A DNA stretch of 64,000 nucleotides, taken from positions 4,071,501 through 4,135,500 of the forward strand of contig NZ_LR027880.1 in assembly GCF_900537995.1 (NCBI RefSeq), in the 5' to 3' direction. Both the position numbers and the translations under genes were made by a program. The notes below the pieces were generated by a model. It had not been told where the DNA came from, made no database searches, and saw only the letters and a list, made by a program, of their open reading frames with translations. Shown piece by piece: positions 1 through 64,000 of the stretch (the first letter of the stretch is position 1; each line of letters starts with the position of its first letter). The DNA is from Roseburia intestinalis L1-82 (GTDB taxonomy: Bacteria > Bacillota > Clostridia > Lachnospirales > Lachnospiraceae).

Positions 1-1504
1 CAACCGGATCATCCACTTTTTCAAAATAGGAGATCAAATACTCTAATGCCGAATCACTCTCGTGGATCAATGACAGGTACTGGTTCACGTCCGGATAATT
101 GATGCCAAGCATACGCGCTTTTTCATCAAAATTGTCATATTTCTCCGTATAACCGCCATGATTCTGCATGGAAATACTCATAATGAATAAATCCTCGTTG
201 GATTTCTTACTCTCATAACGGTCGACGATCTTCTCATACAGTTCCTGATCTGTAATATAATCACGCAATATCTTCGTCTGGTCAAAATCATCGATAAAAT
301 GCGTTTCATCAAATCCCATATTCGGATATACGATATTGCGGCTCCATCCGGTATCATAATAAGGATGCATTGCCACACAGGTGTAACCGATATTTTTCAG
401 ATTTGACACCAGAGAAGTCGGTGTATCCGTGATATACTGCTGATAGACAACCGAACCGCTCGGCAGAAATGCCATGGAATTTCCCGTCAAAAATTCCCAC
501 TCGGAGTTTGGTGTTTTGGCGCCAAACACGGAAGAGAGCGCATGCCCCTTGATCGTATTTTCCTCCAGTGAATCGTAAAACGGTGTCAGATCGATATTGG
601 TTGAAAAATTCCCCACCACACTAAGGTCCGCATAGGATTCACTCATAACCACAATAATGGTCGGCTTCTTCTCCGTTTCTCCGGTGGCTGTATCCGTCTC
701 TTTGCTGTACTGATCCTCAAGTTCCTTGACTGCCTCTTTCGAATACCCATCCGGTTGCGCAATAAAGCAGTCGCGGATACTTAACACAAAGTTTAAGATA
801 TAGCCGTTTCTGTAACTTCCTTTTTGTTCCCATGTCTCCGTCACAACACCCTGCGTATGCTTTCCAATGTATGCACAGCACAGCACGGCAAGTGAAATGC
901 ACACGATCGACATCGGAATCCTTTTCTGAAAGGAAACATGTAATTTTCGGATAAACGCAATGTACAGCGTGGAAAGGAGTATTACATACCCTGCCCTTTC
1001 ATCCAGGACAAATTCATAATTTCCCGCCACAGAAAGCCCGGTCTGGATGGACTTTAAATCACTGAAAATAAACTCATTTCCACGAAACAGATATACAAAA
1101 TAGTTGATCCCGGCAAGGGACAACAGCACAATATGCGAAATCAGACAGGTCAGTCCTGTATTGCTTGTAAATACCTGAACAGCCAGAAAAACTACCAGAC
1201 AGCACAATACATTTAACAGCATTTTATTGTCGGATATTTTTGCTCTCAGTTCCGTATCCAGTAACAGATACTGGATATGATACGCCGTAAAAATGCCGCC
1301 TGTCCCAAGCATGATCGCACTCCACAGCCATGAAAGCTTTTCGTTTAATTCAATCTTTAAACTTTTAATTCCAAAATAAAGTACTCCAAATCCAAACAGT
1401 ACCCATACCGGAAACCTTATCACTGCAAACAGCACTGCTGCAAAGACCACTGCCACAGCAAGTCGGATCAGATTCTCTTTTTCAAAATATAACTTTATCT
1501 TCAT
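1..1504 (-). CDS. LTA synthase-like membrane sulfatase (C-terminus off window)
   Basis: The reading frame opens with ATG at 1504 and runs off the left edge, giving about 501 visible residues. The first ~240 residues hold several hydrophobic membrane segments; the rest is an extracellular sulfatase-type domain. Visible motifs are IIVVMSESYADL (metal-binding Glu), GAKTPNSEWEFLTG (the Thr that acts as nucleophile in the LtaS family) and SMQNHGGY (metal/substrate His). Such enzymes transfer glycerol-phosphate or similar groups to cell-envelope polymers. The family is secure, but the exact substrate (lipoteichoic acid, other phosphoglycerol polymer or capsule) is not. A strong stem-loop separates it from the gene upstream, so it is probably transcribed alone. 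Confidence 0.85.
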   Translation of the reverse strand, partial: MKIKLYFEKENLIRLAVAVVFAAVLFAVIRFPVWVLFGFGVLYFGIKSLKIELNEKLSWLWSAIMLGTGGIFTAYHIQYLLLDTELRAKISDNKMLLNVLCCLVVFLAVQVFTSNTGLTCLISHIVLLSLAGINYFVYLFRGNEFIFSDLKSIQTGLSVAGNYEFVLDERAGYVILLSTLYIAFIRKLHVSFQKRIPMSIVCISLAVLCCAYIGKHTQGVVTETWEQKGSYRNGYILNFVLSIRDCFIAQPDGYSKEAVKELEDQYSKETDTATGETEKKPTIIVVMSESYADLSVVGNFSTNIDLTPFYDSLEENTIKGHALSSVFGAKTPNSEWEFLTGNSMAFLPSGSVVYQQYITDTPTSLVSNLKNIGYTCVAMHPYYDTGWSRNIVYPNMGFDETHFIDDFDQTKILRDYITDQELYEKIVDRYESKKSNEDLFIMSISMQNHGGYTEKYDNFDEKARMLGINYPDVNQYLSLIHESDSALEYLISYFEKVDDPV

Positions 1505-1649
1505 GATTTCCTCATATTTCCATCTCTCATAGTCTCTTTTTCAACAAAGTTATTCTATCATTACATACAGATTTGTCAATTTTGTGAAGATTAAACTTTT
1601 CTTAGTTTTTTTCTTTTTCATTTACGGAATATAGTTTTATATACATAAA

Positions 1650-1699
1650 ATCCCCCTTAAGCAGTTTGGAAACATTTACCCTGTCTGCTTAAGGGGGAT
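1650..1699 (-). terminator. 15-bp stem-loop terminator
   Basis: A perfect 15-bp stem (1650-1664 with 1685-1699) around a 20-base loop, followed on the minus strand by a T-rich stretch. It lies 40 bases past the stop of the response-regulator remnant and separates it from the sulfatase gene. Confidence 0.75.
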
Positions 1700-1739
1700 C
1701 ATACATATCTTTGTGCGTTTCCTATTGATTGGCCAGCCT

Positions 1740-2420
1740 TTATTTTGTCTGTTTTTTAAAGAAATCATCGATCGCTGCATGCAGTTTCTGCGCATCCATG
1801 CTTTTTAACAGGTAACCATTCGGCTTTAACGACATCACGTCCATAACCGTCTGTGCATCGTTTTTTCCGGTAAGAAAAATGATCGGAATGTTCTGAAATT
1901 CCGTATCTTCACGAATCATCTGCATAAACTGTTTGCCATCCACGATTGGCATTTCATAATCTAACAAGATCAGATCCGGTATATTTAAGGCAAGATATTT
2001 GATCGCCATCTCGCTGGAATTGACAGGAATTACCTGATATTTATCTTCCAGCAGTGTTTTAATATTCCGGAGGATCACTCCCGAATCATCCACCGCTAAA
2101 ATAGTTCTTTTTTTCATTTTATAATATTCATCCATCTGCCTTTTGATGTTTTCCACCATCTCCACCACATTGATCGGTCTTATAAAAATATCGGTAAACA
2201 TCTGTTTTGGAAGTGTTTCCCAGAGTTTCTCAAGCTCTTCCACATTTCCCATGACAAACACAGGCGTTTTATGCTTGATTGCATGATCTACGATCACTTT
2301 AACCCCAACCGCCTTTAATCCCGCAATAACCCTGTCATGGTATCTGTCAATTCCATAATCTCTTCCATCGATACATCCGCCACATAAACACGCAGCTGAT
2401 CCATGGATTCCCTGATGCAT
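1740..2420 (-). pseudogene. response regulator, N-terminally truncated
   Basis: The C-terminal ~125 residues form a receiver domain: ILAVDDSG (acidic pocket), LILLDYEMP (phospho-acceptor Asp) and YLLKSM (Lys). Upstream of it are ~70 residues (for example PVFVMGN and FIRPINVVEMVENI) resembling the end of the degenerate N-terminal receiver domain found in two-receiver regulators of Lachnospiraceae. That first domain should be ~110 residues but its start is missing: the frame runs back into the out-of-frame end of the kinase gene. A deletion probably fused the kinase tail to the middle of this regulator. No convincing start codon or ribosome site is visible; the first ~35 residues of this span are probably not real protein. 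Confidence 0.6.
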
Positions 2421-4919
2421 TCCGGAACCTGATATTCTTCAAGTTGTTCCATGATCTGATCCACTCCATCAAGGTCAAACTGTTCTATGCACTGGTGTAT
2501 CTGCTGTAATGCAGTGATCCACTCCCCGTCCGAAAACTCTTTTTTTGCATCCTCTTCCTTCTCTGCATAGGGGCGCAATATATTTTTTAAATCACGGTAC
2601 ATGGTAAGCACATCCGGTGTTTTTTCCTCTAACACCTCTGTCTTACCCTGTTTTCCATAATCCTCAAGTTCCTTTGCTGCCTCCGACAACGGTACTGCAC
2701 CAATCAGAAGTGCAGAACTTTTTAACGCATGTACTTCAATCACATAATCACTGATCAGCCCCTCTTTCAGGCACTGTTCGATCTTATTTGCCTTACTGTC
2801 GATCGTACGGTAAAATATCCGGATCGTTTTCATAAGTGCAGCTTTCGAACCACAGTGATTTACCCCCTCCTCGAATGAAAATCCCATCTGTGGATCTTCC
2901 GGCTGTATCTCACGGTCAGAGAGATCATCTGCAAGAAGCTTCTTTGCCTCCTCCTTCGGGACATCACGCACAAGATCTTTTGGCAGCCACAGTTTCAGCT
3001 GGTTACAGATCCGTGCAAAATCAATCGGTTTTGCAACGAAACCATTCATTCCTGCATTCAGGAATTCCTTTCTGGCATCTACCATTGCATTCGCAGTGAG
3101 TGCAATGATCGGAAGCTTCTGATACTTGTCCTCCGGCAGTGCACGAATAGCTTTTGCAGCTTCTATTCCATCCATAACCGGCATCATGTGATCCATCAGC
3201 ACCAGATCATACTGGCTGCCCCTGACCATTTTTACTGCCTGCAGTCCATTTTCTGCCGTATCAATCTGCATCCGGAGAGGTTTTAGCAGTTCTTTTGCCA
3301 CCACAAGATTCAATTCGTTATCATCCACAAGTAAAATGTGTGCCTCCGGGGCAATAAACAGACATTCCGCTTCTTTTTCCGTCACATTATCTTTCTGTCC
3401 ATTATAATTTACCGCAGAAACAGGTGTCGGATCAATGATTGTCTGTTCTATCGTAAAGAAAAACCTGCTTCCCTTTCCGTATTCACTTTCTACTTCGATA
3501 ACCCCTCCCATCATATTGACTAAATTCTGGGAAATTGTCAAGCCCAGTCCGGTTCCTTCCACATAACGGTTTCTGTCCATCTCCACGCGCTGAAACGCAT
3601 CGAACAGAATTTTCTGATCTTCCTTGCGGATTCCGATCCCGGTATCTGCCACCTCATAATAAAGCATTACTTTATCCGTATTTTTCTGTCTGACATGCAC
3701 GGAAAAGCGGACGCTGCCTTTCTCTGTATATTTAATGGCGTTATTCACCAGGTTTATGATGACCTGACGGATACGCCCCATATCCCCCTTTCAGCTTACA
3801 TGGAATATCCTGATCAATATCATAGATCAGTTCCAGACCGGAATGTCCGATCCTGTTTTCCATACTGATCCTCAGATCATGAAACAGTGAACATGTATCA
3901 TACGGTTCATCAAACAGCTGCATTTTACCGGCTTCCATCTTTGAACAATCCAGCACATCATTGATGATTGTAAGAAGCACACGCCCGGAACTCTGGATAT
4001 TCAGCAGATATTCCTGCTCCTTCGGTGAATGCCGGGAACGCAGTAAAATCTCTGTAATTCCCACAATAGAGTTCATCGGCGTACGTATCTCATGTGACAT
4101 ATTCGAAACGAAGTTGGTTTTGGCACGGTTGGCATCTTCCGTCTGTAATACAAGACGCTTCATCAGATGGTTCTGCTCTATGATCTTTGTCACATCAACA
4201 ATCGTCATCATATATCCCTGTATCAGTTCATTGTCCTTTAATACCGTTTCTTCCACCTGATAATGCCGATCTTTCCAGTCAAAAAAATCCTGACTGCCCT
4301 GAATAAATGCATATATCTTATCATCCGTGCTATATCCCTGTTCCTTATTTATAGAAGTAATAATTTTATCCGCCATCGAATTTAAAAAAAGGAAACGGTG
4401 ATCCGCATCTGTTACAATGACAGCTTCTTTCAGATTATCAATAATATAATTTTTTGCATTTTTGACAGGATCAAACAAGCCGTATTTTACAACGGCAATG
4501 CTCATAAAGATACAGGACAACAGAATTCCAAGAGGTGTTGGATCATCTCCTTTTAGAATTTTTAAAATGCGAAGAGACAACAGAAGCATTGGTGAAAGCA
4601 TCGCTGCGATCATAAGAAAATGGATTTTTCCTTTATTGGGCATACTTCTCTGAGAGCAGTAGGAAGAGATGATGATGCCGATCGTGGTCATGATTTCTGC
4701 CAGTAAGAAAGCCATATAGACATAGTACATTGGTGCTGGAGAGATTTCCAGCGTATATCCGTTCAGGTTTGCCTTCGAAGGAGCCAGCCAGTAATCTTTA
4801 TAGTATAGATGATGATAATCAACGGTTGCGATCATAACATAAAATCCCATGTTTAACACAAGAAGCAGATGGATCACCCACTGTGGAATTTTTATATTTT
4901 TCCAGCGTATCATAAACAT
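2315..4919 (-). pseudogene. hybrid sensor kinase with frameshift (7TM-type sensor, HisKA, HATPase, REC, Hpt)
   Basis: Two frames make one protein. The first (4919 to ~3790) has hydrophobic helices, a PAS-like region, and a HisKA box (VSNMSHEIRTPMNS). The second (~3781 to 2315) has the ATPase domain (NLVNNAIKYTEKG, ADTGIGI, GTGLGLTI), a receiver domain (LVLMDHMMPVMDG) and a C-terminal Hpt domain with HALKSSALLIGA. They join if one C is removed from the run of five at 3784-3788, restoring LKGDMGRIRQVI. The sensor part starts at what is normally the middle of a 7TM module (DYHHLYY motif), so about 90 N-terminal residues also seem to be missing, although a TATAAT-like box lies just upstream. It would sense a signal and relay phosphate to the regulator remnant downstream. 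Confidence 0.75.
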
Positions 4920-5039
4920 GAGGGCACAGAAATTACCATTATACCATGTCCTGGTGGGTTTGATAAATGTTTTTTCGTAAATTTTAGTTGACTTTAATTT
5001 TCAACATCTGCTGCCAAAGCCGCCCGCACTCTCCTTTTT

Positions 5040-5093
5040 TCAAATCTGGCTTCTTTTCAAACATACATGATGGATTCCTTTTACGAAACTCAT
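5040..5093 (-). pseudogene. VOC-family protein, N-terminal remnant
   Basis: A 17-codon frame with a strong GGAGG site begins MSFVKGIHHVCLK, a typical start of glyoxalase/dioxygenase-superfamily (VOC) proteins in this bacterial group, then hits a stop. It follows the 77-residue gene by 13 bases. A second frame just beyond (EARFEK) continues the resemblance, which points to a frameshifted and truncated gene. Identification rests on a very short stretch. Confidence 0.35.
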
Positions 5094-5106
5094 TTGATTT
5101 TCCTCC

Positions 5107-5340
5107 TTATCTTCCCTGATACCCACAGCCTTCTCTTCCCGGCATATCTTCACTTTTCACATAGCGGGCATTGAACTCCATATTGATCTCGCGCAGTTCT
5201 TTCTTCCCGTCGATATAATCCTGATACATCTCCACGAGTCTGGACATGCAGCCATCACAGGTTGCATCAATATTTCCTAATGATTCCGCCACGATCTTCT
5301 CGCGTTCTTCCTTTGTTGTCTCTGAAATTAAATAACCCAT
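5107..5340 (-). CDS. small conserved hypothetical protein (77 aa)
   Basis: Starts at ATG 5340, preceded by AAAGGAG; an upstream in-frame ATG at 5358 would lie in front of that ribosome site and is less likely. The protein is hydrophilic and helical, with a CDGC pair near residue 30 and a Cys in its Gly-rich tail, so metal or thiol chemistry is possible but unproven. I do not recognise the family. A truncated second copy lies at 16154-16318, in both cases directly downstream of MarR sequence, so the pair is probably an old MarR-linked unit. Confidence 0.6.
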   Translation of the reverse strand: MGYLISETTKEEREKIVAESLGNIDATCDGCMSRLVEMYQDYIDGKKELREINMEFNARYVKSEDMPGREGCGYQGR

Positions 5341-5354
5341 TGCATTTCTCCTTT

Positions 5355-5460
5355 TCACTCATGCCGCTTTTCATTATACCATCTGTCATCTCAAATATCT
5401 CAATAACTTTATCCGCCATCTCACATCCTTTTTCCGTGAGTGCAGTATCAGCTTTGCCAG
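5355..5460 (-). pseudogene. MarR regulator fragment (second copy of 16.5-kb gene)
   Basis: About 30 residues (ALTEKGCEMADKVIEIFEM and onward) match almost exactly the C-terminal third of the MarR gene at 16371-16811. Compared with that locus, about 100 bases covering the MarR C-terminus and stop have been deleted here, so the fragment joins directly to the leader of the 77-residue gene. It cannot encode a working regulator. Confidence 0.65.
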
Positions 5461-5508
5461 GTAAAGCTCACTCCGGAGATTCCATTGATCATACATTCAT
5501 TTTATACC

Positions 5509-5539
5509 AAGAGCCCGACTTTTTCGAAGCCGGGCTCTT
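5509..5539 (-). terminator. stem-loop terminator
   Basis: A 9-bp stem (AAGAGCCCG with CGGGCTCTT) around a 13-base loop lies between the glucosidase gene and the MarR fragment. It can end transcription of the glucosidase operon. Confidence 0.6.
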
Positions 5540-5619
5540 AAATTTCTTCACATAAATGCTGTGTCATAACCGATGACATTCTATTTAGAGTATCATGAAA
5601 AATCTCAGACTTATGCAGA

Positions 5620-7833
5620 TCATTTTTTCAATACAAATGAAGCTTTATTACCTGTCAAACTGTCTTTTCCGATAAATATTTCAAATTCTCCTGCTTCGCT
5701 CGCATAGATTCCATCCTCTGTCAAAAAACGCAGTTCCTGTTCTGTTATGGTAAAGACTACCTTTTTTTCCTCTCCAGGCAAAAGCGTAACCTTCTTAAAA
5801 TCTTTCAATTCTTTGACCGGACGCACTACAGAAGCCGCAATATCATGGATATAAAGCTGCAGGGTTTCTGTTCCCGTGCAGTTTCCTGTATTTTTTACAG
5901 TCACCTCCGCTTCAATCTGTCCCGATGTATCCATCCATGTCCGATCTAAATGAATATCTGATACCTCAAATGTTGTGTAACTCAGGCCATATCCAAATGG
6001 ATACAATGGCTCATTTGGAATATCCAGATATTTCGAGCGGAATCTGTCTTTATCTTTGCCTTCTATATGTGGGCGTCCTGTTGAATATTCATTATAATGT
6101 ACCGGTACCTGTCCTACACAATATGGAAAGCTCATAGGCAGTTTTCCACTTGGATTATACTTTCCAAATAAAGTGTCCACAATTGCCCGCGCCCCTTCCG
6201 TTCCAGGCAGCCACACCTGAAGGATAGATTTTGCCTTTTTGTTTATTTCACGTATGTCTAACGGACGTCCTGAAAATAAAACCACTACAATATTTTGATT
6301 GACTTCCGCAATTCTATCAAGCAATGCTTCCTGTACCTCAGGGATTCTGATATTTGCGTTACTGGTTGCTTCACCCGACTGTAAACGGTCTTCTCCTATT
6401 GCAAGTACTACGATATCTGCCTCTTCTGCTGCCTGTACCGCCTCTTGCAGCATATGTTCCTCCTGCTCCTTAGTATAGGATTGCTGCTGTTGTTCTCCAA
6501 ATCCTTCCAGACATACATCCGCCCCTAACATTGGTGATCCCTGGCAAAATGTACTGTTTTCTGAAACGTACTGTTCCTGTACTGCCTCATGCAGCGTCAT
6601 AACATCCTTGGCATCTGCGATAAATGACCAGGCTCCAAGCAGGTTTCTGCTATCTACATACGGACCAATAAAAGCGATCCTTTTTTGTTGATCTAAAGGC
6701 AGGATATGTTCCTCGTTTTTCAACAAAACAAAAGATTTCTTTGCTGCTTCCCTCGCCAGATTCCGGTGCTCCTCACATAAAATGTATTCCTTTTCTTTTT
6801 TCTGATCTGCATCTTTATATGGATTCTCAAAGAGTCCCAGATTATTTTTAAGCCGCAGAATACGAAGACATGCCTCATCTATAAGCTCTTCTCTTATTTT
6901 TCCATCCCTGACCATCTGACACAGATTTTCACTGTAAATTCCTGTCATCATGTCAATATCTACGCCTGCTTCCACTGCACGCACTGCTGCTTCTTCTCTG
7001 TCTGCACAATATCCGTGATAAATGGTCTCCTCGATGGCTGCCCAGTCTGATATAAGTACACCATCGAACTTCATCTGCTCTCTTAAAATGTCCCGCATCA
7101 ACTTTTTATTTCCGGTTGCCGGGATTCCGTTAACTGTATTAAAAGATGTCATAACAAGAGCTGCACCTGCATCTATTCCCGCCTGATACGATGGCAGATA
7201 GAACTCTCTGAATGTATGTTCGGAAAGTTCTACCGTATTATAATCTCTCCCTGCTGTCGGTGCACCATATCCTGCAAAATGTTTGACACATGCTGCGATT
7301 GCATAATTATCTTTTAAGCTGTTTCCCTGAAATCCACGCACCATTGCTGCACAGAATAGACTGTTCAGGTAAGGATCTTCTCCCGTTGATTCCATGACAC
7401 GTCCCCACCTTGCATCTCTTACCAGATCTGTCATAGGTGCAAATGTCACATGAAGACCGCTGACCGAAGCCTCCTTTGCTGCCACAGATGCACACTGTTC
7501 TGACAATTCCGGTTCAAAGGAAGCTCCCTGCGCAAGCGGAATTGGAAACACTGTCTTATAACCATTTATGACATCTAACATAAACAGTAATGGAATATGG
7601 TGCGGATGCTTTTCCATATAGTTTTTTTGTATACTTTTCAGGGTTTCAGCGCCCATGGATCCGATGACTGATCCTGCAAGATTTACATTGTCTTCTGTAA
7701 ATCCCTTATCCTCCATAGGACCTGTGACAACGATCTCCCCATTAAAAAATCCTCCTGTCACCTGGCTCATCTGATTTACTTTTTCTTCCAGTGACATATC
7801 CCGCAAGAGTTCTATTAATTTCTGTTCTGTCAT
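5620..7833 (-). CDS. bglX: glycoside hydrolase family 3 beta-glucosidase
   Basis: A 737-residue GH3 enzyme that removes terminal beta-linked sugars (glucose or xylose) from oligosaccharides. The N-terminal barrel has RWGR at 142-145, the substrate-binding KH at 184-185 and the nucleophile Asp263 in GVLISDWAAIEE. A second alpha/beta domain contains GEDRLQSGEA with a likely acid/base Glu. A fibronectin-like domain closes the protein. There is no signal peptide, so it acts in the cytoplasm on imported oligosaccharides. It is the last gene of the operon and overlaps the regulator stop by four bases, matching the transporter upstream. The exact sugar specificity is not readable from sequence. Confidence 0.93.
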   Translation of the reverse strand: MTEQKLIELLRDMSLEEKVNQMSQVTGGFFNGEIVVTGPMEDKGFTEDNVNLAGSVIGSMGAETLKSIQKNYMEKHPHHIPLLFMLDVINGYKTVFPIPLAQGASFEPELSEQCASVAAKEASVSGLHVTFAPMTDLVRDARWGRVMESTGEDPYLNSLFCAAMVRGFQGNSLKDNYAIAACVKHFAGYGAPTAGRDYNTVELSEHTFREFYLPSYQAGIDAGAALVMTSFNTVNGIPATGNKKLMRDILREQMKFDGVLISDWAAIEETIYHGYCADREEAAVRAVEAGVDIDMMTGIYSENLCQMVRDGKIREELIDEACLRILRLKNNLGLFENPYKDADQKKEKEYILCEEHRNLAREAAKKSFVLLKNEEHILPLDQQKRIAFIGPYVDSRNLLGAWSFIADAKDVMTLHEAVQEQYVSENSTFCQGSPMLGADVCLEGFGEQQQQSYTKEQEEHMLQEAVQAAEEADIVVLAIGEDRLQSGEATSNANIRIPEVQEALLDRIAEVNQNIVVVLFSGRPLDIREINKKAKSILQVWLPGTEGARAIVDTLFGKYNPSGKLPMSFPYCVGQVPVHYNEYSTGRPHIEGKDKDRFRSKYLDIPNEPLYPFGYGLSYTTFEVSDIHLDRTWMDTSGQIEAEVTVKNTGNCTGTETLQLYIHDIAASVVRPVKELKDFKKVTLLPGEEKKVVFTITEQELRFLTEDGIYASEAGEFEIFIGKDSLTGNKASFVLKK

Positions 7834-9434
7834 ATGCGTACTCCCTCTCCAAATTTTCTTCTATATTCCAGCGGCGTCAAGCCTGTATTTTCCTTAAACA
7901 TTTTTGTAAAATAGGAAAAATTACTATATCCAATATGTAATGAAACTGTATTGATTGGAAGACTGCTGCCACATAAAAGTTTTTTTGCTTCGTCTACCCT
8001 TTTCTGCAATATATAATTGCTTATAGATACTCCCTTTTCTTTTTTGAACATCCGAGACATATAGTCTGTATTCAAATAGACTAACTCTGCCAGTTCATCT
8101 CTGTGTATCTCTTCCCTGAAATGACTGTCAATATAGGTACATATCTGATCTGCAACAGAGTCTTCTTTTGTAATATATAATTTATATCCAACCGCTTTCC
8201 GTATCAGATTTTCTACATACTCCATCATTTCGTTAAATCCATTTACAGCGCCAAGCATGTAATTCTCACTCTCTTTATCTGAAAAAAGTGCATTGGCATA
8301 AATCCCCATCTCTGACAGCCATACATACACCATCTGTGTAACGTCCGTCCTTAATGACAGCAAAAACTGCCGCGTGATCATCTCATTCTTCCTGACTGTC
8401 TCCAGATAACTGCGTATGCTTGCTATGACTGCTTCCACTTCCTCCCCTGCCAAAAGGGTTTTCCATGTATCCAGCTCCGCATTTTTATAGACTGTTCCAC
8501 TTGGTTGGAACTCATACAGATATATAACCTCGTTCCATACCGACAGACTGCTTTCGCGCATCTTCCGCAAATCGTCAGCCTGTGCAGTCACTTCAGAAAA
8601 TCCACTCCAATTTCCCGCTCCACACCAAAAATAGGAATGTACATGATCTGTCATCCATTGCACAAAATGATTGAGCAGATCTTTTTCCCTTATTTTTTCT
8701 CCTTCTTCCGGCATTTTATCCGTTGACAGAACCACCCAGTATCGACATTCATTTTCACAAAATACAGTGTCCACTCTGGCATAAAAGGAATGAAATAACT
8801 CCGTCAACACATTTTGCATAATAAATTCGATGGTGGAAGGTTCCCACTTTTGTGTCTCTTCCGCTTTATGATCCATATAAAAGCAGATCAGTTTAAAATA
8901 TATCAATCCATCCTGATACAGATCCATCCTTTTTGCGGATTCGCAGAACTGGTTTCGTGTCATGTTACCGCTCAACAAATTTCTCCAGATATCCTTTTGC
9001 AGGATTGTCCGGTCTTTTTCCCACTGTTCACTCGCTTCTGTAAGTTTTTCTATCTGTTTTTCCTGAAGCACTGCCTGTTCTGCTTTTTTTAATGCTTCTT
9101 CCAGTTTTTCAAAATCAATTGGTTTTAGCAGATATTCAACGCTTTCCAGCTGTATCGCACGTCTTGCATAGTCAAATTCCGCATAACTGGTCAGAAAAAT
9201 AACCTGTATCCTGAAATTCTGCTCCCTCACCCATTGCACCAGATCAAATCCTGTTGCAGCAGGCATCACAATATCACTGATAATAATGTCCATTTTAACA
9301 GCTGTTATAATTTCCTGCGCCTGTTTCATTGTAAATGCTGTATAAATCTCAGTAATACCTGTCCGCTCCCAGCAGATATTTTTCTTTATACTTTCAATCA
9401 CATAACGTTCATCATCCACCAGCAATAATTTCAT
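7830..9434 (-). CDS. YesN-type response regulator (REC + AraC HTH)
   Basis: 534 residues. The N-terminal receiver has Asp7/8, phospho-acceptor Asp54 (IIISDIVMP) and Lys104 (YLLKP). A long linker of ~300 residues follows, and the last ~100 residues are an AraC-type double helix-turn-helix (DELAELVYLNTDYMSRMF ... IGYSNFSYFTKMF). Such regulators activate the adjacent sugar transporter and hydrolase genes when their kinase senses the sugar outside. The start overlaps the kinase stop by four bases, so the two are translationally coupled. Confidence 0.9.
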   Translation of the reverse strand: MKLLLVDDERYVIESIKKNICWERTGITEIYTAFTMKQAQEIITAVKMDIIISDIVMPAATGFDLVQWVREQNFRIQVIFLTSYAEFDYARRAIQLESVEYLLKPIDFEKLEEALKKAEQAVLQEKQIEKLTEASEQWEKDRTILQKDIWRNLLSGNMTRNQFCESAKRMDLYQDGLIYFKLICFYMDHKAEETQKWEPSTIEFIMQNVLTELFHSFYARVDTVFCENECRYWVVLSTDKMPEEGEKIREKDLLNHFVQWMTDHVHSYFWCGAGNWSGFSEVTAQADDLRKMRESSLSVWNEVIYLYEFQPSGTVYKNAELDTWKTLLAGEEVEAVIASIRSYLETVRKNEMITRQFLLSLRTDVTQMVYVWLSEMGIYANALFSDKESENYMLGAVNGFNEMMEYVENLIRKAVGYKLYITKEDSVADQICTYIDSHFREEIHRDELAELVYLNTDYMSRMFKKEKGVSISNYILQKRVDEAKKLLCGSSLPINTVSLHIGYSNFSYFTKMFKENTGLTPLEYRRKFGEGVRI

Positions 9435-11803
9435 TCCTGTGTATCGCTCCTTCCGATTTTATATGGAACATGAATATCCACAACGGCACCACCTAATGGA
9501 CTATTGCTGAAATGGATCTCTCCCTGATCCCCATAATAATACTGAAACCGCCTCATACAGTTCCAAATACCGATATGTTTTCCATTGTCAGAAATGTTTT
9601 GTCCATTTTGTAGTTTACATAATATTTCGTCCGGAAATCCCTTTCCCGTATCCGAGATAAAAATATTAACGTATTTTTCATCGTCCCTGTCCTCAGGATA
9701 TACCGTAACTGAGATCAGCATTTTTTCATCTGCCATCAATGCCTGTTTTGCAGCATTTTCAACATAAACCTGTATTAAGAATGGAAATATCTCCGCATCT
9801 GCCACTTCATCATGAACTTCAATATAATAGGTAAACTTATCCGGATACCTCAGCAGCAGGATTTTTAAATAATCTTCACAATGCTTTGATTCCGCTAAAA
9901 CCGGAACTCTGTCCGTTGTATTCCGAAAAATATATGAAAGATAATCCGAAGTGATTTTTGTCATTGCCCTTGCGTGTTCATAATCGCCAAAGTCGATCAT
10001 GCTGTAAATAAAGTTCAGGCAATTCAAATAAAAATGCGGCCGGATCTGCATTTTCAGATAATCCATCTCAATTTTCTGTTTCTCTAATTCCCGTTCATAT
10101 AGCGTGATCTTCAATTTGCGGATCTGATGGATCATTGTACGGAATTTTCCATCAATCTGCTCTAATTCAAGCAGATTTCCTTCCGTCATATTCAGCATAT
10201 ATCCACCCTCATCATATTGCTGAAGGTTTTGTGTGAACACTTTAAGCGGTTTCATAATATTGGAATACACATGAAATAGCGATATCCCACTCATAATAAG
10301 AATCATAAAGATCAATACTGTCATTCCGAGCAGACTTCCCGCCATCAGGCTTAAGACACCGCCTAAAGAAATCCCGATCCTGATCTCAAAGGGTGCTCTG
10401 GATAATCCCTGACGGATCGTATAAGTATTTTTGGTATTCATACTTTGCGGCTCTGATATGATTCCGCTCTGGTCTAACATACCTATACAGACCTCATCCA
10501 GGATCGTTCACAATGCTTTGATTCCGCTAAAACCGGAACTCTGTCCGTTGTATTCCGAAAAATATATGAAAGATAATCCGAAGTGATTTTGTCATTGCCC
10601 TTGCGTGTTCATAATCGCAAAGTCGATCATGCTGTAAATAAAGTTCAGGCAATTCAAATAAAATGCGCCGGATCTGCATTTTCAGATAATCCATCTCAAT
10701 TTTCTGTTTCTCTAATTCCCGTTCATATAGCGTGATCTTCAATTTGCGGATCTGATGGATCATTGTACGGAATTTTCCATCAATCTGCTCTAATTCAAGC
10801 AGATTTCCTTCGTCATATTAGCATATATCCACCCTCATCATATTGCTGAAGGTTTGTGTGAACACTTTAAGCGGTTTCATAATATTGGAATACACATGAA
10901 ATAGCGATATCCCACTCATAATAAGAATCATAAAGATCAATACTGTCATTCCGAGCAGACTTCCCGCCATCAGGCTTAAGACACCGCCTAAAGAATCCCG
11001 ATCCTGATCTCAAAGGGTGCTCTGGATAATCCCTGACGGATCGTATAAGTATTTTTGGTATTCATACTTTGCGGCTCTGATATGATTCCGCTCTGGTCTA
11101 ACATACCTATACAGACCTCATCCTGATCGACAAGGCTTACATATCCATGCTTTCCCAACGAAAGCTTTGAGAATGGTTCTAAGATACTTTTTACATTTAC
11201 AATGCATCCTAAGGCAATTCCATTTTTTTGTGCAATTTTGCAGATATATACCTCATCATCACACTCCAAAACATCCCACTTCCGCTTCACTGCATATGCC
11301 TTTTCATCTAATTTGTCTATCTGCTCACGGATAGACGCTGCAATCTCGGGTGACATTGTGTAATTTCCATCAGAAGACAGGGAAAGCTGATATAATTTAT
11401 CCGTATCATGTGTGTATAAAAAAATCCTGTATTCCGTTCCATATTCCCATGCTGAAGAAAAATATTCTTCTCTGAGTTTTCCGATCGCATACTCCGAATA
11501 ATCCCCATTCTTCATCAGATTTACATTTCCCCAGAACGTGGAATTTGTCTCATTGGTATCCATGATCGCAGAAAAAAGATTCCGGCTGATCCTCAAAAAA
11601 CGATTGTCAAGCTCCTGCGCATACAACTGTGCCATCTGGCTCATCTGTTCGTAAATCTGCCCACTTGTTTTGTTTAAAACATAAGTGCATCCTCCCAGAA
11701 TAATTACCAGAATGACTGTCATTAAAATTAATATTTGCTTACTCTGTTGTGCTAAAGATTTCTTTTTTCGTCTTTTTAAATTCATCTTTTTTCCAAACGC
11801 CAT
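9431..11803 (-). pseudogene. YesM-type sensor histidine kinase interrupted by tandem duplication
   Basis: Reading from 11803, the protein begins with a basic tail and a membrane helix, has an extracellular sensor region, a second membrane helix, the His_kinase box MQIRPHFYLNCLNFIYSM and an ATPase domain (VYVENAAKQAL, DTGKGFPDE). The frame is broken because positions 9875-10499 are repeated at 10507-11123. Joining 11803-11124 to 10499-9431 gives exactly 583 codons in one frame, the usual size for this family. The second copy differs from the first only by eight one-base deletions. The gene is therefore likely intact in the organism, and the break may be an assembly error. It would sense an extracellular carbohydrate and phosphorylate the neighbouring regulator. 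Confidence 0.8.
9875..11123. repeat. 625/617-bp tandem duplication inside kinase gene
   Basis: Copy 1 is 9875-10499 and copy 2 is 10507-11123, separated by seven bases. I find eight single-base deletions in copy 2 (mostly in runs of two to five identical bases) and no substitutions, which accounts exactly for the eight-base length difference. Confidence 0.85.
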
Positions 11804-11812
11804 GATATTCCT

Positions 11813-12715
11813 TTAACCTTTTACTGCCCCTAGCGTAATACCCTCTGCGAAATATTTCTGTAAAAACGGATAAATGATAAATAATGGAAGCATTGCTATA
11901 AAAGCAATTGCCATCCTTATGGACGTTGTCGGAAGTTTTGCAACTTCTGCCCCTATATTTCCGGCAACCTTACCGCTTGCAAGATACTGGATATCAGTGA
12001 TCATCTGATTCAAAAGATTCTGGATACTATATAATTTCTGTCCCTGATTTCCTGATAAATAGTATAAACCATTTGTCCAGTCGTTCCAATATGCCAGTGC
12101 CGAAAATAATCCCATGGTTACAAGGATAGGTTTACCAAGTGGAAACGTAATTTGAAAAAAGATTTTTGTATGTCCTGCGCCATCAATTTTTGCCGCTTCA
12201 TACAATGCTTCCGGAATACTTGTCATAAAATAGCTCCGTATCATCAGCACATTGTTCGCACTCAGCAACAAATTAGGAATTATCAGTGCCCATATTGTAT
12301 TTTTTATATGAAAATAATTTACATACATCAGATATGTAGGTACTAAACCGCCATTAAATAACATTGTAAAAAATACAAAAAAAGTAATCTGCCTTCTATA
12401 AGGCAATGTCTTCACAGACAGCGGATATGCCAGTAATGCTGAAAACATCAGATTAAAAAAGGTACCTACTACCGTAATAAGAATTGTAACGCCATACGCA
12501 CGGAGTATTTTCTCTCCCTGTCTGATAATATACTGATATGCATAAAAGCTTATTTTTTCCGGGAAAAAGGAATATCCATTCCGGATCAACACTGTTTCAT
12601 CCGTGATGGATGAAATAAATACCAGCAAAAATGGTAAAATAATAGTCAATGTCATCACGATCAGTATCAGATTGATCCAAAACTGGTATCTCTTTGTTTT
12701 TTTTGAATTTGTCAT
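11813..12715 (-). CDS. carbohydrate ABC transporter permease (LplC/YtcP type)
   Basis: 300 residues with six predicted membrane helices and the permease cytoplasmic loop EALYEAAKIDGAGHTKIFF, which contains the EAA-type contact site for the ATPase. It ends with the family's usual tail (FLQKYFAEGITLGAVKG). It pairs with the permease directly upstream to import an oligosaccharide. The gene for the ATPase is not in this cluster, as is usual for this family, which shares a distant MsmX-like ATPase. Confidence 0.92.
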   Translation of the reverse strand: MTNSKKTKRYQFWINLILIVMTLTIILPFLLVFISSITDETVLIRNGYSFFPEKISFYAYQYIIRQGEKILRAYGVTILITVVGTFFNLMFSALLAYPLSVKTLPYRRQITFFVFFTMLFNGGLVPTYLMYVNYFHIKNTIWALIIPNLLLSANNVLMIRSYFMTSIPEALYEAAKIDGAGHTKIFFQITFPLGKPILVTMGLFSALAYWNDWTNGLYYLSGNQGQKLYSIQNLLNQMITDIQYLASGKVAGNIGAEVAKLPTTSIRMAIAFIAMLPLFIIYPFLQKYFAEGITLGAVKG

Positions 12716-12729
12716 AATGGACTCTCCTC

Positions 12730-13647
12730 CTAAAACAATGCTCTGTCTTTATCTACACGTCTAACGATCCAGTTACTTAACATGACAATGACAAAACCTA
12801 CTAATGACTGGTATACACCCGCTGCGGATGACATACTGATATTTCCCTGTTCGATCAATGCACGATATACATACGTATCAATTACGTTTGTTGTTGGGAA
12901 CAACACACCGGAGTTCATCGGAACCTGATAAAATAATCCAAAATCAGAATAGAAGATTCTTCCAATGCTCAATAATAACAGCGTAATGATTGTCGGTACC
13001 AGGCATGGCAATGTGATTTTTGTGATTTCCTGCCACTTTGTGGCTCCATCCAGTCTTGCTGCCTCATAATAAGTCGGATCAATACCGATCAGCGATGCAA
13101 TATAAATCAGACATCCGTATCCCACTCCTTTCCAGCAGTTTGCAATGATAAGAATCGCCGGCCAGTATTTTGGTTTCTGATACCACTGGATCGGATCTAT
13201 ATGCAGTAATGGCAGGATCGTATTGTTTACAAGACCATTTTCGGCACTTAAAAGTGCATACACAATATAGCTTAAAATGACCATCGACATCAAAAATGGC
13301 AATAATATAGCACTCTGGTATATTTTTTTCATTTTTGTGTTCTTAACTTCACAGATTAAAATTGCGATTGCAATTCCAACGACCATATTGACAAGAATAA
13401 ACGCTATATTATATAGCAATGTATTTCTTGTAATAATCCAGGCATCTTTTGACGAGAACAAAAATTTAAAATTATCCAGTCCTGCCCACGGGCTTGCCAA
13501 AATTCCTTTTGAAAAATTCAACTTTTTAAAAGCAAGTATAATACCTGTCATCGGAAGATAATTATTGATCAGCAGATATAATAATCCCGGAAGCATCATC
13601 AGATAGAGCGGCAGATATTCCTTAACTTTGTTCTTTTTCTTCTTCAT
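12730..13647 (-). CDS. carbohydrate ABC transporter permease (LplB type)
   Basis: 305 residues, six membrane helices, with the N-terminal pattern YLPLYLMMLPGLLYLLINNY and the EAA loop YYEAARLDGATKWQEITKI. It is the first permease of the pair and lies 15 bases before the second. A stem-loop separates it from the binding-protein gene. LplB-family permeases import complex saccharides in Firmicutes; the substrate here is unknown but the downstream GH3 enzyme suggests a beta-linked oligosaccharide. Confidence 0.92.
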   Translation of the reverse strand: MKKKKNKVKEYLPLYLMMLPGLLYLLINNYLPMTGIILAFKKLNFSKGILASPWAGLDNFKFLFSSKDAWIITRNTLLYNIAFILVNMVVGIAIAILICEVKNTKMKKIYQSAILLPFLMSMVILSYIVYALLSAENGLVNNTILPLLHIDPIQWYQKPKYWPAILIIANCWKGVGYGCLIYIASLIGIDPTYYEAARLDGATKWQEITKITLPCLVPTIITLLLLSIGRIFYSDFGLFYQVPMNSGVLFPTTNVIDTYVYRALIEQGNISMSSAAGVYQSLVGFVIVMLSNWIVRRVDKDRALF

Positions 13648-13666
13648 AAGTTTCTCCTTTTATGAA

Positions 13667-13695
13667 AAAGTCCCACGTTGTATCTGTGGGACTTT
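13667..13695 (-). promoter_or_regulatory. intercistronic stem-loop
   Basis: A perfect 10-bp stem (AAAGTCCCAC with GTGGGACTTT) around nine bases between the binding-protein stop and the permease start. Such stem-loops often act as partial terminators or protect the upstream mRNA, giving more binding protein than permease. Confidence 0.6.
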
Positions 13696-13709
13696 CCTTC
13701 TGAACCTGA

Positions 13710-15218
13710 TTATTTTGCTGCAAGAAAAGCATCTAACTGTTCCTGTTTTGCCTGGATCACTTCATTGATTCCCGCATCATCTAATGCTTCTAACAATTCC
13801 GGAATAAGTTCATCTGGATCTCCGGAACCGCTGTAAAGTGCTCCGCTGTATTGTTTTACAATATTGGAAAGAGCTGCGATCTCACTTGAACAATTACTGC
13901 TGTCAAATAAAAATCCTACTGCTTTGGAGCTCTTTGCAGAACCGTTAAATTCTTCCATTTTTTCCCATAATTGCGGATCTGAACCAGTCCATTTATAAGC
14001 AATAAACTGATTTGGCAATTCCCATCCAAGGTTTAAGTTATAGCCTGCATTATCAGAAGTGATTCCTTCCGGGAAATTGATAATGCCATTATCAGCATCT
14101 TCTATCACATAGTCTTTATCCTGTTCACCCCAGTTTAAAAGATTCATGATCTCTGAACTTCCGTAGATATAATCCAGTACTTCCATTGTTTTCTCCGGAT
14201 TTTCTGAATTCTGGGCAATTGAGAATGTAACACCATTATAGGATGAGCTATTTATGATCGGTTCGTTATAAAATGGCACGATCTCAAAATCATAGCCGGT
14301 GGAGCTTTCAAATTCTACCGGTGTTCCAGGATGATAAGAAAAAAACAGTGAAAATAAATTTCCAGCCTTGCATACTGTTCTCCAGTTCTCTGTGTTAGTT
14401 CCTGCATCCTGGCTGATATATCCCTTCTGATACCAGTTATGCAGCATGGTAGTTGTATCTTTAAACCAGTCCGTCGCAAAGAAGTTTTCTAATTTTGTGC
14501 TGTTCGTCTGATCCATGAGTACACCAAGATAATTGTTATCTGACAGAGTATCTCCACGGAATAATCTTGTAGCCGGTGCATCATTCTCACTGCTCGAATA
14601 TAACATTGTCATATCCGGCTCTCCCGCTTTTACTGTCTCAAAAACACTTTCCAGATCTTTTGGTTCTTTAATCTGTGTTGTATCAATATTGTACTTTTCC
14701 ACCAGATCTTTTCTCATAAATATGGCAGGAATACTTCCTCGTTCAATCTGATTTGGCACGCCATATACAAAGCCTTCGACCTGATTGATCTTAGCTATAT
14801 CCTCTCCATAAATCTGTTTGATATTTGTTCCATATTTATCAATCAGTTCAGACATGTCTACAATCTGTCCTGCATTCATATACTGCACTGCATTGGTTGC
14901 CTGGGTATAAAAGACATCAATTTTTTCATCCCCTGATAACATAAGCTGTAACTGCTGGCTTGCACTTGCCCACGGCAGCACAACAATATCAAGATTCGCA
15001 TTAAGTTCCGGTTCAAGAATCTCATTGATTTTTTGTTCGATTCTTTCTTCATCCGGCTGTGTGCTTCCATTCAGAACCATGGTAACTGTATATGGTTCAT
15101 CCCCATTACCGTTATTTTTAGCTGAATCCTTTGATCCTCCTGCTTCTGAATTTCCGCATGCTGTCATGGACACAACCATAGACAAAGTAAGCATAGCTGC
15201 TAGAATTCTTTTTTTCAT
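13710..15218 (-). CDS. ABC transporter sugar-binding lipoprotein
   Basis: 502 residues. A signal peptide ends in the lipobox MTAC with Cys21 as the lipid-anchored residue, followed by a Ser/Gly/Asn-rich linker and an extracellular solute-binding domain (for example YTVTMVLNGSTQPDEERIEQ). It captures an oligosaccharide outside the membrane and hands it to the two permeases downstream. It is the first gene of the operon (binding protein, two permeases, kinase, regulator, GH3 enzyme), and its start has an AGAGAGGAG ribosome site. The C-terminal part resembles the DUF3502-type binding proteins that accompany LplB/LplC permeases. Confidence 0.92.
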   Translation of the reverse strand: MKKRILAAMLTLSMVVSMTACGNSEAGGSKDSAKNNGNGDEPYTVTMVLNGSTQPDEERIEQKINEILEPELNANLDIVVLPWASASQQLQLMLSGDEKIDVFYTQATNAVQYMNAGQIVDMSELIDKYGTNIKQIYGEDIAKINQVEGFVYGVPNQIERGSIPAIFMRKDLVEKYNIDTTQIKEPKDLESVFETVKAGEPDMTMLYSSSENDAPATRLFRGDTLSDNNYLGVLMDQTNSTKLENFFATDWFKDTTTMLHNWYQKGYISQDAGTNTENWRTVCKAGNLFSLFFSYHPGTPVEFESSTGYDFEIVPFYNEPIINSSSYNGVTFSIAQNSENPEKTMEVLDYIYGSSEIMNLLNWGEQDKDYVIEDADNGIINFPEGITSDNAGYNLNLGWELPNQFIAYKWTGSDPQLWEKMEEFNGSAKSSKAVGFLFDSSNCSSEIAALSNIVKQYSGALYSGSGDPDELIPELLEALDDAGINEVIQAKQEQLDAFLAAK

Positions 15219-15386
15219 ACATTTTCTCCTCTCTGTGACAGGTTAATATAAATCCACCTCTCTTCTGGTGTATCTTTATATTAATCATTTTCTTTCATCA
15301 TCTCTATAACTGAACTGACTCGTCAATATCACTCTTTTGACACTTTTTAACAAAATAACTCTAAAATGGAAGATACTTAAGATATC

Positions 15387-16120
15387 CTCCTATCCAATGC
15401 TATTTTTTCGGCTACCATCTCTACATGTACGTGGCATCCGATTCTCACAGCGACCTTCCCATATTTCCGCTTTTGGAACGGGCTTCCCGGCATGACATGC
15501 TTTCGTTTCTACATTCCTTTTTCACGATGAAAGCATATCTTCCTGAATTCCGGATTGAAAAACTCCTTCTGGATTCCGCCCATGATGCTTATGCTGTCTA
15601 TGAATACTGTTGTCGGGAAAAGATCACGCCTTTTATCGACTTGAACCCCGGTCATACCGGACACTTCACTTATAAGAATGATTTCACAATCGACGATGAT
15701 GGCGTTCCTGTCTGTAAGTTGGGCTTACGCATGCATAAAGATGGTTATGAAGCTGCTAAACACCGGGCGAAATACCGGTGTCCAAAGGCTAACCGGAAAC
15801 GTGGCTGTTTCTGTGAACATCCCTGTTCGCCAGCAAAATACGGCAGAACCGTGCACATCTTTACCGAGGATAATCCAAGTCTGTTTAACATACCGCCAAG
15901 AGACTCAAAAGCATGGGAAAAGGAATACAATCGAAGAACTTCCGTGGAACGCTCTAATAAGCGTGAGAAAGAAGACTATAAATTAGAAGACGGCAGGCAC
16001 CGATCGACTAAGATGTGGTACTGCCGCCTCTATGGCATCATGATGCTACAACATCTTGATGCCTGGGAAATGCCATCTGTTGAGGCATTTCAAAAATCAT
16101 TATTAGGATTTACCGCCTAA
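15387..16120 (+). pseudogene. transposase, C-terminal remnant (DDE type)
   Basis: The plus-strand frame carries the C-terminal ~240 residues of a DDE transposase (FGYHLYMYVASDS, LLLDSAHDAYAVYEYC with a catalytic Asp, RRTSVERSNKREKEDYKLE with the catalytic Glu). The N-terminal half is missing. It is the only sizeable plus-strand gene in the first 30 kb. An 11-base sequence CTTAAGATATC at 15376 recurs inverted at 16126-16136, just after the stop, so this may be an internally deleted element bounded by short inverted repeats. Confidence 0.75.
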
Positions 16121-16153
16121 TTAATGATATCTTAAGCGATTCCATAAGATTTT

Positions 16154-16318
16154 TCAAGGCATAGTACCCGCTATGTTCAATTTCCCGTCGATATAATCCT
16201 GATACATCTCCACGAGTCCGGACATGCAGCCATCACAGGCTGCATCAATATTTCCTAATGATTCCGCCACGATCTTCTCGCGTTCTTCTTTTGTTGTCTC
16301 TGAAATTAAATAACCCAT
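16154..16318 (-). pseudogene. truncated second copy of the 77-aa gene
   Basis: The first 46 residues match the gene at 5107-5340 with two changes, then the sequence switches to an unrelated eight-residue tail and stop at the edge of the transposase remnant. The insertion or rearrangement that brought the transposase remnant probably cut the gene. It lies just downstream of the MarR gene. Confidence 0.7.
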
Positions 16319-16370
16319 TGCATTTCTCTCCTTTTCGTCAAATACGGCATTTTCTATTGCACATTTGATT

Positions 16371-16811
16371 TTATTTCGTATTTTCCTCGTTATTCCTGAT
16401 TGCCGTCCAGAGGTTGCTCTTTACTTTTTCAAGACCTGCAGACAGTATCTCAAGTTCATCTTCACTCATTCCGCTTTTCATTATACCATCTGTCATCTCA
16501 AATATCTCAATAACTTTATCCGCCATCTCACATCCTTCTTCCGTGAGTGCAATCGTCCAGGAACGGCGGCAGGCGGGATTGCTCTCCCGCTTTACAAGTC
16601 CCATCTTTTCTAACCGGTCGATCGTCCGCGACATCGTCGTAACTTCGATCAGGCAGGCATCAGACAATTCTTTCTGGTTCATTGCACCGTGCTCCCTCAG
16701 TTCCTTTAAAATGTGCGGCTGTCCCTGTCCCACCGTAAGTCCAAGCTCTATAAAATACGGCCGGATAAACCGTCTTCTTAACATTTCAACATCAAAAATC
16801 TCATTTTTCAC
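16371..16811 (-). CDS. MarR-family transcriptional regulator
   Basis: 146 residues from a GTG at 16811, chosen because a GGAG site lies at the stop of the exporter gene; a TTG 21 bases upstream would overlap that gene. The winged helix includes MNQKELSDACLIEVTTMSRTI and the wing RRSWTIALTEEG. MarR proteins repress their own operon and release DNA on binding a toxic small molecule. It is the third gene after the two ABC exporter genes, and the palindrome upstream of the first exporter gene is a natural operator for it. Confidence 0.88.
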   Translation of the reverse strand: MKNEIFDVEMLRRRFIRPYFIELGLTVGQGQPHILKELREHGAMNQKELSDACLIEVTTMSRTIDRLEKMGLVKRESNPACRRSWTIALTEEGCEMADKVIEIFEMTDGIMKSGMSEDELEILSAGLEKVKSNLWTAIRNNEENTK

Positions 16812-16818
16812 CCTAACA

Positions 16819-18666
16819 TCACTCCAATTCAAACTGTCCTGTATACAACTGATAATATCTGCCTTTCTGCTCTAAAAGCTCGTCATGACTGCCGCGCTCA
16901 ATGATCTCACCTTTTTCAAGTACCATGATCGCATTGGAATTTCTTACGGTTGAGAGCCTGTGTGCAATGACAAATACGGTTCTTCCCTCCATAATGGCAT
17001 CCATGCCTTTTTCGATCAAACACTCCGTCCTTGTGTCGATCGAACTTGTCGCCTCGTCTAAGATCAGTACCGGAGGTTTTGCGATCGCCGCTCTTGCGAT
17101 CGCGATGAGCTGCTGCTGTCCCTGCGATAAATTGCTCCCATCTCCGTAAAGCATCGTGTCATACCCCTGCGGCAGACGGCTGATAAAGGAATCCGCATTG
17201 GCGATCTTCGCCGCCTCCCGGATCTCCTCATCCGTCGCATCCAGTTTCCCGTAACGGATATTGTCTGCGATCGTCCCGGTAAACAAATGTGTATCCTGTA
17301 TGACCATGGCAAGGGAACGCCGCAGGTCATCTTTTCGAATATCTTTGACGTCGATCCCATCATATGTGATCTGTCCCGCCTGAATATCATAAAACCGGTT
17401 GATGAGGTTTACGATCGTTGTCTTTCCGGCACCCGTTGATCCGACAAAAGCGATCTTCTGTCCCGGTTTTGCAAACAATGATATTCCGTTCAGCACCGTT
17501 TTCTCCGACACATAGCTGAATACGACATCATGGAAACGCACATCTCCCTTTAACAGTACCAGTTCTCCTGATGACAGTTTCCACGCATACAATCCTGTAA
17601 TTTCCGCGCATTCTGTCAGTGTGCCATCCGCATTTTTACAGACATTGCAGAGTGTCACTTTTCCCTCGTCAATCTCCTCCGTCTCGTCCATCATGTCAAA
17701 AATACGCTCTGCACCTGAGAGCGCCGACAACAGGAAATTGACCTGCTGTGTAAACTGATTTAACGGCATCGCACTCTGTCTCACATATACAAGATAAGCC
17801 GACAGGCTTCCCAAATCCATGAGCCCGCGGATCACAAACATGCCGCCGACACATGCTGAGAGCGCATAGTTAAAATAGGAAAGCGCCACGATCACCGGCA
17901 CGAGCATACCTGAATGTGCCAGTGCATTTGTAGACTCCCTGCGAAACCGCTCATTCATTTCACAGAACTCTTTAAAGTTTTCCTTTTCATGGTTGAAAAC
18001 TTTCTCCACCTTCTGTCCTGCCATCATCTCCTGCACAAAACCGTTGATGTTTCCGAGTTCCTGCTGCTGTCTGTGATAATATTTTTTGCTGCATTTTCCA
18101 TTGTACTGCATGAACAAAAAGGTAATGACTAAAAATACCACCACGAGCATGGTCAGTTTTACGCTGAGCACCATCATCATTGTGATCGTTCCAAACAATG
18201 TCAGAAAACTCTGGATGATCATAGCAAAACTGTTGTTCATCGCCTCCTGCACCGTGTCGACATCGTTGGTAAAATGGCTCATGATCTCGCCGCGCGTGTT
18301 GTCGTCAAAATATTTCAGTGGGAGTTTCTGTGTGTGCCGGAACAGATCCATGCGGATTTCGCTCACGACTTTCTGCGAGGTGTGCACCATCAGCCGGTTA
18401 TAGCCGAGCGTTGCGAGCGCACCGCACAGGTACATCACACCCATGCCGATGACTGCCAAAAGAAGTCCCTTCATATTTCCCGGCACAATGAAATTGTTGA
18501 CGAGCGGTTTGATCAGATATGTGCCGCAGATTCCTGCCCCCGCACTGATAAATACAAGAATTGCCACAAGGAAAAATGCCCACTTGTAATGACCGAGATA
18601 AGTCAGGAAGTGCTTCATGGTCTTTTTCGTATCTTTTGGTCTTTTATATCCCACATACTTTGCCAT
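16819..18666 (-). CDS. ABC exporter subunit with the consensus ATP site
   Basis: 615 residues: six membrane helices then an ATPase domain. It has Walker A GSTGAGKTT, signature LSQGQQQLIAIARA, Walker B ILDEATSSID with the catalytic Glu, and an H-loop His (FVIAHRLSTV). A ~30-residue insertion with several Cys lies between the membrane and ATPase domains. Its start shares one base with the stop of the partner gene (TAATG), so the two are co-translated. The pair resembles heterodimeric drug or peptide exporters such as LmrCD, BmrCD and TM287/288. Confidence 0.9.
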   Translation of the reverse strand: MAKYVGYKRPKDTKKTMKHFLTYLGHYKWAFFLVAILVFISAGAGICGTYLIKPLVNNFIVPGNMKGLLLAVIGMGVMYLCGALATLGYNRLMVHTSQKVVSEIRMDLFRHTQKLPLKYFDDNTRGEIMSHFTNDVDTVQEAMNNSFAMIIQSFLTLFGTITMMMVLSVKLTMLVVVFLVITFLFMQYNGKCSKKYYHRQQQELGNINGFVQEMMAGQKVEKVFNHEKENFKEFCEMNERFRRESTNALAHSGMLVPVIVALSYFNYALSACVGGMFVIRGLMDLGSLSAYLVYVRQSAMPLNQFTQQVNFLLSALSGAERIFDMMDETEEIDEGKVTLCNVCKNADGTLTECAEITGLYAWKLSSGELVLLKGDVRFHDVVFSYVSEKTVLNGISLFAKPGQKIAFVGSTGAGKTTIVNLINRFYDIQAGQITYDGIDVKDIRKDDLRRSLAMVIQDTHLFTGTIADNIRYGKLDATDEEIREAAKIANADSFISRLPQGYDTMLYGDGSNLSQGQQQLIAIARAAIAKPPVLILDEATSSIDTRTECLIEKGMDAIMEGRTVFVIAHRLSTVRNSNAIMVLEKGEIIERGSHDELLEQKGRYYQLYTGQFELE

Positions 18667-20393
18667 TAAAGATCAGCTCCTTCCTTCTGTGATGCATAGA
18701 TTTCCTGATAGATCTGATTGTCACGGAGCAGACTCTCATGTGTGCCGATTGCCTCCACATGCCCCCTGTCCATGATAATGATCTGGTCAGCATGGCGGAC
18801 AGACGATATCCTCTGCGCAATGATGATCTTTGTCATATCCGGCAGTTTTTCTGCAAGCCCGCTTCGTATCTTCGCCTCCGTCGCGGTGTCCACCGCGCTT
18901 GTGGAGTCATCTAAGATCAGTACTTTCGGCTTTTTCAAAATGGCTCTGGCAATGCAGATCCTCTGTTTCTGCCCGCCGGACACATTGACTCCCTCCTGTC
19001 CCATCTCGGTATCATAACCATCCGCAAGCCGTTCCACAAACTCATCCACACAGGCAATCTGACATGCTTCTTTAATCTCATCCAATGTTGCATTTTCATT
19101 TCCCCAGCGGAGGTTATCGATCAGTGAACCGGAAAACAGCGTATTTTTCTGCAGTACCATCGCAACTGCGTCCCGAAGATGTCTGACCGGATACTCTTTT
19201 ACATTGATTCCGTCGATCTTTACCTCGCCCTTTGTCACATCGTAAAGCCTTGGGATAAGCTGCACCAGTGTAGTCTTTGACGAACCGGTCTGACCGATGA
19301 TGCCGACCGTCTGCCCCGGTTTGATATGGAAAGAAACATCGGAGAGCACATATTCCTTTGCAGTGTCCTTGTATTTGAACCACACATGGTCAAATTCGAT
19401 CTCACCTTTTGCCACGGCAATGTCTTTTGCATTTTCGTCTGTGATATCGATTTTTTCATCAATGACTTCCATGATCCGCTCTGCGGATGCCAGCGACCTT
19501 GTCATGAGCAGGAACACATTTGACATCATCATCAGGGAATTAAGAATTAACAGCACATAACTCAAAAAACTTGTAAGCTGTCCGATCATCATCTTCCCCT
19601 CATTGATCAGCTTTCCACCGATCAAAAGGATTCCAAGGATCGTCCCGTACATGACAAACTGCATGGCTGGCATGTTCAGCACTGCCGTTCCAAACGCCTT
19701 TTCGGACTCTGATTTTAAATTTTCATTGACGACACCGAATTTTTCCACTTCGTAATCGCCTCTGACATAGGATTTCACAACACGGATTGCCGTAAGATTT
19801 TCCTGAATGCACCGGTTTACCTGGTCAATTGCACTCTGCATGCGCCCGTAAAGCGGTCCGACATTGATAATGATAAGAATTAAAAGCACTGCTAACGTCG
19901 GCAGTGCCACAAGAAAGACCAGCGCCAGTGTCGAATTGATCCGAAATGCAAACGATGTCGCAAAAATAAGCATGACCGGACTCCGCCCAAACGGACGCAT
20001 ACCGGTGGACACTGCATTCTGGATGTTCGTCACATCGCTCGTCAGACGCGTGACAAGCGACGACACGCTGAAATGGTCTATATTGGAAAATGAATAAGAC
20101 TGGAGTTTTTCGTACTCCGCCTTTCTTATATTTGCACCGAGTCCCTGTCCTGCAAGCGCGGAAAATTTTGCACTTCCGACACCAAGGATCAATGCCAGCA
20201 CTGCACAGAGTGCCATCTGCAGACCTTTTTTTATAATGTAAGTCTCATCCGCATTTGTGACTCCATAGTCAATCAGGTCCGCCATAAGAAGCGGCACCGT
20301 GATCTCTAAGATCACCTCCACGCCGATGCATAACAGACCTAACCATGCATATTTCTTATATTCTTTCATATAAGAAAAAACTCGTTTTAACAT
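18666..20393 (-). CDS. ABC exporter subunit with the degenerate ATP site
   Basis: 575 residues from ATG 20393, which has GGAGG seven bases upstream; an upstream in-frame ATG lies before that site. Six membrane helices precede an ATPase domain in which Walker A reads GQTGSSKTT, the catalytic Glu of Walker B is Asp (ILDDSTSAVD), and the H-loop His is Gln (IIIAQRISSV). The signature VSGGQKQR is intact. These changes are the hallmark of the non-hydrolysing half of heterodimeric exporters. It is the first gene of the exporter-MarR operon. Confidence 0.9.
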   Translation of the reverse strand: MLKRVFSYMKEYKKYAWLGLLCIGVEVILEITVPLLMADLIDYGVTNADETYIIKKGLQMALCAVLALILGVGSAKFSALAGQGLGANIRKAEYEKLQSYSFSNIDHFSVSSLVTRLTSDVTNIQNAVSTGMRPFGRSPVMLIFATSFAFRINSTLALVFLVALPTLAVLLILIIINVGPLYGRMQSAIDQVNRCIQENLTAIRVVKSYVRGDYEVEKFGVVNENLKSESEKAFGTAVLNMPAMQFVMYGTILGILLIGGKLINEGKMMIGQLTSFLSYVLLILNSLMMMSNVFLLMTRSLASAERIMEVIDEKIDITDENAKDIAVAKGEIEFDHVWFKYKDTAKEYVLSDVSFHIKPGQTVGIIGQTGSSKTTLVQLIPRLYDVTKGEVKIDGINVKEYPVRHLRDAVAMVLQKNTLFSGSLIDNLRWGNENATLDEIKEACQIACVDEFVERLADGYDTEMGQEGVNVSGGQKQRICIARAILKKPKVLILDDSTSAVDTATEAKIRSGLAEKLPDMTKIIIAQRISSVRHADQIIIMDRGHVEAIGTHESLLRDNQIYQEIYASQKEGADL

Positions 20394-20406
20394 TACTTGC
20401 ACCTCC

Positions 20407-20454
20407 AATAGTTGCATATGCAAGTATTGTATTGCGGGGTGGAGTGGATGTCAA
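20407..20454 (-). promoter_or_regulatory. sigma-70 type promoter with MarR-type operator
   Basis: On the minus strand a perfect -35 (TTGACA, 20449-20454) and -10 (TACAAT, 20426-20431) are 17 bases apart, about 35 bases before the exporter start. Overlapping the transcription start is a 22-bp palindrome (20407-20428, one mismatch) with the core TTGCATATGCAA. The position fits repression by the MarR protein of the same operon. Confidence 0.75.
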
Positions 20455-20486
20455 GAGGGAAACCAGACTGCTTCTCTTTCAAACTT

Positions 20487-20597
20487 TCACCAAAATATCT
20501 CCGGCATCAACTTATATTCATAAATCTCTTCCTCTATCGACTCGTCATTTTCTTCCAGGATATTTTTTAATTCCTCTTCAGGTATATTTCTTTTTGA
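20487..20597 (-). pseudogene. acidic coding fragment, unidentified
   Basis: Within the 370-base gap upstream of the exporter promoter, a 36-codon minus-strand frame rich in Glu ends MPEIFW and stop but has no start. It looks like the tail of a lost gene. The rest of the gap (20598-20795) shows nothing recognisable. Confidence 0.25.
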
Positions 20598-20795
20598 TCA
20601 ATCATGATTTGTTTTCGGCAATCTCTGTTCATATGCCCGCCAATATGTTTGCAAGACAATTTTATATCATTATTGTCTTGTGTGTAAGACGATAATGTAT
20701 TTTATTTGATCTATCTATGTTATTTGTATGGAAAGGAATATCACATTCAATAACTCCAAAAGAGGGAGAGCATCATCACGGTACTTTAAAATTTA

Positions 20796-20996
20796 TCATT
20801 TACAGTTTTTGATTTCACTTAATGTAATATAAGTTCCTACTAATATTACCAATACTGATATAACTGCAATAATACTGGAAATGAAATCTCTGATACCATC
20901 TCCAGCCACAATGAAATGAAAAGCAGCCAATATTATACCAATAACTATCAATGCAATTCCATATAATACTTTTTTCCACTGTATATTTAATTTCAT
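20796..20996 (-). CDS. small two-helix membrane protein
   Basis: 66 residues with two hydrophobic helices (YGIALIVIGIILAAFHFIVA and IIAVISVLVILVGTYITL) and a good AGGAG site before the ATG. No family was recognised. It sits alone beyond the remnants of the TetR-linked locus. Confidence 0.55.
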   Translation of the reverse strand: MKLNIQWKKVLYGIALIVIGIILAAFHFIVAGDGIRDFISSIIAVISVLVILVGTYITLSEIKNCK

Positions 20997-21015
20997 CTGG
21001 ACTCTCCTTTTCTAT

Positions 21016-21195
21016 CTACTTCGCTGACAAATTTGCTATAACCATATCAGTTTTCTCTTTTCCAAGCAATCGTTCCAGCATTATAAATGCAACATCATTG
21101 GCAGTTTGCGGGGAATACGAAGTAATAATATTTTTGTCCGCTGCAATAGGCTCATTCATATTCACTTTTCGCCCACCCGCAAACATCGTAAAAAG
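21016..21195 (-). pseudogene. DJ-1/PfpI-family protein, C-terminal remnant
   Basis: About 58 codons without a usable start read AADKNIITSYSPQTANDVAF and then MLERLLGKEKTDMV, matching the usual C-terminal end of DJ-1/PfpI proteins (the 'N-I-I-T-S-x-x-P-x-T-A' motif). The catalytic Cys half is absent. It follows the hydrolase gene. Confidence 0.6.
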
Positions 21196-21243
21196 CAGAA
21201 AACTCCATCATTTCAAAACCTTTACAGCAAAACAATAATACTT

Positions 21244-22065
21244 TCATATACATTCTACCCCTCTAATAAATTTTTCTATAAGACTGTTTATTTCATCCGG
21301 CTGATCCGTATTGGAATTATGGCCAGCATTCTTTATCCATTTAAGCGGTAAACCTTCTCTCTGATGCCATTTTTTATTGTAGCTTTTGGCTGAACCCGCT
21401 TTATCCTTTTCTCCACAGATAAGTAATGCCGGACAACTGATACGATATGGGAGATCCGCTTTGATCGCCTCAGCAAGCATTCTGTAACCAAAACCGGCAA
21501 GCCTTGCATATTCTTTAGGGTCTGAATCATAGGACATCATCATCTTTTGCATAAGCTTCTGTCCATATTCCGTCTCTGCGCACCCTCTTGAACCAGCCCT
21601 AAGAAGCGCTTTCCATGGATATATTCTATATAATGGCTCTGCTCTTTCAAGAAGCCATATTTCTATTGCACTAATATAAGACTTTTGAAGCGGTGCAGAA
21701 TCGATGGAGATAAAGCCTTTTATCTTATCCGGATATAATTCCATATACATTTGAGCCAGGTATCCCCCCATAGACTGACCGATAATGATGGGATTATAAA
21801 TTTCTTCTTTTGCTAAGATTTCATCAAGCCATTCTGCCATGTCAGACAGACTGTAATTATTCGTAAATGGTCTGGATAATGCATGTGATGGTGCATCCCA
21901 TACAAACACATTCTGTTTTTTCTCAAGATATTCTGTCTGCTTCTCAAAAAGCCTGTGATCTGCTGTAAGTCCCGGCAAAAAGACTAACGTAATTTTCTGT
22001 TTATCTATTAGATTTACAAAATAATGGATGCAGCCACAGCGTGTTTTATAACTGTTTTCTGTCAT
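21244..22065 (-). CDS. alpha/beta-fold hydrolase
   Basis: 273 residues from ATG 22065, which is preceded by GGGGAAGG; an upstream ATG overlaps that site. The nucleophile Ser is in GQSMGG, the acid is probably the Asp of CGEKD, and the His is in NAGHNSNTDQP, all in the usual order of the fold. A small cap region lies between. The start overlaps the end of the TetR gene by 20 bases, so it is likely co-expressed with that regulator. The substrate is unknown; it could be an esterase or lactonase. Confidence 0.85.
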   Translation of the reverse strand: MTENSYKTRCGCIHYFVNLIDKQKITLVFLPGLTADHRLFEKQTEYLEKKQNVFVWDAPSHALSRPFTNNYSLSDMAEWLDEILAKEEIYNPIIIGQSMGGYLAQMYMELYPDKIKGFISIDSAPLQKSYISAIEIWLLERAEPLYRIYPWKALLRAGSRGCAETEYGQKLMQKMMMSYDSDPKEYARLAGFGYRMLAEAIKADLPYRISCPALLICGEKDKAGSAKSYNKKWHQREGLPLKWIKNAGHNSNTDQPDEINSLIEKFIRGVECI

Positions 22066-22678
22066 TTTCCTTCCCCTTTCCATAAACTATTTCCCAATGA
22101 TTTATCATTTCCAGATATTCCTGTTCAAAAACAGTTACATCATAATTCCCTGTTCTGTACCAGTACTTTAGCATCCCATCTGAAGCATACAGAATTTCTT
22201 TATATATACGAGCAAACTCTATATCCTTGCGGATGAAATCGAGATCCAAAATCGACAGAAGTAATTCCAATGTCGTATGAGTAGCATCCTGTACATCCTG
22301 TTGAATTGTTGATTGAATATCCGGCTCTGTTTCAAAGTATGAATTAATGGAAAACAGGGATAAAAATGTGTATTTTCTCATCACTGCACACTTAGCCATC
22401 AAACCTCGACGCAGCATTTCAAAAAAATCATCTGTTTCATATACCTTATATTTACACATGTATTTTTTTGTCAAATCTGCTGCATGCTTCCATAGAAAAA
22501 GATATAGCTCCAGTTTGTTATGAAAATAATGAAATAATAGTGACTTGGATATTCCAGCTTCTGCCGCAATTTCTGAGGTTGGTGCCTTCTTATATTGATT
22601 CGTTGCAAATACTTTATATGCAGCATTCAATATTTGAGATTGTTTTTCTTCCGACAATGCATAAAATTTTTCATTCAT
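22046..22678 (-). CDS. TetR-family transcriptional regulator
   Basis: 210 residues. The N-terminal helix-turn-helix is clear (ILNAAYKVFATNQYKKAPTSE then IAAEAGISKSLLFHYFHNK), followed by a helical ligand-binding domain. It lies between the decayed ABC transporter permease upstream and the hydrolase downstream. Repeated TTGACCGATT half-sites directly in front of its start suggest that it represses itself. TetR regulators of this type usually control drug or lipid transporters. Confidence 0.88.
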   Translation of the reverse strand: MNEKFYALSEEKQSQILNAAYKVFATNQYKKAPTSEIAAEAGISKSLLFHYFHNKLELYLFLWKHAADLTKKYMCKYKVYETDDFFEMLRRGLMAKCAVMRKYTFLSLFSINSYFETEPDIQSTIQQDVQDATHTTLELLLSILDLDFIRKDIEFARIYKEILYASDGMLKYWYRTGNYDVTVFEQEYLEMINHWEIVYGKGKENDRKQL

Positions 22679-22690
22679 AAGCTGCCTCCG

Positions 22691-22738
22691 TTGACCGATT
22701 CGGTTAATGCGAGTATATACCCATTGACCGATTAACGG
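22691..22738. promoter_or_regulatory. probable TetR operator pair
   Basis: TTGACCGATTCGGTTAA at 22691-22707 is a near-perfect palindrome, and the half-site TTGACCGATTAACGG recurs at 22724-22738. Between them lies TATACT on the minus strand, a possible -10 box for the TetR gene. The spacing places one site between promoter and start codon. Confidence 0.55.
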
Positions 22739-22777
22739 AAGACCTCATTTGACCATCACTTCAATGACTAGGCTCCT

Positions 22778-23676
22778 TTACCTGTTTTCTTTTTCCGGCA
22801 GACAAGTCATAAGAAGAAAAATTGCTCCCAATACCACGATACTGCCCGCCATAATTAATATCATCTGTGTTGTATTAACTACATTTCCATGAAACTGCGG
22901 ATTACAGTCTAACGTTTCCCTTATTGCCGTTATCAGCTCCTCTGGAAGCTTCTCACTCTCCATCTCCTCAAATATGCCACGAAGCATATGATTCTTAATA
23001 AGTGAAGTTCCATAAGTCCCCGGAAGATATGACAATGCTTTCTGCAATCCAGAGCCAAAATTAGAGATTGGCATATATGCTCCACAGATAAAGCCATAGC
23101 CTGCGCTGACAATCGTTCCTACTGCTGACATCTGCCCCTGCGTAGTAAGCGGATAGCTTATAATACTTGAAAGTGTACTTCCAAATAGCACCAGAAGAAT
23201 CTCATCAATAATAATCCAAAGCACATCCACAAAGCTTAAATACCAGCCCATTTTTCCTATGTAAAGAAGTCCGATCACAAGTGCCAGCCCATTTACAAGC
23301 AATGAATTCAGCACTGTTGCAAGGAAATATCCAAGATATATCTTTGAGCGACTTATCGGTGAAACATTTAAGTCCTTCCTTATACCATTCACCTTGTCCT
23401 GAACCATTGTAAGATTCACGCAGAATGTAACTGTTACACAGCTTACTGCTAAGAGAGCGGCAACTAGCTGGGATGCAACTGTCCCATCAATCAACTTTTC
23501 CGCAATCGTAAATCCTTCCGGAAATGCTGATGTAAAAGAGTCCTTATAAACCTTTGCTAAAAATGTTGCATACAATACAATCAAAATAAATGGTGTGATA
23601 AGTGCCGAAAAAACATTCCTTTATCTCTAAAAAATAATTTCCTGTTCCTATTCATAAGAGAAATAACTGCCTTCAT
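22778..23676 (-). pseudogene. ABC-2 type transporter permease, frameshifted
   Basis: ATG at 23676 starts MKAVISLMNRNRKLFFRDKG and overlaps the ATPase stop (ATGA). After ~20 codons the frame breaks at a run of six A on the plus strand (23608-23613); one more base restores FSALITPFILIVLYA and the remaining ~270 residues, with six membrane helices and the usual large extracellular loop before the last helix. It would form a drug or lantibiotic-type exporter with the ATPase remnant upstream. The single-base break in a homopolymer may be a sequencing error. Confidence 0.75.
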
Positions 23677-23876
23677 TCGTTTTCACCTCCCAGTACCTTG
23701 CCTGTTACCGCAAGAAATACATCATCCATTCCGCCCTTTACTACCTCGTAATCTCTAAATATATCCTGATGTTTAACTATAAGCTTTGTTGCTTCAATGT
23801 CTATATGAGCATTACTAAGATGCATAATATATGAACCAAGATGCATTAAAACACAAAAAGGACGCAGGATTACTCC
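23673..23876 (-). pseudogene. ABC transporter ATPase, C-terminal remnant
   Basis: Only the last ~45 residues are recognisable (DYEVVKGGMDDVFLAVTGK, the typical C-terminal end of DrrA/CcmA-type ATPases). The IS4-type element lies directly upstream, and the Walker A and B parts are not on its far side: the 110 bases at 25565-25673 hold only a short frame starting MKVEAAKEVPMVRTDKAR and stop. So a deletion accompanied or preceded the insertion and the transporter cannot work. Confidence 0.65.
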
Positions 23877-24047
23877 CAATGTCATTTAGATAAGGATTGC
23901 TTTATAGTCAGAAATTCTTATACAGCGGATAAACATTTTGTTTATCTGCTGTATTTCTATCTTATAACACTTTTAACATAATAAATTTGCACAACAAACA
24001 GACAGATGCTTTCATCTGCCTTAAAAATGGTATATACTAATATTTGT

Positions 24048-25361
24048 TTAAGCTGCTCTATATAGAAAGCTTATCGCCGACTGGGTCTTGACTTTGCGAG
24101 GGTCTATTCTCCCAGGACGTATAGGAAGAAGCTCATGTCCGATTAGATATTCTACATCGGGTGGAGCTTTTTCTTTTTTAATCGATAGAAAGTAACAGCA
24201 AATCCGAATTGCTCGGGTATAGTTGAGCTGATATGTATGTTTACAGCCTTTTTTCTCATTTATAACAACATTAGTTGCTATAATTTCACAGAAATTATAC
24301 AGAGTCATTCTTGACCATATTTCCTGCATAATATATTCTGGTTTCTTTGAATGAAAACGTGTTAGTCCTAAGGCATATTTCAATTCTCGAAAAGAGGTTT
24401 CTATTCCCCAACGTTTTGCATATAACCGTTTGATTTCATCAGAATTAAATTTATCTTGTGGCAGATTTGTAATAATGCATTCATAAGAACCTTGAGGTAT
24501 TGGAAAACGTATCACTCTCATTTTCATTTCGTAAAAATTATTAAAATGCAGATCAAGATAATCAAAAGGCGTTTTCTTATCAATAACTCTGTATTTTTTG
24601 GGATTTGCTTTTACTTCATTTGTCTGCTTTTTAGTAAGCGTAACATTAACCCATTCATCAAATTCCCCACTCTCTGGAAGCATTGTAAGTTTTGAAGTTA
24701 TACCATTACTTGTTATATCTTTGACACGAATTAAATAATACATTCCTTTGTGTTCCACATGGGCAAATATATTATAATTCTCATAACCCCTGTCTGCGAT
24801 AAAAATAGCTGATGTATCATTGTATCGGTCAATCATTTCACACATTGCACGTCTTTCATTCGCCAAGCGTGAAGGCTGGATAATTGCATCTGTGTATTGG
24901 CGGCTGCATAAATCATAAAAAGCATTTAAATGCAATAGGTTGTACCCTTTTCTGTCAGGAAGAGTTTGAAAATAGGTTGTTTCATCTTGGGGATTGTGTG
25001 CAATGCACAAATCCGAGCCATCACATGCAATCAGTCTAAGACCATTATATGTAACATTATCCGTAAAAGACTTTGTAAATTCTTGGAATAAAAATTCAAA
25101 TGCTTCAGGCAATATCTGTGCTCTACGCTGATTGAATGAAGAATTTGATGGTGTAGTATTATCAAATTCAAAATATTCCAACAGTTCATCTCTTAATGCT
25201 TTGCCTTCCATTGTAAGCATGAACTTCATAACCTCTTCAAATGACCATTTCTTTTTACGGGAAAAGTCCGTTTTTGGATGCTTTGTAAATAGCCAATAGT
25301 AAGAATCCATTTTTGTAATAATTGATAGTAATTTTTGTTTTACCTCTGTAGAATAATTCAT
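24048..25361 (-). CDS. IS4-family transposase
   Basis: 437 residues, full length. The DDE triad is visible as ACDGSD (first Asp), FIADRGY (second Asp) and YAKRWGIETSFRELK, which is the YREK signature of the IS4 family with the catalytic Glu. It cuts and pastes the element using the 22-bp ends. The start has an AAGGAG site, and a long hairpin lies about 45 bases upstream. It looks functional. Confidence 0.93.
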   Translation of the reverse strand: MNYSTEVKQKLLSIITKMDSYYWLFTKHPKTDFSRKKKWSFEEVMKFMLTMEGKALRDELLEYFEFDNTTPSNSSFNQRRAQILPEAFEFLFQEFTKSFTDNVTYNGLRLIACDGSDLCIAHNPQDETTYFQTLPDRKGYNLLHLNAFYDLCSRQYTDAIIQPSRLANERRAMCEMIDRYNDTSAIFIADRGYENYNIFAHVEHKGMYYLIRVKDITSNGITSKLTMLPESGEFDEWVNVTLTKKQTNEVKANPKKYRVIDKKTPFDYLDLHFNNFYEMKMRVIRFPIPQGSYECIITNLPQDKFNSDEIKRLYAKRWGIETSFRELKYALGLTRFHSKKPEYIMQEIWSRMTLYNFCEIIATNVVINEKKGCKHTYQLNYTRAIRICCYFLSIKKEKAPPDVEYLIGHELLPIRPGRIDPRKVKTQSAISFLYRAA

Positions 25362-25404
25362 CGTGTAATTCTCCTTGCAATCAAGATATTTTCTTAATTA
25401 CAAG

Positions 25405-25444
25405 GGTCGCTCTAACTATCTTAAAAAAGATAGTTAGAGCGACC
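25405..25444 (-). promoter_or_regulatory. 18-bp stem-loop upstream of transposase
   Basis: A perfect 18-bp stem (25405-25422 with 25427-25444) and a four-base loop. In IS4/IS231-type elements hairpins placed here block translation from transcripts that enter from outside, limiting transposition. Confidence 0.7.
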
Positions 25445-25673
25445 GCACATTTTGATTATCATGTCAAGTGCTTAACATAATTTTACAAAAAAAGAACAGG
25501 GTACATATTTCTATATACACTGTTCTTTGTATAATCCTTATCTAAATGACATTGGGATTACTCCCACGCCCCAATTACTATCTGGCTTTATCTGTCCTTA
25601 CCATTGGCACTTCTTTCGCTGCTTCAACCTTCATATCTGCACCGCCTCTTTACATTCACGTATAAAGCCTCTT

Positions 25674-26489
25674 TCACATGCTTTGTTCGTCCTTTTCAAA
25701 TATCAGAATCTTCTGCGTAACCTTTTTTGCAATCGGTAATAACGCCAAAAGTCTGTATGCAGATGAAAATAACTCCATGCCACGAAGAATATTATCATCT
25801 TTTATTTTATGATACCCTGTTGTCATATTCCCAAGGTCTTCAAAATGATCTGCACCGAAGACAAATTTTGAGCCTGTTTGCTGTATGGATTTTTCTATTC
25901 CTTCTTTCTTTACCCATGCCTTTGCCAGACATTCCATAAGAATACAGGCATTATCAAAGTTGTCCTTTATTATTTTTAATATCTTACCGTTTTCTTCTGC
26001 TGTCAGATACATTGATAATCCTTCAATGATAAAAAGCATTTTCCCCCGCACTTTTACTTCTTTTGACCATGCAGGGTCAAGTGCAGAAATTCCTATCGTA
26101 GAAACACGTCCTGATTCCTCGAAAATCTGATTGCGGATTGCTATCGTTTCTGGCAGGTCCAGATTGTACCAGGTGATTTTACCATTATCCATGCGATAAA
26201 ATCTCGTATCCAGACCACAGGCAATATTAACCACCGTACAATCAGGATTTTTCTCTATAAAATTCTTTACTAATTCATCAAAAACTATCGTTCTAGCAAT
26301 TACCCCTTTCCCCATCGTAGAATCCCTAGCCGCTGTAGAAAAATCATAATCAATTTTGTCGACTAATTCTACCGCCTTTGCATCATAGAATTTATTATGC
26401 TTACTTTTGGAATATTGGGCTCTGGCATAAAAGCTCTGGAGCATTGTCTCAGCACTGCCACTGATAGTAGGTTTTATTCTTTCACTCAT
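25674..26489 (-). CDS. class I SAM methyltransferase (LCM/TcmP-like)
   Basis: 271 residues of the leucine-carboxyl-methyltransferase-like superfamily. VVNIACGLDTRFYR is the SAM-binding loop with the family's 'GxDTR' feature, WYNLDLPE follows strand 2, and MLFIIEGLSMYL is the conserved post-motif segment. These enzymes methylate carboxyl or hydroxyl groups of small molecules or proteins. It is the first gene upstream of the decayed ABC transporter/TetR group and may have been part of the same resistance or modification unit. The substrate is unknown. Confidence 0.85.
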   Translation of the reverse strand: MSERIKPTISGSAETMLQSFYARAQYSKSKHNKFYDAKAVELVDKIDYDFSTAARDSTMGKGVIARTIVFDELVKNFIEKNPDCTVVNIACGLDTRFYRMDNGKITWYNLDLPETIAIRNQIFEESGRVSTIGISALDPAWSKEVKVRGKMLFIIEGLSMYLTAEENGKILKIIKDNFDNACILMECLAKAWVKKEGIEKSIQQTGSKFVFGADHFEDLGNMTTGYHKIKDDNILRGMELFSSAYRLLALLPIAKKVTQKILIFEKDEQSM

Positions 26490-26549
26490 ACATTTACCTT
26501 TTTTGCAATATAATTAGTTTCGGCTAACTTGATTGTAACACATTTTATG

Positions 26550-26608
26550 AAAATAAACAATTCAGCCAAATACCCACAGTCATAAGTTGTGTATTTTCTA
26601 AGTTGCAT
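26550..26608 (-). pseudogene. GNAT acetyltransferase, N-terminal remnant
   Basis: An ATG at 26608 with a GAGG site begins MQLRKYTTYDCGYLAELF, which resembles the start of small GNAT acetyltransferases, but the similarity ends after ~18 residues. Short match, so tentative. Confidence 0.3.
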
Positions 26609-26709
26609 TTTATCCTCACAAATTCCGATTGAGGAAACGATAAAGACGGAATGTAAACGTATGGAGCGTTTACGAACTTTAAACAATAATATTTAAATAT
26701 ATTATAATA

Positions 26710-26744
26710 AAAATCCATGTTCCTTAAATTGGAACATGGATTTT
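26710..26744 (-). terminator. 14-bp stem-loop terminator
   Basis: Perfect 14-bp stem (AAAATCCATGTTCC with its complement) and seven-base loop, followed on the minus strand by a T-rich run. It ends the reductase/esterase/symporter operon 24 bases after its last stop codon. Confidence 0.85.
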
Positions 26745-26767
26745 GTGGTAATGGGGTAATTAATAAT

Positions 26768-28702
26768 TTATATTTCACATGCCACATCATATGCTGATTT
26801 AATAGCATGATCAATATTACTTGGACGTTCTCCAGCACAATCACCAATATAGTGAAGTGGGAGAGGACAATCAGAAAGCTCTGGAAGGTTCTTTCTTGCA
26901 CCAACAGCCATTACAACAAAGTCTGAAGCAATTTCTTCTGTTGATGTATTGTCGTCTATTGTTTTTTCAACAACTACAGAATCATCTTTGATTTCTGATA
27001 ATTTTGCAGATGTTACTATTTGAACATTATAATGCTCTAATTCACTCATTAGAGTAGGTAGAACAGTGTTGCTTTCTTCTTTTGCAATCTGGTCCATCAT
27101 TTCAATAATTGTAACCTTACATCCACGTGAAGCCAGATATTCAGCTGTCTCAACACCTACAAGACCACCACCGATTACAGAAACATTACCGAATACGATT
27201 TCTTTCTTGGCAAGCACATCCCATGCACTTGTAACAGTTGGAAGATCTTTGCCAGGAACAGGGATTATTGCGTTGTTCGCACCTGTTGCCACAATTACTT
27301 CATCGAATGAATTATAATCCTGTGATGTGAATTCTTCACCTAGCCTGAATGTAACATCTAATTCAGGAAGTACATTTGCATAATAATTAATACTTCTCAT
27401 CATTTCTTCTTTTCTTGGAGGTACACTAGCAATAAGTAACTGACCACCAATCTGAAGTGATTTCTCAAAAATGGTTACACTATGACCTCTTAATGCAGCA
27501 ACACGTGCAGCTTCAAGTCCAGCAATACCAGCACCAATAATAGCTATTTTCTTTGATGATGCTGCAGGAGTTATATGTCGTGTTGCTTCGTAACCGTTTT
27601 CAGCATTAAGTACACAACTTAAGAAAGCACGATTCTGAATATTATCTGTACATCCCTTATTGCACATCATACATGTTCTGACATTACAGCAATGTCCATC
27701 TGCGCATTTGTTTGCAAAGTCAGGGTCTGTGAGAAGAGAACGACCTAATCCAATGATATCAGCAGAACCATTTGCAATAACTGCTTCGGCAGCTTCTGGT
27801 GTAACGATACGGCCTACTACAGATACAGGAATAGATACAAGCTCTTTTATTTTTTTAGAATAAGAAACCATAAATCCGTATGGCTGTGTTCCCATGGCAG
27901 GGATTGTATCACCCATATTTCCTGTATGGTTAGCCTGTGCAACATGTAATGTGTCAACACCGCAAGCTTCTAATTCTTTTGCAAAAATGCAAGCCTCATC
28001 AAATGGAAGACCACCTTTTCCTCTAAAACTATTTTCTCCAAGAGGAGTAACTATAGGAAGCTTGTAGTCGATAACCATGTCAGGTACGATTGTTTTTAAT
28101 CTTTTTACAAGTGTTAATGCAAAACGTGTACGATTAGCCAGGTCACCGCCATATTCATCAGTTCTATGATTTAAAATAGGAGAGCAGAGAGAACCAACAA
28201 GACGGTCTCCATGTACTTCAATACAATCAACACCAGCTTCGTGTGCTAAGATAGCACAGTTTTCCATATGCTTTATTATTTCATCAAGTTCTTCTGCAGT
28301 TACTTCATTTACAAAGTGCTGCATATCATGGTGAAGTTTAGCTCTTGCTTCCTGCATTTTGCCCTGATGGAACATATCGTTTAAAGCTTTGACATTGTAG
28401 TCAGGATGGAATAACTGAATTCCAAGCTTTGCACCATTTTCATGACATGCGTCAGCAAGTTTTTTGAAGCTTTGAACCTGCTCAGGTGAATAAAGCTTTG
28501 GTGTAGGAGAGAATGTTGGAAGTGGTGCAACATCTCCAATTACTATATATCCGACACCGCCTTTTGCGAGACGCTCGTAAAAACGAAAACTTTGTTCTCC
28601 AATTGAACCATCTTTTTCCTCATATCCTGTTGTAAGTGGTGGGAACATAATACGGTTTTTAAACTCAATATTTCCAACTTTTATAGGCTCTAATAATTTC
28701 AT
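26768..28702 (-). CDS. flavin/iron-sulfur ene-reductase (OYE / 2,4-dienoyl-CoA reductase family)
   Basis: 644 residues in three parts: an FMN-binding TIM barrel (1-~335), a [4Fe-4S] cluster site (Cys344, Cys347, Cys351, Cys363) and an FAD/NAD(P) domain (IAIIGAGIAGLEAA near 385; VSVIGGGLVGVETA near 505). Such enzymes reduce C=C bonds conjugated to a carbonyl using NADH. At the active-site strand it reads HGDRLVGSLCSP (164-175) where FadH-like proteins carry a catalytic Tyr, so it belongs to a divergent clade. It is the last gene of an operon with a feruloyl-esterase-like hydrolase and a cation symporter, which suggests reduction of an acrylate side chain or a related dietary enone. The substrate is inference. 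Confidence 0.88.
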   Translation of the reverse strand: MKLLEPIKVGNIEFKNRIMFPPLTTGYEEKDGSIGEQSFRFYERLAKGGVGYIVIGDVAPLPTFSPTPKLYSPEQVQSFKKLADACHENGAKLGIQLFHPDYNVKALNDMFHQGKMQEARAKLHHDMQHFVNEVTAEELDEIIKHMENCAILAHEAGVDCIEVHGDRLVGSLCSPILNHRTDEYGGDLANRTRFALTLVKRLKTIVPDMVIDYKLPIVTPLGENSFRGKGGLPFDEACIFAKELEACGVDTLHVAQANHTGNMGDTIPAMGTQPYGFMVSYSKKIKELVSIPVSVVGRIVTPEAAEAVIANGSADIIGLGRSLLTDPDFANKCADGHCCNVRTCMMCNKGCTDNIQNRAFLSCVLNAENGYEATRHITPAASSKKIAIIGAGIAGLEAARVAALRGHSVTIFEKSLQIGGQLLIASVPPRKEEMMRSINYYANVLPELDVTFRLGEEFTSQDYNSFDEVIVATGANNAIIPVPGKDLPTVTSAWDVLAKKEIVFGNVSVIGGGLVGVETAEYLASRGCKVTIIEMMDQIAKEESNTVLPTLMSELEHYNVQIVTSAKLSEIKDDSVVVEKTIDDNTSTEEIASDFVVMAVGARKNLPELSDCPLPLHYIGDCAGERPSNIDHAIKSAYDVACEI

Positions 28703-28731
28703 TGTTCATACTTCCTTTCAAAGTGAGTATA

Positions 28732-29484
28732 CTATTTAAGTGGTGTTAAAAACTCTAACATTAATTTGTCTAATTCTGCTCTTGCAAAAGCACTGGCAAA
28801 ATTGTGGTTAGCGCCTTCAATCGTTTTATAATTGCATTTTCCATTGTAAAGTGACTCATATCTATGGCATGTTGCATCATCTACCAAATCATCTGCAGTT
28901 CCTCTTATAAGGAGGACTGGTCCGTTGTATCCTTCTGCTGACGAGAATGGCTCATAATTAAATAAATCATGATTAAAGGATGTTGGGAAAGTGAGTCCTT
29001 CAATATCGGCCTTGGTGATTCCCTGAGCTTCCATGGCTTCAGCACGATCCTTACATCCAAACCACATTCCAGCACCTGGACACATAAGCATGAGAGCATA
29101 AGGATTAACAATAGGAGCGGCAGTAGCAGCTGCGTATCCTCCCATACTCTGACCAGATAAGATAATCTTATCTGGATTGGCAAAATCTTGTGTTTTAGTC
29201 CAGTTTATAATATCCTCGATATCGTGTAGGATACCTGTAAAGGTCATGTCCTCGAATTCACCATCACTTTCACCATTTCCGTATAAATCAAAACGGACAC
29301 TGGCAAATCCATGTTCAGCTAAGAATCTGGCTGTGTGAGTATAAATACTTTTGTAACCGCTTTTATTCCCTGTAAAGCCATGTACATTTACAATAGCAGG
29401 AAATCTTGTGCCATCTTCTGGAATGTTAACTATTCCGCGTAAGATGTGTCCATCACGGTTTGTGATTTCTACTTGTTTTGTCAA
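28732..29484 (-). CDS. alpha/beta hydrolase, cinnamoyl/feruloyl-esterase-like
   Basis: 250 residues. The nucleophile is Ser113 in GQSMGG, a likely acid is Asp199 in GTADDLVDD and the His is 227 in EGANHNF. The segment ASVRFDLYGNGESDGEFEDM (61-80) is close to the pattern of cinnamoyl esterases of gut lactobacilli (LJ0536 type), which release hydroxycinnamic acids from dietary esters such as chlorogenic acid. No signal peptide, so it is cytoplasmic and would act after import. It sits between the symporter and the ene-reductase with 24-29-base gaps. Other peptidase or esterase roles remain possible. Confidence 0.85.
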   Translation of the reverse strand: MTKQVEITNRDGHILRGIVNIPEDGTRFPAIVNVHGFTGNKSGYKSIYTHTARFLAEHGFASVRFDLYGNGESDGEFEDMTFTGILHDIEDIINWTKTQDFANPDKIILSGQSMGGYAAATAAPIVNPYALMLMCPGAGMWFGCKDRAEAMEAQGITKADIEGLTFPTSFNHDLFNYEPFSSAEGYNGPVLLIRGTADDLVDDATCHRYESLYNGKCNYKTIEGANHNFASAFARAELDKLMLEFLTPLK

Positions 29485-29508
29485 TTTAAAATACCTCCGT
29501 TTCTAATT

Positions 29509-30888
29509 TTATTCTGCAGTAGCAGCATTTCGCTTGTCAGCTAAATCCTGTAACATTTCAGCTGTTTTCTCTTTTGTAAGAGGGTAGATAAATTTTAATA
29601 CCAGAACAGCTAATAAATATCCTACAACATATAAACCTGTATATGTTTTCCAAAGACGTCCTGAGAATGCTTCATTCTGGACAGCTTCATTAACCTGGAA
29701 TCCAGCAATTGCAAGTGCAAAACTACTCATACTTCCTGATACAGCATTAGCAAGTTTACGGAAGAATGTATATGCTGAATATACAATTCCTTCATTACGT
29801 TTTCCTGTCTGAAGTTCCTGATAATCAATTGCATCATTTACAAGTGCCCAAACTAATACTTGGAAACCACTTACTCCAAGATAGCAGATTCCGTTGATGA
29901 TAATAAAGAGCATAGGATTTTCAAGTGGGAAGAAGAATAAAATAGCATAAACAACAACTGAGAAAGTTGCACTGTACATAATCCATTCTTTCTTTCCAAA
30001 TTTCTTAGCAACAAATTTTGTGCCTACAAATGCAATAAGTGACCAGATTACACTTAACATACCTGAAACTGCCATGATGGCAACATTTCCAAAATAATCG
30101 CGGAATAAATAAGTATTTAATCCGTTAACCATACCTGCTCCAACAATACCGATAAAGCTTGATAACATAACTCCGAGTAATGCTTTGTTTTTAGTAATAT
30201 CTTTAATTACCTGGAAGTAGTTAAGCTTTTCTTTTTTCTCAACAACTGGCTCTGTAATAATACGCTCTTTACACCAATGAGATGTAAACATAAGACAGAT
30301 TAATCCAATAACTGCACAGATTGCTGACATAATAAGGAAATGGCTAGGTACTGGCTGGTTATCTTTATATAAGAATAATGGTCCAGCAATAACGATAACT
30401 GTCATAAAAATTGTACCGCCAAGACTTCTGAAACGAGAAAGGTCAGTACGTTGGTTAACATCATCAGTCATTACACTTGAAAGACTACCAAATGGAACGC
30501 TGACACATGTGTACATAATTTCGTAAACAATATATGTAATGAACATATAAGCAATACGTGCACCATAAGCGAAATTGCTTACGTTAACAAATCCTAATAT
30601 ACAGAGTACTGCAGTTGGAAAAGCAAAGAATTTAATCCAAGGAATAAATTTTCCTTTTCCTTTGTTTTTGTGGCTATCAACAAGTGCACCAATTAAAGGG
30701 TCATTTATAGCATCCCAAAACTTTGTAATAAGCATAAGGATTCCTACGTGTACTGGATTAACTTTTAATACCAGTGTATAAAAAATAGCAAGATACATGG
30801 CACGGAACTGCTCAGTACAGCAACATCCCAAATCGCCAAGAGTGTAACCAATTTTGTCCTTCATGGAAAAAGGTCTTGTTTCTTTCAT
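29509..30888 (-). CDS. MFS cation symporter of the GPH (MelB-like) family
   Basis: 459 residues with about 12 membrane helices. The N-terminal helix-1/2 pattern KIGYTLGDLG and the motif FWDAINDPLIGALVDSHKNK are typical of glycoside-pentoside-hexuronide:cation symporters, where the Asp pair binds Na+ or H+. Near the C-terminus, ALVNDAIDYQELQTGKRNEG is the second family hallmark. It is the first gene of the operon and would bring in the ester or glycoside used by the two enzymes downstream. Its substrate is not predictable from sequence alone. Confidence 0.9.
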   Translation of the reverse strand: MKETRPFSMKDKIGYTLGDLGCCCTEQFRAMYLAIFYTLVLKVNPVHVGILMLITKFWDAINDPLIGALVDSHKNKGKGKFIPWIKFFAFPTAVLCILGFVNVSNFAYGARIAYMFITYIVYEIMYTCVSVPFGSLSSVMTDDVNQRTDLSRFRSLGGTIFMTVIVIAGPLFLYKDNQPVPSHFLIMSAICAVIGLICLMFTSHWCKERIITEPVVEKKEKLNYFQVIKDITKNKALLGVMLSSFIGIVGAGMVNGLNTYLFRDYFGNVAIMAVSGMLSVIWSLIAFVGTKFVAKKFGKKEWIMYSATFSVVVYAILFFFPLENPMLFIIINGICYLGVSGFQVLVWALVNDAIDYQELQTGKRNEGIVYSAYTFFRKLANAVSGSMSSFALAIAGFQVNEAVQNEAFSGRLWKTYTGLYVVGYLLAVLVLKFIYPLTKEKTAEMLQDLADKRNAATAE

Positions 30889-31079
30889 GATAATTTACCT
30901 CCCAAATTTATATTGTTTTGGTAGCTACAATCTTATTATATTGTGGTTATGCTGATATCCATATACAAATATTGCTTGCAAACTACGAAAAATTGATATA
31001 TTGTATATTTTGACAAAATGAACAAAAAATATAATAGGAAAGTGTGCAAAATAGACATATGAAAAAGCAAGGCTACAAA
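30889..31079. promoter_or_regulatory. divergent promoter region of symporter operon and AraC gene
   Basis: On the minus strand a TATAAT box (30935-30940) precedes the symporter by ~47 bases and has no good -35 element, as expected for a promoter that needs an AraC-type activator. On the plus strand TTGACA and TATAAT boxes lie at about 31010-31034 before the regulator gene, with short spacing. The region is AT-rich. Confidence 0.45.
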
Positions 31080-31901
31080 ATGGAATATTTGAAAATATTG
31101 GATAGTACCCAGCGAAGCTTTGGGCAAAAGAAGAGCTATACAATTGTATTTATAGCTGGTGGGATAGGGTATATGCACCAGGAGGATGATAATATTGTAT
31201 GTACTATGGAGGATTTGATATTTATTAAGCCAGGTAATAAAGTAAAGCTTGAATATCGTAAAAATAAGTATCCTCTTGAAGTTTATGTTCTTTATATAGG
31301 TGAAGAACTTTTAAGGAAATTGTCAGATGAAGAAACAAGACTTGATGAAGCGTTTGATTTTGTTCCGTATCAAGTTAAGATTGTTCATTCTGAGAGTGAA
31401 TCGGCTATGCTTATAAAGAATATATCCAAAAAGCTCTATTCTATGAATAATGAGCCGCCTAAATTTGCCCGCTCATTATACGAGAAAAGCCTATTAACTA
31501 TGATTCTTGTACTTGCACTTCGCTCATCTGTTCAGGAGGATGTACAGATTAAGACGAATAAGAAAAAACACGTTGTAATGGATGATATTTTTATTTATAT
31601 CAGAGAACATTTGACAGAAGATATCTCGTTGGAGCGCTTGGAAAATGAATTTTATGTAAGCCGTTATCATATAGTAAGAGAGTTTAAAAAAATGACAGGT
31701 GAGACACCTCATTCATACATTGTAAAGAGCAGACTTGATTTATGCCGCCATTATATAGAGCAGGGGAAAAGTATTCGTGAGGTATATGCGCTTGGTGGAT
31801 TTGGAGGGTATAATCATTTTTTTAGAGCATTTAAGAAAGAATATGGTGTTACTCCAATGCAATATTACAATAATTTACAGATTGACAGGAATGAAAAGTA
31901 A
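31080..31901 (+). CDS. AraC-family transcriptional regulator
   Basis: 273 residues from ATG 31080 (AAGG eight bases upstream); a GTG at 31044 and an ATG at 31059 are in frame but lie too close to the likely transcription start. The N-terminal part is a cupin-like sensor (for example GGIGYMHQEDDNIVCTMEDL), and the last ~100 residues hold the double helix-turn-helix (LERLENEFYVSRYHIVREF; LGGFGGYNHFFRAFKKEYG). It is transcribed away from the symporter/esterase/reductase operon and most likely activates it in response to the substrate. Confidence 0.9.
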   Translation: MEYLKILDSTQRSFGQKKSYTIVFIAGGIGYMHQEDDNIVCTMEDLIFIKPGNKVKLEYRKNKYPLEVYVLYIGEELLRKLSDEETRLDEAFDFVPYQVKIVHSESESAMLIKNISKKLYSMNNEPPKFARSLYEKSLLTMILVLALRSSVQEDVQIKTNKKKHVVMDDIFIYIREHLTEDISLERLENEFYVSRYHIVREFKKMTGETPHSYIVKSRLDLCRHYIEQGKSIREVYALGGFGGYNHFFRAFKKEYGVTPMQYYNNLQIDRNEK

Positions 31902-31928
31902 TGATTGTGTTTGTAGAATAAAGCAAAT

Positions 31929-31950
31929 AAGCCCGCAATTAAGCGGGCTT
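31929..31950 (+). terminator. stem-loop terminator of AraC gene
   Basis: AAGCCCGC and GCGGGCTT form an 8-bp GC-rich stem with a six-base loop, 27 bases after the regulator stop codon. Confidence 0.75.
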
Positions 31951-31997
31951 AAAATATGAACGAACACATAGGTGGTTTCTAGTATTTCATCCTTTAA

Positions 31998-32282
31998 TTA
32001 ACTCGACTTTTTGACAGGCAGTGTATCAACAATGATTTCTTCCGATACATCAATATCATCGAGATTATATTTTCAATGGAACACAATCGGCTCTTCGTTT
32101 ATTTCTGCAAAATATCTGTAGATACGATTAGTAAGTTCCTCCTTAGATTTAACACGGATACCTCTGAGCATCTGACGAGTCATCTTGCTAAAGAAACCTT
32201 CAACCATATTGAGCCATGATCCATGTTTGGGAGTGAATACAAATTCGAATCTTCCCGGTACAGTTCTTCTGTTCCTGCATAT
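31998..32282 (-). pseudogene. IS630-family transposase, C-terminal remnant
   Basis: About 95 codons match the C-terminal DDE end of IS630-type transposases: TVPGRFEFVFTPKHGSWLN with the following EGFF containing the catalytic Glu, then KMTRQMLRGIRV. A TGA stop (32073-32075) replaces the conserved Trp after EPIVFH, and the N-terminal two-thirds is absent. It is a dead fragment. Confidence 0.75.
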
Positions 32283-32439
32283 CAGCTTCTCCTTTCTGTT
32301 GCCATCCTTTATTTACTGGCTTCTATCATTTATTTGGAGTAAAAAATAGCTGATTGCAAAAAAGGGTCAAAAAAATATGATTTATTTTCAATTATTTCCT
32401 TATAAACCACTTTATATCTGTTTAAAATTGTGCACAAAA

Positions 32440-32469
32440 AAGGCATCAGCCGATTATGACCAATGCCTT
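32440..32469 (-). terminator. stem-loop terminator
   Basis: AAGGCAT and ATGCCTT form a 7-bp stem followed on the minus strand by six T. It lies ~75 bases after the ATPase gene, beyond the left 41-bp repeat, and also marks the end of the cassette. Confidence 0.6.
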
Positions 32470-32500
32470 ATACGTTATCCTTTATTTGGTTCGCTTTGTT

Positions 32501-32541
32501 CTATTAGCCAATTTCTTATTTTTTTCATTTTGGGCTAATAG
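32501..32541. repeat. 41-bp inverted-repeat unit, left copy
   Basis: Begins CTATTAGCC and ends GGCTAATAG, so it can fold on itself, with a T-rich centre. The same 41-base unit with a few differences in the centre is found at 33782-33822. This copy lies three bases after the ATPase stop codon. Confidence 0.75.
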
Positions 32542-32543
32542 AT

Positions 32544-33737
32544 TTATTTGTCCAACAACCAATCCGCAATGTCAATAACCTTGATTCCCTCATACTGGTA
32601 TTCATCATGCCTGGTTCTGGCTATCACATACTTAGGGTATGCATCTTTAATCTGCAAAAGTGGAGCAACCTCTCTTTCAAAGGTCTTCTCTTCACTGATA
32701 TTATCAGATACCTGAATATAGATTTTCTCACTCCGCTTCACTGCGACAAAATCTATTTCCTTCTTATATAATATGCCCACATATACCTCATATCCTCTAC
32801 GCAACAACTCAATCGCCACGATATTCTCTAGTATCCGCCCGTAATCCATATTCTTTGTCCCAAGCTTTGCATAACGGAAAGTATGGTCACTCAAATAGTA
32901 TTTGTCGTTGCTCGATAAATACTTTTTCCCCTTAATATCATATCTCCTAACCTTGTAGAACGCGAATGCATTGCACAGGTATTGCATATAATTGCCAACC
33001 GTCGTATGGTGTATCTTCTCCTGCATGCTTCCCAGAGTATTGGTAATGTTACGCGCAGACGAAAGATTCGACACATTATCCATAAGGAAATCCACAATTC
33101 TGTCCATAAGCTGCGTATTTCTTATCTTGTATTTTTTGCGTATATCACGCACTATCAGTGTATCAAACACATCAGCTATATAATCATACTTTGCTTCCTG
33201 ATCTTTATAAAGATAGGAACCAGACATTCCACCCTCTAGCACATACTTATCCAAAGCGTCGTAGCGGTCTTTCAAGCCAAAGTACTTCATATACTCACTA
33301 AAGGAAAACGGATATACTTTTATTTCAAAAGTACGCCCTGTAAATAACGTAGCCAAATCCGAACTTAGCAAAAAGGCATTTGAACCGGTAATATAGATAT
33401 CATACTTCTCGCTGGCATGAAGTCCATTGACTGCTTTCTCAAAATCTTTGCACATTTGCACTTCGTCAATAAAGACAAAATTCCCTTTACCTGCAACATA
33501 ATGTGCGTTTACATAATCGTATAATGCGCGATAAGTCAGTAAATCGTCATAATCAGGCAGGTTAAAATTTATCTGTATAATATTGCAATCCGGGTTCTCC
33601 GATTCAATATATGCTCTAAATGCTTCTAGCAACTTTGACTTTCCGCTTCGTCTTACACCGGTAATGACCTTGATATCCGGAGTCCCAAGTACATTGATTA
33701 ACTTATCTAAATACTGTCTACGCTCTATCAGCTTCAT
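32544..33737 (-). CDS. AAA ATPase with DUF4143 domain
   Basis: 397 residues from the third in-frame ATG (33737), which is placed nine bases after AAAGG. Walker A is GVRRSGKS near residue 30, Walker B is FVFIDEVQ near 90, and ITGSNAFLLS is the sensor region. The C-terminal DUF4143 part ends with a predicted nuclease-like core (EIDFVAV and KIYIQVSDN). Such predicted ATPases are common in gut bacteria and archaea; their role is not settled. The gene is bounded closely by two 41-bp inverted-repeat units, with its promoter overlapping the right one, so it looks like a self-contained cassette. Confidence 0.85.
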   Translation of the reverse strand: MKLIERRQYLDKLINVLGTPDIKVITGVRRSGKSKLLEAFRAYIESENPDCNIIQINFNLPDYDDLLTYRALYDYVNAHYVAGKGNFVFIDEVQMCKDFEKAVNGLHASEKYDIYITGSNAFLLSSDLATLFTGRTFEIKVYPFSFSEYMKYFGLKDRYDALDKYVLEGGMSGSYLYKDQEAKYDYIADVFDTLIVRDIRKKYKIRNTQLMDRIVDFLMDNVSNLSSARNITNTLGSMQEKIHHTTVGNYMQYLCNAFAFYKVRRYDIKGKKYLSSNDKYYLSDHTFRYAKLGTKNMDYGRILENIVAIELLRRGYEVYVGILYKKEIDFVAVKRSEKIYIQVSDNISEEKTFEREVAPLLQIKDAYPKYVIARTRHDEYQYEGIKVIDIADWLLDK

Positions 33738-33755
33738 CTGCATCATCCTTTCACA

Positions 33756-33798
33756 AACAGTATGTACTTATTATACTGTTTCTATTAGCCAAAATCAA
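33756..33798 (-). promoter_or_regulatory. ATPase promoter embedded in repeats
   Basis: Minus-strand -35 TTGATT (33793-33798, inside the right 41-bp unit) and -10 TATAAT (33770-33775) are 17 bases apart. A second inverted repeat, AACAGTAT/ATACTGTT (33756-33763 and 33773-33780), overlaps the -10 box. The layout suggests repressor control. Confidence 0.65.
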
Positions 33799-33822
33799 TA
33801 TTTTTTCATTTTTGGCTAATAG
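33782..33822. repeat. 41-bp inverted-repeat unit, right copy
   Basis: Same length, same ends (CTATTAGCC ... GGCTAATAG) and same central TTTTTTCATTTT as the copy at 32501-32541. It covers the -35 region of the ATPase gene. The 220 bases to its right hold a plain minus-strand frame (33806-34033) that I could not identify. Confidence 0.75.
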
Positions 33823-34041
33823 TTGTAGTGGTATTGACGAGAACTTTTCTTTCAGACTTTTTACTAATAGGAATACTCCGTTTAATCCGCAGGATGTCAT
33901 CTCTGTTTGAGAAATAAAGCCGTCTGGCAGTATTGTCAGCGGCTGGGCGCATCTGCCAGGAATAGTCACAGCAGAAATTTCGTTCCATTGATGCCGGTAG
34001 TGCGATGTTCCAGGTAATGTTACTACCTGACAAATTACAAC

Positions 34042-34542
34042 CTAATACGCGAATAATTTGACTTTTAGCAGTGTAAATTGATTAAAAACTGGTGAAAAGA
34101 TTTCGTCTCCATTCAAACGGCGCCCTCTTTTCCACTCTCCATCTTGAAAACTTCCCTCCTCCATATATAAAAAATCACAATTGCGCTTTTGATCGTTTCT
34201 GGAAAAAGGATTTATCTTACATCCGTTTATAATGAGGAAAAAGGTATCTTTTTCTTCTTCCAAGACTAAGCAAACTCCATCTTCTCTCGTGACTTCATCA
34301 CAAAACATATCTATTTCAAATCCATATTCTTCAAAACTAAGTTTTATTGGTCCGTTCATGTTTTCGGAAATCACCGCCTGAAGTCTGTTTGTGCCGTATC
34401 TTTCTACCAAAAGTTCCATCATGCTTTTAAGCGTTTTTGCACAAAACCGATACTCATCAATGTTCTGCGGTTTCTCTAAAAGGGGATCCGTTACATCTAT
34501 GCCAAACAAAGTTCCCTGAGTATTGTTAAATGGTTTCCCCAT
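34042..34542 (-). pseudogene. GH35-like enzyme, C-terminal DUF5597 remnant
   Basis: 166 residues. The stretch with GSFQDGEWKRGRRLNGDE resembles the DUF5597 beta-sandwich that closes some GH35-type beta-galactosidases, and KTLKSMMELLVERYGTNRLQ the linker before it. The catalytic barrel is missing upstream, and the window gives no trace of it. It is either a remnant or a small stand-alone domain; a weak ribosome site makes the first less surprising. Confidence 0.55.
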
Positions 34543-34576
34543 TAAATGAAAAAATCATTTGATATCATAACAAAAG

Positions 34577-34675
34577 TTATATTATTCTCTTCTTATATGT
34601 GCATATAATCCCAACTATAATTATAGTTATGTAATAAAGAATAGTACGAGCATTTTTAATTTTATCAGCTATCAT
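34577..34675 (-). CDS. 32-residue single-helix membrane peptide
   Basis: A short frame with a strong GGAGG site: MIADKIKNARTI, a hydrophobic helix of ~15 residues (LYYITIIIVGIIC) and a basic tail TYKKRII. It starts 71 bases after the stop of the sensor kinase gene on the same strand and could be the last gene of the immunity operon. Small membrane peptides of this sort can tune sensor kinases or transporters. No homologue was recognised, so function is open. Confidence 0.5.
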   Translation of the reverse strand: MIADKIKNARTILYYITIIIVGIICTYKKRII

Positions 34676-34746
34676 AATTCTGTATGCCTCCTTCTTCCAT
34701 GAGATTACAGCAAACGTAGTAGTAATGTCTATCAATTGCGGTCTAT

Positions 34747-36123
34747 TTAGCTTGTTTCCTGACTACTCAGGAAAAATATTTCTACCCTCGCCCCACCTGT
34801 ATTTTCAGAACTTGAAAGTTTAATCCCTCCGCCATATTTTTCAGCCACAGTTTTTGCGAAAAAAAGCCCAATCCCATAATGGGCTTTGCCATTTCTACTT
34901 GTGTCATCCATAAAAAACTGCTCTGTGCCATGCAATAATGCTTCTTTTGTAAATCCTGATCCGCTATCCTCCACAATGAATGTCAGCCGGTCATCCTGCT
35001 CCTTTGCGTCAATATAAATGATTCCATTTTCTTTTGTATGCTCCACTGCATTCTGAATCACATTCATTACGGCCCGGAACATTGGATCATAAGCAATCGT
35101 TACCTTTTTATCACTTTGTTCCGCCTTCCAATCTATCTTCTGGTGATAGATTTCTACCAGTCCGAGTGCCTGTTCCTTTATATCTGCGAAAAAATCTTCT
35201 AACCTCACCGTTGTATAGGTAACATCATTGCAATTCCATGATTTTGTGACATCTATCAACTGTTTTACATAACTTTGTATCTGTGTTGTGCCGTTCAAAA
35301 CATAAGTGATATTTTTCTTCTGTTCTGTGGTCAGTTCAGTCTCTGAAAGTAGTTCTGCATTTCCCCGTACAATCGTAAGAGGTGTTTTAATATCATGCGC
35401 CAAAGCAGACATCTGCTGTTTCTTTTCCTGCTCTGTTTTCCACTGCTTTTCTAAAGATTCTCGCAATGCATCTCGCATATCATCGATTGCCGATAAACAG
35501 TCATCAAACTCTTTGATACCGGAACAGGATGTCTCATATTCCAGATTTTGATCCTTTATTTGTCTGATTGCGTCTAATACAGGCTGCATCTGCTTTTTGA
35601 TTCTTTTTCCAAAACGTATGGACGGAATGATGATAATCGCTACCGCTCCAATCACAGACATAATAATCATCACATTCTGTGGCCCTATAAAATGCTCCCT
35701 CAAAAAAGCTGAATGATATTGAGGTGTCAGGCGATATTGCAATACAACATATTCATTTTCCCTTACAATTACTTTATAAAAATATTTCCCGGATGCGTTT
35801 CCGTACTTTGCAACATTCCATGCTATCTGTTCGTATTGTTCTGACAGATCTCCACCTATTTTCTCTCCATTCTCTGAAAAGATTACATAATCACAAAGTG
35901 CGGGAATCATCTCAGCAGTCACTTTATCTGCACGTAGAATCGTATCATATGCTTCATTAATCTTTTGCTCTGCATAATTTGCCGGATAAATACAGCCCAC
36001 ACTAATCAAAAGGTACAGCAGCAGCCAAGCAACAATCACCAAACCTACTAATGATCCAAGCATGACCAGTACATATCTCATAAAAATCCTGCTGAGTGCA
36101 TTGCTTCTCTTTACTCTTCCCAT
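34747..36123 (-). CDS. LanK/SpaK-type sensor histidine kinase
   Basis: 458 residues. Two membrane helices (near residues 15-40 and 150-170) enclose a short extracellular sensor. The H-box is MSALAHDIKTPLTIVRGN, and the ATPase domain has VIQNAVEHT, VEDSGSGFT and HYGIGLFFAK. The pattern is that of SpaK/NsrK-like kinases that sense lantibiotics or other cationic peptides and switch on an immunity transporter. It overlaps the regulator stop by 13 bases and follows the transporter genes, like the CprABC-KR system of clostridia. Confidence 0.88.
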   Translation of the reverse strand: MGRVKRSNALSRIFMRYVLVMLGSLVGLVIVAWLLLYLLISVGCIYPANYAEQKINEAYDTILRADKVTAEMIPALCDYVIFSENGEKIGGDLSEQYEQIAWNVAKYGNASGKYFYKVIVRENEYVVLQYRLTPQYHSAFLREHFIGPQNVMIIMSVIGAVAIIIIPSIRFGKRIKKQMQPVLDAIRQIKDQNLEYETSCSGIKEFDDCLSAIDDMRDALRESLEKQWKTEQEKKQQMSALAHDIKTPLTIVRGNAELLSETELTTEQKKNITYVLNGTTQIQSYVKQLIDVTKSWNCNDVTYTTVRLEDFFADIKEQALGLVEIYHQKIDWKAEQSDKKVTIAYDPMFRAVMNVIQNAVEHTKENGIIYIDAKEQDDRLTFIVEDSGSGFTKEALLHGTEQFFMDDTSRNGKAHYGIGLFFAKTVAEKYGGGIKLSSSENTGGARVEIFFLSSQETS

Positions 36124-36773
36124 TTATATCCAATCCCCCAGACTGTTTTTATCGGTGTATAATCATAATCCGCAAATTTTGCTCTTATATTTTTGATATG
36201 CGTGATAATGGTACTGTCATTACTCTCATTGTCAAAGCCAAAGACCGCTTCCAATATCTGTTCCTTCGAGAAAACCTGTCCTCTGTTTTTAGCCAGAAAT
36301 TCACAGATTTCGTACTCCGCTTTCGTAAGAGGAAGTTCCTTATCATCAACCAATAGTTTCTTTTGAGATATTTGAATACAGACCCTCCCCAAAACCATCC
36401 GGACAGAATGTTCCCTGTGCTCTCTTCTAAGATGTGCATTGATCCTTGCCCGAAGTTCCATCACTCCAAATGGCTTTGAAATATAATCATCTGCTCCTAA
36501 AGAAAGTCCGTTTACCAGACTGTTTTCCTCCGTTTTTGCCGTAAGAAACAAAATCGGACAATCCACAAGTGCCCTGATTCTTTTGCATAATTCGAAGCCA
36601 TCAATTCCAGGCATCATAATGTCCAGTAAAATCAGGTCATAACGATGTAATTCTTCCATATTAATTTTTAGTGGATTACTTACTTTTGTAACCAGATGTC
36701 CATCCTTATTCAAAATGCTTTCTATCATTTCCAAAATTGCCGGTTCATCATCAACTGCCAGTATTTTTGCCAT
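36111..36773 (-). CDS. OmpR-family response regulator
   Basis: 220 residues from ATG 36773, chosen for the GAGGG site upstream and because it lies 15 bases after the permease stop. The receiver has Asp8/9, phospho-acceptor Asp51 (LILLDIMMPGIDG) and Lys in YISKPF. The C-terminal winged helix ends in IKTVWGIGYKWEE. It would activate the upstream transporter genes on the signal from its kinase. Confidence 0.9.
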   Translation of the reverse strand: MAKILAVDDEPAILEMIESILNKDGHLVTKVSNPLKINMEELHRYDLILLDIMMPGIDGFELCKRIRALVDCPILFLTAKTEENSLVNGLSLGADDYISKPFGVMELRARINAHLRREHREHSVRMVLGRVCIQISQKKLLVDDKELPLTKAEYEICEFLAKNRGQVFSKEQILEAVFGFDNESNDSTIITHIKNIRAKFADYDYTPIKTVWGIGYKWEE

Positions 36774-36787
36774 AGTTTCCCTCGATT

Positions 36788-37528
36788 CTATTCCGATATT
36801 CTGTTTCCTTCCCAGTGGTTTACCCACCAAAAATAGTATACCATACTAATCCCTGTAAATATTAAGCAACCTGGTATGAATGACAACCATTCACCTACAC
36901 TAGTTTCTCCCAATACAGATTGCAGATAAGTATATGGTACTCTACCCGTCCAGCAGACAAATACATATTTCCACACATAATCTCCAAGTCCGGTAAGCAT
37001 CAATGCACTAATTAGTCCTGATATAATCCCTGCTCCAATGGATACCCCTTTTCCAAACTGAAAAGCCAGAATCAGCTGCCACAGATAAAGTGGAACACTG
37101 CTTCCCCACAGCAGCAATGCTGCAAATATACATCCTTTCATGATTTCGATATCGCTTGATGCGATTCTTCCAAATCCAATTCCGAATATGATTGCTGTCA
37201 ATAGGATAGAGCACAGACACAAAACCAGTAGCATCAACAGTTTCGATAAAAATGCTGCAGGTTTATCCGGTAAAGACAACAGATTTTGAAAATCACCTGC
37301 ATTTTGTTCCTGTTCCATCACACTTGCTGTAAAAATTCCAATAAGTACCGGAAGTCCTGCTCCTATTGCCTGATAAAATGCAATCACTTTCATATTTTCA
37401 TTCCATGGTGAAAAAAAGTAATATATTAAAAATATAACGCTGGTTATAATCGGAATCAGTAAGTGTGCCAGAATCACAGATGTTCCTTTCATCTTTCGCA
37501 AGTCTGCATTAAGAGATCTTCCAATCAT
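36788..37528 (-). CDS. lantibiotic-immunity-type ABC permease (LanG-like)
   Basis: 246 residues with six membrane helices, no ATPase motifs. The N-terminal MIGRSLNADLRKMKGTS and the loop MEQEQNAGDFQNLLSLP are typical of the MutG/EpiG permeases that remove lantibiotics from the membrane. It follows the other permease by one base, so the two are translated together. The nearby kinase and regulator fit the same role. Confidence 0.82.
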   Translation of the reverse strand: MIGRSLNADLRKMKGTSVILAHLLIPIITSVIFLIYYFFSPWNENMKVIAFYQAIGAGLPVLIGIFTASVMEQEQNAGDFQNLLSLPDKPAAFLSKLLMLLVLCLCSILLTAIIFGIGFGRIASSDIEIMKGCIFAALLLWGSSVPLYLWQLILAFQFGKGVSIGAGIISGLISALMLTGLGDYVWKYVFVCWTGRVPYTYLQSVLGETSVGEWLSFIPGCLIFTGISMVYYFWWVNHWEGNRISE

Positions 37529-37529
37529 C

Positions 37530-38261
37530 TTATTTCACCTCTCTTCTCTCAAACCATTTCAAAAACAGAACCGTTACAAAAACAAACCAGATGATTGAGA
37601 GACACATTCCCGGAACAATGACTCCCGTATCCAAAAGAGGATTCCCTGCTTCTGCGGCAAGTCCATTTGGTAAAACATGAAGCAACGGGCACATCATTCG
37701 CATAGGGATTGCAGAAACAAGTACATACCAGATTCTGGTTTGTGATATTACCACACCGCTGACGGTAATAAATAGGCAGACGAACAGGTTTACAATCATT
37801 CCAAATCGTTCACTTAAAAATAAAGCTACCGGAATCTCCCATAACTCAGAAACCGTCAGAAACAATACTGCAATCAACGCTCCTTTCACTGGAACATGTG
37901 TCGTTAGAAGAAAGCCTCCAAGCGTTGCTCCTGCAAACACAATCACATTAGAAAACAAAATCATGTACCCAATATAAATAATTTTCCCCAGCAACAATTT
38001 TCTTCTGTCTGTGGGAATAGTCATTAAATGATAGTATTTTATCTTTTTCTCCTGCGCCACAGAAAGATAACAAAATAGAGCAATCATCCCCGGCAGCAAA
38101 AGTGTATACCACCAGTTCCAAACACTTTCTGCATAAGCATTTGTCATCCCAAGAGTAAATATAAATGCCATGACAAATGTAAGAAGAGGAAATCCCCAGA
38201 TAAACTTTTTTCGCATGGTTCTTTTGGCTTTTTGATGTTCTGCTTTTATAATATTAACCAT
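37530..38261 (-). CDS. lantibiotic-immunity-type ABC permease (LanE-like)
   Basis: 243 residues from ATG 38261 (AGGTG six bases upstream), overlapping the ATPase stop; a GTG three codons earlier is also possible. Six membrane helices; the signature WNWWYTLLLPGMIALFCYL after the first helix is typical of MutE/EpiE-type permeases. It forms the transporter with the second permease and the ATPase. No lantibiotic precursor or synthetase gene lies nearby, so this is probably a defence system against peptides made by other bacteria. Confidence 0.82.
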   Translation of the reverse strand: MVNIIKAEHQKAKRTMRKKFIWGFPLLTFVMAFIFTLGMTNAYAESVWNWWYTLLLPGMIALFCYLSVAQEKKIKYYHLMTIPTDRRKLLLGKIIYIGYMILFSNVIVFAGATLGGFLLTTHVPVKGALIAVLFLTVSELWEIPVALFLSERFGMIVNLFVCLFITVSGVVISQTRIWYVLVSAIPMRMMCPLLHVLPNGLAAEAGNPLLDTGVIVPGMCLSIIWFVFVTVLFLKWFERREVK

Positions 38262-38967
38262 GGATTTCACCTGCTTTCTGGTTTTTTCTTACCACATTCA
38301 TAAACAAATCTTCAAGATTATCTCCCTGCTTTAATGCTCCTTCGTATCCTAAGATTCCACCTGAAATAATCCCGACTTTATCTGCAAGTAACTGTACCTC
38401 TGAGAGAATATGACTGGAGAGAATTACAGTGATTCCCTGTTCCGGAAAAGACCGGATCAGCTCTCGTAATTCCTCGATGCCTATTGGATCTAATCCATTC
38501 GTAGGTTCATCCAATATCAAGAGTTCCGGTTCTCCAAGCAATGCCATTGCAATTCCTAGTCTTTGTTTCATTCCCAAAGAAAACTGTCCTGCTTTCTTCT
38601 TTCCGGTGTTTGTAAGTGATACAATCTGCAAGACCTCATCAATTCTGTTTTCATCTGTACCAAGCAATAATTGTCTTACCTTCAAATTCTCTCTGGCGGA
38701 AAGATTTTCATAAATAGGCGGATTTTCAATTAACGCTCCTATTTTTGATAAATCTTTCCTATCCAAAAGTTTTCCATCAAAGTAAATCTTTCCTGCAGTT
38801 GGTTTCATCATACCAGTCAACATTTTCAATGTGGTAGATTTTCCCGCACCATTCGGTCCAAGCAGTCCATAAATCTGTTTCTTTTCTATATTAAGTGAAA
38901 CATTATTTACCGCTTTCTGCTTTCTAAAATATTTACACAAATTTTGTGTCTGCAACATCATTTCCAT
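38254..38967 (-). CDS. lantibiotic-immunity-type ABC ATPase (LanF-like)
   Basis: 237 residues from ATG 38967, which has GGAAGGA eight bases upstream; an earlier ATG lies before that site. Walker A GPNGAGKST, Q-loop region LIENPPIYENL, signature FSLGMKQRLGIAMALLG, Walker B LLILDEPTNGLD and H-loop SSHILSEVQ are all intact. The IENPPIY pattern and the neighbours identify it as the ATPase of a bacteriocin-immunity exporter (MutF/EpiF/CprA type). It is the first gene of the five-gene operon. Confidence 0.88.
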   Translation of the reverse strand: MEMMLQTQNLCKYFRKQKAVNNVSLNIEKKQIYGLLGPNGAGKSTTLKMLTGMMKPTAGKIYFDGKLLDRKDLSKIGALIENPPIYENLSARENLKVRQLLLGTDENRIDEVLQIVSLTNTGKKKAGQFSLGMKQRLGIAMALLGEPELLILDEPTNGLDPIGIEELRELIRSFPEQGITVILSSHILSEVQLLADKVGIISGGILGYEGALKQGDNLEDLFMNVVRKNQKAGEIHG

Positions 38968-39071
38968 CTTTACTATCCTTCCTTCCATATTTCATTTCTT
39001 ACTGAAATATAACCTAACAGAAAAAAATAAAGATTTGATGAAGATTGCTAAATAATTCGTCTACTCTATTT

Positions 39072-39770
39072 TTATTCTCGTATGGAATAAACCGTCAATT
39101 GAATATCATTATCAGAACTCGGCTTTCCACTGAAATCAGCAAAGCTGTTACAAATACGAAGTCCTAATTTACCGAATATCTCCGTGATTTCATCCAAACT
39201 ATATAACCTTATAGGATTTCCTTCTTTCATTTCAGGCTTATAAAGTGCTTCTCCATACATATAGTCTACCTGCCCATATATCAGCGTTTTTCTATCCTTC
39301 TCCCATTCAAAAGCAGATAATGTAAGTCCCTTTTCTCCTGCATCCCATAACTTGCAAGGGAAATGTGTTTGGGCATAGCTTCCATTCATGATATCCATAA
39401 AGTGCTTTCCACCATTTTTTAATGCTTTCGCAATGACAGAAAAAATCTTATGATTTTCCCCATCGTCTTCAAGATATCCTATTGCTCCATCCGCCATATT
39501 CAGCACAACATCAAATTCCTTATCAAATGTGATCGTGCGAATGTCCTGACAAATGAACTTTGCATTCAAATTTTCTTTTTTTGCCTGCTCGTTTGCATAA
39601 TCTATGTACGCCGGTGTAATATCAATACCGGTAACATCATACCCACGTCTGGCAAACTCCAGTGAGTGCCGACCAAATCCACATGCAAGATCAAGTATTT
39701 TTTCCGTTCCTTTTAAATGTAACTGCTTGATTAGAAAATCTATTGACGGTGTTAGGATACTTGGCAGGCA
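39072..39770 (-). pseudogene. class I SAM methyltransferase, N-terminally truncated
   Basis: Homology runs back from the stop at 39072 to about 39770: LPSILTPSIDFLIKQL, then ILDLACGFGRHSLEFARRG (SAM-binding motif I) and VTGIDITPAY. The frame is open through these motifs but there is no start codon; an in-frame stop occurs just before, at the junction with the mobile-element remnant. About 20 N-terminal residues are lost. A start at ATG 39569 would give a 165-residue protein without its SAM-binding motif. Confidence 0.7.
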
Positions 39771-39821
39771 GAGAAAAGAGTATCAATAATTAAGATGCCG
39801 TTGAACTATATTTGAAAAAAT

Positions 39822-39860
39822 AACTCCCCATCCCTCACAATATCTGAGAGATGGAGAGTT
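39822..39860. terminator. bidirectional stem-loop
   Basis: A 16-bp imperfect stem (39822-39837 with 39845-39860) with T-runs on both sides. It sits just past the end of the recombinase remnant. Confidence 0.6.
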
Positions 39861-39865
39861 ACTTT

Positions 39866-40171
39866 TTACGCTGCAATCTCCGGGATTTCCCCGACAAAGT
39901 TATAAACGATCCTGACTTTCTGCACCTTCTGACCGTCCACCTTCTTGACCTCGCCGATCAGGATCTTGCTGATCAGCCGGTTCAATACTACCTCGTCCAG
40001 TTTCTCAATGGCAGCATAGCGCCGGATTTCCTTGATAAAGGTGCGGACTTCGCTTTCCTGTGCGTCCGCCCGGCTCTGCATCACTGACAGGTCGTGCAGG
40101 CGCTTCTGGTTGGCCTTGCTTCTCATACAAAAGTATCTGACATCTGTCAGGTACAATCGAAAATATCCTAT
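39866..40171 (-). pseudogene. large serine recombinase, C-terminal remnant
   Basis: About 85 residues of the C-terminal DUF4368-type end of Tn4451/TnpX-like recombinases: RSKANQKRLHDLSVMQSRAD, then EVRTFIKEIRRYA, LDEVVLNRLISKI and VRIVYNFVGEIP. The catalytic Ser domain is absent; the frame instead fuses to the 107-bp repeat, which probably represents the upstream end of the same element. It is an internally deleted transposon. Confidence 0.75.
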
Positions 40172-40278
40172 CCACCTCCGTCCAAAGAGAAATAGGGATT
40201 TCATGTATCGAGTTGCATAAATCTCGTTACCATTATACTGCGTTATGAGGCAGATATGCAATCTGTCTTTTTGTCATA
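40172..40278. repeat. 107-bp dispersed repeat, copy A
   Basis: Starts CCACCTCCGTCC. It is repeated in the same orientation at 43828-43934 with four substitutions. On the minus strand it contains a TATAAT box and looks like the leader of a recombinase gene. The two copies bracket the FtsH / bile salt hydrolase block. Confidence 0.85.
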
Positions 40279-40412
40279 CACAAAAAAATGATTTGAACTC
40301 ATCATACACCTGCTTTCTACGCATTAGTGTACCAAAAAAATACAGCATTTCTTAACTGAACAGTATTTTCAATGCATGAACGCATATGATATACTGTTTT
40401 CATCATAAAAAA

Positions 40413-40431
40413 CCTTATCTAAATGACATTG
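40413..40431. repeat. solo IS4-type terminal repeat
   Basis: The 19 bases CCTTATCTAAATGACATTG match the right end of the intact IS4-type element at 25554 exactly. No transposase is attached here. It lies 18 bases downstream of the FtsH stop codon, so it marks an old insertion or deletion point. Confidence 0.75.
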
Positions 40432-40449
40432 ATTATCTAATAAACTACA

Positions 40450-42264
40450 TTATTTTCTGTCTAAAATATCCATAAATTCGTCACCTGTAATTGTTTCCTT
40501 CTCATACAGGTACATAGCCAGTTCGTCCAGTTTTTCCCTGTTTTCAGCAAGGATTTTTCTTGCTTTTTCATGCTCTGCTTTTACGAGCTGCACGACTTTT
40601 TCATCAATTTCCTTCTGTGTATCTGCAGAACAGGAAAGAGACGTATCGCCGCCAAGATACTGGTTGGTCACGTTTTCCATTGCCACCATGTCGAATTCAT
40701 CTGTCATGCCATAGCGGGTGATCATCGCTCTTGCAATTTTTGTTGCCTGTTCGATATCATTGGAGGCTCCGGTCGTGATCTCACCAAATACGATCTCCTC
40801 TGCCGCACGTCCGCCTGTAAATGTAGCAATCTTATTCTCAAGTTCTTTTTTCGTCATCAGATATTTATCACCCTGCTCAACCTGCATAGTGTAGCCGAGT
40901 GCACCTGAGGTACGCGGGATGATCGTAATCTTCTGGACCGGTGCTGAATGACTCTGCAATGCAGCTACCAGAGCGTGTCCTATCTCATGATATGCAACAA
41001 CCTTCTTCTCCTGATCTGAAAGAACCGCATTCTTCTTCTGATATCCTGCAATAACCACTTCTATACTTTCTTCGAGATCAGATTCATTTACAACGGTCCT
41101 TCCACTACGGACAGCACGTAATGCTGCTTCATTTATAATATTGGCAAGCTCCGCACCGGATGCCCCCGATGCCATACGTGCAATCGTATGCAGGTCAACA
41201 TCATCAGATGCTTTTATCTTCTTTGCATGAACCTTTAAAATTGCTTCACGGCCTGCAAGATCCGGCAGTTCAACCGGCACACGTCTGTCAAAACGTCCCG
41301 GACGTGTAAGTGCCGGATCTAACGACTCCGGACGGTTCGTTGCAGCAAGAATGATGACACCATTATTTCCTTCAAATCCGTCCATCTCTGTAAGAAGCTG
41401 GTTTAAGGTCTGCTCCCTCTCATCATTTCCGCCCATTTGTCCGTCACGCTTTTTACCAATGGCATCAATTTCATCAATAAACACGATACATGGTGCCTTT
41501 TCCTTTGCCTGTCCGAAAAGATCTCGAACTTTGGAAGCTCCCATACCGACAAACATCTCAACGAATTCTGATCCGGACATTGAGAAAAATGGTACATTTG
41601 ATTCACCCGCAACTGCTTTTGCAAGCATTGTTTTGCCGGTTCCCGGAGGTCCTACAAGAAGGACACCTTTTGGCATAGACGCACCTACATCGGTATACTT
41701 CTTCGGATTGTGAAGATAATCAACGATCTCTGAAAGGTTTTCTTTCGCCTCATCTTCTCCTGCAACGTCTGAAAAACGGATTCCCTCACTGGATTGCACA
41801 TAAATCTTCGCATTGCTTTTTCCCATTCCAAAAGCCATCGAATTTTTTCCTCCGGCATGCTCCATCAGTTTCTTCGCCATATAATTTCCCAGTGCGATAA
41901 AAAGAATCAATGGCAAAACCCCGGTCAGCAGGAAGCTGATGATCGGTGACATCTGCTTATCGATATCTTTTGCGAATACTGCTCCACATTCATATAGCCT
42001 GTCCGTCAGGTTCGGATCGTTCATCAGACCTGTTTTATAAATATTTTTTTGATCTTTATCTGTAAAGATGATCTGATTGTCCTCAACTTCTACTTCACCA
42101 ATATTCTTCTTCTCGATCATGCTCATAAAAGTTCCATAATCCGTTTCCTTTACCTGATGCTCCATAAGGATTGGTGTGACAACCAGATTAAATACGATCA
42201 GCATTATTAACACAATCCCATAATAATATGCCAGTGGTTTTTTCGGTGTTTTAACTTCTTTCAT
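40450..42264 (-). CDS. ftsH: ATP-dependent zinc metalloprotease FtsH
   Basis: 604 residues: a membrane helix near 15-33, an extracytoplasmic loop, a second helix near 107-128, the AAA ATPase (Walker A GPPGTGKT at 205-212, Walker [12 protein letters not shown] near 260, second region of homology [20 protein letters not shown]) and the zinc protease domain with HEIGH at 426-430. FtsH degrades misfolded or unneeded membrane and cytosolic proteins. It is short at the C-terminus compared with housekeeping copies, and its neighbours are mobile remnants and a bile salt hydrolase, so it is likely an accessory, stress-related copy. Confidence 0.93.
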
Positions 42265-42314
42265 GGTCTTTCCTCCTGTTGTTCTGCGTTATGCTTTCTC
42301 CGTGCATTTTCGTA

Positions 42315-43304
42315 TTATTTATTCTGCCATCTGACTTCGCCCTTGGACAGAAGCGGATAACAGATCAGCTGATCTGAATCCAGATTTTCTGCATGCATGT
42401 CAACCGCTGTGATCTGATGATTATCATAAGTCGTATAATAATAAATACCTTTTGCTGTATTACAACAGGACGTGTATATCGTGATCTCATATTTGCCTTC
42501 TGTCACCTCACAGCATCCACGCTGCTGATCTACGGATCCTAAGATATGGAAGAACTGGCTTACACTCTCATCCTCTTCTTCACCGGAGATCGAATTTAAT
42601 TTTGTAAAGGCAACTTTCACAAATCTTGACTGGCTGGAAAGATCTCCAGGTATTCCCATTCCACCCATTCCTCTGCTATATGCATCAAGCTGTAATACTC
42701 CTGCAAAAGTACTCTCCGGCTGTTTTCTGGATACTCCGGCATAATTATTCAGTGCAAACATCTGACTCGGGAATGGGGGATTATTGGTAAGCACTCCTAC
42801 CGGATTATCATATACATGCAGCCCATCTTTCATAGACTCAACAACGATACAGGAGTCTTTGTCTGCAATGATCCAGTGAAGCTGTGCTGTCGGCAGCTGT
42901 TCACTGAATGCTGTACCTGTCAGTCTCATTGCTGCCAGCTTCTCTCTCGCCTCTGCTACAGTAGCACACTGTGTAAGGATCCATGGGATGAACTCGAACT
43001 GTGCCACCTGGCTGACTTCTGTTTCATCTTCCGGCAAAGCCTCTTCATATGCCGCATTGCCGACAAAATTAAGACCTGCCATTCCAAGGCCTTTTTCATT
43101 AACAGCATCATAATAAAGCGGATAAACTTCTGCAACAAATGCCATTCCGATCAAAGCATAATGGCTTTTTATCTTCCCGGAAAACCGGAAATCAAATTCG
43201 TAATTTCTTGGCGTTATCGTGATCTGTTCCCCATAGGAAAATTCATAATCAAGCGTTCTGCCCATATAAAAATCTTTTGTTTTGTAAGTTGCTGCTGTAC
43301 ACAT
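42315..43304 (-). CDS. bsh: bile salt hydrolase (choloylglycine hydrolase family)
   Basis: 329 residues, the exact length of characterised enzymes, from ATG 43304 (AGAGGTG six bases upstream). This start places the nucleophile at Cys2 after Met removal; a GTG three codons earlier would bury it and is rejected. Conserved positions are all present: Arg16, Asp19, Asn79, Asn174 and Arg227, with the NNPPFP motif. The enzyme splits glycine or taurine from conjugated bile acids in the cytosol. The related penicillin V acylases share the fold, but the residue pattern favours bile salts. It lies 50 bases upstream of ftsH and probably shares its transcript. Confidence 0.9.
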   Translation of the reverse strand: MCTAATYKTKDFYMGRTLDYEFSYGEQITITPRNYEFDFRFSGKIKSHYALIGMAFVAEVYPLYYDAVNEKGLGMAGLNFVGNAAYEEALPEDETEVSQVAQFEFIPWILTQCATVAEAREKLAAMRLTGTAFSEQLPTAQLHWIIADKDSCIVVESMKDGLHVYDNPVGVLTNNPPFPSQMFALNNYAGVSRKQPESTFAGVLQLDAYSRGMGGMGIPGDLSSQSRFVKVAFTKLNSISGEEEDESVSQFFHILGSVDQQRGCCEVTEGKYEITIYTSCCNTAKGIYYYTTYDNHQITAVDMHAENLDSDQLICYPLLSKGEVRWQNK

Positions 43305-43325
43305 ATCGAACACCTCTTCTTTCTG

Positions 43326-43508
43326 CTATAATAGTCCTGCAAACAATCTCATAAACAACTGTACGAGCCGTAAATATGCACTCCGTCCTGTGCGGTACTT
43401 TTCGGTCACTTCCCTGCATTCATTCATGGTTGCTCCCAGATCATCTCTTATATCCAAAACTGTCTGACTATCCGCCATAAAACAACCATTTTCAAAGTGG
43501 TGATAAAG
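43326..43508 (-). pseudogene. cardiolipin synthase, C-terminal remnant
   Basis: About 60 residues (LYHHFENGCFMAD ... RSAYLRLVQLFMRLFAGLL) are a close second copy of the C-terminus of the intact cardiolipin synthase at 51081-52640. The remnant is cut exactly at the left end of the IS4-type relic. Its partner N-terminal half is not found on the other side. Confidence 0.8.
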
Positions 43509-43668
43509 CAATGCCATTCAGTTAAGCATCATTTTAGTGGTTTTCTGTCATAGAAAGCCACTGTTTTTATACCTAAAAACTTTAAAAATATTACAAAAAA
43601 CAGTTGACAAGTAAGCCAATATATGTTGCGTAAGCCTTGATTATAAACATATTTCAAGGAGGCTCATT

Positions 43669-43828
43669 ATGGCTGATTTTTTCTTATCTAATTTAAAATC
43701 CACACTCGACAACTGCATCACAGAACTCGATGAAATTCACTCCATGTTCTGCCGTAATCCGGAAAGTGATTTTACTAGGAACCGCAAACTTTCTTTCCGC
43801 GAGTATATTCAGTTTATGCTCCAGATGC
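43669..43828 (+). pseudogene. IS4-family transposase, N-terminal remnant
   Basis: ATG with AAGGAGG starts a frame whose first 53 residues (CITELDEIHSMFCRNPESDF, then LSFREYIQFMLQM) align with the N-terminus of the intact transposase at 25361 (SIITKMDSYYWLFTKHPKTDF). It then joins the 107-bp repeat and ends. A TTGACA box lies ~65 bases upstream. Confidence 0.75.
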
Positions 43829-43934
43829 CACCTCCGTCCAAAGAGAAATAGGGATTTCATGTATCGGGTTGCATAAATCTCGTTACCATTATACTGCATT
43901 ATAAGGCAGATAAGCAATCTGTCTTTTTGTCATA
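43828..43934. repeat. 107-bp dispersed repeat, copy B
   Basis: Second copy of the 40172-40278 sequence, four substitutions in 107 bases, here embedded in the IS4-type relic directly after the transposase N-terminus. About 25 bases to its right the relic's terminal repeat begins; in copy A an extra ~130 bases lie between the two. Confidence 0.85.
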
Positions 43935-44083
43935 AAAAATCTTATCTAAATGACATTGAATGATTTATTTTCTATCTAAAATTTTATTAAACCGACTAAA
44001 GACTCCATAGTTTGTGTGTTTGACTTAATGTTTATATCTATCTTCTCCTAAATATTTTTCTAGTCATTGCAATATAAAATTGC

Positions 44084-44656
44084 TTATACAGTCTCTCCCT
44101 TAAGAGTCCTGGTATTCTGGATAATATACAGAGCGACCGATATGACCATCATTATAGCGCACAAACCAATCAACAGATCTGATACCATCGGTGTAATTTG
44201 GAACCATATAATATGCACCGCTGCAGTTCCATATAATAAAAAGGTTACTATCTTTCCATGCCAGTCTGCACCATGTACTTTTCCTGTCTTTCGTATCACA
44301 AGACATCCACTGACTACCATATACAGCTCCTTACCTGCCATTATTACGATTAAAAGAAGCATATGCGGAAAACGAGTAAACAGACAGATTAACATCGCTG
44401 CCTGTGTCAGCTTATCAGCCACCGGATCAAGTATTTTTCCTAAATTACTAATCCTATGGAATCTTCTTGCGATATATCCATCAGCAAGATCCGTAAGACC
44501 AGACAGCAATAAGATTTCACCAGCTAACAGAGGATTTTTCTTTACACAATAACTCCATATAATTACCGGAATCAGACAAAGCCGAAAAAAAGAAAGAAGA
44601 TTAGGAACCGTAATAATTCTATTCAAATTTTCTTCCTGATTCACTTCACTCTGCAT
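44084..44656 (-). CDS. CDP-alcohol phosphatidyltransferase (PgsA-like)
   Basis: 190 residues with about five membrane helices and the full family motif in DGYIARRFHRISNLGKILD, followed by PVAD, which supplies the last Asp of the D-G-x2-A-R-x8-G-x3-D-x3-D pattern that binds two metal ions and the CDP-diacylglycerol. It makes phosphatidylglycerol phosphate or, less likely, cardiolipin. Its start overlaps the FUSC gene by 11 bases, so it is the last gene of a five-gene operon (phospholipase D protein, regulator, kinase, FUSC, PgsA). A housekeeping pgsA probably lies elsewhere. Confidence 0.88.
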   Translation of the reverse strand: MQSEVNQEENLNRIITVPNLLSFFRLCLIPVIIWSYCVKKNPLLAGEILLLSGLTDLADGYIARRFHRISNLGKILDPVADKLTQAAMLICLFTRFPHMLLLIVIMAGKELYMVVSGCLVIRKTGKVHGADWHGKIVTFLLYGTAAVHIIWFQITPMVSDLLIGLCAIMMVISVALYIIQNTRTLKGETV

Positions 44657-45710
44657 GTACGGTCACATCACTTTCCTTTTTTTTAGACATAAACCAATAA
44701 AATATAACACAAAATGCTAAAGCAAACACAACACCAAAAACATTTTGAATCACTCTAAGACTAACCGCTCCTTGTAGTCCATAAGTCTCTGCAGCAATGG
44801 CTAAAGCACCAAATGTGTTAAATACTGCCTGCCAGCCATATTGTGCTGAAAATCCTACACCGATTCCACCAAGAATTCCTATATATGCATAGATTGACGA
44901 AGGAAGCAGAAAATATAACACTGTAAAACATATAACACCTGCAATATTTCCGACAATCCTTTTACGGACTCTGTAGTGCATATCTTCCATAAATGGCAAA
45001 ATCGCGGACATGGCCGCAATACCAGCCCACATTGCACGTGGCATATTACAAAGTTCTGCAATGCAAAGGACAATCGGCACGCATAAAATCTGACATATCT
45101 GCCATTTTGTTCTGGAAGAAGTGATATCAAATTCTTGTATCAGATCTTTCAGATTTCTTTTATAAGTTCTGTTTTTATGATTTCGATAAAATACGAAGCA
45201 GGTAAGTGCTGCACCTAAAGCCATTCCGACTAATCGCATCTGATAGCTTTTTCCCGTAACATCATAACCATATAGCAGCAGATACCCAAGAACCAATGTA
45301 GATTGATTAAACATGAATGGATTATGGCATCCGAACAGAATCAACACAGCCAGTGCCGCAATATTTAACAGCATTCCCAATACCGGTGAAAACTGATTTG
45401 CTAAATGCGGACATACAGTCATAATTACAAAGAACAAAGCCAAAAGCATCGTAGATTGTCCGGTGTGGATCCCCAGATCCGCATTCCGAAATACCATAAG
45501 GCATAATAAAACTACTACACCCACAATACTATTCTCATTTCCAAATAAGATACTGAAAATAGTAACAAATAAAAAACAAAATGCCATTGTAACAGCTATC
45601 TTTACCAAATATACCAGTATATGATATGATTTTTCTTTCACTGTTTCACTCTTTTTCAACAGATTTTTAGAACCTGCCTGATTTAACTGCAATTCCTGAT
45701 AAAATGTCAT
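44646..45710 (-). CDS. FUSC-family membrane protein
   Basis: 354 residues with two blocks of hydrophobic helices separated by a cytoplasmic stretch (KNLKDLIQEFD-like), the layout of the FUSC / aromatic-acid-exporter superfamily. WAGIAAMSAILPFMEDMHYR followed by RKRIVGNIAG is the typical second-block motif. Relatives export aromatic acids or fusaric acid, but the function of most is unknown. It lies between a sensor kinase and a phospholipid synthase gene, which hints at a role in membrane stress. Confidence 0.8.
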   Translation of the reverse strand: MTFYQELQLNQAGSKNLLKKSETVKEKSYHILVYLVKIAVTMAFCFLFVTIFSILFGNENSIVGVVVLLCLMVFRNADLGIHTGQSTMLLALFFVIMTVCPHLANQFSPVLGMLLNIAALAVLILFGCHNPFMFNQSTLVLGYLLLYGYDVTGKSYQMRLVGMALGAALTCFVFYRNHKNRTYKRNLKDLIQEFDITSSRTKWQICQILCVPIVLCIAELCNMPRAMWAGIAAMSAILPFMEDMHYRVRKRIVGNIAGVICFTVLYFLLPSSIYAYIGILGGIGVGFSAQYGWQAVFNTFGALAIAAETYGLQGAVSLRVIQNVFGVVFALAFCVIFYWFMSKKKESDVTVHAE

Positions 45711-45741
45711 GTAATTCCTCCTCTATCTGTTTTTCTTAAAC

Positions 45742-46785
45742 TTATATGGTCTCATCTTTCTGTATTGGAAGCTCTACAACAAATCTGCATCCACCATATT
45801 CCCGGTTTTCTGCCTTGATTGTCCCGCCAGCACTATCTACGATCCGTTTCACAAGTGCAAGGCCGAGACCATTTCCTTCTGCTTTGTGAGAACCGTCTGC
45901 CTGATAAAATTTATCAAATATTCTGGTTTTCACATCATCCTCTATTCCCGGTCCTTCATCTTCCAGAATAAACATTACAGAATCCTTTTCCTGCTTCAGA
46001 AACATCATAATTGTCCCCTTTGCAGGACTGAACTTAATCGCATTATCTAAAAGATTCATCCATATATGCATAAAAAGTCCTTCATTTCCAGTATATTTAA
46101 CTTCCTCCAGCTCTACCTGGAAACCAATTTCTTTTTCTGTCCATTTTGTCTCCAGGGAAAGAAATGCCTGACGGATCTGTTCATCCAGACGATATTCTGT
46201 TTTTTTCATTGGTATGTTCTGATTCTCTAACTTGGATAACAGCAAAATATTTCCAACCAATCCGGAAAGCCTTTGGGTATTAAACAGGATTTTTTCTACA
46301 TATTCCTCTTGCTCCTGAGACAGTTCTTCTCCCTGAAGAAGCATTGTATACCCTTCAATGGCATTAATCGGGGTCTTAAACTCATGAGAAACATTAGATA
46401 CAAAATCCATCTGCAGCACCTCTGTTGCACGAAGCTCTTTTGTCATCACATTAAAACTCTGATAAGATTCTCCAACTTCTGCGATACGGCTGTTCGTTTC
46501 CAAATGCTGTTCAAAATCTCCCCGAGAAACTTCCTTCATTGCTTTACTAAGTCTGGTAATTGGTTCTAGTAACTTTGCATTAATAAAGGAAGTGATCAGC
46601 CCTGCAATCAATGTATTGAAAATCAAAAGCCAGCCAAGCACAGGTATGCTGCCCGGCAGATTAAAAAAATGATTCAAAAAAGCAAATAATAAAGCAGATA
46701 TGACTGTTGAAAATACAAGTGCCAGCCAGATTGCACCAGTCAGACAGGATCGGATCCGCAATCCTTTTTCTTTCTTTTGTTCCAT
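45742..46785 (-). CDS. HAMP-type sensor histidine kinase
   Basis: 347 residues: two membrane helices close together (so almost no extracellular sensor), a HAMP domain (LLEPITRLSKAMKEVSRGDF), the H-box FVSNVSHEFKTPINAIEGY and the ATPase domain (NLLDNAIKFS, EDEGPGIE, GNGLGLALVK). The short sensor suggests that it reads the state of the membrane itself, as in BceS-like or LiaS-like kinases. It shares one base with the regulator stop. Confidence 0.9.
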   Translation of the reverse strand: MEQKKEKGLRIRSCLTGAIWLALVFSTVISALLFAFLNHFFNLPGSIPVLGWLLIFNTLIAGLITSFINAKLLEPITRLSKAMKEVSRGDFEQHLETNSRIAEVGESYQSFNVMTKELRATEVLQMDFVSNVSHEFKTPINAIEGYTMLLQGEELSQEQEEYVEKILFNTQRLSGLVGNILLLSKLENQNIPMKKTEYRLDEQIRQAFLSLETKWTEKEIGFQVELEEVKYTGNEGLFMHIWMNLLDNAIKFSPAKGTIMMFLKQEKDSVMFILEDEGPGIEDDVKTRIFDKFYQADGSHKAEGNGLGLALVKRIVDSAGGTIKAENREYGGCRFVVELPIQKDETI

Positions 46786-47456
46786 TATTTTTTCACCACC
46801 TTGTATCCAATTCCACGCATTGTTACGATTTCAAAATCAGGGTTATCTTTAAAACGCTCTCTGATTCTTCCTATATGTACCTCTATCGTATGTGGGTCTG
46901 CCTCCGTCTCGTATCCCCATACTTCATCCATCAACTGTTGTTTTGTAAATGTTCTGCCTGGCGAAGCTGCAAGCTTATATAAAAGCAGGAATTCTTTTTT
47001 AGGCAAAACAAGACTTTCCTTATCAGTTGTAACCGTCATTGCATCATAATCAAACTCTGTTGAACCGATCACAATTTTGTGTTCATTCAGTATCTGTGCA
47101 CGGCGAAGCAGTGCTCCGACTCTTAAAACCATTTCATTCACATTTACCGGTTTTACCATATAATCGTCACTTCCCGAAAGAAATCCCTGGCGCATATCAT
47201 CAAAGGAACCTTTCGCAGTGATCATAAGCACTGGTATCTGATATCCTGCTGAACGAAGTTCCGACACCAGTTCATAGCCATCCATAACCGGCATCATAAT
47301 ATCAGAAATGATCAGATCAATATATTCCTTATCCAATACTTCTAATGCCTGTGCTCCATCCGATGCACTTTTGACCTGATATCCATTCTTCTCAAGCACT
47401 TTTTGGAATAGCTGGCTTAATTCTTTATCATCTTCTACAATCAATATTTGAAACAC
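46785..47456 (-). CDS. OmpR-family response regulator
   Basis: 223 residues from GTG 47456, which has AGGAGG five bases upstream; longer in-frame starts lack a ribosome site and would overlap the phospholipase gene. Receiver: Asp9/10, phospho-acceptor Asp52 (LIISDIMMPVMDG) and Lys in YMVKP. The C-terminal winged helix ends with IVTMRGIGYKVVKK. It probably controls the operon in which it lies. Confidence 0.9.
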   Translation of the reverse strand: MFQILIVEDDKELSQLFQKVLEKNGYQVKSASDGAQALEVLDKEYIDLIISDIMMPVMDGYELVSELRSAGYQIPVLMITAKGSFDDMRQGFLSGSDDYMVKPVNVNEMVLRVGALLRRAQILNEHKIVIGSTEFDYDAMTVTTDKESLVLPKKEFLLLYKLAASPGRTFTKQQLMDEVWGYETEADPHTIEVHIGRIRERFKDNPDFEIVTMRGIGYKVVKK

Positions 47457-47473
47457 GTTTTCCTTCCTCCTTA

Positions 47474-48907
47474 TTAAAACAGATACCTTGCCCATCCAAG
47501 CAGATGCTGTACTAAAAATATTTTTCTCTGACGTTTCTTTGTTAATTCGATTGGCTCTACATGATATGGATCATTATAAGTTCCGCCTTCTAATATCTGG
47601 CGGGACACTTTTTCATATTCCATCATCCCCTCTTCCAACTGTTTATTAATATCTTTACTGCGTATTACAAGCATCAGTTCCGTATCCAGATATGTACTTC
47701 TCATGTCCATATTAAAGGAACCGATTACAGACAGATCATCGTCAATCAGAATACTTTTTCCGTGGTATGAATAACCGCCTTCATATTCCCAGATATTAAT
47801 TCCTGTACTTAAGATTCTATTTCTGTTTTTCGCATAATCGGCAGCCCCAAATGGATTCCCATTATTCGCAACTGAATTTGTCATGATAGAAAAATCTGAA
47901 ACGTTCTCTGCAATCTCCTCCCATGTATTATACATCATATCATTACAGATAATATATGGCGTGTGGATCTTCACACGATTTTTTGCATTTTTCATCAATT
48001 CTCCCAACTGATACCACACTACTGGTTCTTTGGAACCTGTGTGAATAGGATTTGACACTAATGCAATCTTTTCTGTCTCAAAAGTTTCGTCCGTGTAATC
48101 GGTATCGCAGATTCTTTCCTTATTCTCTTCAAAATATTTCTGATAGCCGTTCTGCAGCTCTAAAACTGCGTTCTTTACAGATTTTCTATTTGCCAGTTTT
48201 TTATTGTCATGAAAATAACCACTGTCTTCTTGTTCCCATATCGTTTCAAAATACTCTAACAACTGGTTAACTGAATTTTCTTTCTCAGGTTCATCGCAAA
48301 CTACTAACACGTCTCTGTCATAGTTCTTATGTCCCGGAAAATCACCCAGGAAATAATTGTATGTATTTCTTCCCCCAAGAATATATCTCTTTCCATCTGC
48401 AATCAAATATTTATCATGCATTCTACCCATCATCTTCCATGGTTTCAACGGATTAGCCTTATTATATAGTTTAATTTCAACATTCTCATGGGAAGATAAT
48501 CCATAGAAATACGGATTGCCTTCCATATCAATCCAGCTCTCCATTCCATCTACTAACAGACGAATATGTACACCTCTGTCTGCCGCATCATGCAGTGCTC
48601 CTAAAATCAATTTTCCACTTTCATCGGATTGAAATGCAAAAGTAGAAAGAATAATTTCCTTTTTTGCATTCTTGATCAAACGCACTCTTTGTAAAAGCGC
48701 TTCTGGATTCTTTTCTATGATTACTGCCCGTTCTGTATTTTCACTGCATTCGTTCCATGACCCATTTTTTGTTTCTTTTTTGGTTGTATTGGACACTTCC
48801 GGCTGCTTTTTATATGCAACGCAGATTCCGAGCAATTCATAAAAAGCCATACATAAAAAAATTGCCAGTATAACAAGAAGGATTTTACATATTTTATACT
48901 TTTTCAT
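47474..48907 (-). CDS. phospholipase D-family protein (cardiolipin synthase-like)
   Basis: 477 residues. After one N-terminal membrane helix come two HKD motifs: MHDKYLIADGKRYILGGRN (His164, Lys166, Asp171) and YHGKSILIDDDLSVIGSFN. Both His residues are present, so phosphatidyl transfer is possible. The domain arrangement resembles bacterial phosphatidyltransferases of the cardiolipin synthase C type rather than the two-helix Cls at 51-52.6 kb. It is the first gene of the operon that ends with the PgsA-like gene. Confidence 0.88.
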   Translation of the reverse strand: MKKYKICKILLVILAIFLCMAFYELLGICVAYKKQPEVSNTTKKETKNGSWNECSENTERAVIIEKNPEALLQRVRLIKNAKKEIILSTFAFQSDESGKLILGALHDAADRGVHIRLLVDGMESWIDMEGNPYFYGLSSHENVEIKLYNKANPLKPWKMMGRMHDKYLIADGKRYILGGRNTYNYFLGDFPGHKNYDRDVLVVCDEPEKENSVNQLLEYFETIWEQEDSGYFHDNKKLANRKSVKNAVLELQNGYQKYFEENKERICDTDYTDETFETEKIALVSNPIHTGSKEPVVWYQLGELMKNAKNRVKIHTPYIICNDMMYNTWEEIAENVSDFSIMTNSVANNGNPFGAADYAKNRNRILSTGINIWEYEGGYSYHGKSILIDDDLSVIGSFNMDMRSTYLDTELMLVIRSKDINKQLEEGMMEYEKVSRQILEGGTYNDPYHVEPIELTKKRQRKIFLVQHLLGWARYLF

Positions 48908-49034
48908 TGTACATTACCTGATTCCTTTTTATTTCATACTGATACAATACAAAGTCAATCTCAATTTAACCTCAACAAAATTTATTTTTATTCTAATATA
49001 TGAAGGAGCTTTTCTTACTCCGTTGTATTAATCA

Positions 49035-49460
49035 CTATTTTATTTCTTCCATAAGCTGTCGGATTTTTCTCAATGTACACCGTGTAACTGCCAGGTCATC
49101 TTCTTGTATATTCGATATGATTTTTTCATACGCTTCTATCATTTTTTCTTTCTGACAATTACTTAATTCAATTGCCTTGTTCGTCAAAACAAGGTATGTT
49201 CTTTCTTTTTTTTCATCTAATTTCCAGATAATATATCCTTTATTTTCAAGACTTTTTACCATCTTAGATGTTTCTGGAATCGATAATTTCATGTATTCTG
49301 CCACTTCTGAAAGATATACTCCTTCATGACAGTCTGATTTTTCAACACATTCCTTTATACTATAAAGGAACAAATAATCTGTTCTTTCGACAAATTCAAA
49401 TATACTTTCAACATTGATGCTCTTTAAAAAAAACTCCTCTGCACTGGTTCCTGCTCCCAT
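49035..49460 (-). CDS. MarR-family transcriptional regulator
   Basis: 141 residues. The winged helix reads VYLSEVAEYMKLSIPETSKM and the wing DEKKERTYLVLTNKA. The start lies one base after the citrate synthase stop, so the pair is co-transcribed and it probably represses its own operon. It is more divergent than the MarR protein at 16.4 kb and is not a copy of it. Confidence 0.82.
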   Translation of the reverse strand: MGAGTSAEEFFLKSINVESIFEFVERTDYLFLYSIKECVEKSDCHEGVYLSEVAEYMKLSIPETSKMVKSLENKGYIIWKLDEKKERTYLVLTNKAIELSNCQKEKMIEAYEKIISNIQEDDLAVTRCTLRKIRQLMEEIK

Positions 49461-49461
49461 A

Positions 49462-50808
49462 TTATCGTTCCTCTCTTTCTATATATTCTTTTTTGCTGAC
49501 TAGACTCTTATATGCCGGGCGAATGATCTTATCTGTAGTTATCAATTCTTCCAGGCGATGTGCACTCCAACCAGCAATTCTTGCTATCGCAAATAATGGC
49601 GTGTACAATTCTCTTGGAATATTCAACATGTCATACACAAAACCACTATAGAAATCTATATTAGGACTTACTCCTTTGAATATCTGACGCTGCTTTGCAA
49701 TCAACTTAGGTGCAATCTTCTCAATATTGTTATAAAGGGTCATATCTTTCTCACGTCCTTTATCCCTTGCGAGTTGTTCTACAAAGCCTTTGAACACCCT
49801 TTCTCTCGGATCGGAAATAGAATATACAGCATGTCCCATTCCATAAATAAGTCCTTTCTGATCAAACGCCTCTTTCTTCAAAATCTTACTCAGATATGAT
49901 GCAATTTCCTCTTCGTCTTCATAATCTTTCACATGACTTTTAATATCATCCATCATATTCATTACCATCAGATTTGCACCGCCATGTTTTTTTCCTTTTA
50001 AGGATGACATTGCTGCTGAAATAACAGAATAAGTATCTGAACCTGAAGATGTTGCTACCCGTGTAGTGAATGTAGAATTGTTACCACCACCATGTTCCAT
50101 ATGTAACAATAATGCTATATCCAGTACTCTTGCTTCCAGTTCTGTGAATTTTGTATCTGGTCTTAATAGGCGCAGGAAATTTTCAGCAATAGATAAATCT
50201 TTTTCAGGTCTATGAATATACATACTTTCGTTTTTTTCATAATGACAATAAGCATGGTATGCATATACTGCTAACATAGGAAATACTGCGATCAACTGCA
50301 TACTCTGCCTTAGCACATTCGGAATTTCAAGACTTTCTTTCTCCTTATCGTAAGAGCCCAATGTAAGAATACTTCGAGTCATAGAACCCATAATATCTGA
50401 TGTAGGTGCTTTCATAATGACATCTCTGGTAAAGTTAGTCGGTAGTTCCATACAATCAGATAGTCTTCCCTGAAATTCCATTAACTGTGTATCAGTTGGC
50501 AATTCTCCGAATAAAAGAAGATATGCTCCTTCTTCAAAGACAAACCTTTTTCCTTTACTTCCTGTTACTAAATCTTTTATATTATAACCACGATAAGATA
50601 ACTCGCCATCACATGGACTCTTTACTCCATCACGATATTCAAAAGCTTTTATATCAGAAATATTTGTAAGCCCCGTCAACACACCTTGGCCTTTTTCATC
50701 TCGTAAGCCTCTTTTTACACCATACTCTGAATACAGATTCTTACTAATGCTATCATTTTGTTCACAAAAAATTGCTTGCTGTTTCATATAATTTTCCAAA
50801 TTGCTCAT
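49462..50808 (-). CDS. citrate synthase
   Basis: 448 residues from ATG 50808 (AAGGAG eight bases upstream; an upstream ATG is out of position). Catalytic motifs are LHMEHGGGNNSTFTTR (His near 245), GMGHAVYSISDPR (second His near 320) and SPNIDFYSGF (Asp near 380). It condenses acetyl-CoA with oxaloacetate. In clostridia with an incomplete TCA cycle citrate synthase supplies 2-oxoglutarate for glutamate, and is usually next to isocitrate dehydrogenase or aconitase; here it instead pairs with a MarR regulator between two phospholipid genes, which is unusual. Confidence 0.9.
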   Translation of the reverse strand: MSNLENYMKQQAIFCEQNDSISKNLYSEYGVKRGLRDEKGQGVLTGLTNISDIKAFEYRDGVKSPCDGELSYRGYNIKDLVTGSKGKRFVFEEGAYLLLFGELPTDTQLMEFQGRLSDCMELPTNFTRDVIMKAPTSDIMGSMTRSILTLGSYDKEKESLEIPNVLRQSMQLIAVFPMLAVYAYHAYCHYEKNESMYIHRPEKDLSIAENFLRLLRPDTKFTELEARVLDIALLLHMEHGGGNNSTFTTRVATSSGSDTYSVISAAMSSLKGKKHGGANLMVMNMMDDIKSHVKDYEDEEEIASYLSKILKKEAFDQKGLIYGMGHAVYSISDPRERVFKGFVEQLARDKGREKDMTLYNNIEKIAPKLIAKQRQIFKGVSPNIDFYSGFVYDMLNIPRELYTPLFAIARIAGWSAHRLEELITTDKIIRPAYKSLVSKKEYIEREER

Positions 50809-51014
50809 TTGAATCGCTCCTTTCATTCTGTTACGAACTTACATACTATACTCAGATATTCTTGTTTCCAGAGCATTCAGCATTGTCTGTTCTTTTTCTT
50901 ATTCTTATTCATTAGCAATACAATACAATGGAAAACTCAATTTAACCTCAACAAGGTTTGTTTTTTCATCCATGCAAAATCTTCTTTGTACAACAGACTG
51001 TTAGATATAGCAAA

Positions 51015-51069
51015 AACGGCCTTTCAAAAACAGTTAACTTCTAAATCAACTGTTTTTTGAAAGGTCGTT
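51015..51069 (-). terminator. 21-bp stem-loop terminator
   Basis: A long stem (AACGGCCTTTCAAAAACAG region, 51015-51035 with 51048-51069) around a 12-base loop, 12 bases after the cardiolipin synthase stop codon. Confidence 0.75.
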
Positions 51070-51080
51070 TCATCAGATTC

Positions 51081-52640
51081 TTATAGCAATCCAGCAAATA
51101 ATCTCATAAATAATTGTCCCAGTCGCAAATATGCACTTCGTCCGGTTTGATATTGGTCTGTCACATCACGACATTCTCCCATCGTTCTTATCAGATCATT
51201 TTTTATTTCCACAACTGCCTGACAATCTGCCATAAAACAGCCGTTTTCAAAATGGTGATATAAACTTCGATAATCCAGATTAATTGTTCCACAAGTTGCC
51301 ATACAGTCATCTGCCACACTCATTTTTGCATGACAGAAACCAGGAGTCCACTCATAAACACGAACACCATGTTTAACTAATCCATGATAAAAAGAACGAG
51401 TTATATTATAAATGAATTTTTTATCAGGGATACCAGGTGTGATAATTCTTACGTCTACCCCTCGCTTAGCAGCCAGACATAACGCATGCGTCATTTCATC
51501 TGTTATGATTAGATATGGAGTCATAAACCAACAATATTTTTCAGCTTTATTTATCATACTGATATAAACTTCTTCTCCTACTTGCTCATTATCCATAGGG
51601 CTGTCTGCATAAGGTTGAACAAACCCAGTTTGCTGTGCCGCATAATCATAGTGGAAAAGGTATTTACTAAAATCAGAATCATTAGCATCCTTATCACTTA
51701 CTGCATTCCACATTTCCAAAAATGTCACCGTAAGCGACTGAACAGCATCTCCTTCTAAACGAATACCTGTATCTTTCCACTGTCCATACGGGTGTGTGTA
51801 ATTAAAATATTCGTTTGCTAGATTATATCCACCTGTAAATCCGACTTTTCCATCAATAACTGTTATTTTTCTATGATCACGATTGTTCAAAAACAGATTT
51901 AAACCTGGCATAAACGGATTGAATACACGGCAATGAATTCCTATTGCCTCCATCTTTTTCACAAAATCTGTGTTAATAAAGCCTATAGAACCCATATCAT
52001 CGTAGAATACCCTGACTTCCACACCTGCTTTTACTCGCTCTTCCAGAACATCTTGAATCTTATGCCATGCTTCAGCGTCTTCTATCGCATGATATTCCAT
52101 AAAGATAAACTTCTGTGCTTTCTCCAAATCCTTAAGCTGTGCCTCTAATCCTTTCACTGCTTCATCAAAATACACAATATCCGTATTCTGATAGATTGGA
52201 TACTGCGAATTTCTTTGTATGTAACTTGCTATATTTCCTGCTTTCGGAATTGTTTCTTTTATTCTGCTCAAACACTCCTGACTGTCCGGAAGCATTGGTA
52301 ACAATTTGCTATCAATTTCTGCATATCGCTCACGCATTTTATGTGTGCCACCATTCAAACCAATCAACAAATACAGGCCTACACCCATAATTGGGAAAAT
52401 TAGAATTAAGATGACCCAAGGCATTTTCATAGAAGAGGTCTTATCTGATGCGTACAATCCCAAGACCAAGATTCCACTCAAAATCCTTGTAAATAAATTT
52501 ATAATTTCTGCATATTCATTCAAGCGTGTTACGATAGTAATAATAAAAATTACTTCCAGAAGAATGCAGACTATGGAAAAACACAGCCGTTTTACCCCAT
52601 TTTTTGTTTTTGCTTTGCCCTCTAAAGTATCTTGCTTCAT
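51081..52640 (-). CDS. cls: cardiolipin synthase
   Basis: 519 residues: two N-terminal membrane helices, then two HKD motifs, NNRDHRKITVIDGKVGFTGG and FCHAKMSVADDCMATCGTIN with NLDYRSLYHHFENG behind it. This is the classic bacterial Cls that joins two phosphatidylglycerol molecules into cardiolipin in the membrane. The C-terminal end is repeated as a remnant at 43326-43508. A strong stem-loop ends the gene. Confidence 0.93.
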   Translation of the reverse strand: MKQDTLEGKAKTKNGVKRLCFSIVCILLEVIFIITIVTRLNEYAEIINLFTRILSGILVLGLYASDKTSSMKMPWVILILIFPIMGVGLYLLIGLNGGTHKMRERYAEIDSKLLPMLPDSQECLSRIKETIPKAGNIASYIQRNSQYPIYQNTDIVYFDEAVKGLEAQLKDLEKAQKFIFMEYHAIEDAEAWHKIQDVLEERVKAGVEVRVFYDDMGSIGFINTDFVKKMEAIGIHCRVFNPFMPGLNLFLNNRDHRKITVIDGKVGFTGGYNLANEYFNYTHPYGQWKDTGIRLEGDAVQSLTVTFLEMWNAVSDKDANDSDFSKYLFHYDYAAQQTGFVQPYADSPMDNEQVGEEVYISMINKAEKYCWFMTPYLIITDEMTHALCLAAKRGVDVRIITPGIPDKKFIYNITRSFYHGLVKHGVRVYEWTPGFCHAKMSVADDCMATCGTINLDYRSLYHHFENGCFMADCQAVVEIKNDLIRTMGECRDVTDQYQTGRSAYLRLGQLFMRLFAGLL

Positions 52641-52839
52641 ATATATTCCACCTTCCTAATAAAATACTAATAATTTATTCTACTCAATCATTCTTTCACT
52701 AATATCTGCAACCTCATTTGTATGTAACATAACCAATGATATATGCTACTTTATCATCAAAGTCACATAATAACCTTATATGTTTTACCTCTCTCCGTAG
52801 TTCCTCCTGCTTTTCACATTCTTATCAACAACAACGATA

Positions 52840-52875
52840 AAATGCCACACAGTTATTAACACCCATGTGACATTT
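52840..52875 (-). terminator. stem-loop terminator
   Basis: AAATGCCACA and TGTGACATTT form a 10-bp stem with one mismatch, with a T-run on the minus strand. It lies seven bases past the end of the seven-gene operon. The rest of the gap up to 52640 shows no gene. Confidence 0.6.
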
Positions 52876-52881
52876 ATACTC

Positions 52882-53307
52882 TTAATACAATTTTGCACCT
52901 GCTGGAATTGCATCATCTAACATTACCAGATTCAGTTTTTCTTCTCCATTTACATTGTGAATTGCAGAAAGAAGCATACCACATGAATCTATTCCCATCA
53001 TAGAACGTGGTGGAAGATTTACGATTGCCAATAATGTCTTTCCAACAAGTTCCTCTGGCTCATAAAAAGCATGTACTCCTGAAAGAATCGTTCTCTCATT
53101 CTCAGTTCCATCATCAAGTGTAAATCTAAGAAGCTTCTTGCTCTTTGGAACTGCTTCACAATTCTTCACCTTTACAACACGAAAATCTGACTTTGAAAAT
53201 GTATCAAAATCAACCTGCTCTTCAAATAAAGGCTCAATTTCAATACCTGTATTATTTTCAGCAACTGCTGCCACTTCTTCTGCTACTACTACTTCATTGT
53301 TATCCAT
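52882..53307 (-). CDS. stand-alone tRNA-binding domain protein
   Basis: 141 residues from ATG 53307 (AAAGGAG ten bases upstream). After an acidic N-terminal tail comes the OB-fold tRNA-binding domain seen at the C-terminus of methionyl-tRNA synthetase and in CsaA-type chaperones: FDTFSKSDFRVVKVKNCEAV, RTILSGVHAFYEPEELVGK, and NLPPRSMMGIDSCGMLLSA. It is often annotated as the beta subunit of methionine-tRNA ligase. It is the last gene of the small-protein operon and may help tRNA handling or act as an RNA chaperone. Confidence 0.88.
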   Translation of the reverse strand: MDNNEVVVAEEVAAVAENNTGIEIEPLFEEQVDFDTFSKSDFRVVKVKNCEAVPKSKKLLRFTLDDGTENERTILSGVHAFYEPEELVGKTLLAIVNLPPRSMMGIDSCGMLLSAIHNVNGEEKLNLVMLDDAIPAGAKLY

Positions 53308-53396
53308 TTGGTTAATCTCCTTTTCTTCATTTCTCACAATATATTATATCGACAAAAACAAAATCATCAACAGATATACTAGACATTTCGTTTCTA

Positions 53397-53918
53397 TTAT
53401 TCATATATCTTATCCACCTCAGCCTCATATACCGCCTCAGTATGAGCATCAAATAGCACCCACTCCACCAGATCAAACCAATCCGGTTTATCCTGCAAAA
53501 ACCTATTTACTGTATGTACTGCAATCTTTGCTGCCAACTCAACCGGAAAACTATATACTCCCGTTGATATAGAAGGAAATGCAATAGACCTGATTCCATT
53601 ATCCATTGCCAGCTTCATGGAATTAAAATAGCAGTTAGCAAGAAGTTCCTCTTCTCTATTCCTTCCACCATTCCATATCGGTCCTACAGTATGTATCACA
53701 TAATCACATGGCAAATTATAGGCTTTTGTTATCTTTGCTTCTCCAGTCTCACATCCGTGAAGTGTCCTGCACTCTGCCAGAAGCTCCGGTCCTGCTGCTC
53801 TGTGAATCGCACCATCTACACCACCTCCGCCAAGAAGGGAATTGTTTGCTGCATTCACGATTGCCTGCACATCTGTTACTTTTGTTATGTCACCTTTTAT
53901 CGTCTTAATCAAATACAT
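53397..53918 (-). CDS. macro-domain protein (ADP-ribose deacylase type)
   Basis: 173 residues. [19 protein letters not shown] and [16 protein letters not shown] are the macro-domain ADP-ribose loop, and [18 protein letters not shown] is the second phosphate-binding motif. The family removes acetyl groups from O-acetyl-ADP-ribose or ADP-ribose from proteins. It is full length and sits in the middle of the operon. Confidence 0.9.
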
Positions 53919-53921
53919 TGT

Positions 53922-54140
53922 TCAATATTCCTTCTCTATCGCACCATCTATTCCATACATTTTCTTGAATGCATCAAGGTCTGCATGATTCTTAATCAAC
54001 ATAACCTCGTCTATCTTACCTGTATGAATATTCTTAAATCCGGCAACCTGCTCGCCATTACATATGCTCGCCTTGATTACTGGTTTCTTATTTTCTTTAT
54101 CATATGTCTTTGTAACTATATTTTTCTTAAATAGTCCCAC
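53922..54140 (-). CDS. small conserved protein (72 aa), unidentified
   Basis: Starts at GTG 54140, eight bases after AAGG and overlapping the end of the YaiI gene by 14 bases. It reads MGLFKKNIVTKTYDKENKKP then VIKASICNGEQVAGFKNI. It is basic at the start and contains one Cys in a CNGEQVAG turn. I have seen similar small proteins beside YaiI genes in Lachnospiraceae but no function is established. Confidence 0.7.
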   Translation of the reverse strand: MGLFKKNIVTKTYDKENKKPVIKASICNGEQVAGFKNIHTGKIDEVMLIKNHADLDAFKKMYGIDGAIEKEY

Positions 54141-54600
54141 TCTGAGCACCTTCTTTTGATTTTGCCATCAGTATAAGTTTTTCAAAGGACTGTGCAAAGC
54201 GTACATCATCTTCTTCTGTACGCTTTCTCGGTCCTTTCATATGATTCTTATGAGAGCTGCGCCTTACCTTCTTATTAAGATGTCGCTCCATAAGCATCTG
54301 ATCTATGTTCTCATTCGTGTACCACTTACCGGATTGGTGAATAGCATATGCACCTTTCCCAAGTGCCATAGCAGCGACACCATAATCCTGCGATACTACT
54401 ACATCCCCTTTATGACAAATGCTGATCAGTTTATAATCCACTGCATCTGCTCCTGCACTTACCACAATCACCTCGCTGTAATCAGAATACAAAATATGAT
54501 TCGTATCACACAGCAATGTGGTGGAAATATTGTATTTCTCTGCTATTGTCTCGACAATGTCCACTACCGGACACGCATCCGCATCTACAAATATCTGCAT
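54127..54600 (-). CDS. YaiI/YqxD-family (DUF188) protein
   Basis: 157 residues. MQIFVDADACPVVDIVE and VVVSAGADAVDYKLISI are the conserved acidic motifs of the DUF188 fold, which resembles PIN-type nucleases; VVVSQDYGVAAMALGKGA is the third motif. The acidic residues suggest metal-dependent RNA cleavage, but this is unproven. Overlaps the next small gene, so co-translated. Confidence 0.88.
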   Translation of the reverse strand: MQIFVDADACPVVDIVETIAEKYNISTTLLCDTNHILYSDYSEVIVVSAGADAVDYKLISICHKGDVVVSQDYGVAAMALGKGAYAIHQSGKWYTNENIDQMLMERHLNKKVRRSSHKNHMKGPRKRTEEDDVRFAQSFEKLILMAKSKEGAQSGTI

Positions 54601-54621
54601 TTTTTCTCAAATCCGCTTTCT

Positions 54622-54993
54622 TCAGTTGTAACTAACTGGTGTTCGTACTTCTATAAGATTTCCTGATGGATCATAGAATCTTACAAGCTTCTGTCCACCT
54701 TCAAGTTCCATTAAATCCGTAACATAACTTACAACATACTTGCCAGACTCCAGTTTTTCAATAATACCTTCTATGTCATTATCTTCAAAATAAAGTTCCG
54801 TCATATTATTATGTGGAGTTGTATGTATTTTTGTACTATCATACCATACATCTACATCCTGTAATACAAGCCCCTCAGACATTATTACATTACCTTCCAG
54901 CCTTGTAATCACACGCAATCCAAACAGTTCTTCATAAAAATCAATTGATTCGTCAATATTATCAACAATGATCAATACATTTTTCAAACTCAT
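54622..54993 (-). CDS. VOC-family (glyoxalase-like) protein
   Basis: 123 residues from ATG 54993 (GGA five to ten bases upstream); an in-frame start at 55032 would overlap the DUF4186 gene. The two beta-alpha-beta-beta-beta modules are visible in NVLIIVDNIDESIDFYEELF and GQKLVRFYDPSGNLIEVRTP. VOC proteins bind metal and small molecules; the substrate here is unknown. Confidence 0.8.
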   Translation of the reverse strand: MSLKNVLIIVDNIDESIDFYEELFGLRVITRLEGNVIMSEGLVLQDVDVWYDSTKIHTTPHNNMTELYFEDNDIEGIIEKLESGKYVVSYVTDLMELEGGQKLVRFYDPSGNLIEVRTPVSYN

Positions 54994-55004
54994 ATTATAT
55001 GTTC

Positions 55005-55370
55005 CTACATCTCCATTTGTCGTTGAATCCATGTCATAATTACATCTACAAGATAATCCTGCTGCACCTGACTTAGTTCCTTGCCCGGCTGCATTTTATG
55101 CCACTTTCGGATGCACTCCCTGCAGCATGTTGCTGTTGCGTGCTGGGCAATAAATACTGGATGTCCACGCATTGGTGTCTGTTTGCCATCATTTGCTATA
55201 TATGCCGGAGCTTCCCTCTTTGCAATAAAGTCCGCAGCGTGTTGTCTGATGGTATCAAGTCCCTTCTCATTTATGTAATCAATATCTTTCTGTTTCAAGT
55301 GAAAACTGCTTCGGAACTTGGAACTATCCAACCGCTCAAATAACTGCCTGTACCATTCATCCTTAGTCAT
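55005..55370 (-). CDS. DUF4186 family protein
   Basis: 121 residues. The core GHPVFIAQHATATCCRECI, with two adjacent Cys plus a third and two His, is typical of DUF4186 and looks like a metal site. KDIDYINEKGLDTIRQHAAD precedes it. Function unknown. The start shares one base with the stop of the oxidase-like gene upstream. Confidence 0.85.
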   Translation of the reverse strand: MTKDEWYRQLFERLDSSKFRSSFHLKQKDIDYINEKGLDTIRQHAADFIAKREAPAYIANDGKQTPMRGHPVFIAQHATATCCRECIRKWHKMQPGKELSQVQQDYLVDVIMTWIQRQMEM

Positions 55371-55762
55371 TAAAACTTCACTACTTCCGGCTCATGTGTA
55401 AATGCTGAAAATGTAGCTGTCGCATTTTTAAAATAGAACACCTCTGTATTTTCATCATCTGCTGAGTACATATTCTGTAAAGATGGATAAGCATCGAGCA
55501 TAGACTGTCTTGCTTCTCTTCTGTCATCTTCTACAAGTTCTCCGGCTACACGAAGCCACTCGCCATTTTTAAATGCACAGATTTCTACCTTCGGGTTTGT
55601 GTGAATCTGCTTTGAAACATCCTTTACCTTGCCAGTTTGAATATACAGCTTTCCTTCAAAAATGTGTGCTGTACCAAAAGGTCTAACTCTTGGCTGGTCA
55701 CCTTCTACTGTTGCCAAATAATATGTCTCTGCTTCTTTTAAAAATTGTGCTACTCGTTCCAT
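55370..55762 (-). CDS. pyridoxamine 5'-phosphate oxidase-family protein
   Basis: 130 residues: split-barrel FMN-binding fold with ETYYLATVEGDQPRVRPFGT at the start and KVEICAFKNGEWLRVAGE in the middle, the typical pattern of small PNPOx-like flavoproteins. It is the first gene of the seven-gene operon down to 52882. Possible roles are nitroreductase-like or general flavin chemistry; the substrate is unknown. Confidence 0.85.
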   Translation of the reverse strand: MERVAQFLKEAETYYLATVEGDQPRVRPFGTAHIFEGKLYIQTGKVKDVSKQIHTNPKVEICAFKNGEWLRVAGELVEDDRREARQSMLDAYPSLQNMYSADDENTEVFYFKNATATFSAFTHEPEVVKF

Positions 55763-55926
55763 GATGTAATCCTCCTATCAATAAGTTTCTAATCACATTG
55801 TATCTGCAAAAGTAACAGAGCTGGTCGCATGAAAAGCGACAAAACAACACATAAATATTTTATGCCATATTGCTTAAATTTGATTAATTTATCTTAAATA
55901 CAAATAGATAAATTGTTTACTTATTT

Positions 55927-57819
55927 CTATCCCTCAATTATAGGTTTCTCATACTCAGTAATTCCATATATCTGATATACAATATCATCAATCTCTTTGA
56001 CTTTAATTTCGTCATAAGATTGAAGTAATTCACCAACCAATTGAATAATTTCATTTCTTTGCTCAACGATTCCCATCTTAATTGGCAATCCATCAATTTC
56101 ATACCCATTAACATTGCTGTTTGTACTCAATTTGGCAAAATACCAATTTAATAACTTCGAGTTCAGTATTCCAAGTATGAAATAATCAAAATCATCTGTC
56201 ATATCTGGTATTAAATAATTTACAGAATTTGCACAAAAATAAGGTGGCTGCGCCATCGTCATTTTTAGTCTCCACTTTTCATTAACTCCGGTAATCCCTT
56301 GCATTACTATCCGACGTCTATTATGATGTTGGCTTTTCTCGCCCCTATTTTTATCTAAATAACCATCTGCCTTTAAGAAAAGAATATCTCCTTGGCTAAT
56401 GTCGTTTGTAATGTAATATTTCTGCACTTGTGCCCCTCTCAACATGGAATGATCACTACTTGAATTTGTTATAAATTCACTATGAAGTGATATGTCTATT
56501 TCTCCAGTGTAGCATTTACTTATCTCCGACATTCTCTTACATTCATTTGTCATCTTTAAAAAGATTGATAATTCATGTTGTCTGATCAATGGAATAGACA
56601 AATACTTATTATCAATTGCCTTTATTTCGTCATACGAAATAAACATAGCTTCGTTATTATCGTCTACATATTTGTCACGATGTATCCGCACGCTAAATTT
56701 ATATGAAGAAGGCACCTTCCTTTTAGTTGCTCCCAAAATGCATACTGACATCTTGACTTCCTTAAACACTCTCTTACTTTCAATATCTCTTTCAGGAAAT
56801 GCTTCTATAAAATCCACTTGTGTATTTTCCATAACGAATTGACGAATTTTTGAATTCGTAGCATCTCCCATAAATGCTAATGGAAAAATCAAACAGCAAT
56901 GACCATCATTCTTCAACAACGAAAAGCACCGGCATATAAACATTCGGTATATATTTAAAACACCGCCTTTTGCCCATTCATATACCTTACTCGTCTTGTA
57001 ATAATCTAATAATTCTGGTGCAACCGAAATACTTGTATTTTGATTTTGTTTCTTATTAAGCAATCCATATGGAGGATTTCCTATGATACAATCAAATCCT
57101 GTAAATACACCTTTTTCATCCAATAATTCTGGAAATTCTATAGCCCATTCAAAAGCATCTCTATATATAGATGAATCACTACCATAGTCAAATACGATCT
57201 CCATATTCTTATTCACAGAAAATGAGATTTGATTATATATGCTATGTAGATTCGCTTTAATACTTTCTATATTTTTTCGTATTTCTGCTTTTACACTTTT
57301 ATCTGATACTCCTCTATAAGCTGCTACTAGTTTCTTATACTGATTAATTAATTTTTGAGTATTTTTTTCTAGTTCTACACCACCTTGTCCTATCTTACTA
57401 CCAATAGCAAAATTTAATTTATTTATCAAAGAATTTCCACTTTTAATATTTATATCAATATTCGGTAAAGTTTCCATTACTTCATTTTTATAGTATGCAT
57501 TTTTTAATAGCTCAATCCATAGACGAAGTTGACATATAGCAACTGCTTTTGAGTTTAAATCTACGCCAAATAAACAGTTTTCAATAATAGTTCTTTTTTC
57601 ATTGAACAGTGTTTCTTGCACCGACTGAGATAATACATTGTTTTTATCATAATGAAAACTCTTTCCCTGACCATCATATACACTTAATATATCATCTATA
57701 ACATCTATATCATATTCTGTTAGGAGTTCATCTTTTCCATGCTTAAACAACACTCCAAGCTGTTTCTTTATTGCAATAATCCTCTCCATATAATCAAGTG
57801 CTTTTTTCAATAAATTCAA
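55927..57819 (-). pseudogene. type IIG (Eco57I-like) restriction-methylase, N-terminally truncated
   Basis: 630 residues remain. FGVDLNSKAVAICQLRLWIE is methylase motif II and CIIGNPPYG the catalytic motif IV of adenine methylases, followed by the TaqI-like specificity domain at the C-terminus (FILGILNSKLLNWYFAKLS). The SAM-binding motif I (DPAxGSGxFL) and the upstream nuclease domain are missing: the frame starts just after where motif I should be, next to the IS110 element, and the lost part is not on the far side of that element. Without motif I it cannot methylate. It probably derives from a defence island. Confidence 0.8.
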
Positions 57820-58210
57820 TACTTTTTGATACCTGTTGTTAAATGAAACTAAGGTTATGGAGTGATCTTTACCTCATACAGGGCAGATATATAGTAATAA
57901 TGGGTGCACCAAATAAAACGTCATCACTATCCGTTCTAAATGGCCTCGATCTGTACCCATCCCTATATGGCAGCTCACCTCTCATGTCCAACAGGATCAT
58001 CCTCCTTACGGCGGGTCCTCACTTCCTTCGTTCTGCCTGTCCATAACCAGGGTGCCAGCTTAGCTATTCATCAGGGTCTTGCCCTCCGGAGAAAATTCCT
58101 GCCGGCTACCAGCTCATTCTTTGTACTTTCATTACTGATCTAACACTCCGATTACAGCACCTTTCGGTGGACGCTTCCTGTAATCATTATGGTTGTTCTT
58201 TATTACTCTT
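57820..58210 (-). other. IS110 3' flank, candidate bridge-RNA region
   Basis: A 390-base stretch without a credible gene, from the start of the truncated methylase to the IS110 stop codon. It is richer in GC than its surroundings and has several possible stems (for example GGTGGACG and CCTGCCGGC areas). In IS110/IS1111 elements a non-coding end encodes a guide RNA that joins donor and target DNA. The longer flank lying downstream here fits the IS1111 arrangement. Structure and boundaries are not proven. Confidence 0.35.
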
Positions 58211-59500
58211 TTACGCAGACTTTAGCTGCTCTCCCGGATGTCGGATGCCTTCCAACATCTTTGATGCATCATAGCTAACTCCCTTGGTAAGGATCACATG
58301 GAATACTCTTATCAGCTTACATGCTACTGCTATCAACGACTGCATCTTTTTTAATGGATTCTTTTCCCTGGTGGTGTAATACCTGTGGATTTCTTTGAAT
58401 TCTTCATTCTTTCCCACCACCGATATCGCCGCCTCGAAAAGAAGATATCTGAGACGCTTGCGCCCTCTTTTGCTTATCTTTGTCTTTCCGTTGTGCTTAC
58501 CGGAACTATCTGCCACCAGTTCTAATCCTGCCAGTTTCTGAAGTTCTTTCGTGCTATCGAAGCGCGTGATATCACCAACTTCTGCTATGAAACCAGCTAC
58601 TGTTGTTATTCCTATGCCCTTTATTTCAAGCAGCTTATCCGCATACCTGATCTGCTGGCACAGTTCTTTGATCAGATCATTGACCCGTTCAAGGCGTTTT
58701 GTCTGGAGTTCATAATCCTCTATCAGATCCTGTATCTCCATCCGGGCTTCTGTAAGACCTGTTCTTAATCCTATGCTTCTCATTGCCGCATTCAGGATCT
58801 TCAGTGCCTTTTTATTCCCATTTCTCCGGAGTTTGGCATCTTTCCATATCTTTATGATGCCTTCTTCTCCAAGCTTTACTATCTCCTCGGGAGTCGGTGC
58901 CTGTTTTAATACCAGCAGACCTCCCTTGGCATCTATGTGTGTATAAATTCCCTTATATTCCGGAAAATACACCGCAATCCATTTCTGCAGACGGTTCTTC
59001 GCCCTGGTCTGTTCTTCTACAAGCACAAACCGGCGGTTTGACGCATTCCGCAGTTCTGCATATACACCTGTCGGCATATAGGAATAAAAATACCGTCCAT
59101 CCCTTACAAGCCCTGCAATAACACGCGGATCTTTTCTGTCATTTTTAGATGGACTGTTGTCATCTAACTCTTTGGTCTTATGCACATGGTGCGGATTTAC
59201 CATCACAAACTTTATACTCTTTTCGCCCATGAACTGCCCAAGATCAAACCAGTAATGACCGGTTGGTTCAATTCCTACCAGTGCCTCTTCAAGTTCACTT
59301 TTCTGCATCAGCTCCACAATCGTATTGTAAAAGCTATTGAATCCCTCCATAGAGTTTGAAAACGCTACAGGCTTTCTGGTAAGCTCAATGCCTCTCCAGT
59401 TAAAAGCTCTGAAATAATGCTTTTCACTGCCAACATCAATACCAACAATCATTGTTGTTTCTTTTACTTGCTCAATCTTCTTGTTTTGTGTAGAATTCAT
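58211..59500 (-). CDS. IS110-family transposase
   Basis: 429 residues. The N-terminal DEDD domain starts MIVGIDVGSEKHYFRAF and continues ALVGIEPTGHYW and NDRKDPRVIAGL, giving the acidic catalytic residues. The C-terminal Transposase_20 domain has LLEIKGIGITTVAGFIAEVG and a Ser-containing stretch (LELVADSSGKHNGKTKISK), the recombinase-like catalytic part. A good AAGGAAGG site precedes the start. It looks complete, so the element may be active. Its insertion or an associated deletion removed the N-terminal half of the neighbouring restriction gene. Confidence 0.92.
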   Translation of the reverse strand: MNSTQNKKIEQVKETTMIVGIDVGSEKHYFRAFNWRGIELTRKPVAFSNSMEGFNSFYNTIVELMQKSELEEALVGIEPTGHYWFDLGQFMGEKSIKFVMVNPHHVHKTKELDDNSPSKNDRKDPRVIAGLVRDGRYFYSYMPTGVYAELRNASNRRFVLVEEQTRAKNRLQKWIAVYFPEYKGIYTHIDAKGGLLVLKQAPTPEEIVKLGEEGIIKIWKDAKLRRNGNKKALKILNAAMRSIGLRTGLTEARMEIQDLIEDYELQTKRLERVNDLIKELCQQIRYADKLLEIKGIGITTVAGFIAEVGDITRFDSTKELQKLAGLELVADSSGKHNGKTKISKRGRKRLRYLLFEAAISVVGKNEEFKEIHRYYTTREKNPLKKMQSLIAVACKLIRVFHVILTKGVSYDASKMLEGIRHPGEQLKSA

Positions 59501-59683
59501 TTGTAGATACCTTCCTTATTCTGCTCATTTGCTAACTGGCCGGTCAGCAATGACAGTTTAACTTAGGTATCTATTTTTGTAAAATCATTTACTCTCTACA
59601 CTTTGAATTATACAGGAAGCTCTCCATTCTTTAATATTGACTTTACGCTTTATGCAGACCGTCTGCACAAATTCAAATCTGCA

Positions 59684-60667
59684 CTATTCGCTTTCCTGCA
59701 TATCCTCATCGGCTTGTGCAATCATCTGTCTGTACTGTTCTTTTACACTTTCCGGTGCAAGTATCTGTACCTTGCCATTAAAACCAAATACCCAACCAAA
59801 AAAGGTTGGACTGGCTGATACTTCGGTCTGTACCCTGAAAGAAGTCATATCATACGCAAGGGTTGTCACATCTTCTCCGAAACGGTCAACCATTGTTTTC
59901 ATCAGACTGTTATCACATCGTAAATCCACAAGGACTTTCTCGCCTGAGAACATAAAGAATACTTCTTTTGTGTAATTCTCAATATCAAAATCATCAGGCA
60001 TAGGAATAATATCCTTATCCAGTATCTCCGGCTTGGAAGCAATACGGTCTACCCTGAAATTGATAACCTTGCTTTTCTTCTCAGAGTATCCGAGAACATA
60101 ATAATAGTCCCCACACCAGAGAAGTTTATACGGGTTCAGCTTATAAATCTCGCCCTTATTCTTCAGAACCTTTTTCTTTAATCCGGTATAATCATAATAC
60201 TGAAAAGAAATCTGTTTACCTGCGTTAATGGCTTCATTTATAGCGTCGATGATGTAATATATCTGCTCATTATCTGGCTTAATTCGATTGACCACATAAT
60301 TATTACGCTTCAACTTTGCCACCTGCCCCGGACTGGTCATCGTATGTATCTTCTCAATCAGCGTTTCGCTTTTCTTCTTTGTAATGAACTTCGATGACTC
60401 TACTTCATCTATCAGCAGTTTCAGCTCCGGCAGTTCAAACTTTCGGCTGGCTACAAAATACTTGCTTTGCGTCGAATGAATGGTTACAATATCCAGTCCA
60501 TATTCCACAAGAGCTGCTATATCCTTCGTTATGGTTGTCCTGTGAGCAGAAATCCCATATTCCTCATTCAAAATCCCGATGAGCTGCGTTGTAGAAAGCG
60601 GGTGTTCTTCATCAGTACGCTCCAACAAGATTTTCAGTAGATATAGTATTCTTGGTTTTGCTTCCAT
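59684..60667 (-). CDS. WYL-domain transcriptional regulator
   Basis: 327 residues: an N-terminal winged helix (ILYLLKILLERTDEEHPLST; ISAHRTTITKDIAALVEYG), a central WYL domain (ISFQYYDYTGLKKKV and NPYKLLWCGDYYYVLGYS) and a C-terminal WCX extension. WYL proteins often control defence systems or mobile elements by sensing nucleic acid or ligand. It lies beside the truncated restriction gene but is separated from it by the IS110 element, so it may have regulated that island. The 180 bases to the IS110 gene show nothing else. Confidence 0.9.
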   Translation of the reverse strand: MEAKPRILYLLKILLERTDEEHPLSTTQLIGILNEEYGISAHRTTITKDIAALVEYGLDIVTIHSTQSKYFVASRKFELPELKLLIDEVESSKFITKKKSETLIEKIHTMTSPGQVAKLKRNNYVVNRIKPDNEQIYYIIDAINEAINAGKQISFQYYDYTGLKKKVLKNKGEIYKLNPYKLLWCGDYYYVLGYSEKKSKVINFRVDRIASKPEILDKDIIPMPDDFDIENYTKEVFFMFSGEKVLVDLRCDNSLMKTMVDRFGEDVTTLAYDMTSFRVQTEVSASPTFFGWVFGFNGKVQILAPESVKEQYRQMIAQADEDMQESE

Positions 60668-60713
60668 ACATTTATCCTTTCTCGAACAGACTCACCGCAA
60701 ATTACAGTAAATT

Positions 60714-61497
60714 TCACCCGATTTCTTTTAAAATACCCATCAGTACAAAACGAGCATTGTCATATTCATAGGAACAGGTAGACAGTGTAAGCAGTCTGTC
60801 CTCATCGGATACAGTTGTCCCGGAGGTAAACAAGGAATTATCCAGCGCTGTTTTCAGCAGTCCGCTGCGTTCCTCTTTCGTTTTCTCAAATTCATACACC
60901 TTTGAATCTGACGGTGTAACATATCCGGCGATCAGCTTCACTTTATAATTCTGCTTTGGTGTGAGCAGATACAAAACAGAATGTTCTTCGTAATATTCCT
61001 GCTTACTGTATTTAGGCAGAGAGCCGAACATCGTGTTGTTTTTCATATTATGACCGTAGATAATGGTATGCAGATCAGAACAATCGGCGGCGTTTCGGTA
61101 ATCCATAAAAAGCGTTCCCGCTATATTCCAAGTACCGTCAAGCAGTCGGCGAAGATAATACTCGTTATCCTTGCTCTGTACTACCGGATAGTTGATTTCG
61201 GTATCCGGGCAATAGAGCCAAGCAATAATGTCCTTGTTTTCTTCCTGCAAACGCTCAAAGTCTACCGTAATTGGTGCAGTTTCAGAAACAGGCTTTATCG
61301 CAGATTCTGTTTGTCCATTCTCCGTTTGCTGTGTTTGTGGTGCGGTTTCTACCGCTTTATCAATCAGCACATCATTCTGTCTTTGACTGTCCTGTGTTTC
61401 TTTCCAATAATCATAAATGTGATATGCAGATAAAGAAAAAACAGTTATACATACAGATAAAATCAGGATTTTCCATACCTTTTTTATAGCGTAACAC
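60714..61497 (-). pseudogene. class B sortase, frame broken near the membrane anchor
   Basis: The catalytic domain is intact: TIIYGHNMKNNTMFGSL supplies the His, LTLSTC the nucleophile Cys, and NARF the Arg. An N-terminal membrane helix (KVWKILILSVCITVFSLSAY) is encoded upstream in the same frame but the expected GTG start (61497) is in another frame; removing one A from the run of six at 61483-61488 joins them. A later GTG at 61370 would give a sortase without an anchor. Sortase B enzymes attach proteins carrying N-P-x-T motifs to the wall or build pili; such a motif is encoded at 62372-62386. Confidence 0.75.
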
Positions 61498-61502
61498 CGT
61501 CC

Positions 61503-62120
61503 TTATTTGTCTGCTTTTTTATCATGCACCTTAGTCAGCTCATAAGTGCCGCCGATTGTTCCTTCGCCGCCGATGAGGATGAGGGTATCGCCTTTGACAC
61601 TAAACTCATAGGTTGCGTCATGTGCCGATTCGTTCACAAAGTCGATATATAGCTGATTGTCCTTGATTTCATAGGTAAAATCATAATCTGCAAGGGTGAG
61701 GAGCATTGCACCGCTGCCTTTGCCGTCAAATTCATAGGCAGTAGTCCCATCAAAATCCCATTTGCCGGCAAGCGCATCTATTCTGCCAGAGCAGCCTTTA
61801 CAAATCAGCACAATAATCAGAACAACAAAAAGGAGTGCTAATAACGAAACAATCACAGCTCTTTGCCTTTTTCTTCGCTTTATTGCGGTTTTGCGTGTAG
61901 GGGAGAGATACCTGCCTTTGCTTGACTGAGCTTGTCTTTTGTATTCTGTTTGATTTGATGTGCGGGCAATCCGTTCGGTGTCAGTTGGTTTTTGGGAAAT
62001 TTGCCGAGGCTGCTTATTGTTTTGCTATGCTTGATTTTGAACACTATTCTCTGACGAAGGCGAAGGTGCTTTGTCAAATGTTCTGAGTATTTCTTCAATT
62101 TCTTTTTCTTGTTCGTCCAT
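61503..62120 (-). pseudogene. membrane-anchored small protein with in-frame stop
   Basis: From ATG 62120 (AAGGAG site) the frame reads MDEQEKEIEEILRTFD, meets TAG at 62025-62027 (codon 32; CAG in the likely ancestor), then continues open for ~170 codons to 61503. The second part has a basic stretch, a membrane helix (AVIVSLLALLFVVLIIVLIC) and a C-terminal beta-rich domain similar to lipocalin-like DUF5640 proteins. It stops six bases before the sortase gene. The nonsense codon truncates it; a protein from ~61856 could be made only if translation restarts there. Confidence 0.7.
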
Positions 62121-62221
62121 TTGATTTCTCCTTGTTCGATTTCTTTCCGAAAATCGGCAAAGCGCTTTTTTTGCCGCCTTTCGGAAAGGGACTTCCGAAG
62201 AAATCCTTTTCGTAAGGAAAA

Positions 62222-62248
62222 GGCGGCAGCGGAAGCTCCGCTACCGCC
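62222..62248 (-). terminator. GC-rich stem-loop terminator
   Basis: GGCGGCAGCGGA and TCCGCTACCGCC pair over 12 positions (one mismatch) with a three-base loop and a T-run on the minus strand. It follows the sorting-signal remnant. Confidence 0.8.
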
Positions 62249-62276
62249 ATCCTTAAATGGTTAGCTATCTGTTATT

Positions 62277-62522
62277 TCACAGATTTTCTTTTTTAGTATA
62301 AACAGTAGTTGTCACAACTCCGAAGCCGCTGACGAACAGCAGAGCGATCCACAGCCACTCATACTGTTGTCGCCGGTCTGCGGATTCTGAACATCATCCG
62401 AAGGCTTGGTGGTATCGTCAGACTTGGTAGGAGCGGCAGGTTTGGTTGCCTTCTGACCTTCTTCGATAGTCTGAGTCGTTACTGCAGAGCCACCGGCAGA
62501 ATCAAAGGTTACGGTATAGTTT
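62277..62522 (-). pseudogene. sortase-substrate C-terminus with NPQTG signal
   Basis: Reads NYTVTFDSAGGSAVTTQTIE (InlB/flagellin-like repeat), a Pro/Thr/Lys-rich linker, then NPQTGDN at 62372-62386. A one-base deletion near 62363 throws off the rest; with the base restored the frame continues WLWIALLFVSGFGVVTTTVY and a KKENL tail, the classic cell-wall sorting signal. The large protein upstream ends with its own TTKK stop at 62523, so this is either its out-of-frame tail or a remnant of another surface protein. Confidence 0.6.
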
Positions 62523-64000
62523 TTATTTCTTTGTTGTAACAGTCTTAGCTTTTGACCAGCCTGAATAAATCCTTATGGATTTGCCGTTAATCTTAACTGT
62601 CTTATAGGTGCGAACTCTTACATAATACTTTTTCTTGCCCGAAAGCTTTGAAATTTTCTTTGATACTGTTGTATTCTTGCCTACTGTTACGGTCTTAGCC
62701 TTGCTGAATTTACTTGAGGCACTGTACTGTACCTGATAGCCTGTTGTCTGTGTAGCCTGCTTCTTCCACTTTACTGTAAACTTCTTTGAACCTGCTTTAA
62801 GTGAGGAAATACTTGTTGCCTTTGGCTTGATTGTGAAATAAAGCGTCTTTGTTCCGCTGTATTTACCCTTAAAGGTAATCTTTACTGCGTACTTGCCAAC
62901 ATACTTTCTGCCTTTTGCATAAGACACAGTATAGTCAGTATTCTTAACAAGTGTCTTTCCTGTTCTGTCCTTAACAATAACCTTAGGTGTTCTAACCTTT
63001 CCGTTATATGTTAATGATGTTGCTTTAAGCTTTATGCTTGATGCCTTTGTTACGGTTTGCTTTGTGGTGTGGGCAATCTTAGCAATATTGCCCCAAGATG
63101 CAAGGTCGGTTATTTCCTTTGTACCGAGTACATCTTCATAGAACTTTCCACAACCTTCGCACTTGTAGTATGCTTCCTTACCGCTCTCTGTGCAGGTGGC
63201 AGCTTTCGCAGCAACCAAAGTCAGATTGTGAGTGTGCGGTACAGTTTTGTAATATCCGCAGGTGTCGCAAACATTGTCAGAACCGTAATCGTGAGCCGCT
63301 TCGTCCTTTTTGTCGTGGCAACGAGAACATTCATGCCAGTGGTTAGTATCATCAGACTTCCATTCTGTGCCTGCGGTATGTCCGGGAGCCGGAATCTTCA
63401 CACTGGTTTTATCGGTAATTTCTACCGATCCTGTTGCATCTGCGAACCACTTGTCACAGCCATCGCAGGTGTAGTATGCGGAATTGCCCGCAGTAGTGCA
63501 GGTGGCAGCTTTCGCAGCAACCAAAGTCAGATTGTGAGTGTGTTCTTCGTTTTTATTTTTGTAATAATATGTAACAACCGTTCCGTCCGAAACAATAGGC
63601 TTATTCAAGCCGTCAACCTTTATAAATTCATAATCATAAAGTGTTTTTGCCGGTGTTAAATCAAGCTTTGTGCCGTATGGCACGGTAAATGTTCCGCCGG
63701 CAGTGTTTGGAATTTCAGAGCCGTCCTCAAATTTATACTGAATTGAAACGGTTGTGTAGCGCTGTGTTTCCGTATTGTCGTCTGCAAGCACATTTCCGTT
63801 TTCATCGAGCACCTGAAATGCCACGGTATCGCCGCTCTTAAGCTGTGCATCAGACGGAATTTGATAAATAAGCGAGCAACTCTTTAAGCCTGAATTAAAG
63901 TCGCTTTTGATGTGATCCAAAGCACCGAGCGGCCAGAAATTTGCCTTATCATTCCAAACAGGAATGTCAAAGGTTTGTACTGTTTGAAGCGGATTCCCCG
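62523..64000 (-). CDS. large secreted repeat protein (N-terminus off window)
   Basis: At least 492 residues, open to the right edge. The visible order is: a beta-rich region, an InlB/MucBP-like segment (TVSIQYKFEDGSEIPNTAGG), two Cys-X-X-Cys repeats beginning HTHNLTLVAAKAATCT with CDGC and CEGC pairs, a central CSRC/CDTC unit, a bacterial Ig-like domain (LTYNGKVRTPKVIVKDRTGK), and a fibronectin type III domain ending GWSKAKTVTTKK. Such proteins are exported and bind glycans or other surfaces. The gene lies upstream of the sortase locus. It ends without its own sorting motif, unless the downstream fragment belongs to it. Confidence 0.85.
   Translation of the reverse strand, partial: GNPLQTVQTFDIPVWNDKANFWPLGALDHIKSDFNSGLKSCSLIYQIPSDAQLKSGDTVAFQVLDENGNVLADDNTETQRYTTVSIQYKFEDGSEIPNTAGGTFTVPYGTKLDLTPAKTLYDYEFIKVDGLNKPIVSDGTVVTYYYKNKNEEHTHNLTLVAAKAATCTTAGNSAYYTCDGCDKWFADATGSVEITDKTSVKIPAPGHTAGTEWKSDDTNHWHECSRCHDKKDEAAHDYGSDNVCDTCGYYKTVPHTHNLTLVAAKAATCTESGKEAYYKCEGCGKFYEDVLGTKEITDLASWGNIAKIAHTTKQTVTKASSIKLKATSLTYNGKVRTPKVIVKDRTGKTLVKNTDYTVSYAKGRKYVGKYAVKITFKGKYSGTKTLYFTIKPKATSISSLKAGSKKFTVKWKKQATQTTGYQVQYSASSKFSKAKTVTVGKNTTVSKKISKLSGKKKYYVRVRTYKTVKINGKSIRIYSGWSKAKTVTTKK
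63190..63542. repeat. 47-bp direct repeat in secreted protein gene
   Basis: The same 47 bases occur at 63190-63236 and 63496-63542, encoding the HTHNLTLVAAKAATC unit twice. It reflects duplicated protein repeats and is a possible site for recombination. Confidence 0.8.

Follow-up and report, generated by a model that had tools for sequence, protein, structure and literature searches.

A conserved bilR locus of Roseburia intestinalis with symporter, esterase and AraC regulator genes, and its possible role with bile-pigment conjugates

Which compound is handled by a cation symporter, an esterase and an ene-reductase that are encoded together opposite an AraC-type regulator? Such a locus lies in the window analysed here, a stretch of 64,000 nucleotides from Roseburia intestinalis L1-82, and the first-pass annotation had proposed an ester of a hydroxycinnamate or a comparable plant compound. 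The identities of the genes, their layout and linkage, the BilR class of the reductase and a conserved element in the promoter region can be read directly from the sequences, and they lead to a different candidate.

Layout and regulation of the four genes

Three genes on the reverse strand follow each other in the order GPH-family cation symporter (459 aa; 29509-30888), alpha/beta-hydrolase, here called the esterase (250 aa, TTG start; 28732-29484), and bilR-like reductase (644 aa; 26768-28702), with gaps of 24 and 29 nt. The regulator gene (31044-31901, forward strand) is divergent and was assigned to the AraC family by matches to HTH_18, HTH_AraC and AraC_binding; its start codon is uncertain, ATGs at 31059 and 31080 being possible alternatives. 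The tightly spaced set with a divergent AraC gene described in the first-pass annotation was thus confirmed for all four genes. After bilR, a perfect 14-bp hairpin resembling a terminator was read by eye (26710-26744, reverse strand).

The divergent promoter region holds a conserved operator-like element (30961-31005, reverse strand), a probable AraC site. Its matrix score was 42.5, against a maximum of 13.9 in 1,131,935 mononucleotide-shuffled bases, and its core occurred once in the 4.49-Mb genome at up to three mismatches (reversed-pattern control, 0). A TATAAT followed downstream of the element in 17/17 regions compared; in the window this -10-like hexamer (30935-30940, reverse strand) would serve the symporter-esterase-bilR transcript. 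The element was present upstream of every locus with all four genes (quartet loci), and out-of-sample matches were found before bilR in L011 and L124, which carry araC and bilR only. In L117, it lay within the gap upstream of bilR. Nine loci (L030, L036, L046, L047, L060, L063 at a second place, L074, L080 and L082) gave matches of 10.4 to 13.8, which did not rise above the noise level set by the shuffled maximum and were not counted; those of L046, L047 and L080 sit upstream of bilV or bilR. We are fairly confident that the AraC regulator uses the element. The group of this regulator adjoined bilR in 28 of the 84 bilR loci compared.

The reductase, the esterase and the symporter

The reductase consists of Oxidored_FMN and Pyr_redox_2 domains (Pfam), and a CxxCxxxC-x11-C motif was read in its sequence. 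It reached 1044.8 bits with the NCBIfam model of the long form of bilirubin reductase BilR (NF045599, cut-off 750) and 528.1 bits with NF045592 (cut-off 425). Furthermore, residues 164-167 are HGDR, the published BilR active-site motif, which was kept in 84 of 85 aligned BilR rows; the exception was L124, an out-of-sample element locus, with HGGR. The earlier assignment to the ene-reductases holds at the level of the superfamily, and the curated cut-offs together with HGDR narrow it to the bilirubin reductase family. An insertion near residues 111-115 is absent, as in the basal type. The BilR model was also passed by all ten relatives scanned, one of them from Faecalibacillus intestinalis, a species for which Jiang et al. 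(2026 preprint, PMC13252198) showed a bilR-bilV operon to be functional in E. coli. In the available text of that preprint and of PMC10769871, the assayed enzymes did not include the basal type. From its sequence, the window BilR acts on bilirubin with high probability.

The esterase has the Hydrolase_4 fold (Pfam), and its AlphaFold2 model had a mean pLDDT of 88.7 and a pTM of 0.89. The likely triad, S113, D198 and H227, was invariant across 17 orthologues. A profile built from these orthologues gave 200 bits with 7q4h, 135 with 7z2u (a ferulic acid esterase) and 106 with 3pf8 (a cinnamoyl esterase); the single protein matched 7q4h at 122.8 bits, a remote relationship. 7q4h is the Tth monoacylglycerol lipase, according to the available part of PMC10682391. 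Cinnamoyl and chlorogenic acid esterases were among the solved-structure relatives, and the cinnamoyl-esterase signature noted earlier stood as superfamily kinship; a closer kinship did not, because the monoacylglycerol lipase outscored both the ferulic acid and the cinnamoyl esterase. In the NCBIfam scan no esterase cut-off was passed, and none specific for feruloyl or cinnamoyl esters. Like the Tth lipase and the lid-bearing feruloyl and cinnamoyl esterases, which act on esters of amphipathic acids, the window enzyme is an alpha/beta-hydrolase with a serine triad; however, it is remote from them and its gene is bilR-linked. Weak matches were obtained with mammalian 6ny9 (6.8e-6) and with Pfam Chlorophyllase (1.6e-4, under its cut-off).

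The symporter passed the GPH symporter model TIGR00792 (295 bits, cut-off 231.35) and matched MFS_2 (Pfam). Alignment with E. coli relatives showed that it keeps aspartates at the positions of MelB D55 and D59, which we take to be cation-site residues. Among 19 symporters, the nearest E. coli relative was, by small margins, YihO for ten, GusB for eight and YicJ for one; YihO and GusB are annotated as anionic-glycoside carriers. R377 is common to GusB, YihO and YihP and absent from MelB, YicJ and YagG. The symporter stayed under the GusB equivalog cut-off (NF007353; 203.2 against 528 bits), though it may still work in a GusB-like way. Its best solved-structure match was the lysolipid symporter MFSD2A.

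Linkage to bilR and comparison with described operons

Because the related-locus search was limited to the 80 best of its 180 loci, the set of 84 bilR loci leans to close kin of the window BilR. Of its rows, 13 were near-identical Collinsella, 19 loci had fewer than three upstream genes on the contig, and L006 (= G454) was nearly identical to the window; the compared genomes and loci are not independent. Co-occurrence of the four genes had been named in the first-pass annotation as a check, and araC/GPH-esterase-bilR was found in the same order and orientation in 17/84 loci (best 80 of 180 in the search). The esterase was present in 19/84 and adjoined the symporter in 18 of these 19; L034 kept esterase and bilR but had no symporter. 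Symporter and esterase were absent as a pair from 66/84 loci, some of them cut by contig ends, indicating that bilirubin reduction is independent of both.

In 329 Lachnospiraceae genomes, nine had bilR, and the symporter and close esterase orthologues occurred in the same four, always adjoining bilR (hypergeometric p 2.6e-7 for confinement to bilR genomes, relatedness ignored). Related operons belonging to some other, sugar-directed pathway, the finding that would have spoken against the first-pass proposal, were looked for in these 329 genomes: every symporter match at E<=1e-110 was found at bilR. A single esterase match, at 34% identity (G698), came from a Lachnospiraceae genome without a BilR match. 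A class-wide sample of 391 genomes added little, as the esterase threshold of E<=1e-45 and the BilR cut-off were reached by the window's own genome alone. On the BilR tree, a quick search with SH-aLRT support only, the quartet label requires six changes, which implies that the set was gained, lost or transferred along the tree; two loci inside quartet clades, L011 and L124, may have lost symporter and esterase. The reductase class, the gene linkage and the regulatory unit are well supported, and the family assignments and four-gene co-occurrence agree with the earlier view of one regulated unit for import, hydrolysis and reduction.

bilR in R. intestinalis is already known, the species being named as a carrier by Hall et al. 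(2024; PMC10769871); we found no description of its araC, symporter and esterase partners. The bilQ/bilR/bilS operons of that study are alike in the reductase family, by curated model and HGDR. However, bilR is accompanied there by a MarR regulator (bilQ) and a flavodoxin-like protein (bilS), neither of which was among the bilR neighbours in the window, where AraC, GPH symporter and esterase genes stand. The words 'transporter' and 'hydrolase' are absent from its main text. The bilR-bilV operons described by Jiang et al. (2026 preprint, PMC13252198) likewise have partner genes beside bilR, and the AraC relative also adjoined five bilV-bilR loci among the 84. In contrast, no second OYE with AHAH stood beside the window bilR (the second OYE of the genome has a different motif and lacks AHAH), and a bilV-like gene was near 0/17 quartet loci and 0/19 loci bearing esterase or symporter. 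The main text of the preprint is without 'transporter', 'symporter', 'hydrolase', 'glucuronid' and 'AraC'. E. coli uidA-uidB (gusA-gusB) also pairs a GPH symporter with an aglycone-freeing hydrolase, but that hydrolase is a glycosidase whereas the window enzyme is a serine esterase, and the window symporter is about 23% identical to GusB and under its cut-off.

Bile-pigment conjugates and the alternatives

The BilR cut-offs, HGDR, the confinement of symporter and esterase to bilR loci and the conserved element point to a bile-pigment operon. Our best reading, to which we give slightly less than even confidence, is import of a conjugate, intracellular hydrolysis and reduction of the freed pigment. 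From the element in the divergent promoter region, the AraC regulator would switch on symporter, esterase and bilR. The symporter, with a cation, would take up a water-soluble bilirubin conjugate (acyl glucuronide, acyl xyloside or glucoside), and the esterase would cut its propionate-sugar ester within the cell. BilR would then reduce the methine bridges of freed bilirubin as an outlet for electrons, while the sugar acid would be open to catabolism.

Conjugate import and deconjugation by the esterase, taken jointly, are a tentative proposal. It draws on the kinship to YihO and GusB with R377, on the cleavage of acyl glucuronides by esterases, as reported in the available part of PMC8793843, and on glucuronate isomerase, which was found in 18/18 quartet genomes and in 4/15 other bilR genomes. 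However, the isomerase was also present in 14/16 further bilR genomes chosen from Clostridia, so the trait is mostly taxonomy and was rejected as discriminating (family background 22/45, two being quartet genomes). A beta-glucuronidase over the cut-off was found in 10/18 quartet genomes, the window's included, and is a second candidate for deconjugation.

In the gut, bilirubin deconjugation, usually credited to enzymes other than an esterase, can be followed by reabsorption or by reduction of the freed pigment, and the balance bears on jaundice. With a dedicated importer and esterase in the same operon as bilR, the common commensals Roseburia and Faecalibacterium would have a private route that does not rely on beta-glucuronidase and that glucuronidase inhibitors would not block. 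More hesitantly, we suggest that gut Clostridia import intact bilirubin acyl-glycosides by a dedicated GPH symporter, with an intracellular esterase replacing beta-glucuronidase, an AraC regulator sensing bile pigment and deconjugation coupled directly to BilR, no free bilirubin being released for reabsorption. As operon and operator are defined, this is directly testable.

The BilR class and the linkage would also suit a bile-pigment operon without sugar conjugates, in which the symporter carries free pigment or exports a product, with the esterase acting on another bilin ester or in an accessory role. MFSD2A as best solved relative of the symporter, the retention of esterase and bilR in L034, and the beta-glucuronidase already encoded in over half of the quartet genomes fit this possibility. 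However, free bilirubin is hydrophobic and passes membranes without a carrier, and an esterase that is nearly always beside the symporter leads one to expect an ester substrate; we consider it rather unlikely. The phyllobilins of plants, linear tetrapyrroles derived from chlorophyll, carry carboxymethyl esters that plants open with alpha/beta-hydrolases. An operon in which the esterase hydrolyses the methyl esters of such breakdown products and the BilR-type enzyme reduces these products would agree with this chemistry and with the weak Chlorophyllase match; yet we saw no sequence evidence specific to phyllobilins, a glycoside-family symporter is not obviously needed, and we judge it improbable.

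Our preferred reading, conjugate import with reduction of the freed bile pigment, departs from the dietary hydroxycinnamate ester first proposed. That substrate drew on the cinnamoyl and chlorogenic acid esterases among the relatives and on the ene-reductase superfamily. The BilR cut-offs and HGDR, the higher score of the monoacylglycerol lipase, the failure of every feruloyl- or cinnamoyl-specific test and the bilR linkage of the partners in every orthologous case in Lachnospiraceae make it very unlikely, and it was rejected on BilR identity and linkage. A steroid or bile-acid enone operon of the BaiCD type deserves hardly any credence: BaiCD was the third-best NCBIfam model of the reductase, but its 447.6 bits are far under the cut-off of 825 (NF041087), while the BilR cut-offs are well exceeded and HGDR is present. 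It was rejected on that cut-off; the bile salt hydrolase gene that might favour it lies about 10 kb away.

Operon layout and identity of the reductase

The first-pass annotation had described a symporter, a hydrolase and a reductase with a divergent AraC gene, and this anatomy was correct. In the R. intestinalis genome, a single contig of 4,493,348 bases, the genes for the GPH symporter (29509-30888), the alpha/beta-hydrolase (28732-29484; hereafter esterase) and an Old Yellow Enzyme (OYE)-type reductase (26768-28702) are on the minus strand, with 24 and 29 nt between them. The reductase gene is followed by a hairpin with a perfect stem of 14 bp, and araC (31044-31901) is on the plus strand. 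The reductase scored above cut-off with two NCBIfam models, at 1044.8 bits against 750 for 'bilirubin reductase, long form' and at 528.1 bits against 425 for the BilR domain; all ten relatives scanned among the 84 bilR loci compared likewise exceeded both. BaiCD identity was rejected (447.6 bits; cut-off 825). Residues 164-167 are HGDR, which in Hall et al. (PMC10769871) is the motif delimiting the BilR clade; there, mutating the DR pair led to loss of activity and Roseburia intestinalis was listed as a bilR carrier. The closest BilR (98%), among the best 80 of 180 loci, was that of [Lactobacillus] rogosae ATCC 27753, which NCBI assigns to Lachnospira. In the alignment, an insertion near residues 111-115, present in other BilR members, was absent from the window BilR, and we therefore take it for the kind named basal in a preprint (PMC13252198). 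The AHAH motif of BilV, the partner OYE in that preprint, was not found in the genome's other full-length OYE match; by the scheme of the preprint, the predicted products would keep their vinyl groups. A BilR above cut-off was also encoded in Lysobacter antarcticus (L056:8001-9917), a proteobacterium and by its name no gut organism, suggesting either a role outside the gut or a different substrate.

Conservation and linkage of the module

The araC/GPH-esterase-bilR module is conserved and specific. Its gene order was found in 17 of the 84 bilR loci, in Roseburia, Agathobacter, other Lachnospiraceae, Faecalimonas, Faecalibacterium/Gemmiger, Clostridium thermobutyricum, Romboutsia timonensis and MAGs. 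A Faecousia MAG (L068), whose BilR has the insertion, carried the same genes rearranged, and a Collinsella locus (L034) only esterase and bilR. In 26 loci a BilV-like gene lay near bilR, at most five genes upstream of it or three downstream, and neither symporter nor esterase occurred in any of these 26. Among 329 Lachnospiraceae genomes (328 genera), nine had BilR above cut-off and five had esterase matches (E<=1e-35): four at 51-100% identity (G000, G454, G555, G757), and a fifth (G698) at 34% in a genome with no BilR match. The symporter (E<=1e-110) was confined to the same four genomes, adjacent and on one contig every time. By chance, the nine bilR carriers would include all four esterase carriers with p = 2.6e-7, a value that ignores kinship and includes G454, nearly identical to the window. 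Across 15 loci, pairwise distances of the four proteins correlated (r 0.83-0.94), and the symporter had diverged least (mean p-distance 0.30, against 0.36 for BilR). The BilR family is already known; that it is joined to an importer and an esterase in a regulated unit is new as far as our literature search shows, since no description of the module was found in PMC titles and abstract openings, though neighbourhood diagrams in figures or supplements may show these genes.

Operator-like element and regulation

A single element, approximately TACAATAyATCAATTTTTGnTAGTTnnnnnGCAAnnAATGGATAT (window 30961-31005, minus strand), was common to the 17 intergenic regions compared, with TATAAT downstream in all 17. 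AraC proteins usually have tandem half-sites about 21 bp apart; in Clostridium and Romboutsia loci, where the element was weaker, TATCAATTT repeats with a 21-bp spacing; the repeat is exact in L029 and L035 and has one mismatch in L063. A matrix built from 15 regions, one of them (L119) mis-anchored, scored 42.5 in the window versus a top of 13.9 in 1,131,935 shuffled bases, and the core occurred once in the R. intestinalis genome at three or fewer mismatches. Outside the matrix set, two loci with araC and bilR only scored 42.8 (L011) and 34.3 (L124). Also outside this set, an element at L117:10272-10316 scored 35.6; it lies in the intergenic gap preceding an insertion-type bilR-bilV pair, reversed in orientation and with no AraC gene adjacent. 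Because it is present at these three loci, the element tracks bilR, not the symporter or esterase, which suggests that the regulator senses bile pigment or its conjugate. The window AraC's group adjoined bilR in 28 of the 84 loci, and five of these 28 also had bilV-like genes. The BilR relative at L124 (7523-9544) retains AraC and operator and has extra residues; given HGGR replacing HGDR and its long branch it may be decaying, or perhaps it is a re-purposed copy. A distinct AraC-family group, possibly another bilR regulator, clustered in 11 loci altogether, beside bilR in L021, L022, L025, L026, L027, L030, L040, L060 and L064; its hosts were Erysipelotrichia-type genomes plus L026.

Candidate substrate and genomic setting

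Most of the bilirubin that enters the gut is the glucuronide, which is an acyl (ester) glycoside; free bilirubin is hydrophobic. We propose that the symporter, of a glycoside family, would take up a bilirubin conjugate and the esterase would open its ester, since uptake and opening of an acyl glycoside would need such a pair. Residues aligned with the MelB cation-site aspartates were kept in the symporter, and the MelB galactoside residues were lost. The nearest E. coli relative over 19 orthologues was YihO (10), GusB (8) or YicJ (1), with small margins between them. The symporter residue R377 recurs in GusB, YihO and YihP and is missing from MelB, YicJ and YagG. An amphipathic substrate is also plausible, because the window symporter fell below the GusB cut-off and its best solved match was the lysolipid symporter MFSD2A. 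The esterase, with a confident predicted structure, has a Ser-Asp-His set invariant among orthologues; its closest solved protein by profile was a monoacylglycerol lipase. Acyl glucuronides are reportedly cleaved by human esterases (PMC8793843).

Bilirubin reduction does not depend on symporter and esterase, as the pair was missing from 66 of the 84 loci. Glucuronate isomerase does not discriminate: it was found in 18/18 genomes with the four-gene module, 14/16 other Clostridia bilR genomes and 4/15 bilR genomes of a mixed set. Beta-glucuronidase above cut-off was found in 10 of the 18, including the window's genome (the G035 copy has an internal stop), and in 1 of a further 12 bilR genomes (p 0.018). 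This fits glucuronide use, but it also provides a deconjugating enzyme other than the esterase.

About 10 kb from the operon, a bile salt hydrolase (choloylglycine hydrolase; 42315-43313, minus strand; NF038245, 489.6 bits, cut-off 350) gives the window two bile-related genes. A two-component system beside an ABC transporter (34747-38988, minus strand) probably serves self-protection or bacitracin/lantibiotic-type resistance; the permease of this transporter scored 168.1 bits with the MutG lantibiotic-immunity model, above its cut-off of 117.2. The wider region may have moved, as minus-strand transposase genes lie at 24048-25361 (DDE_Tnp_1 by Pfam) and 58211-59500 (IS110-like by eye only).
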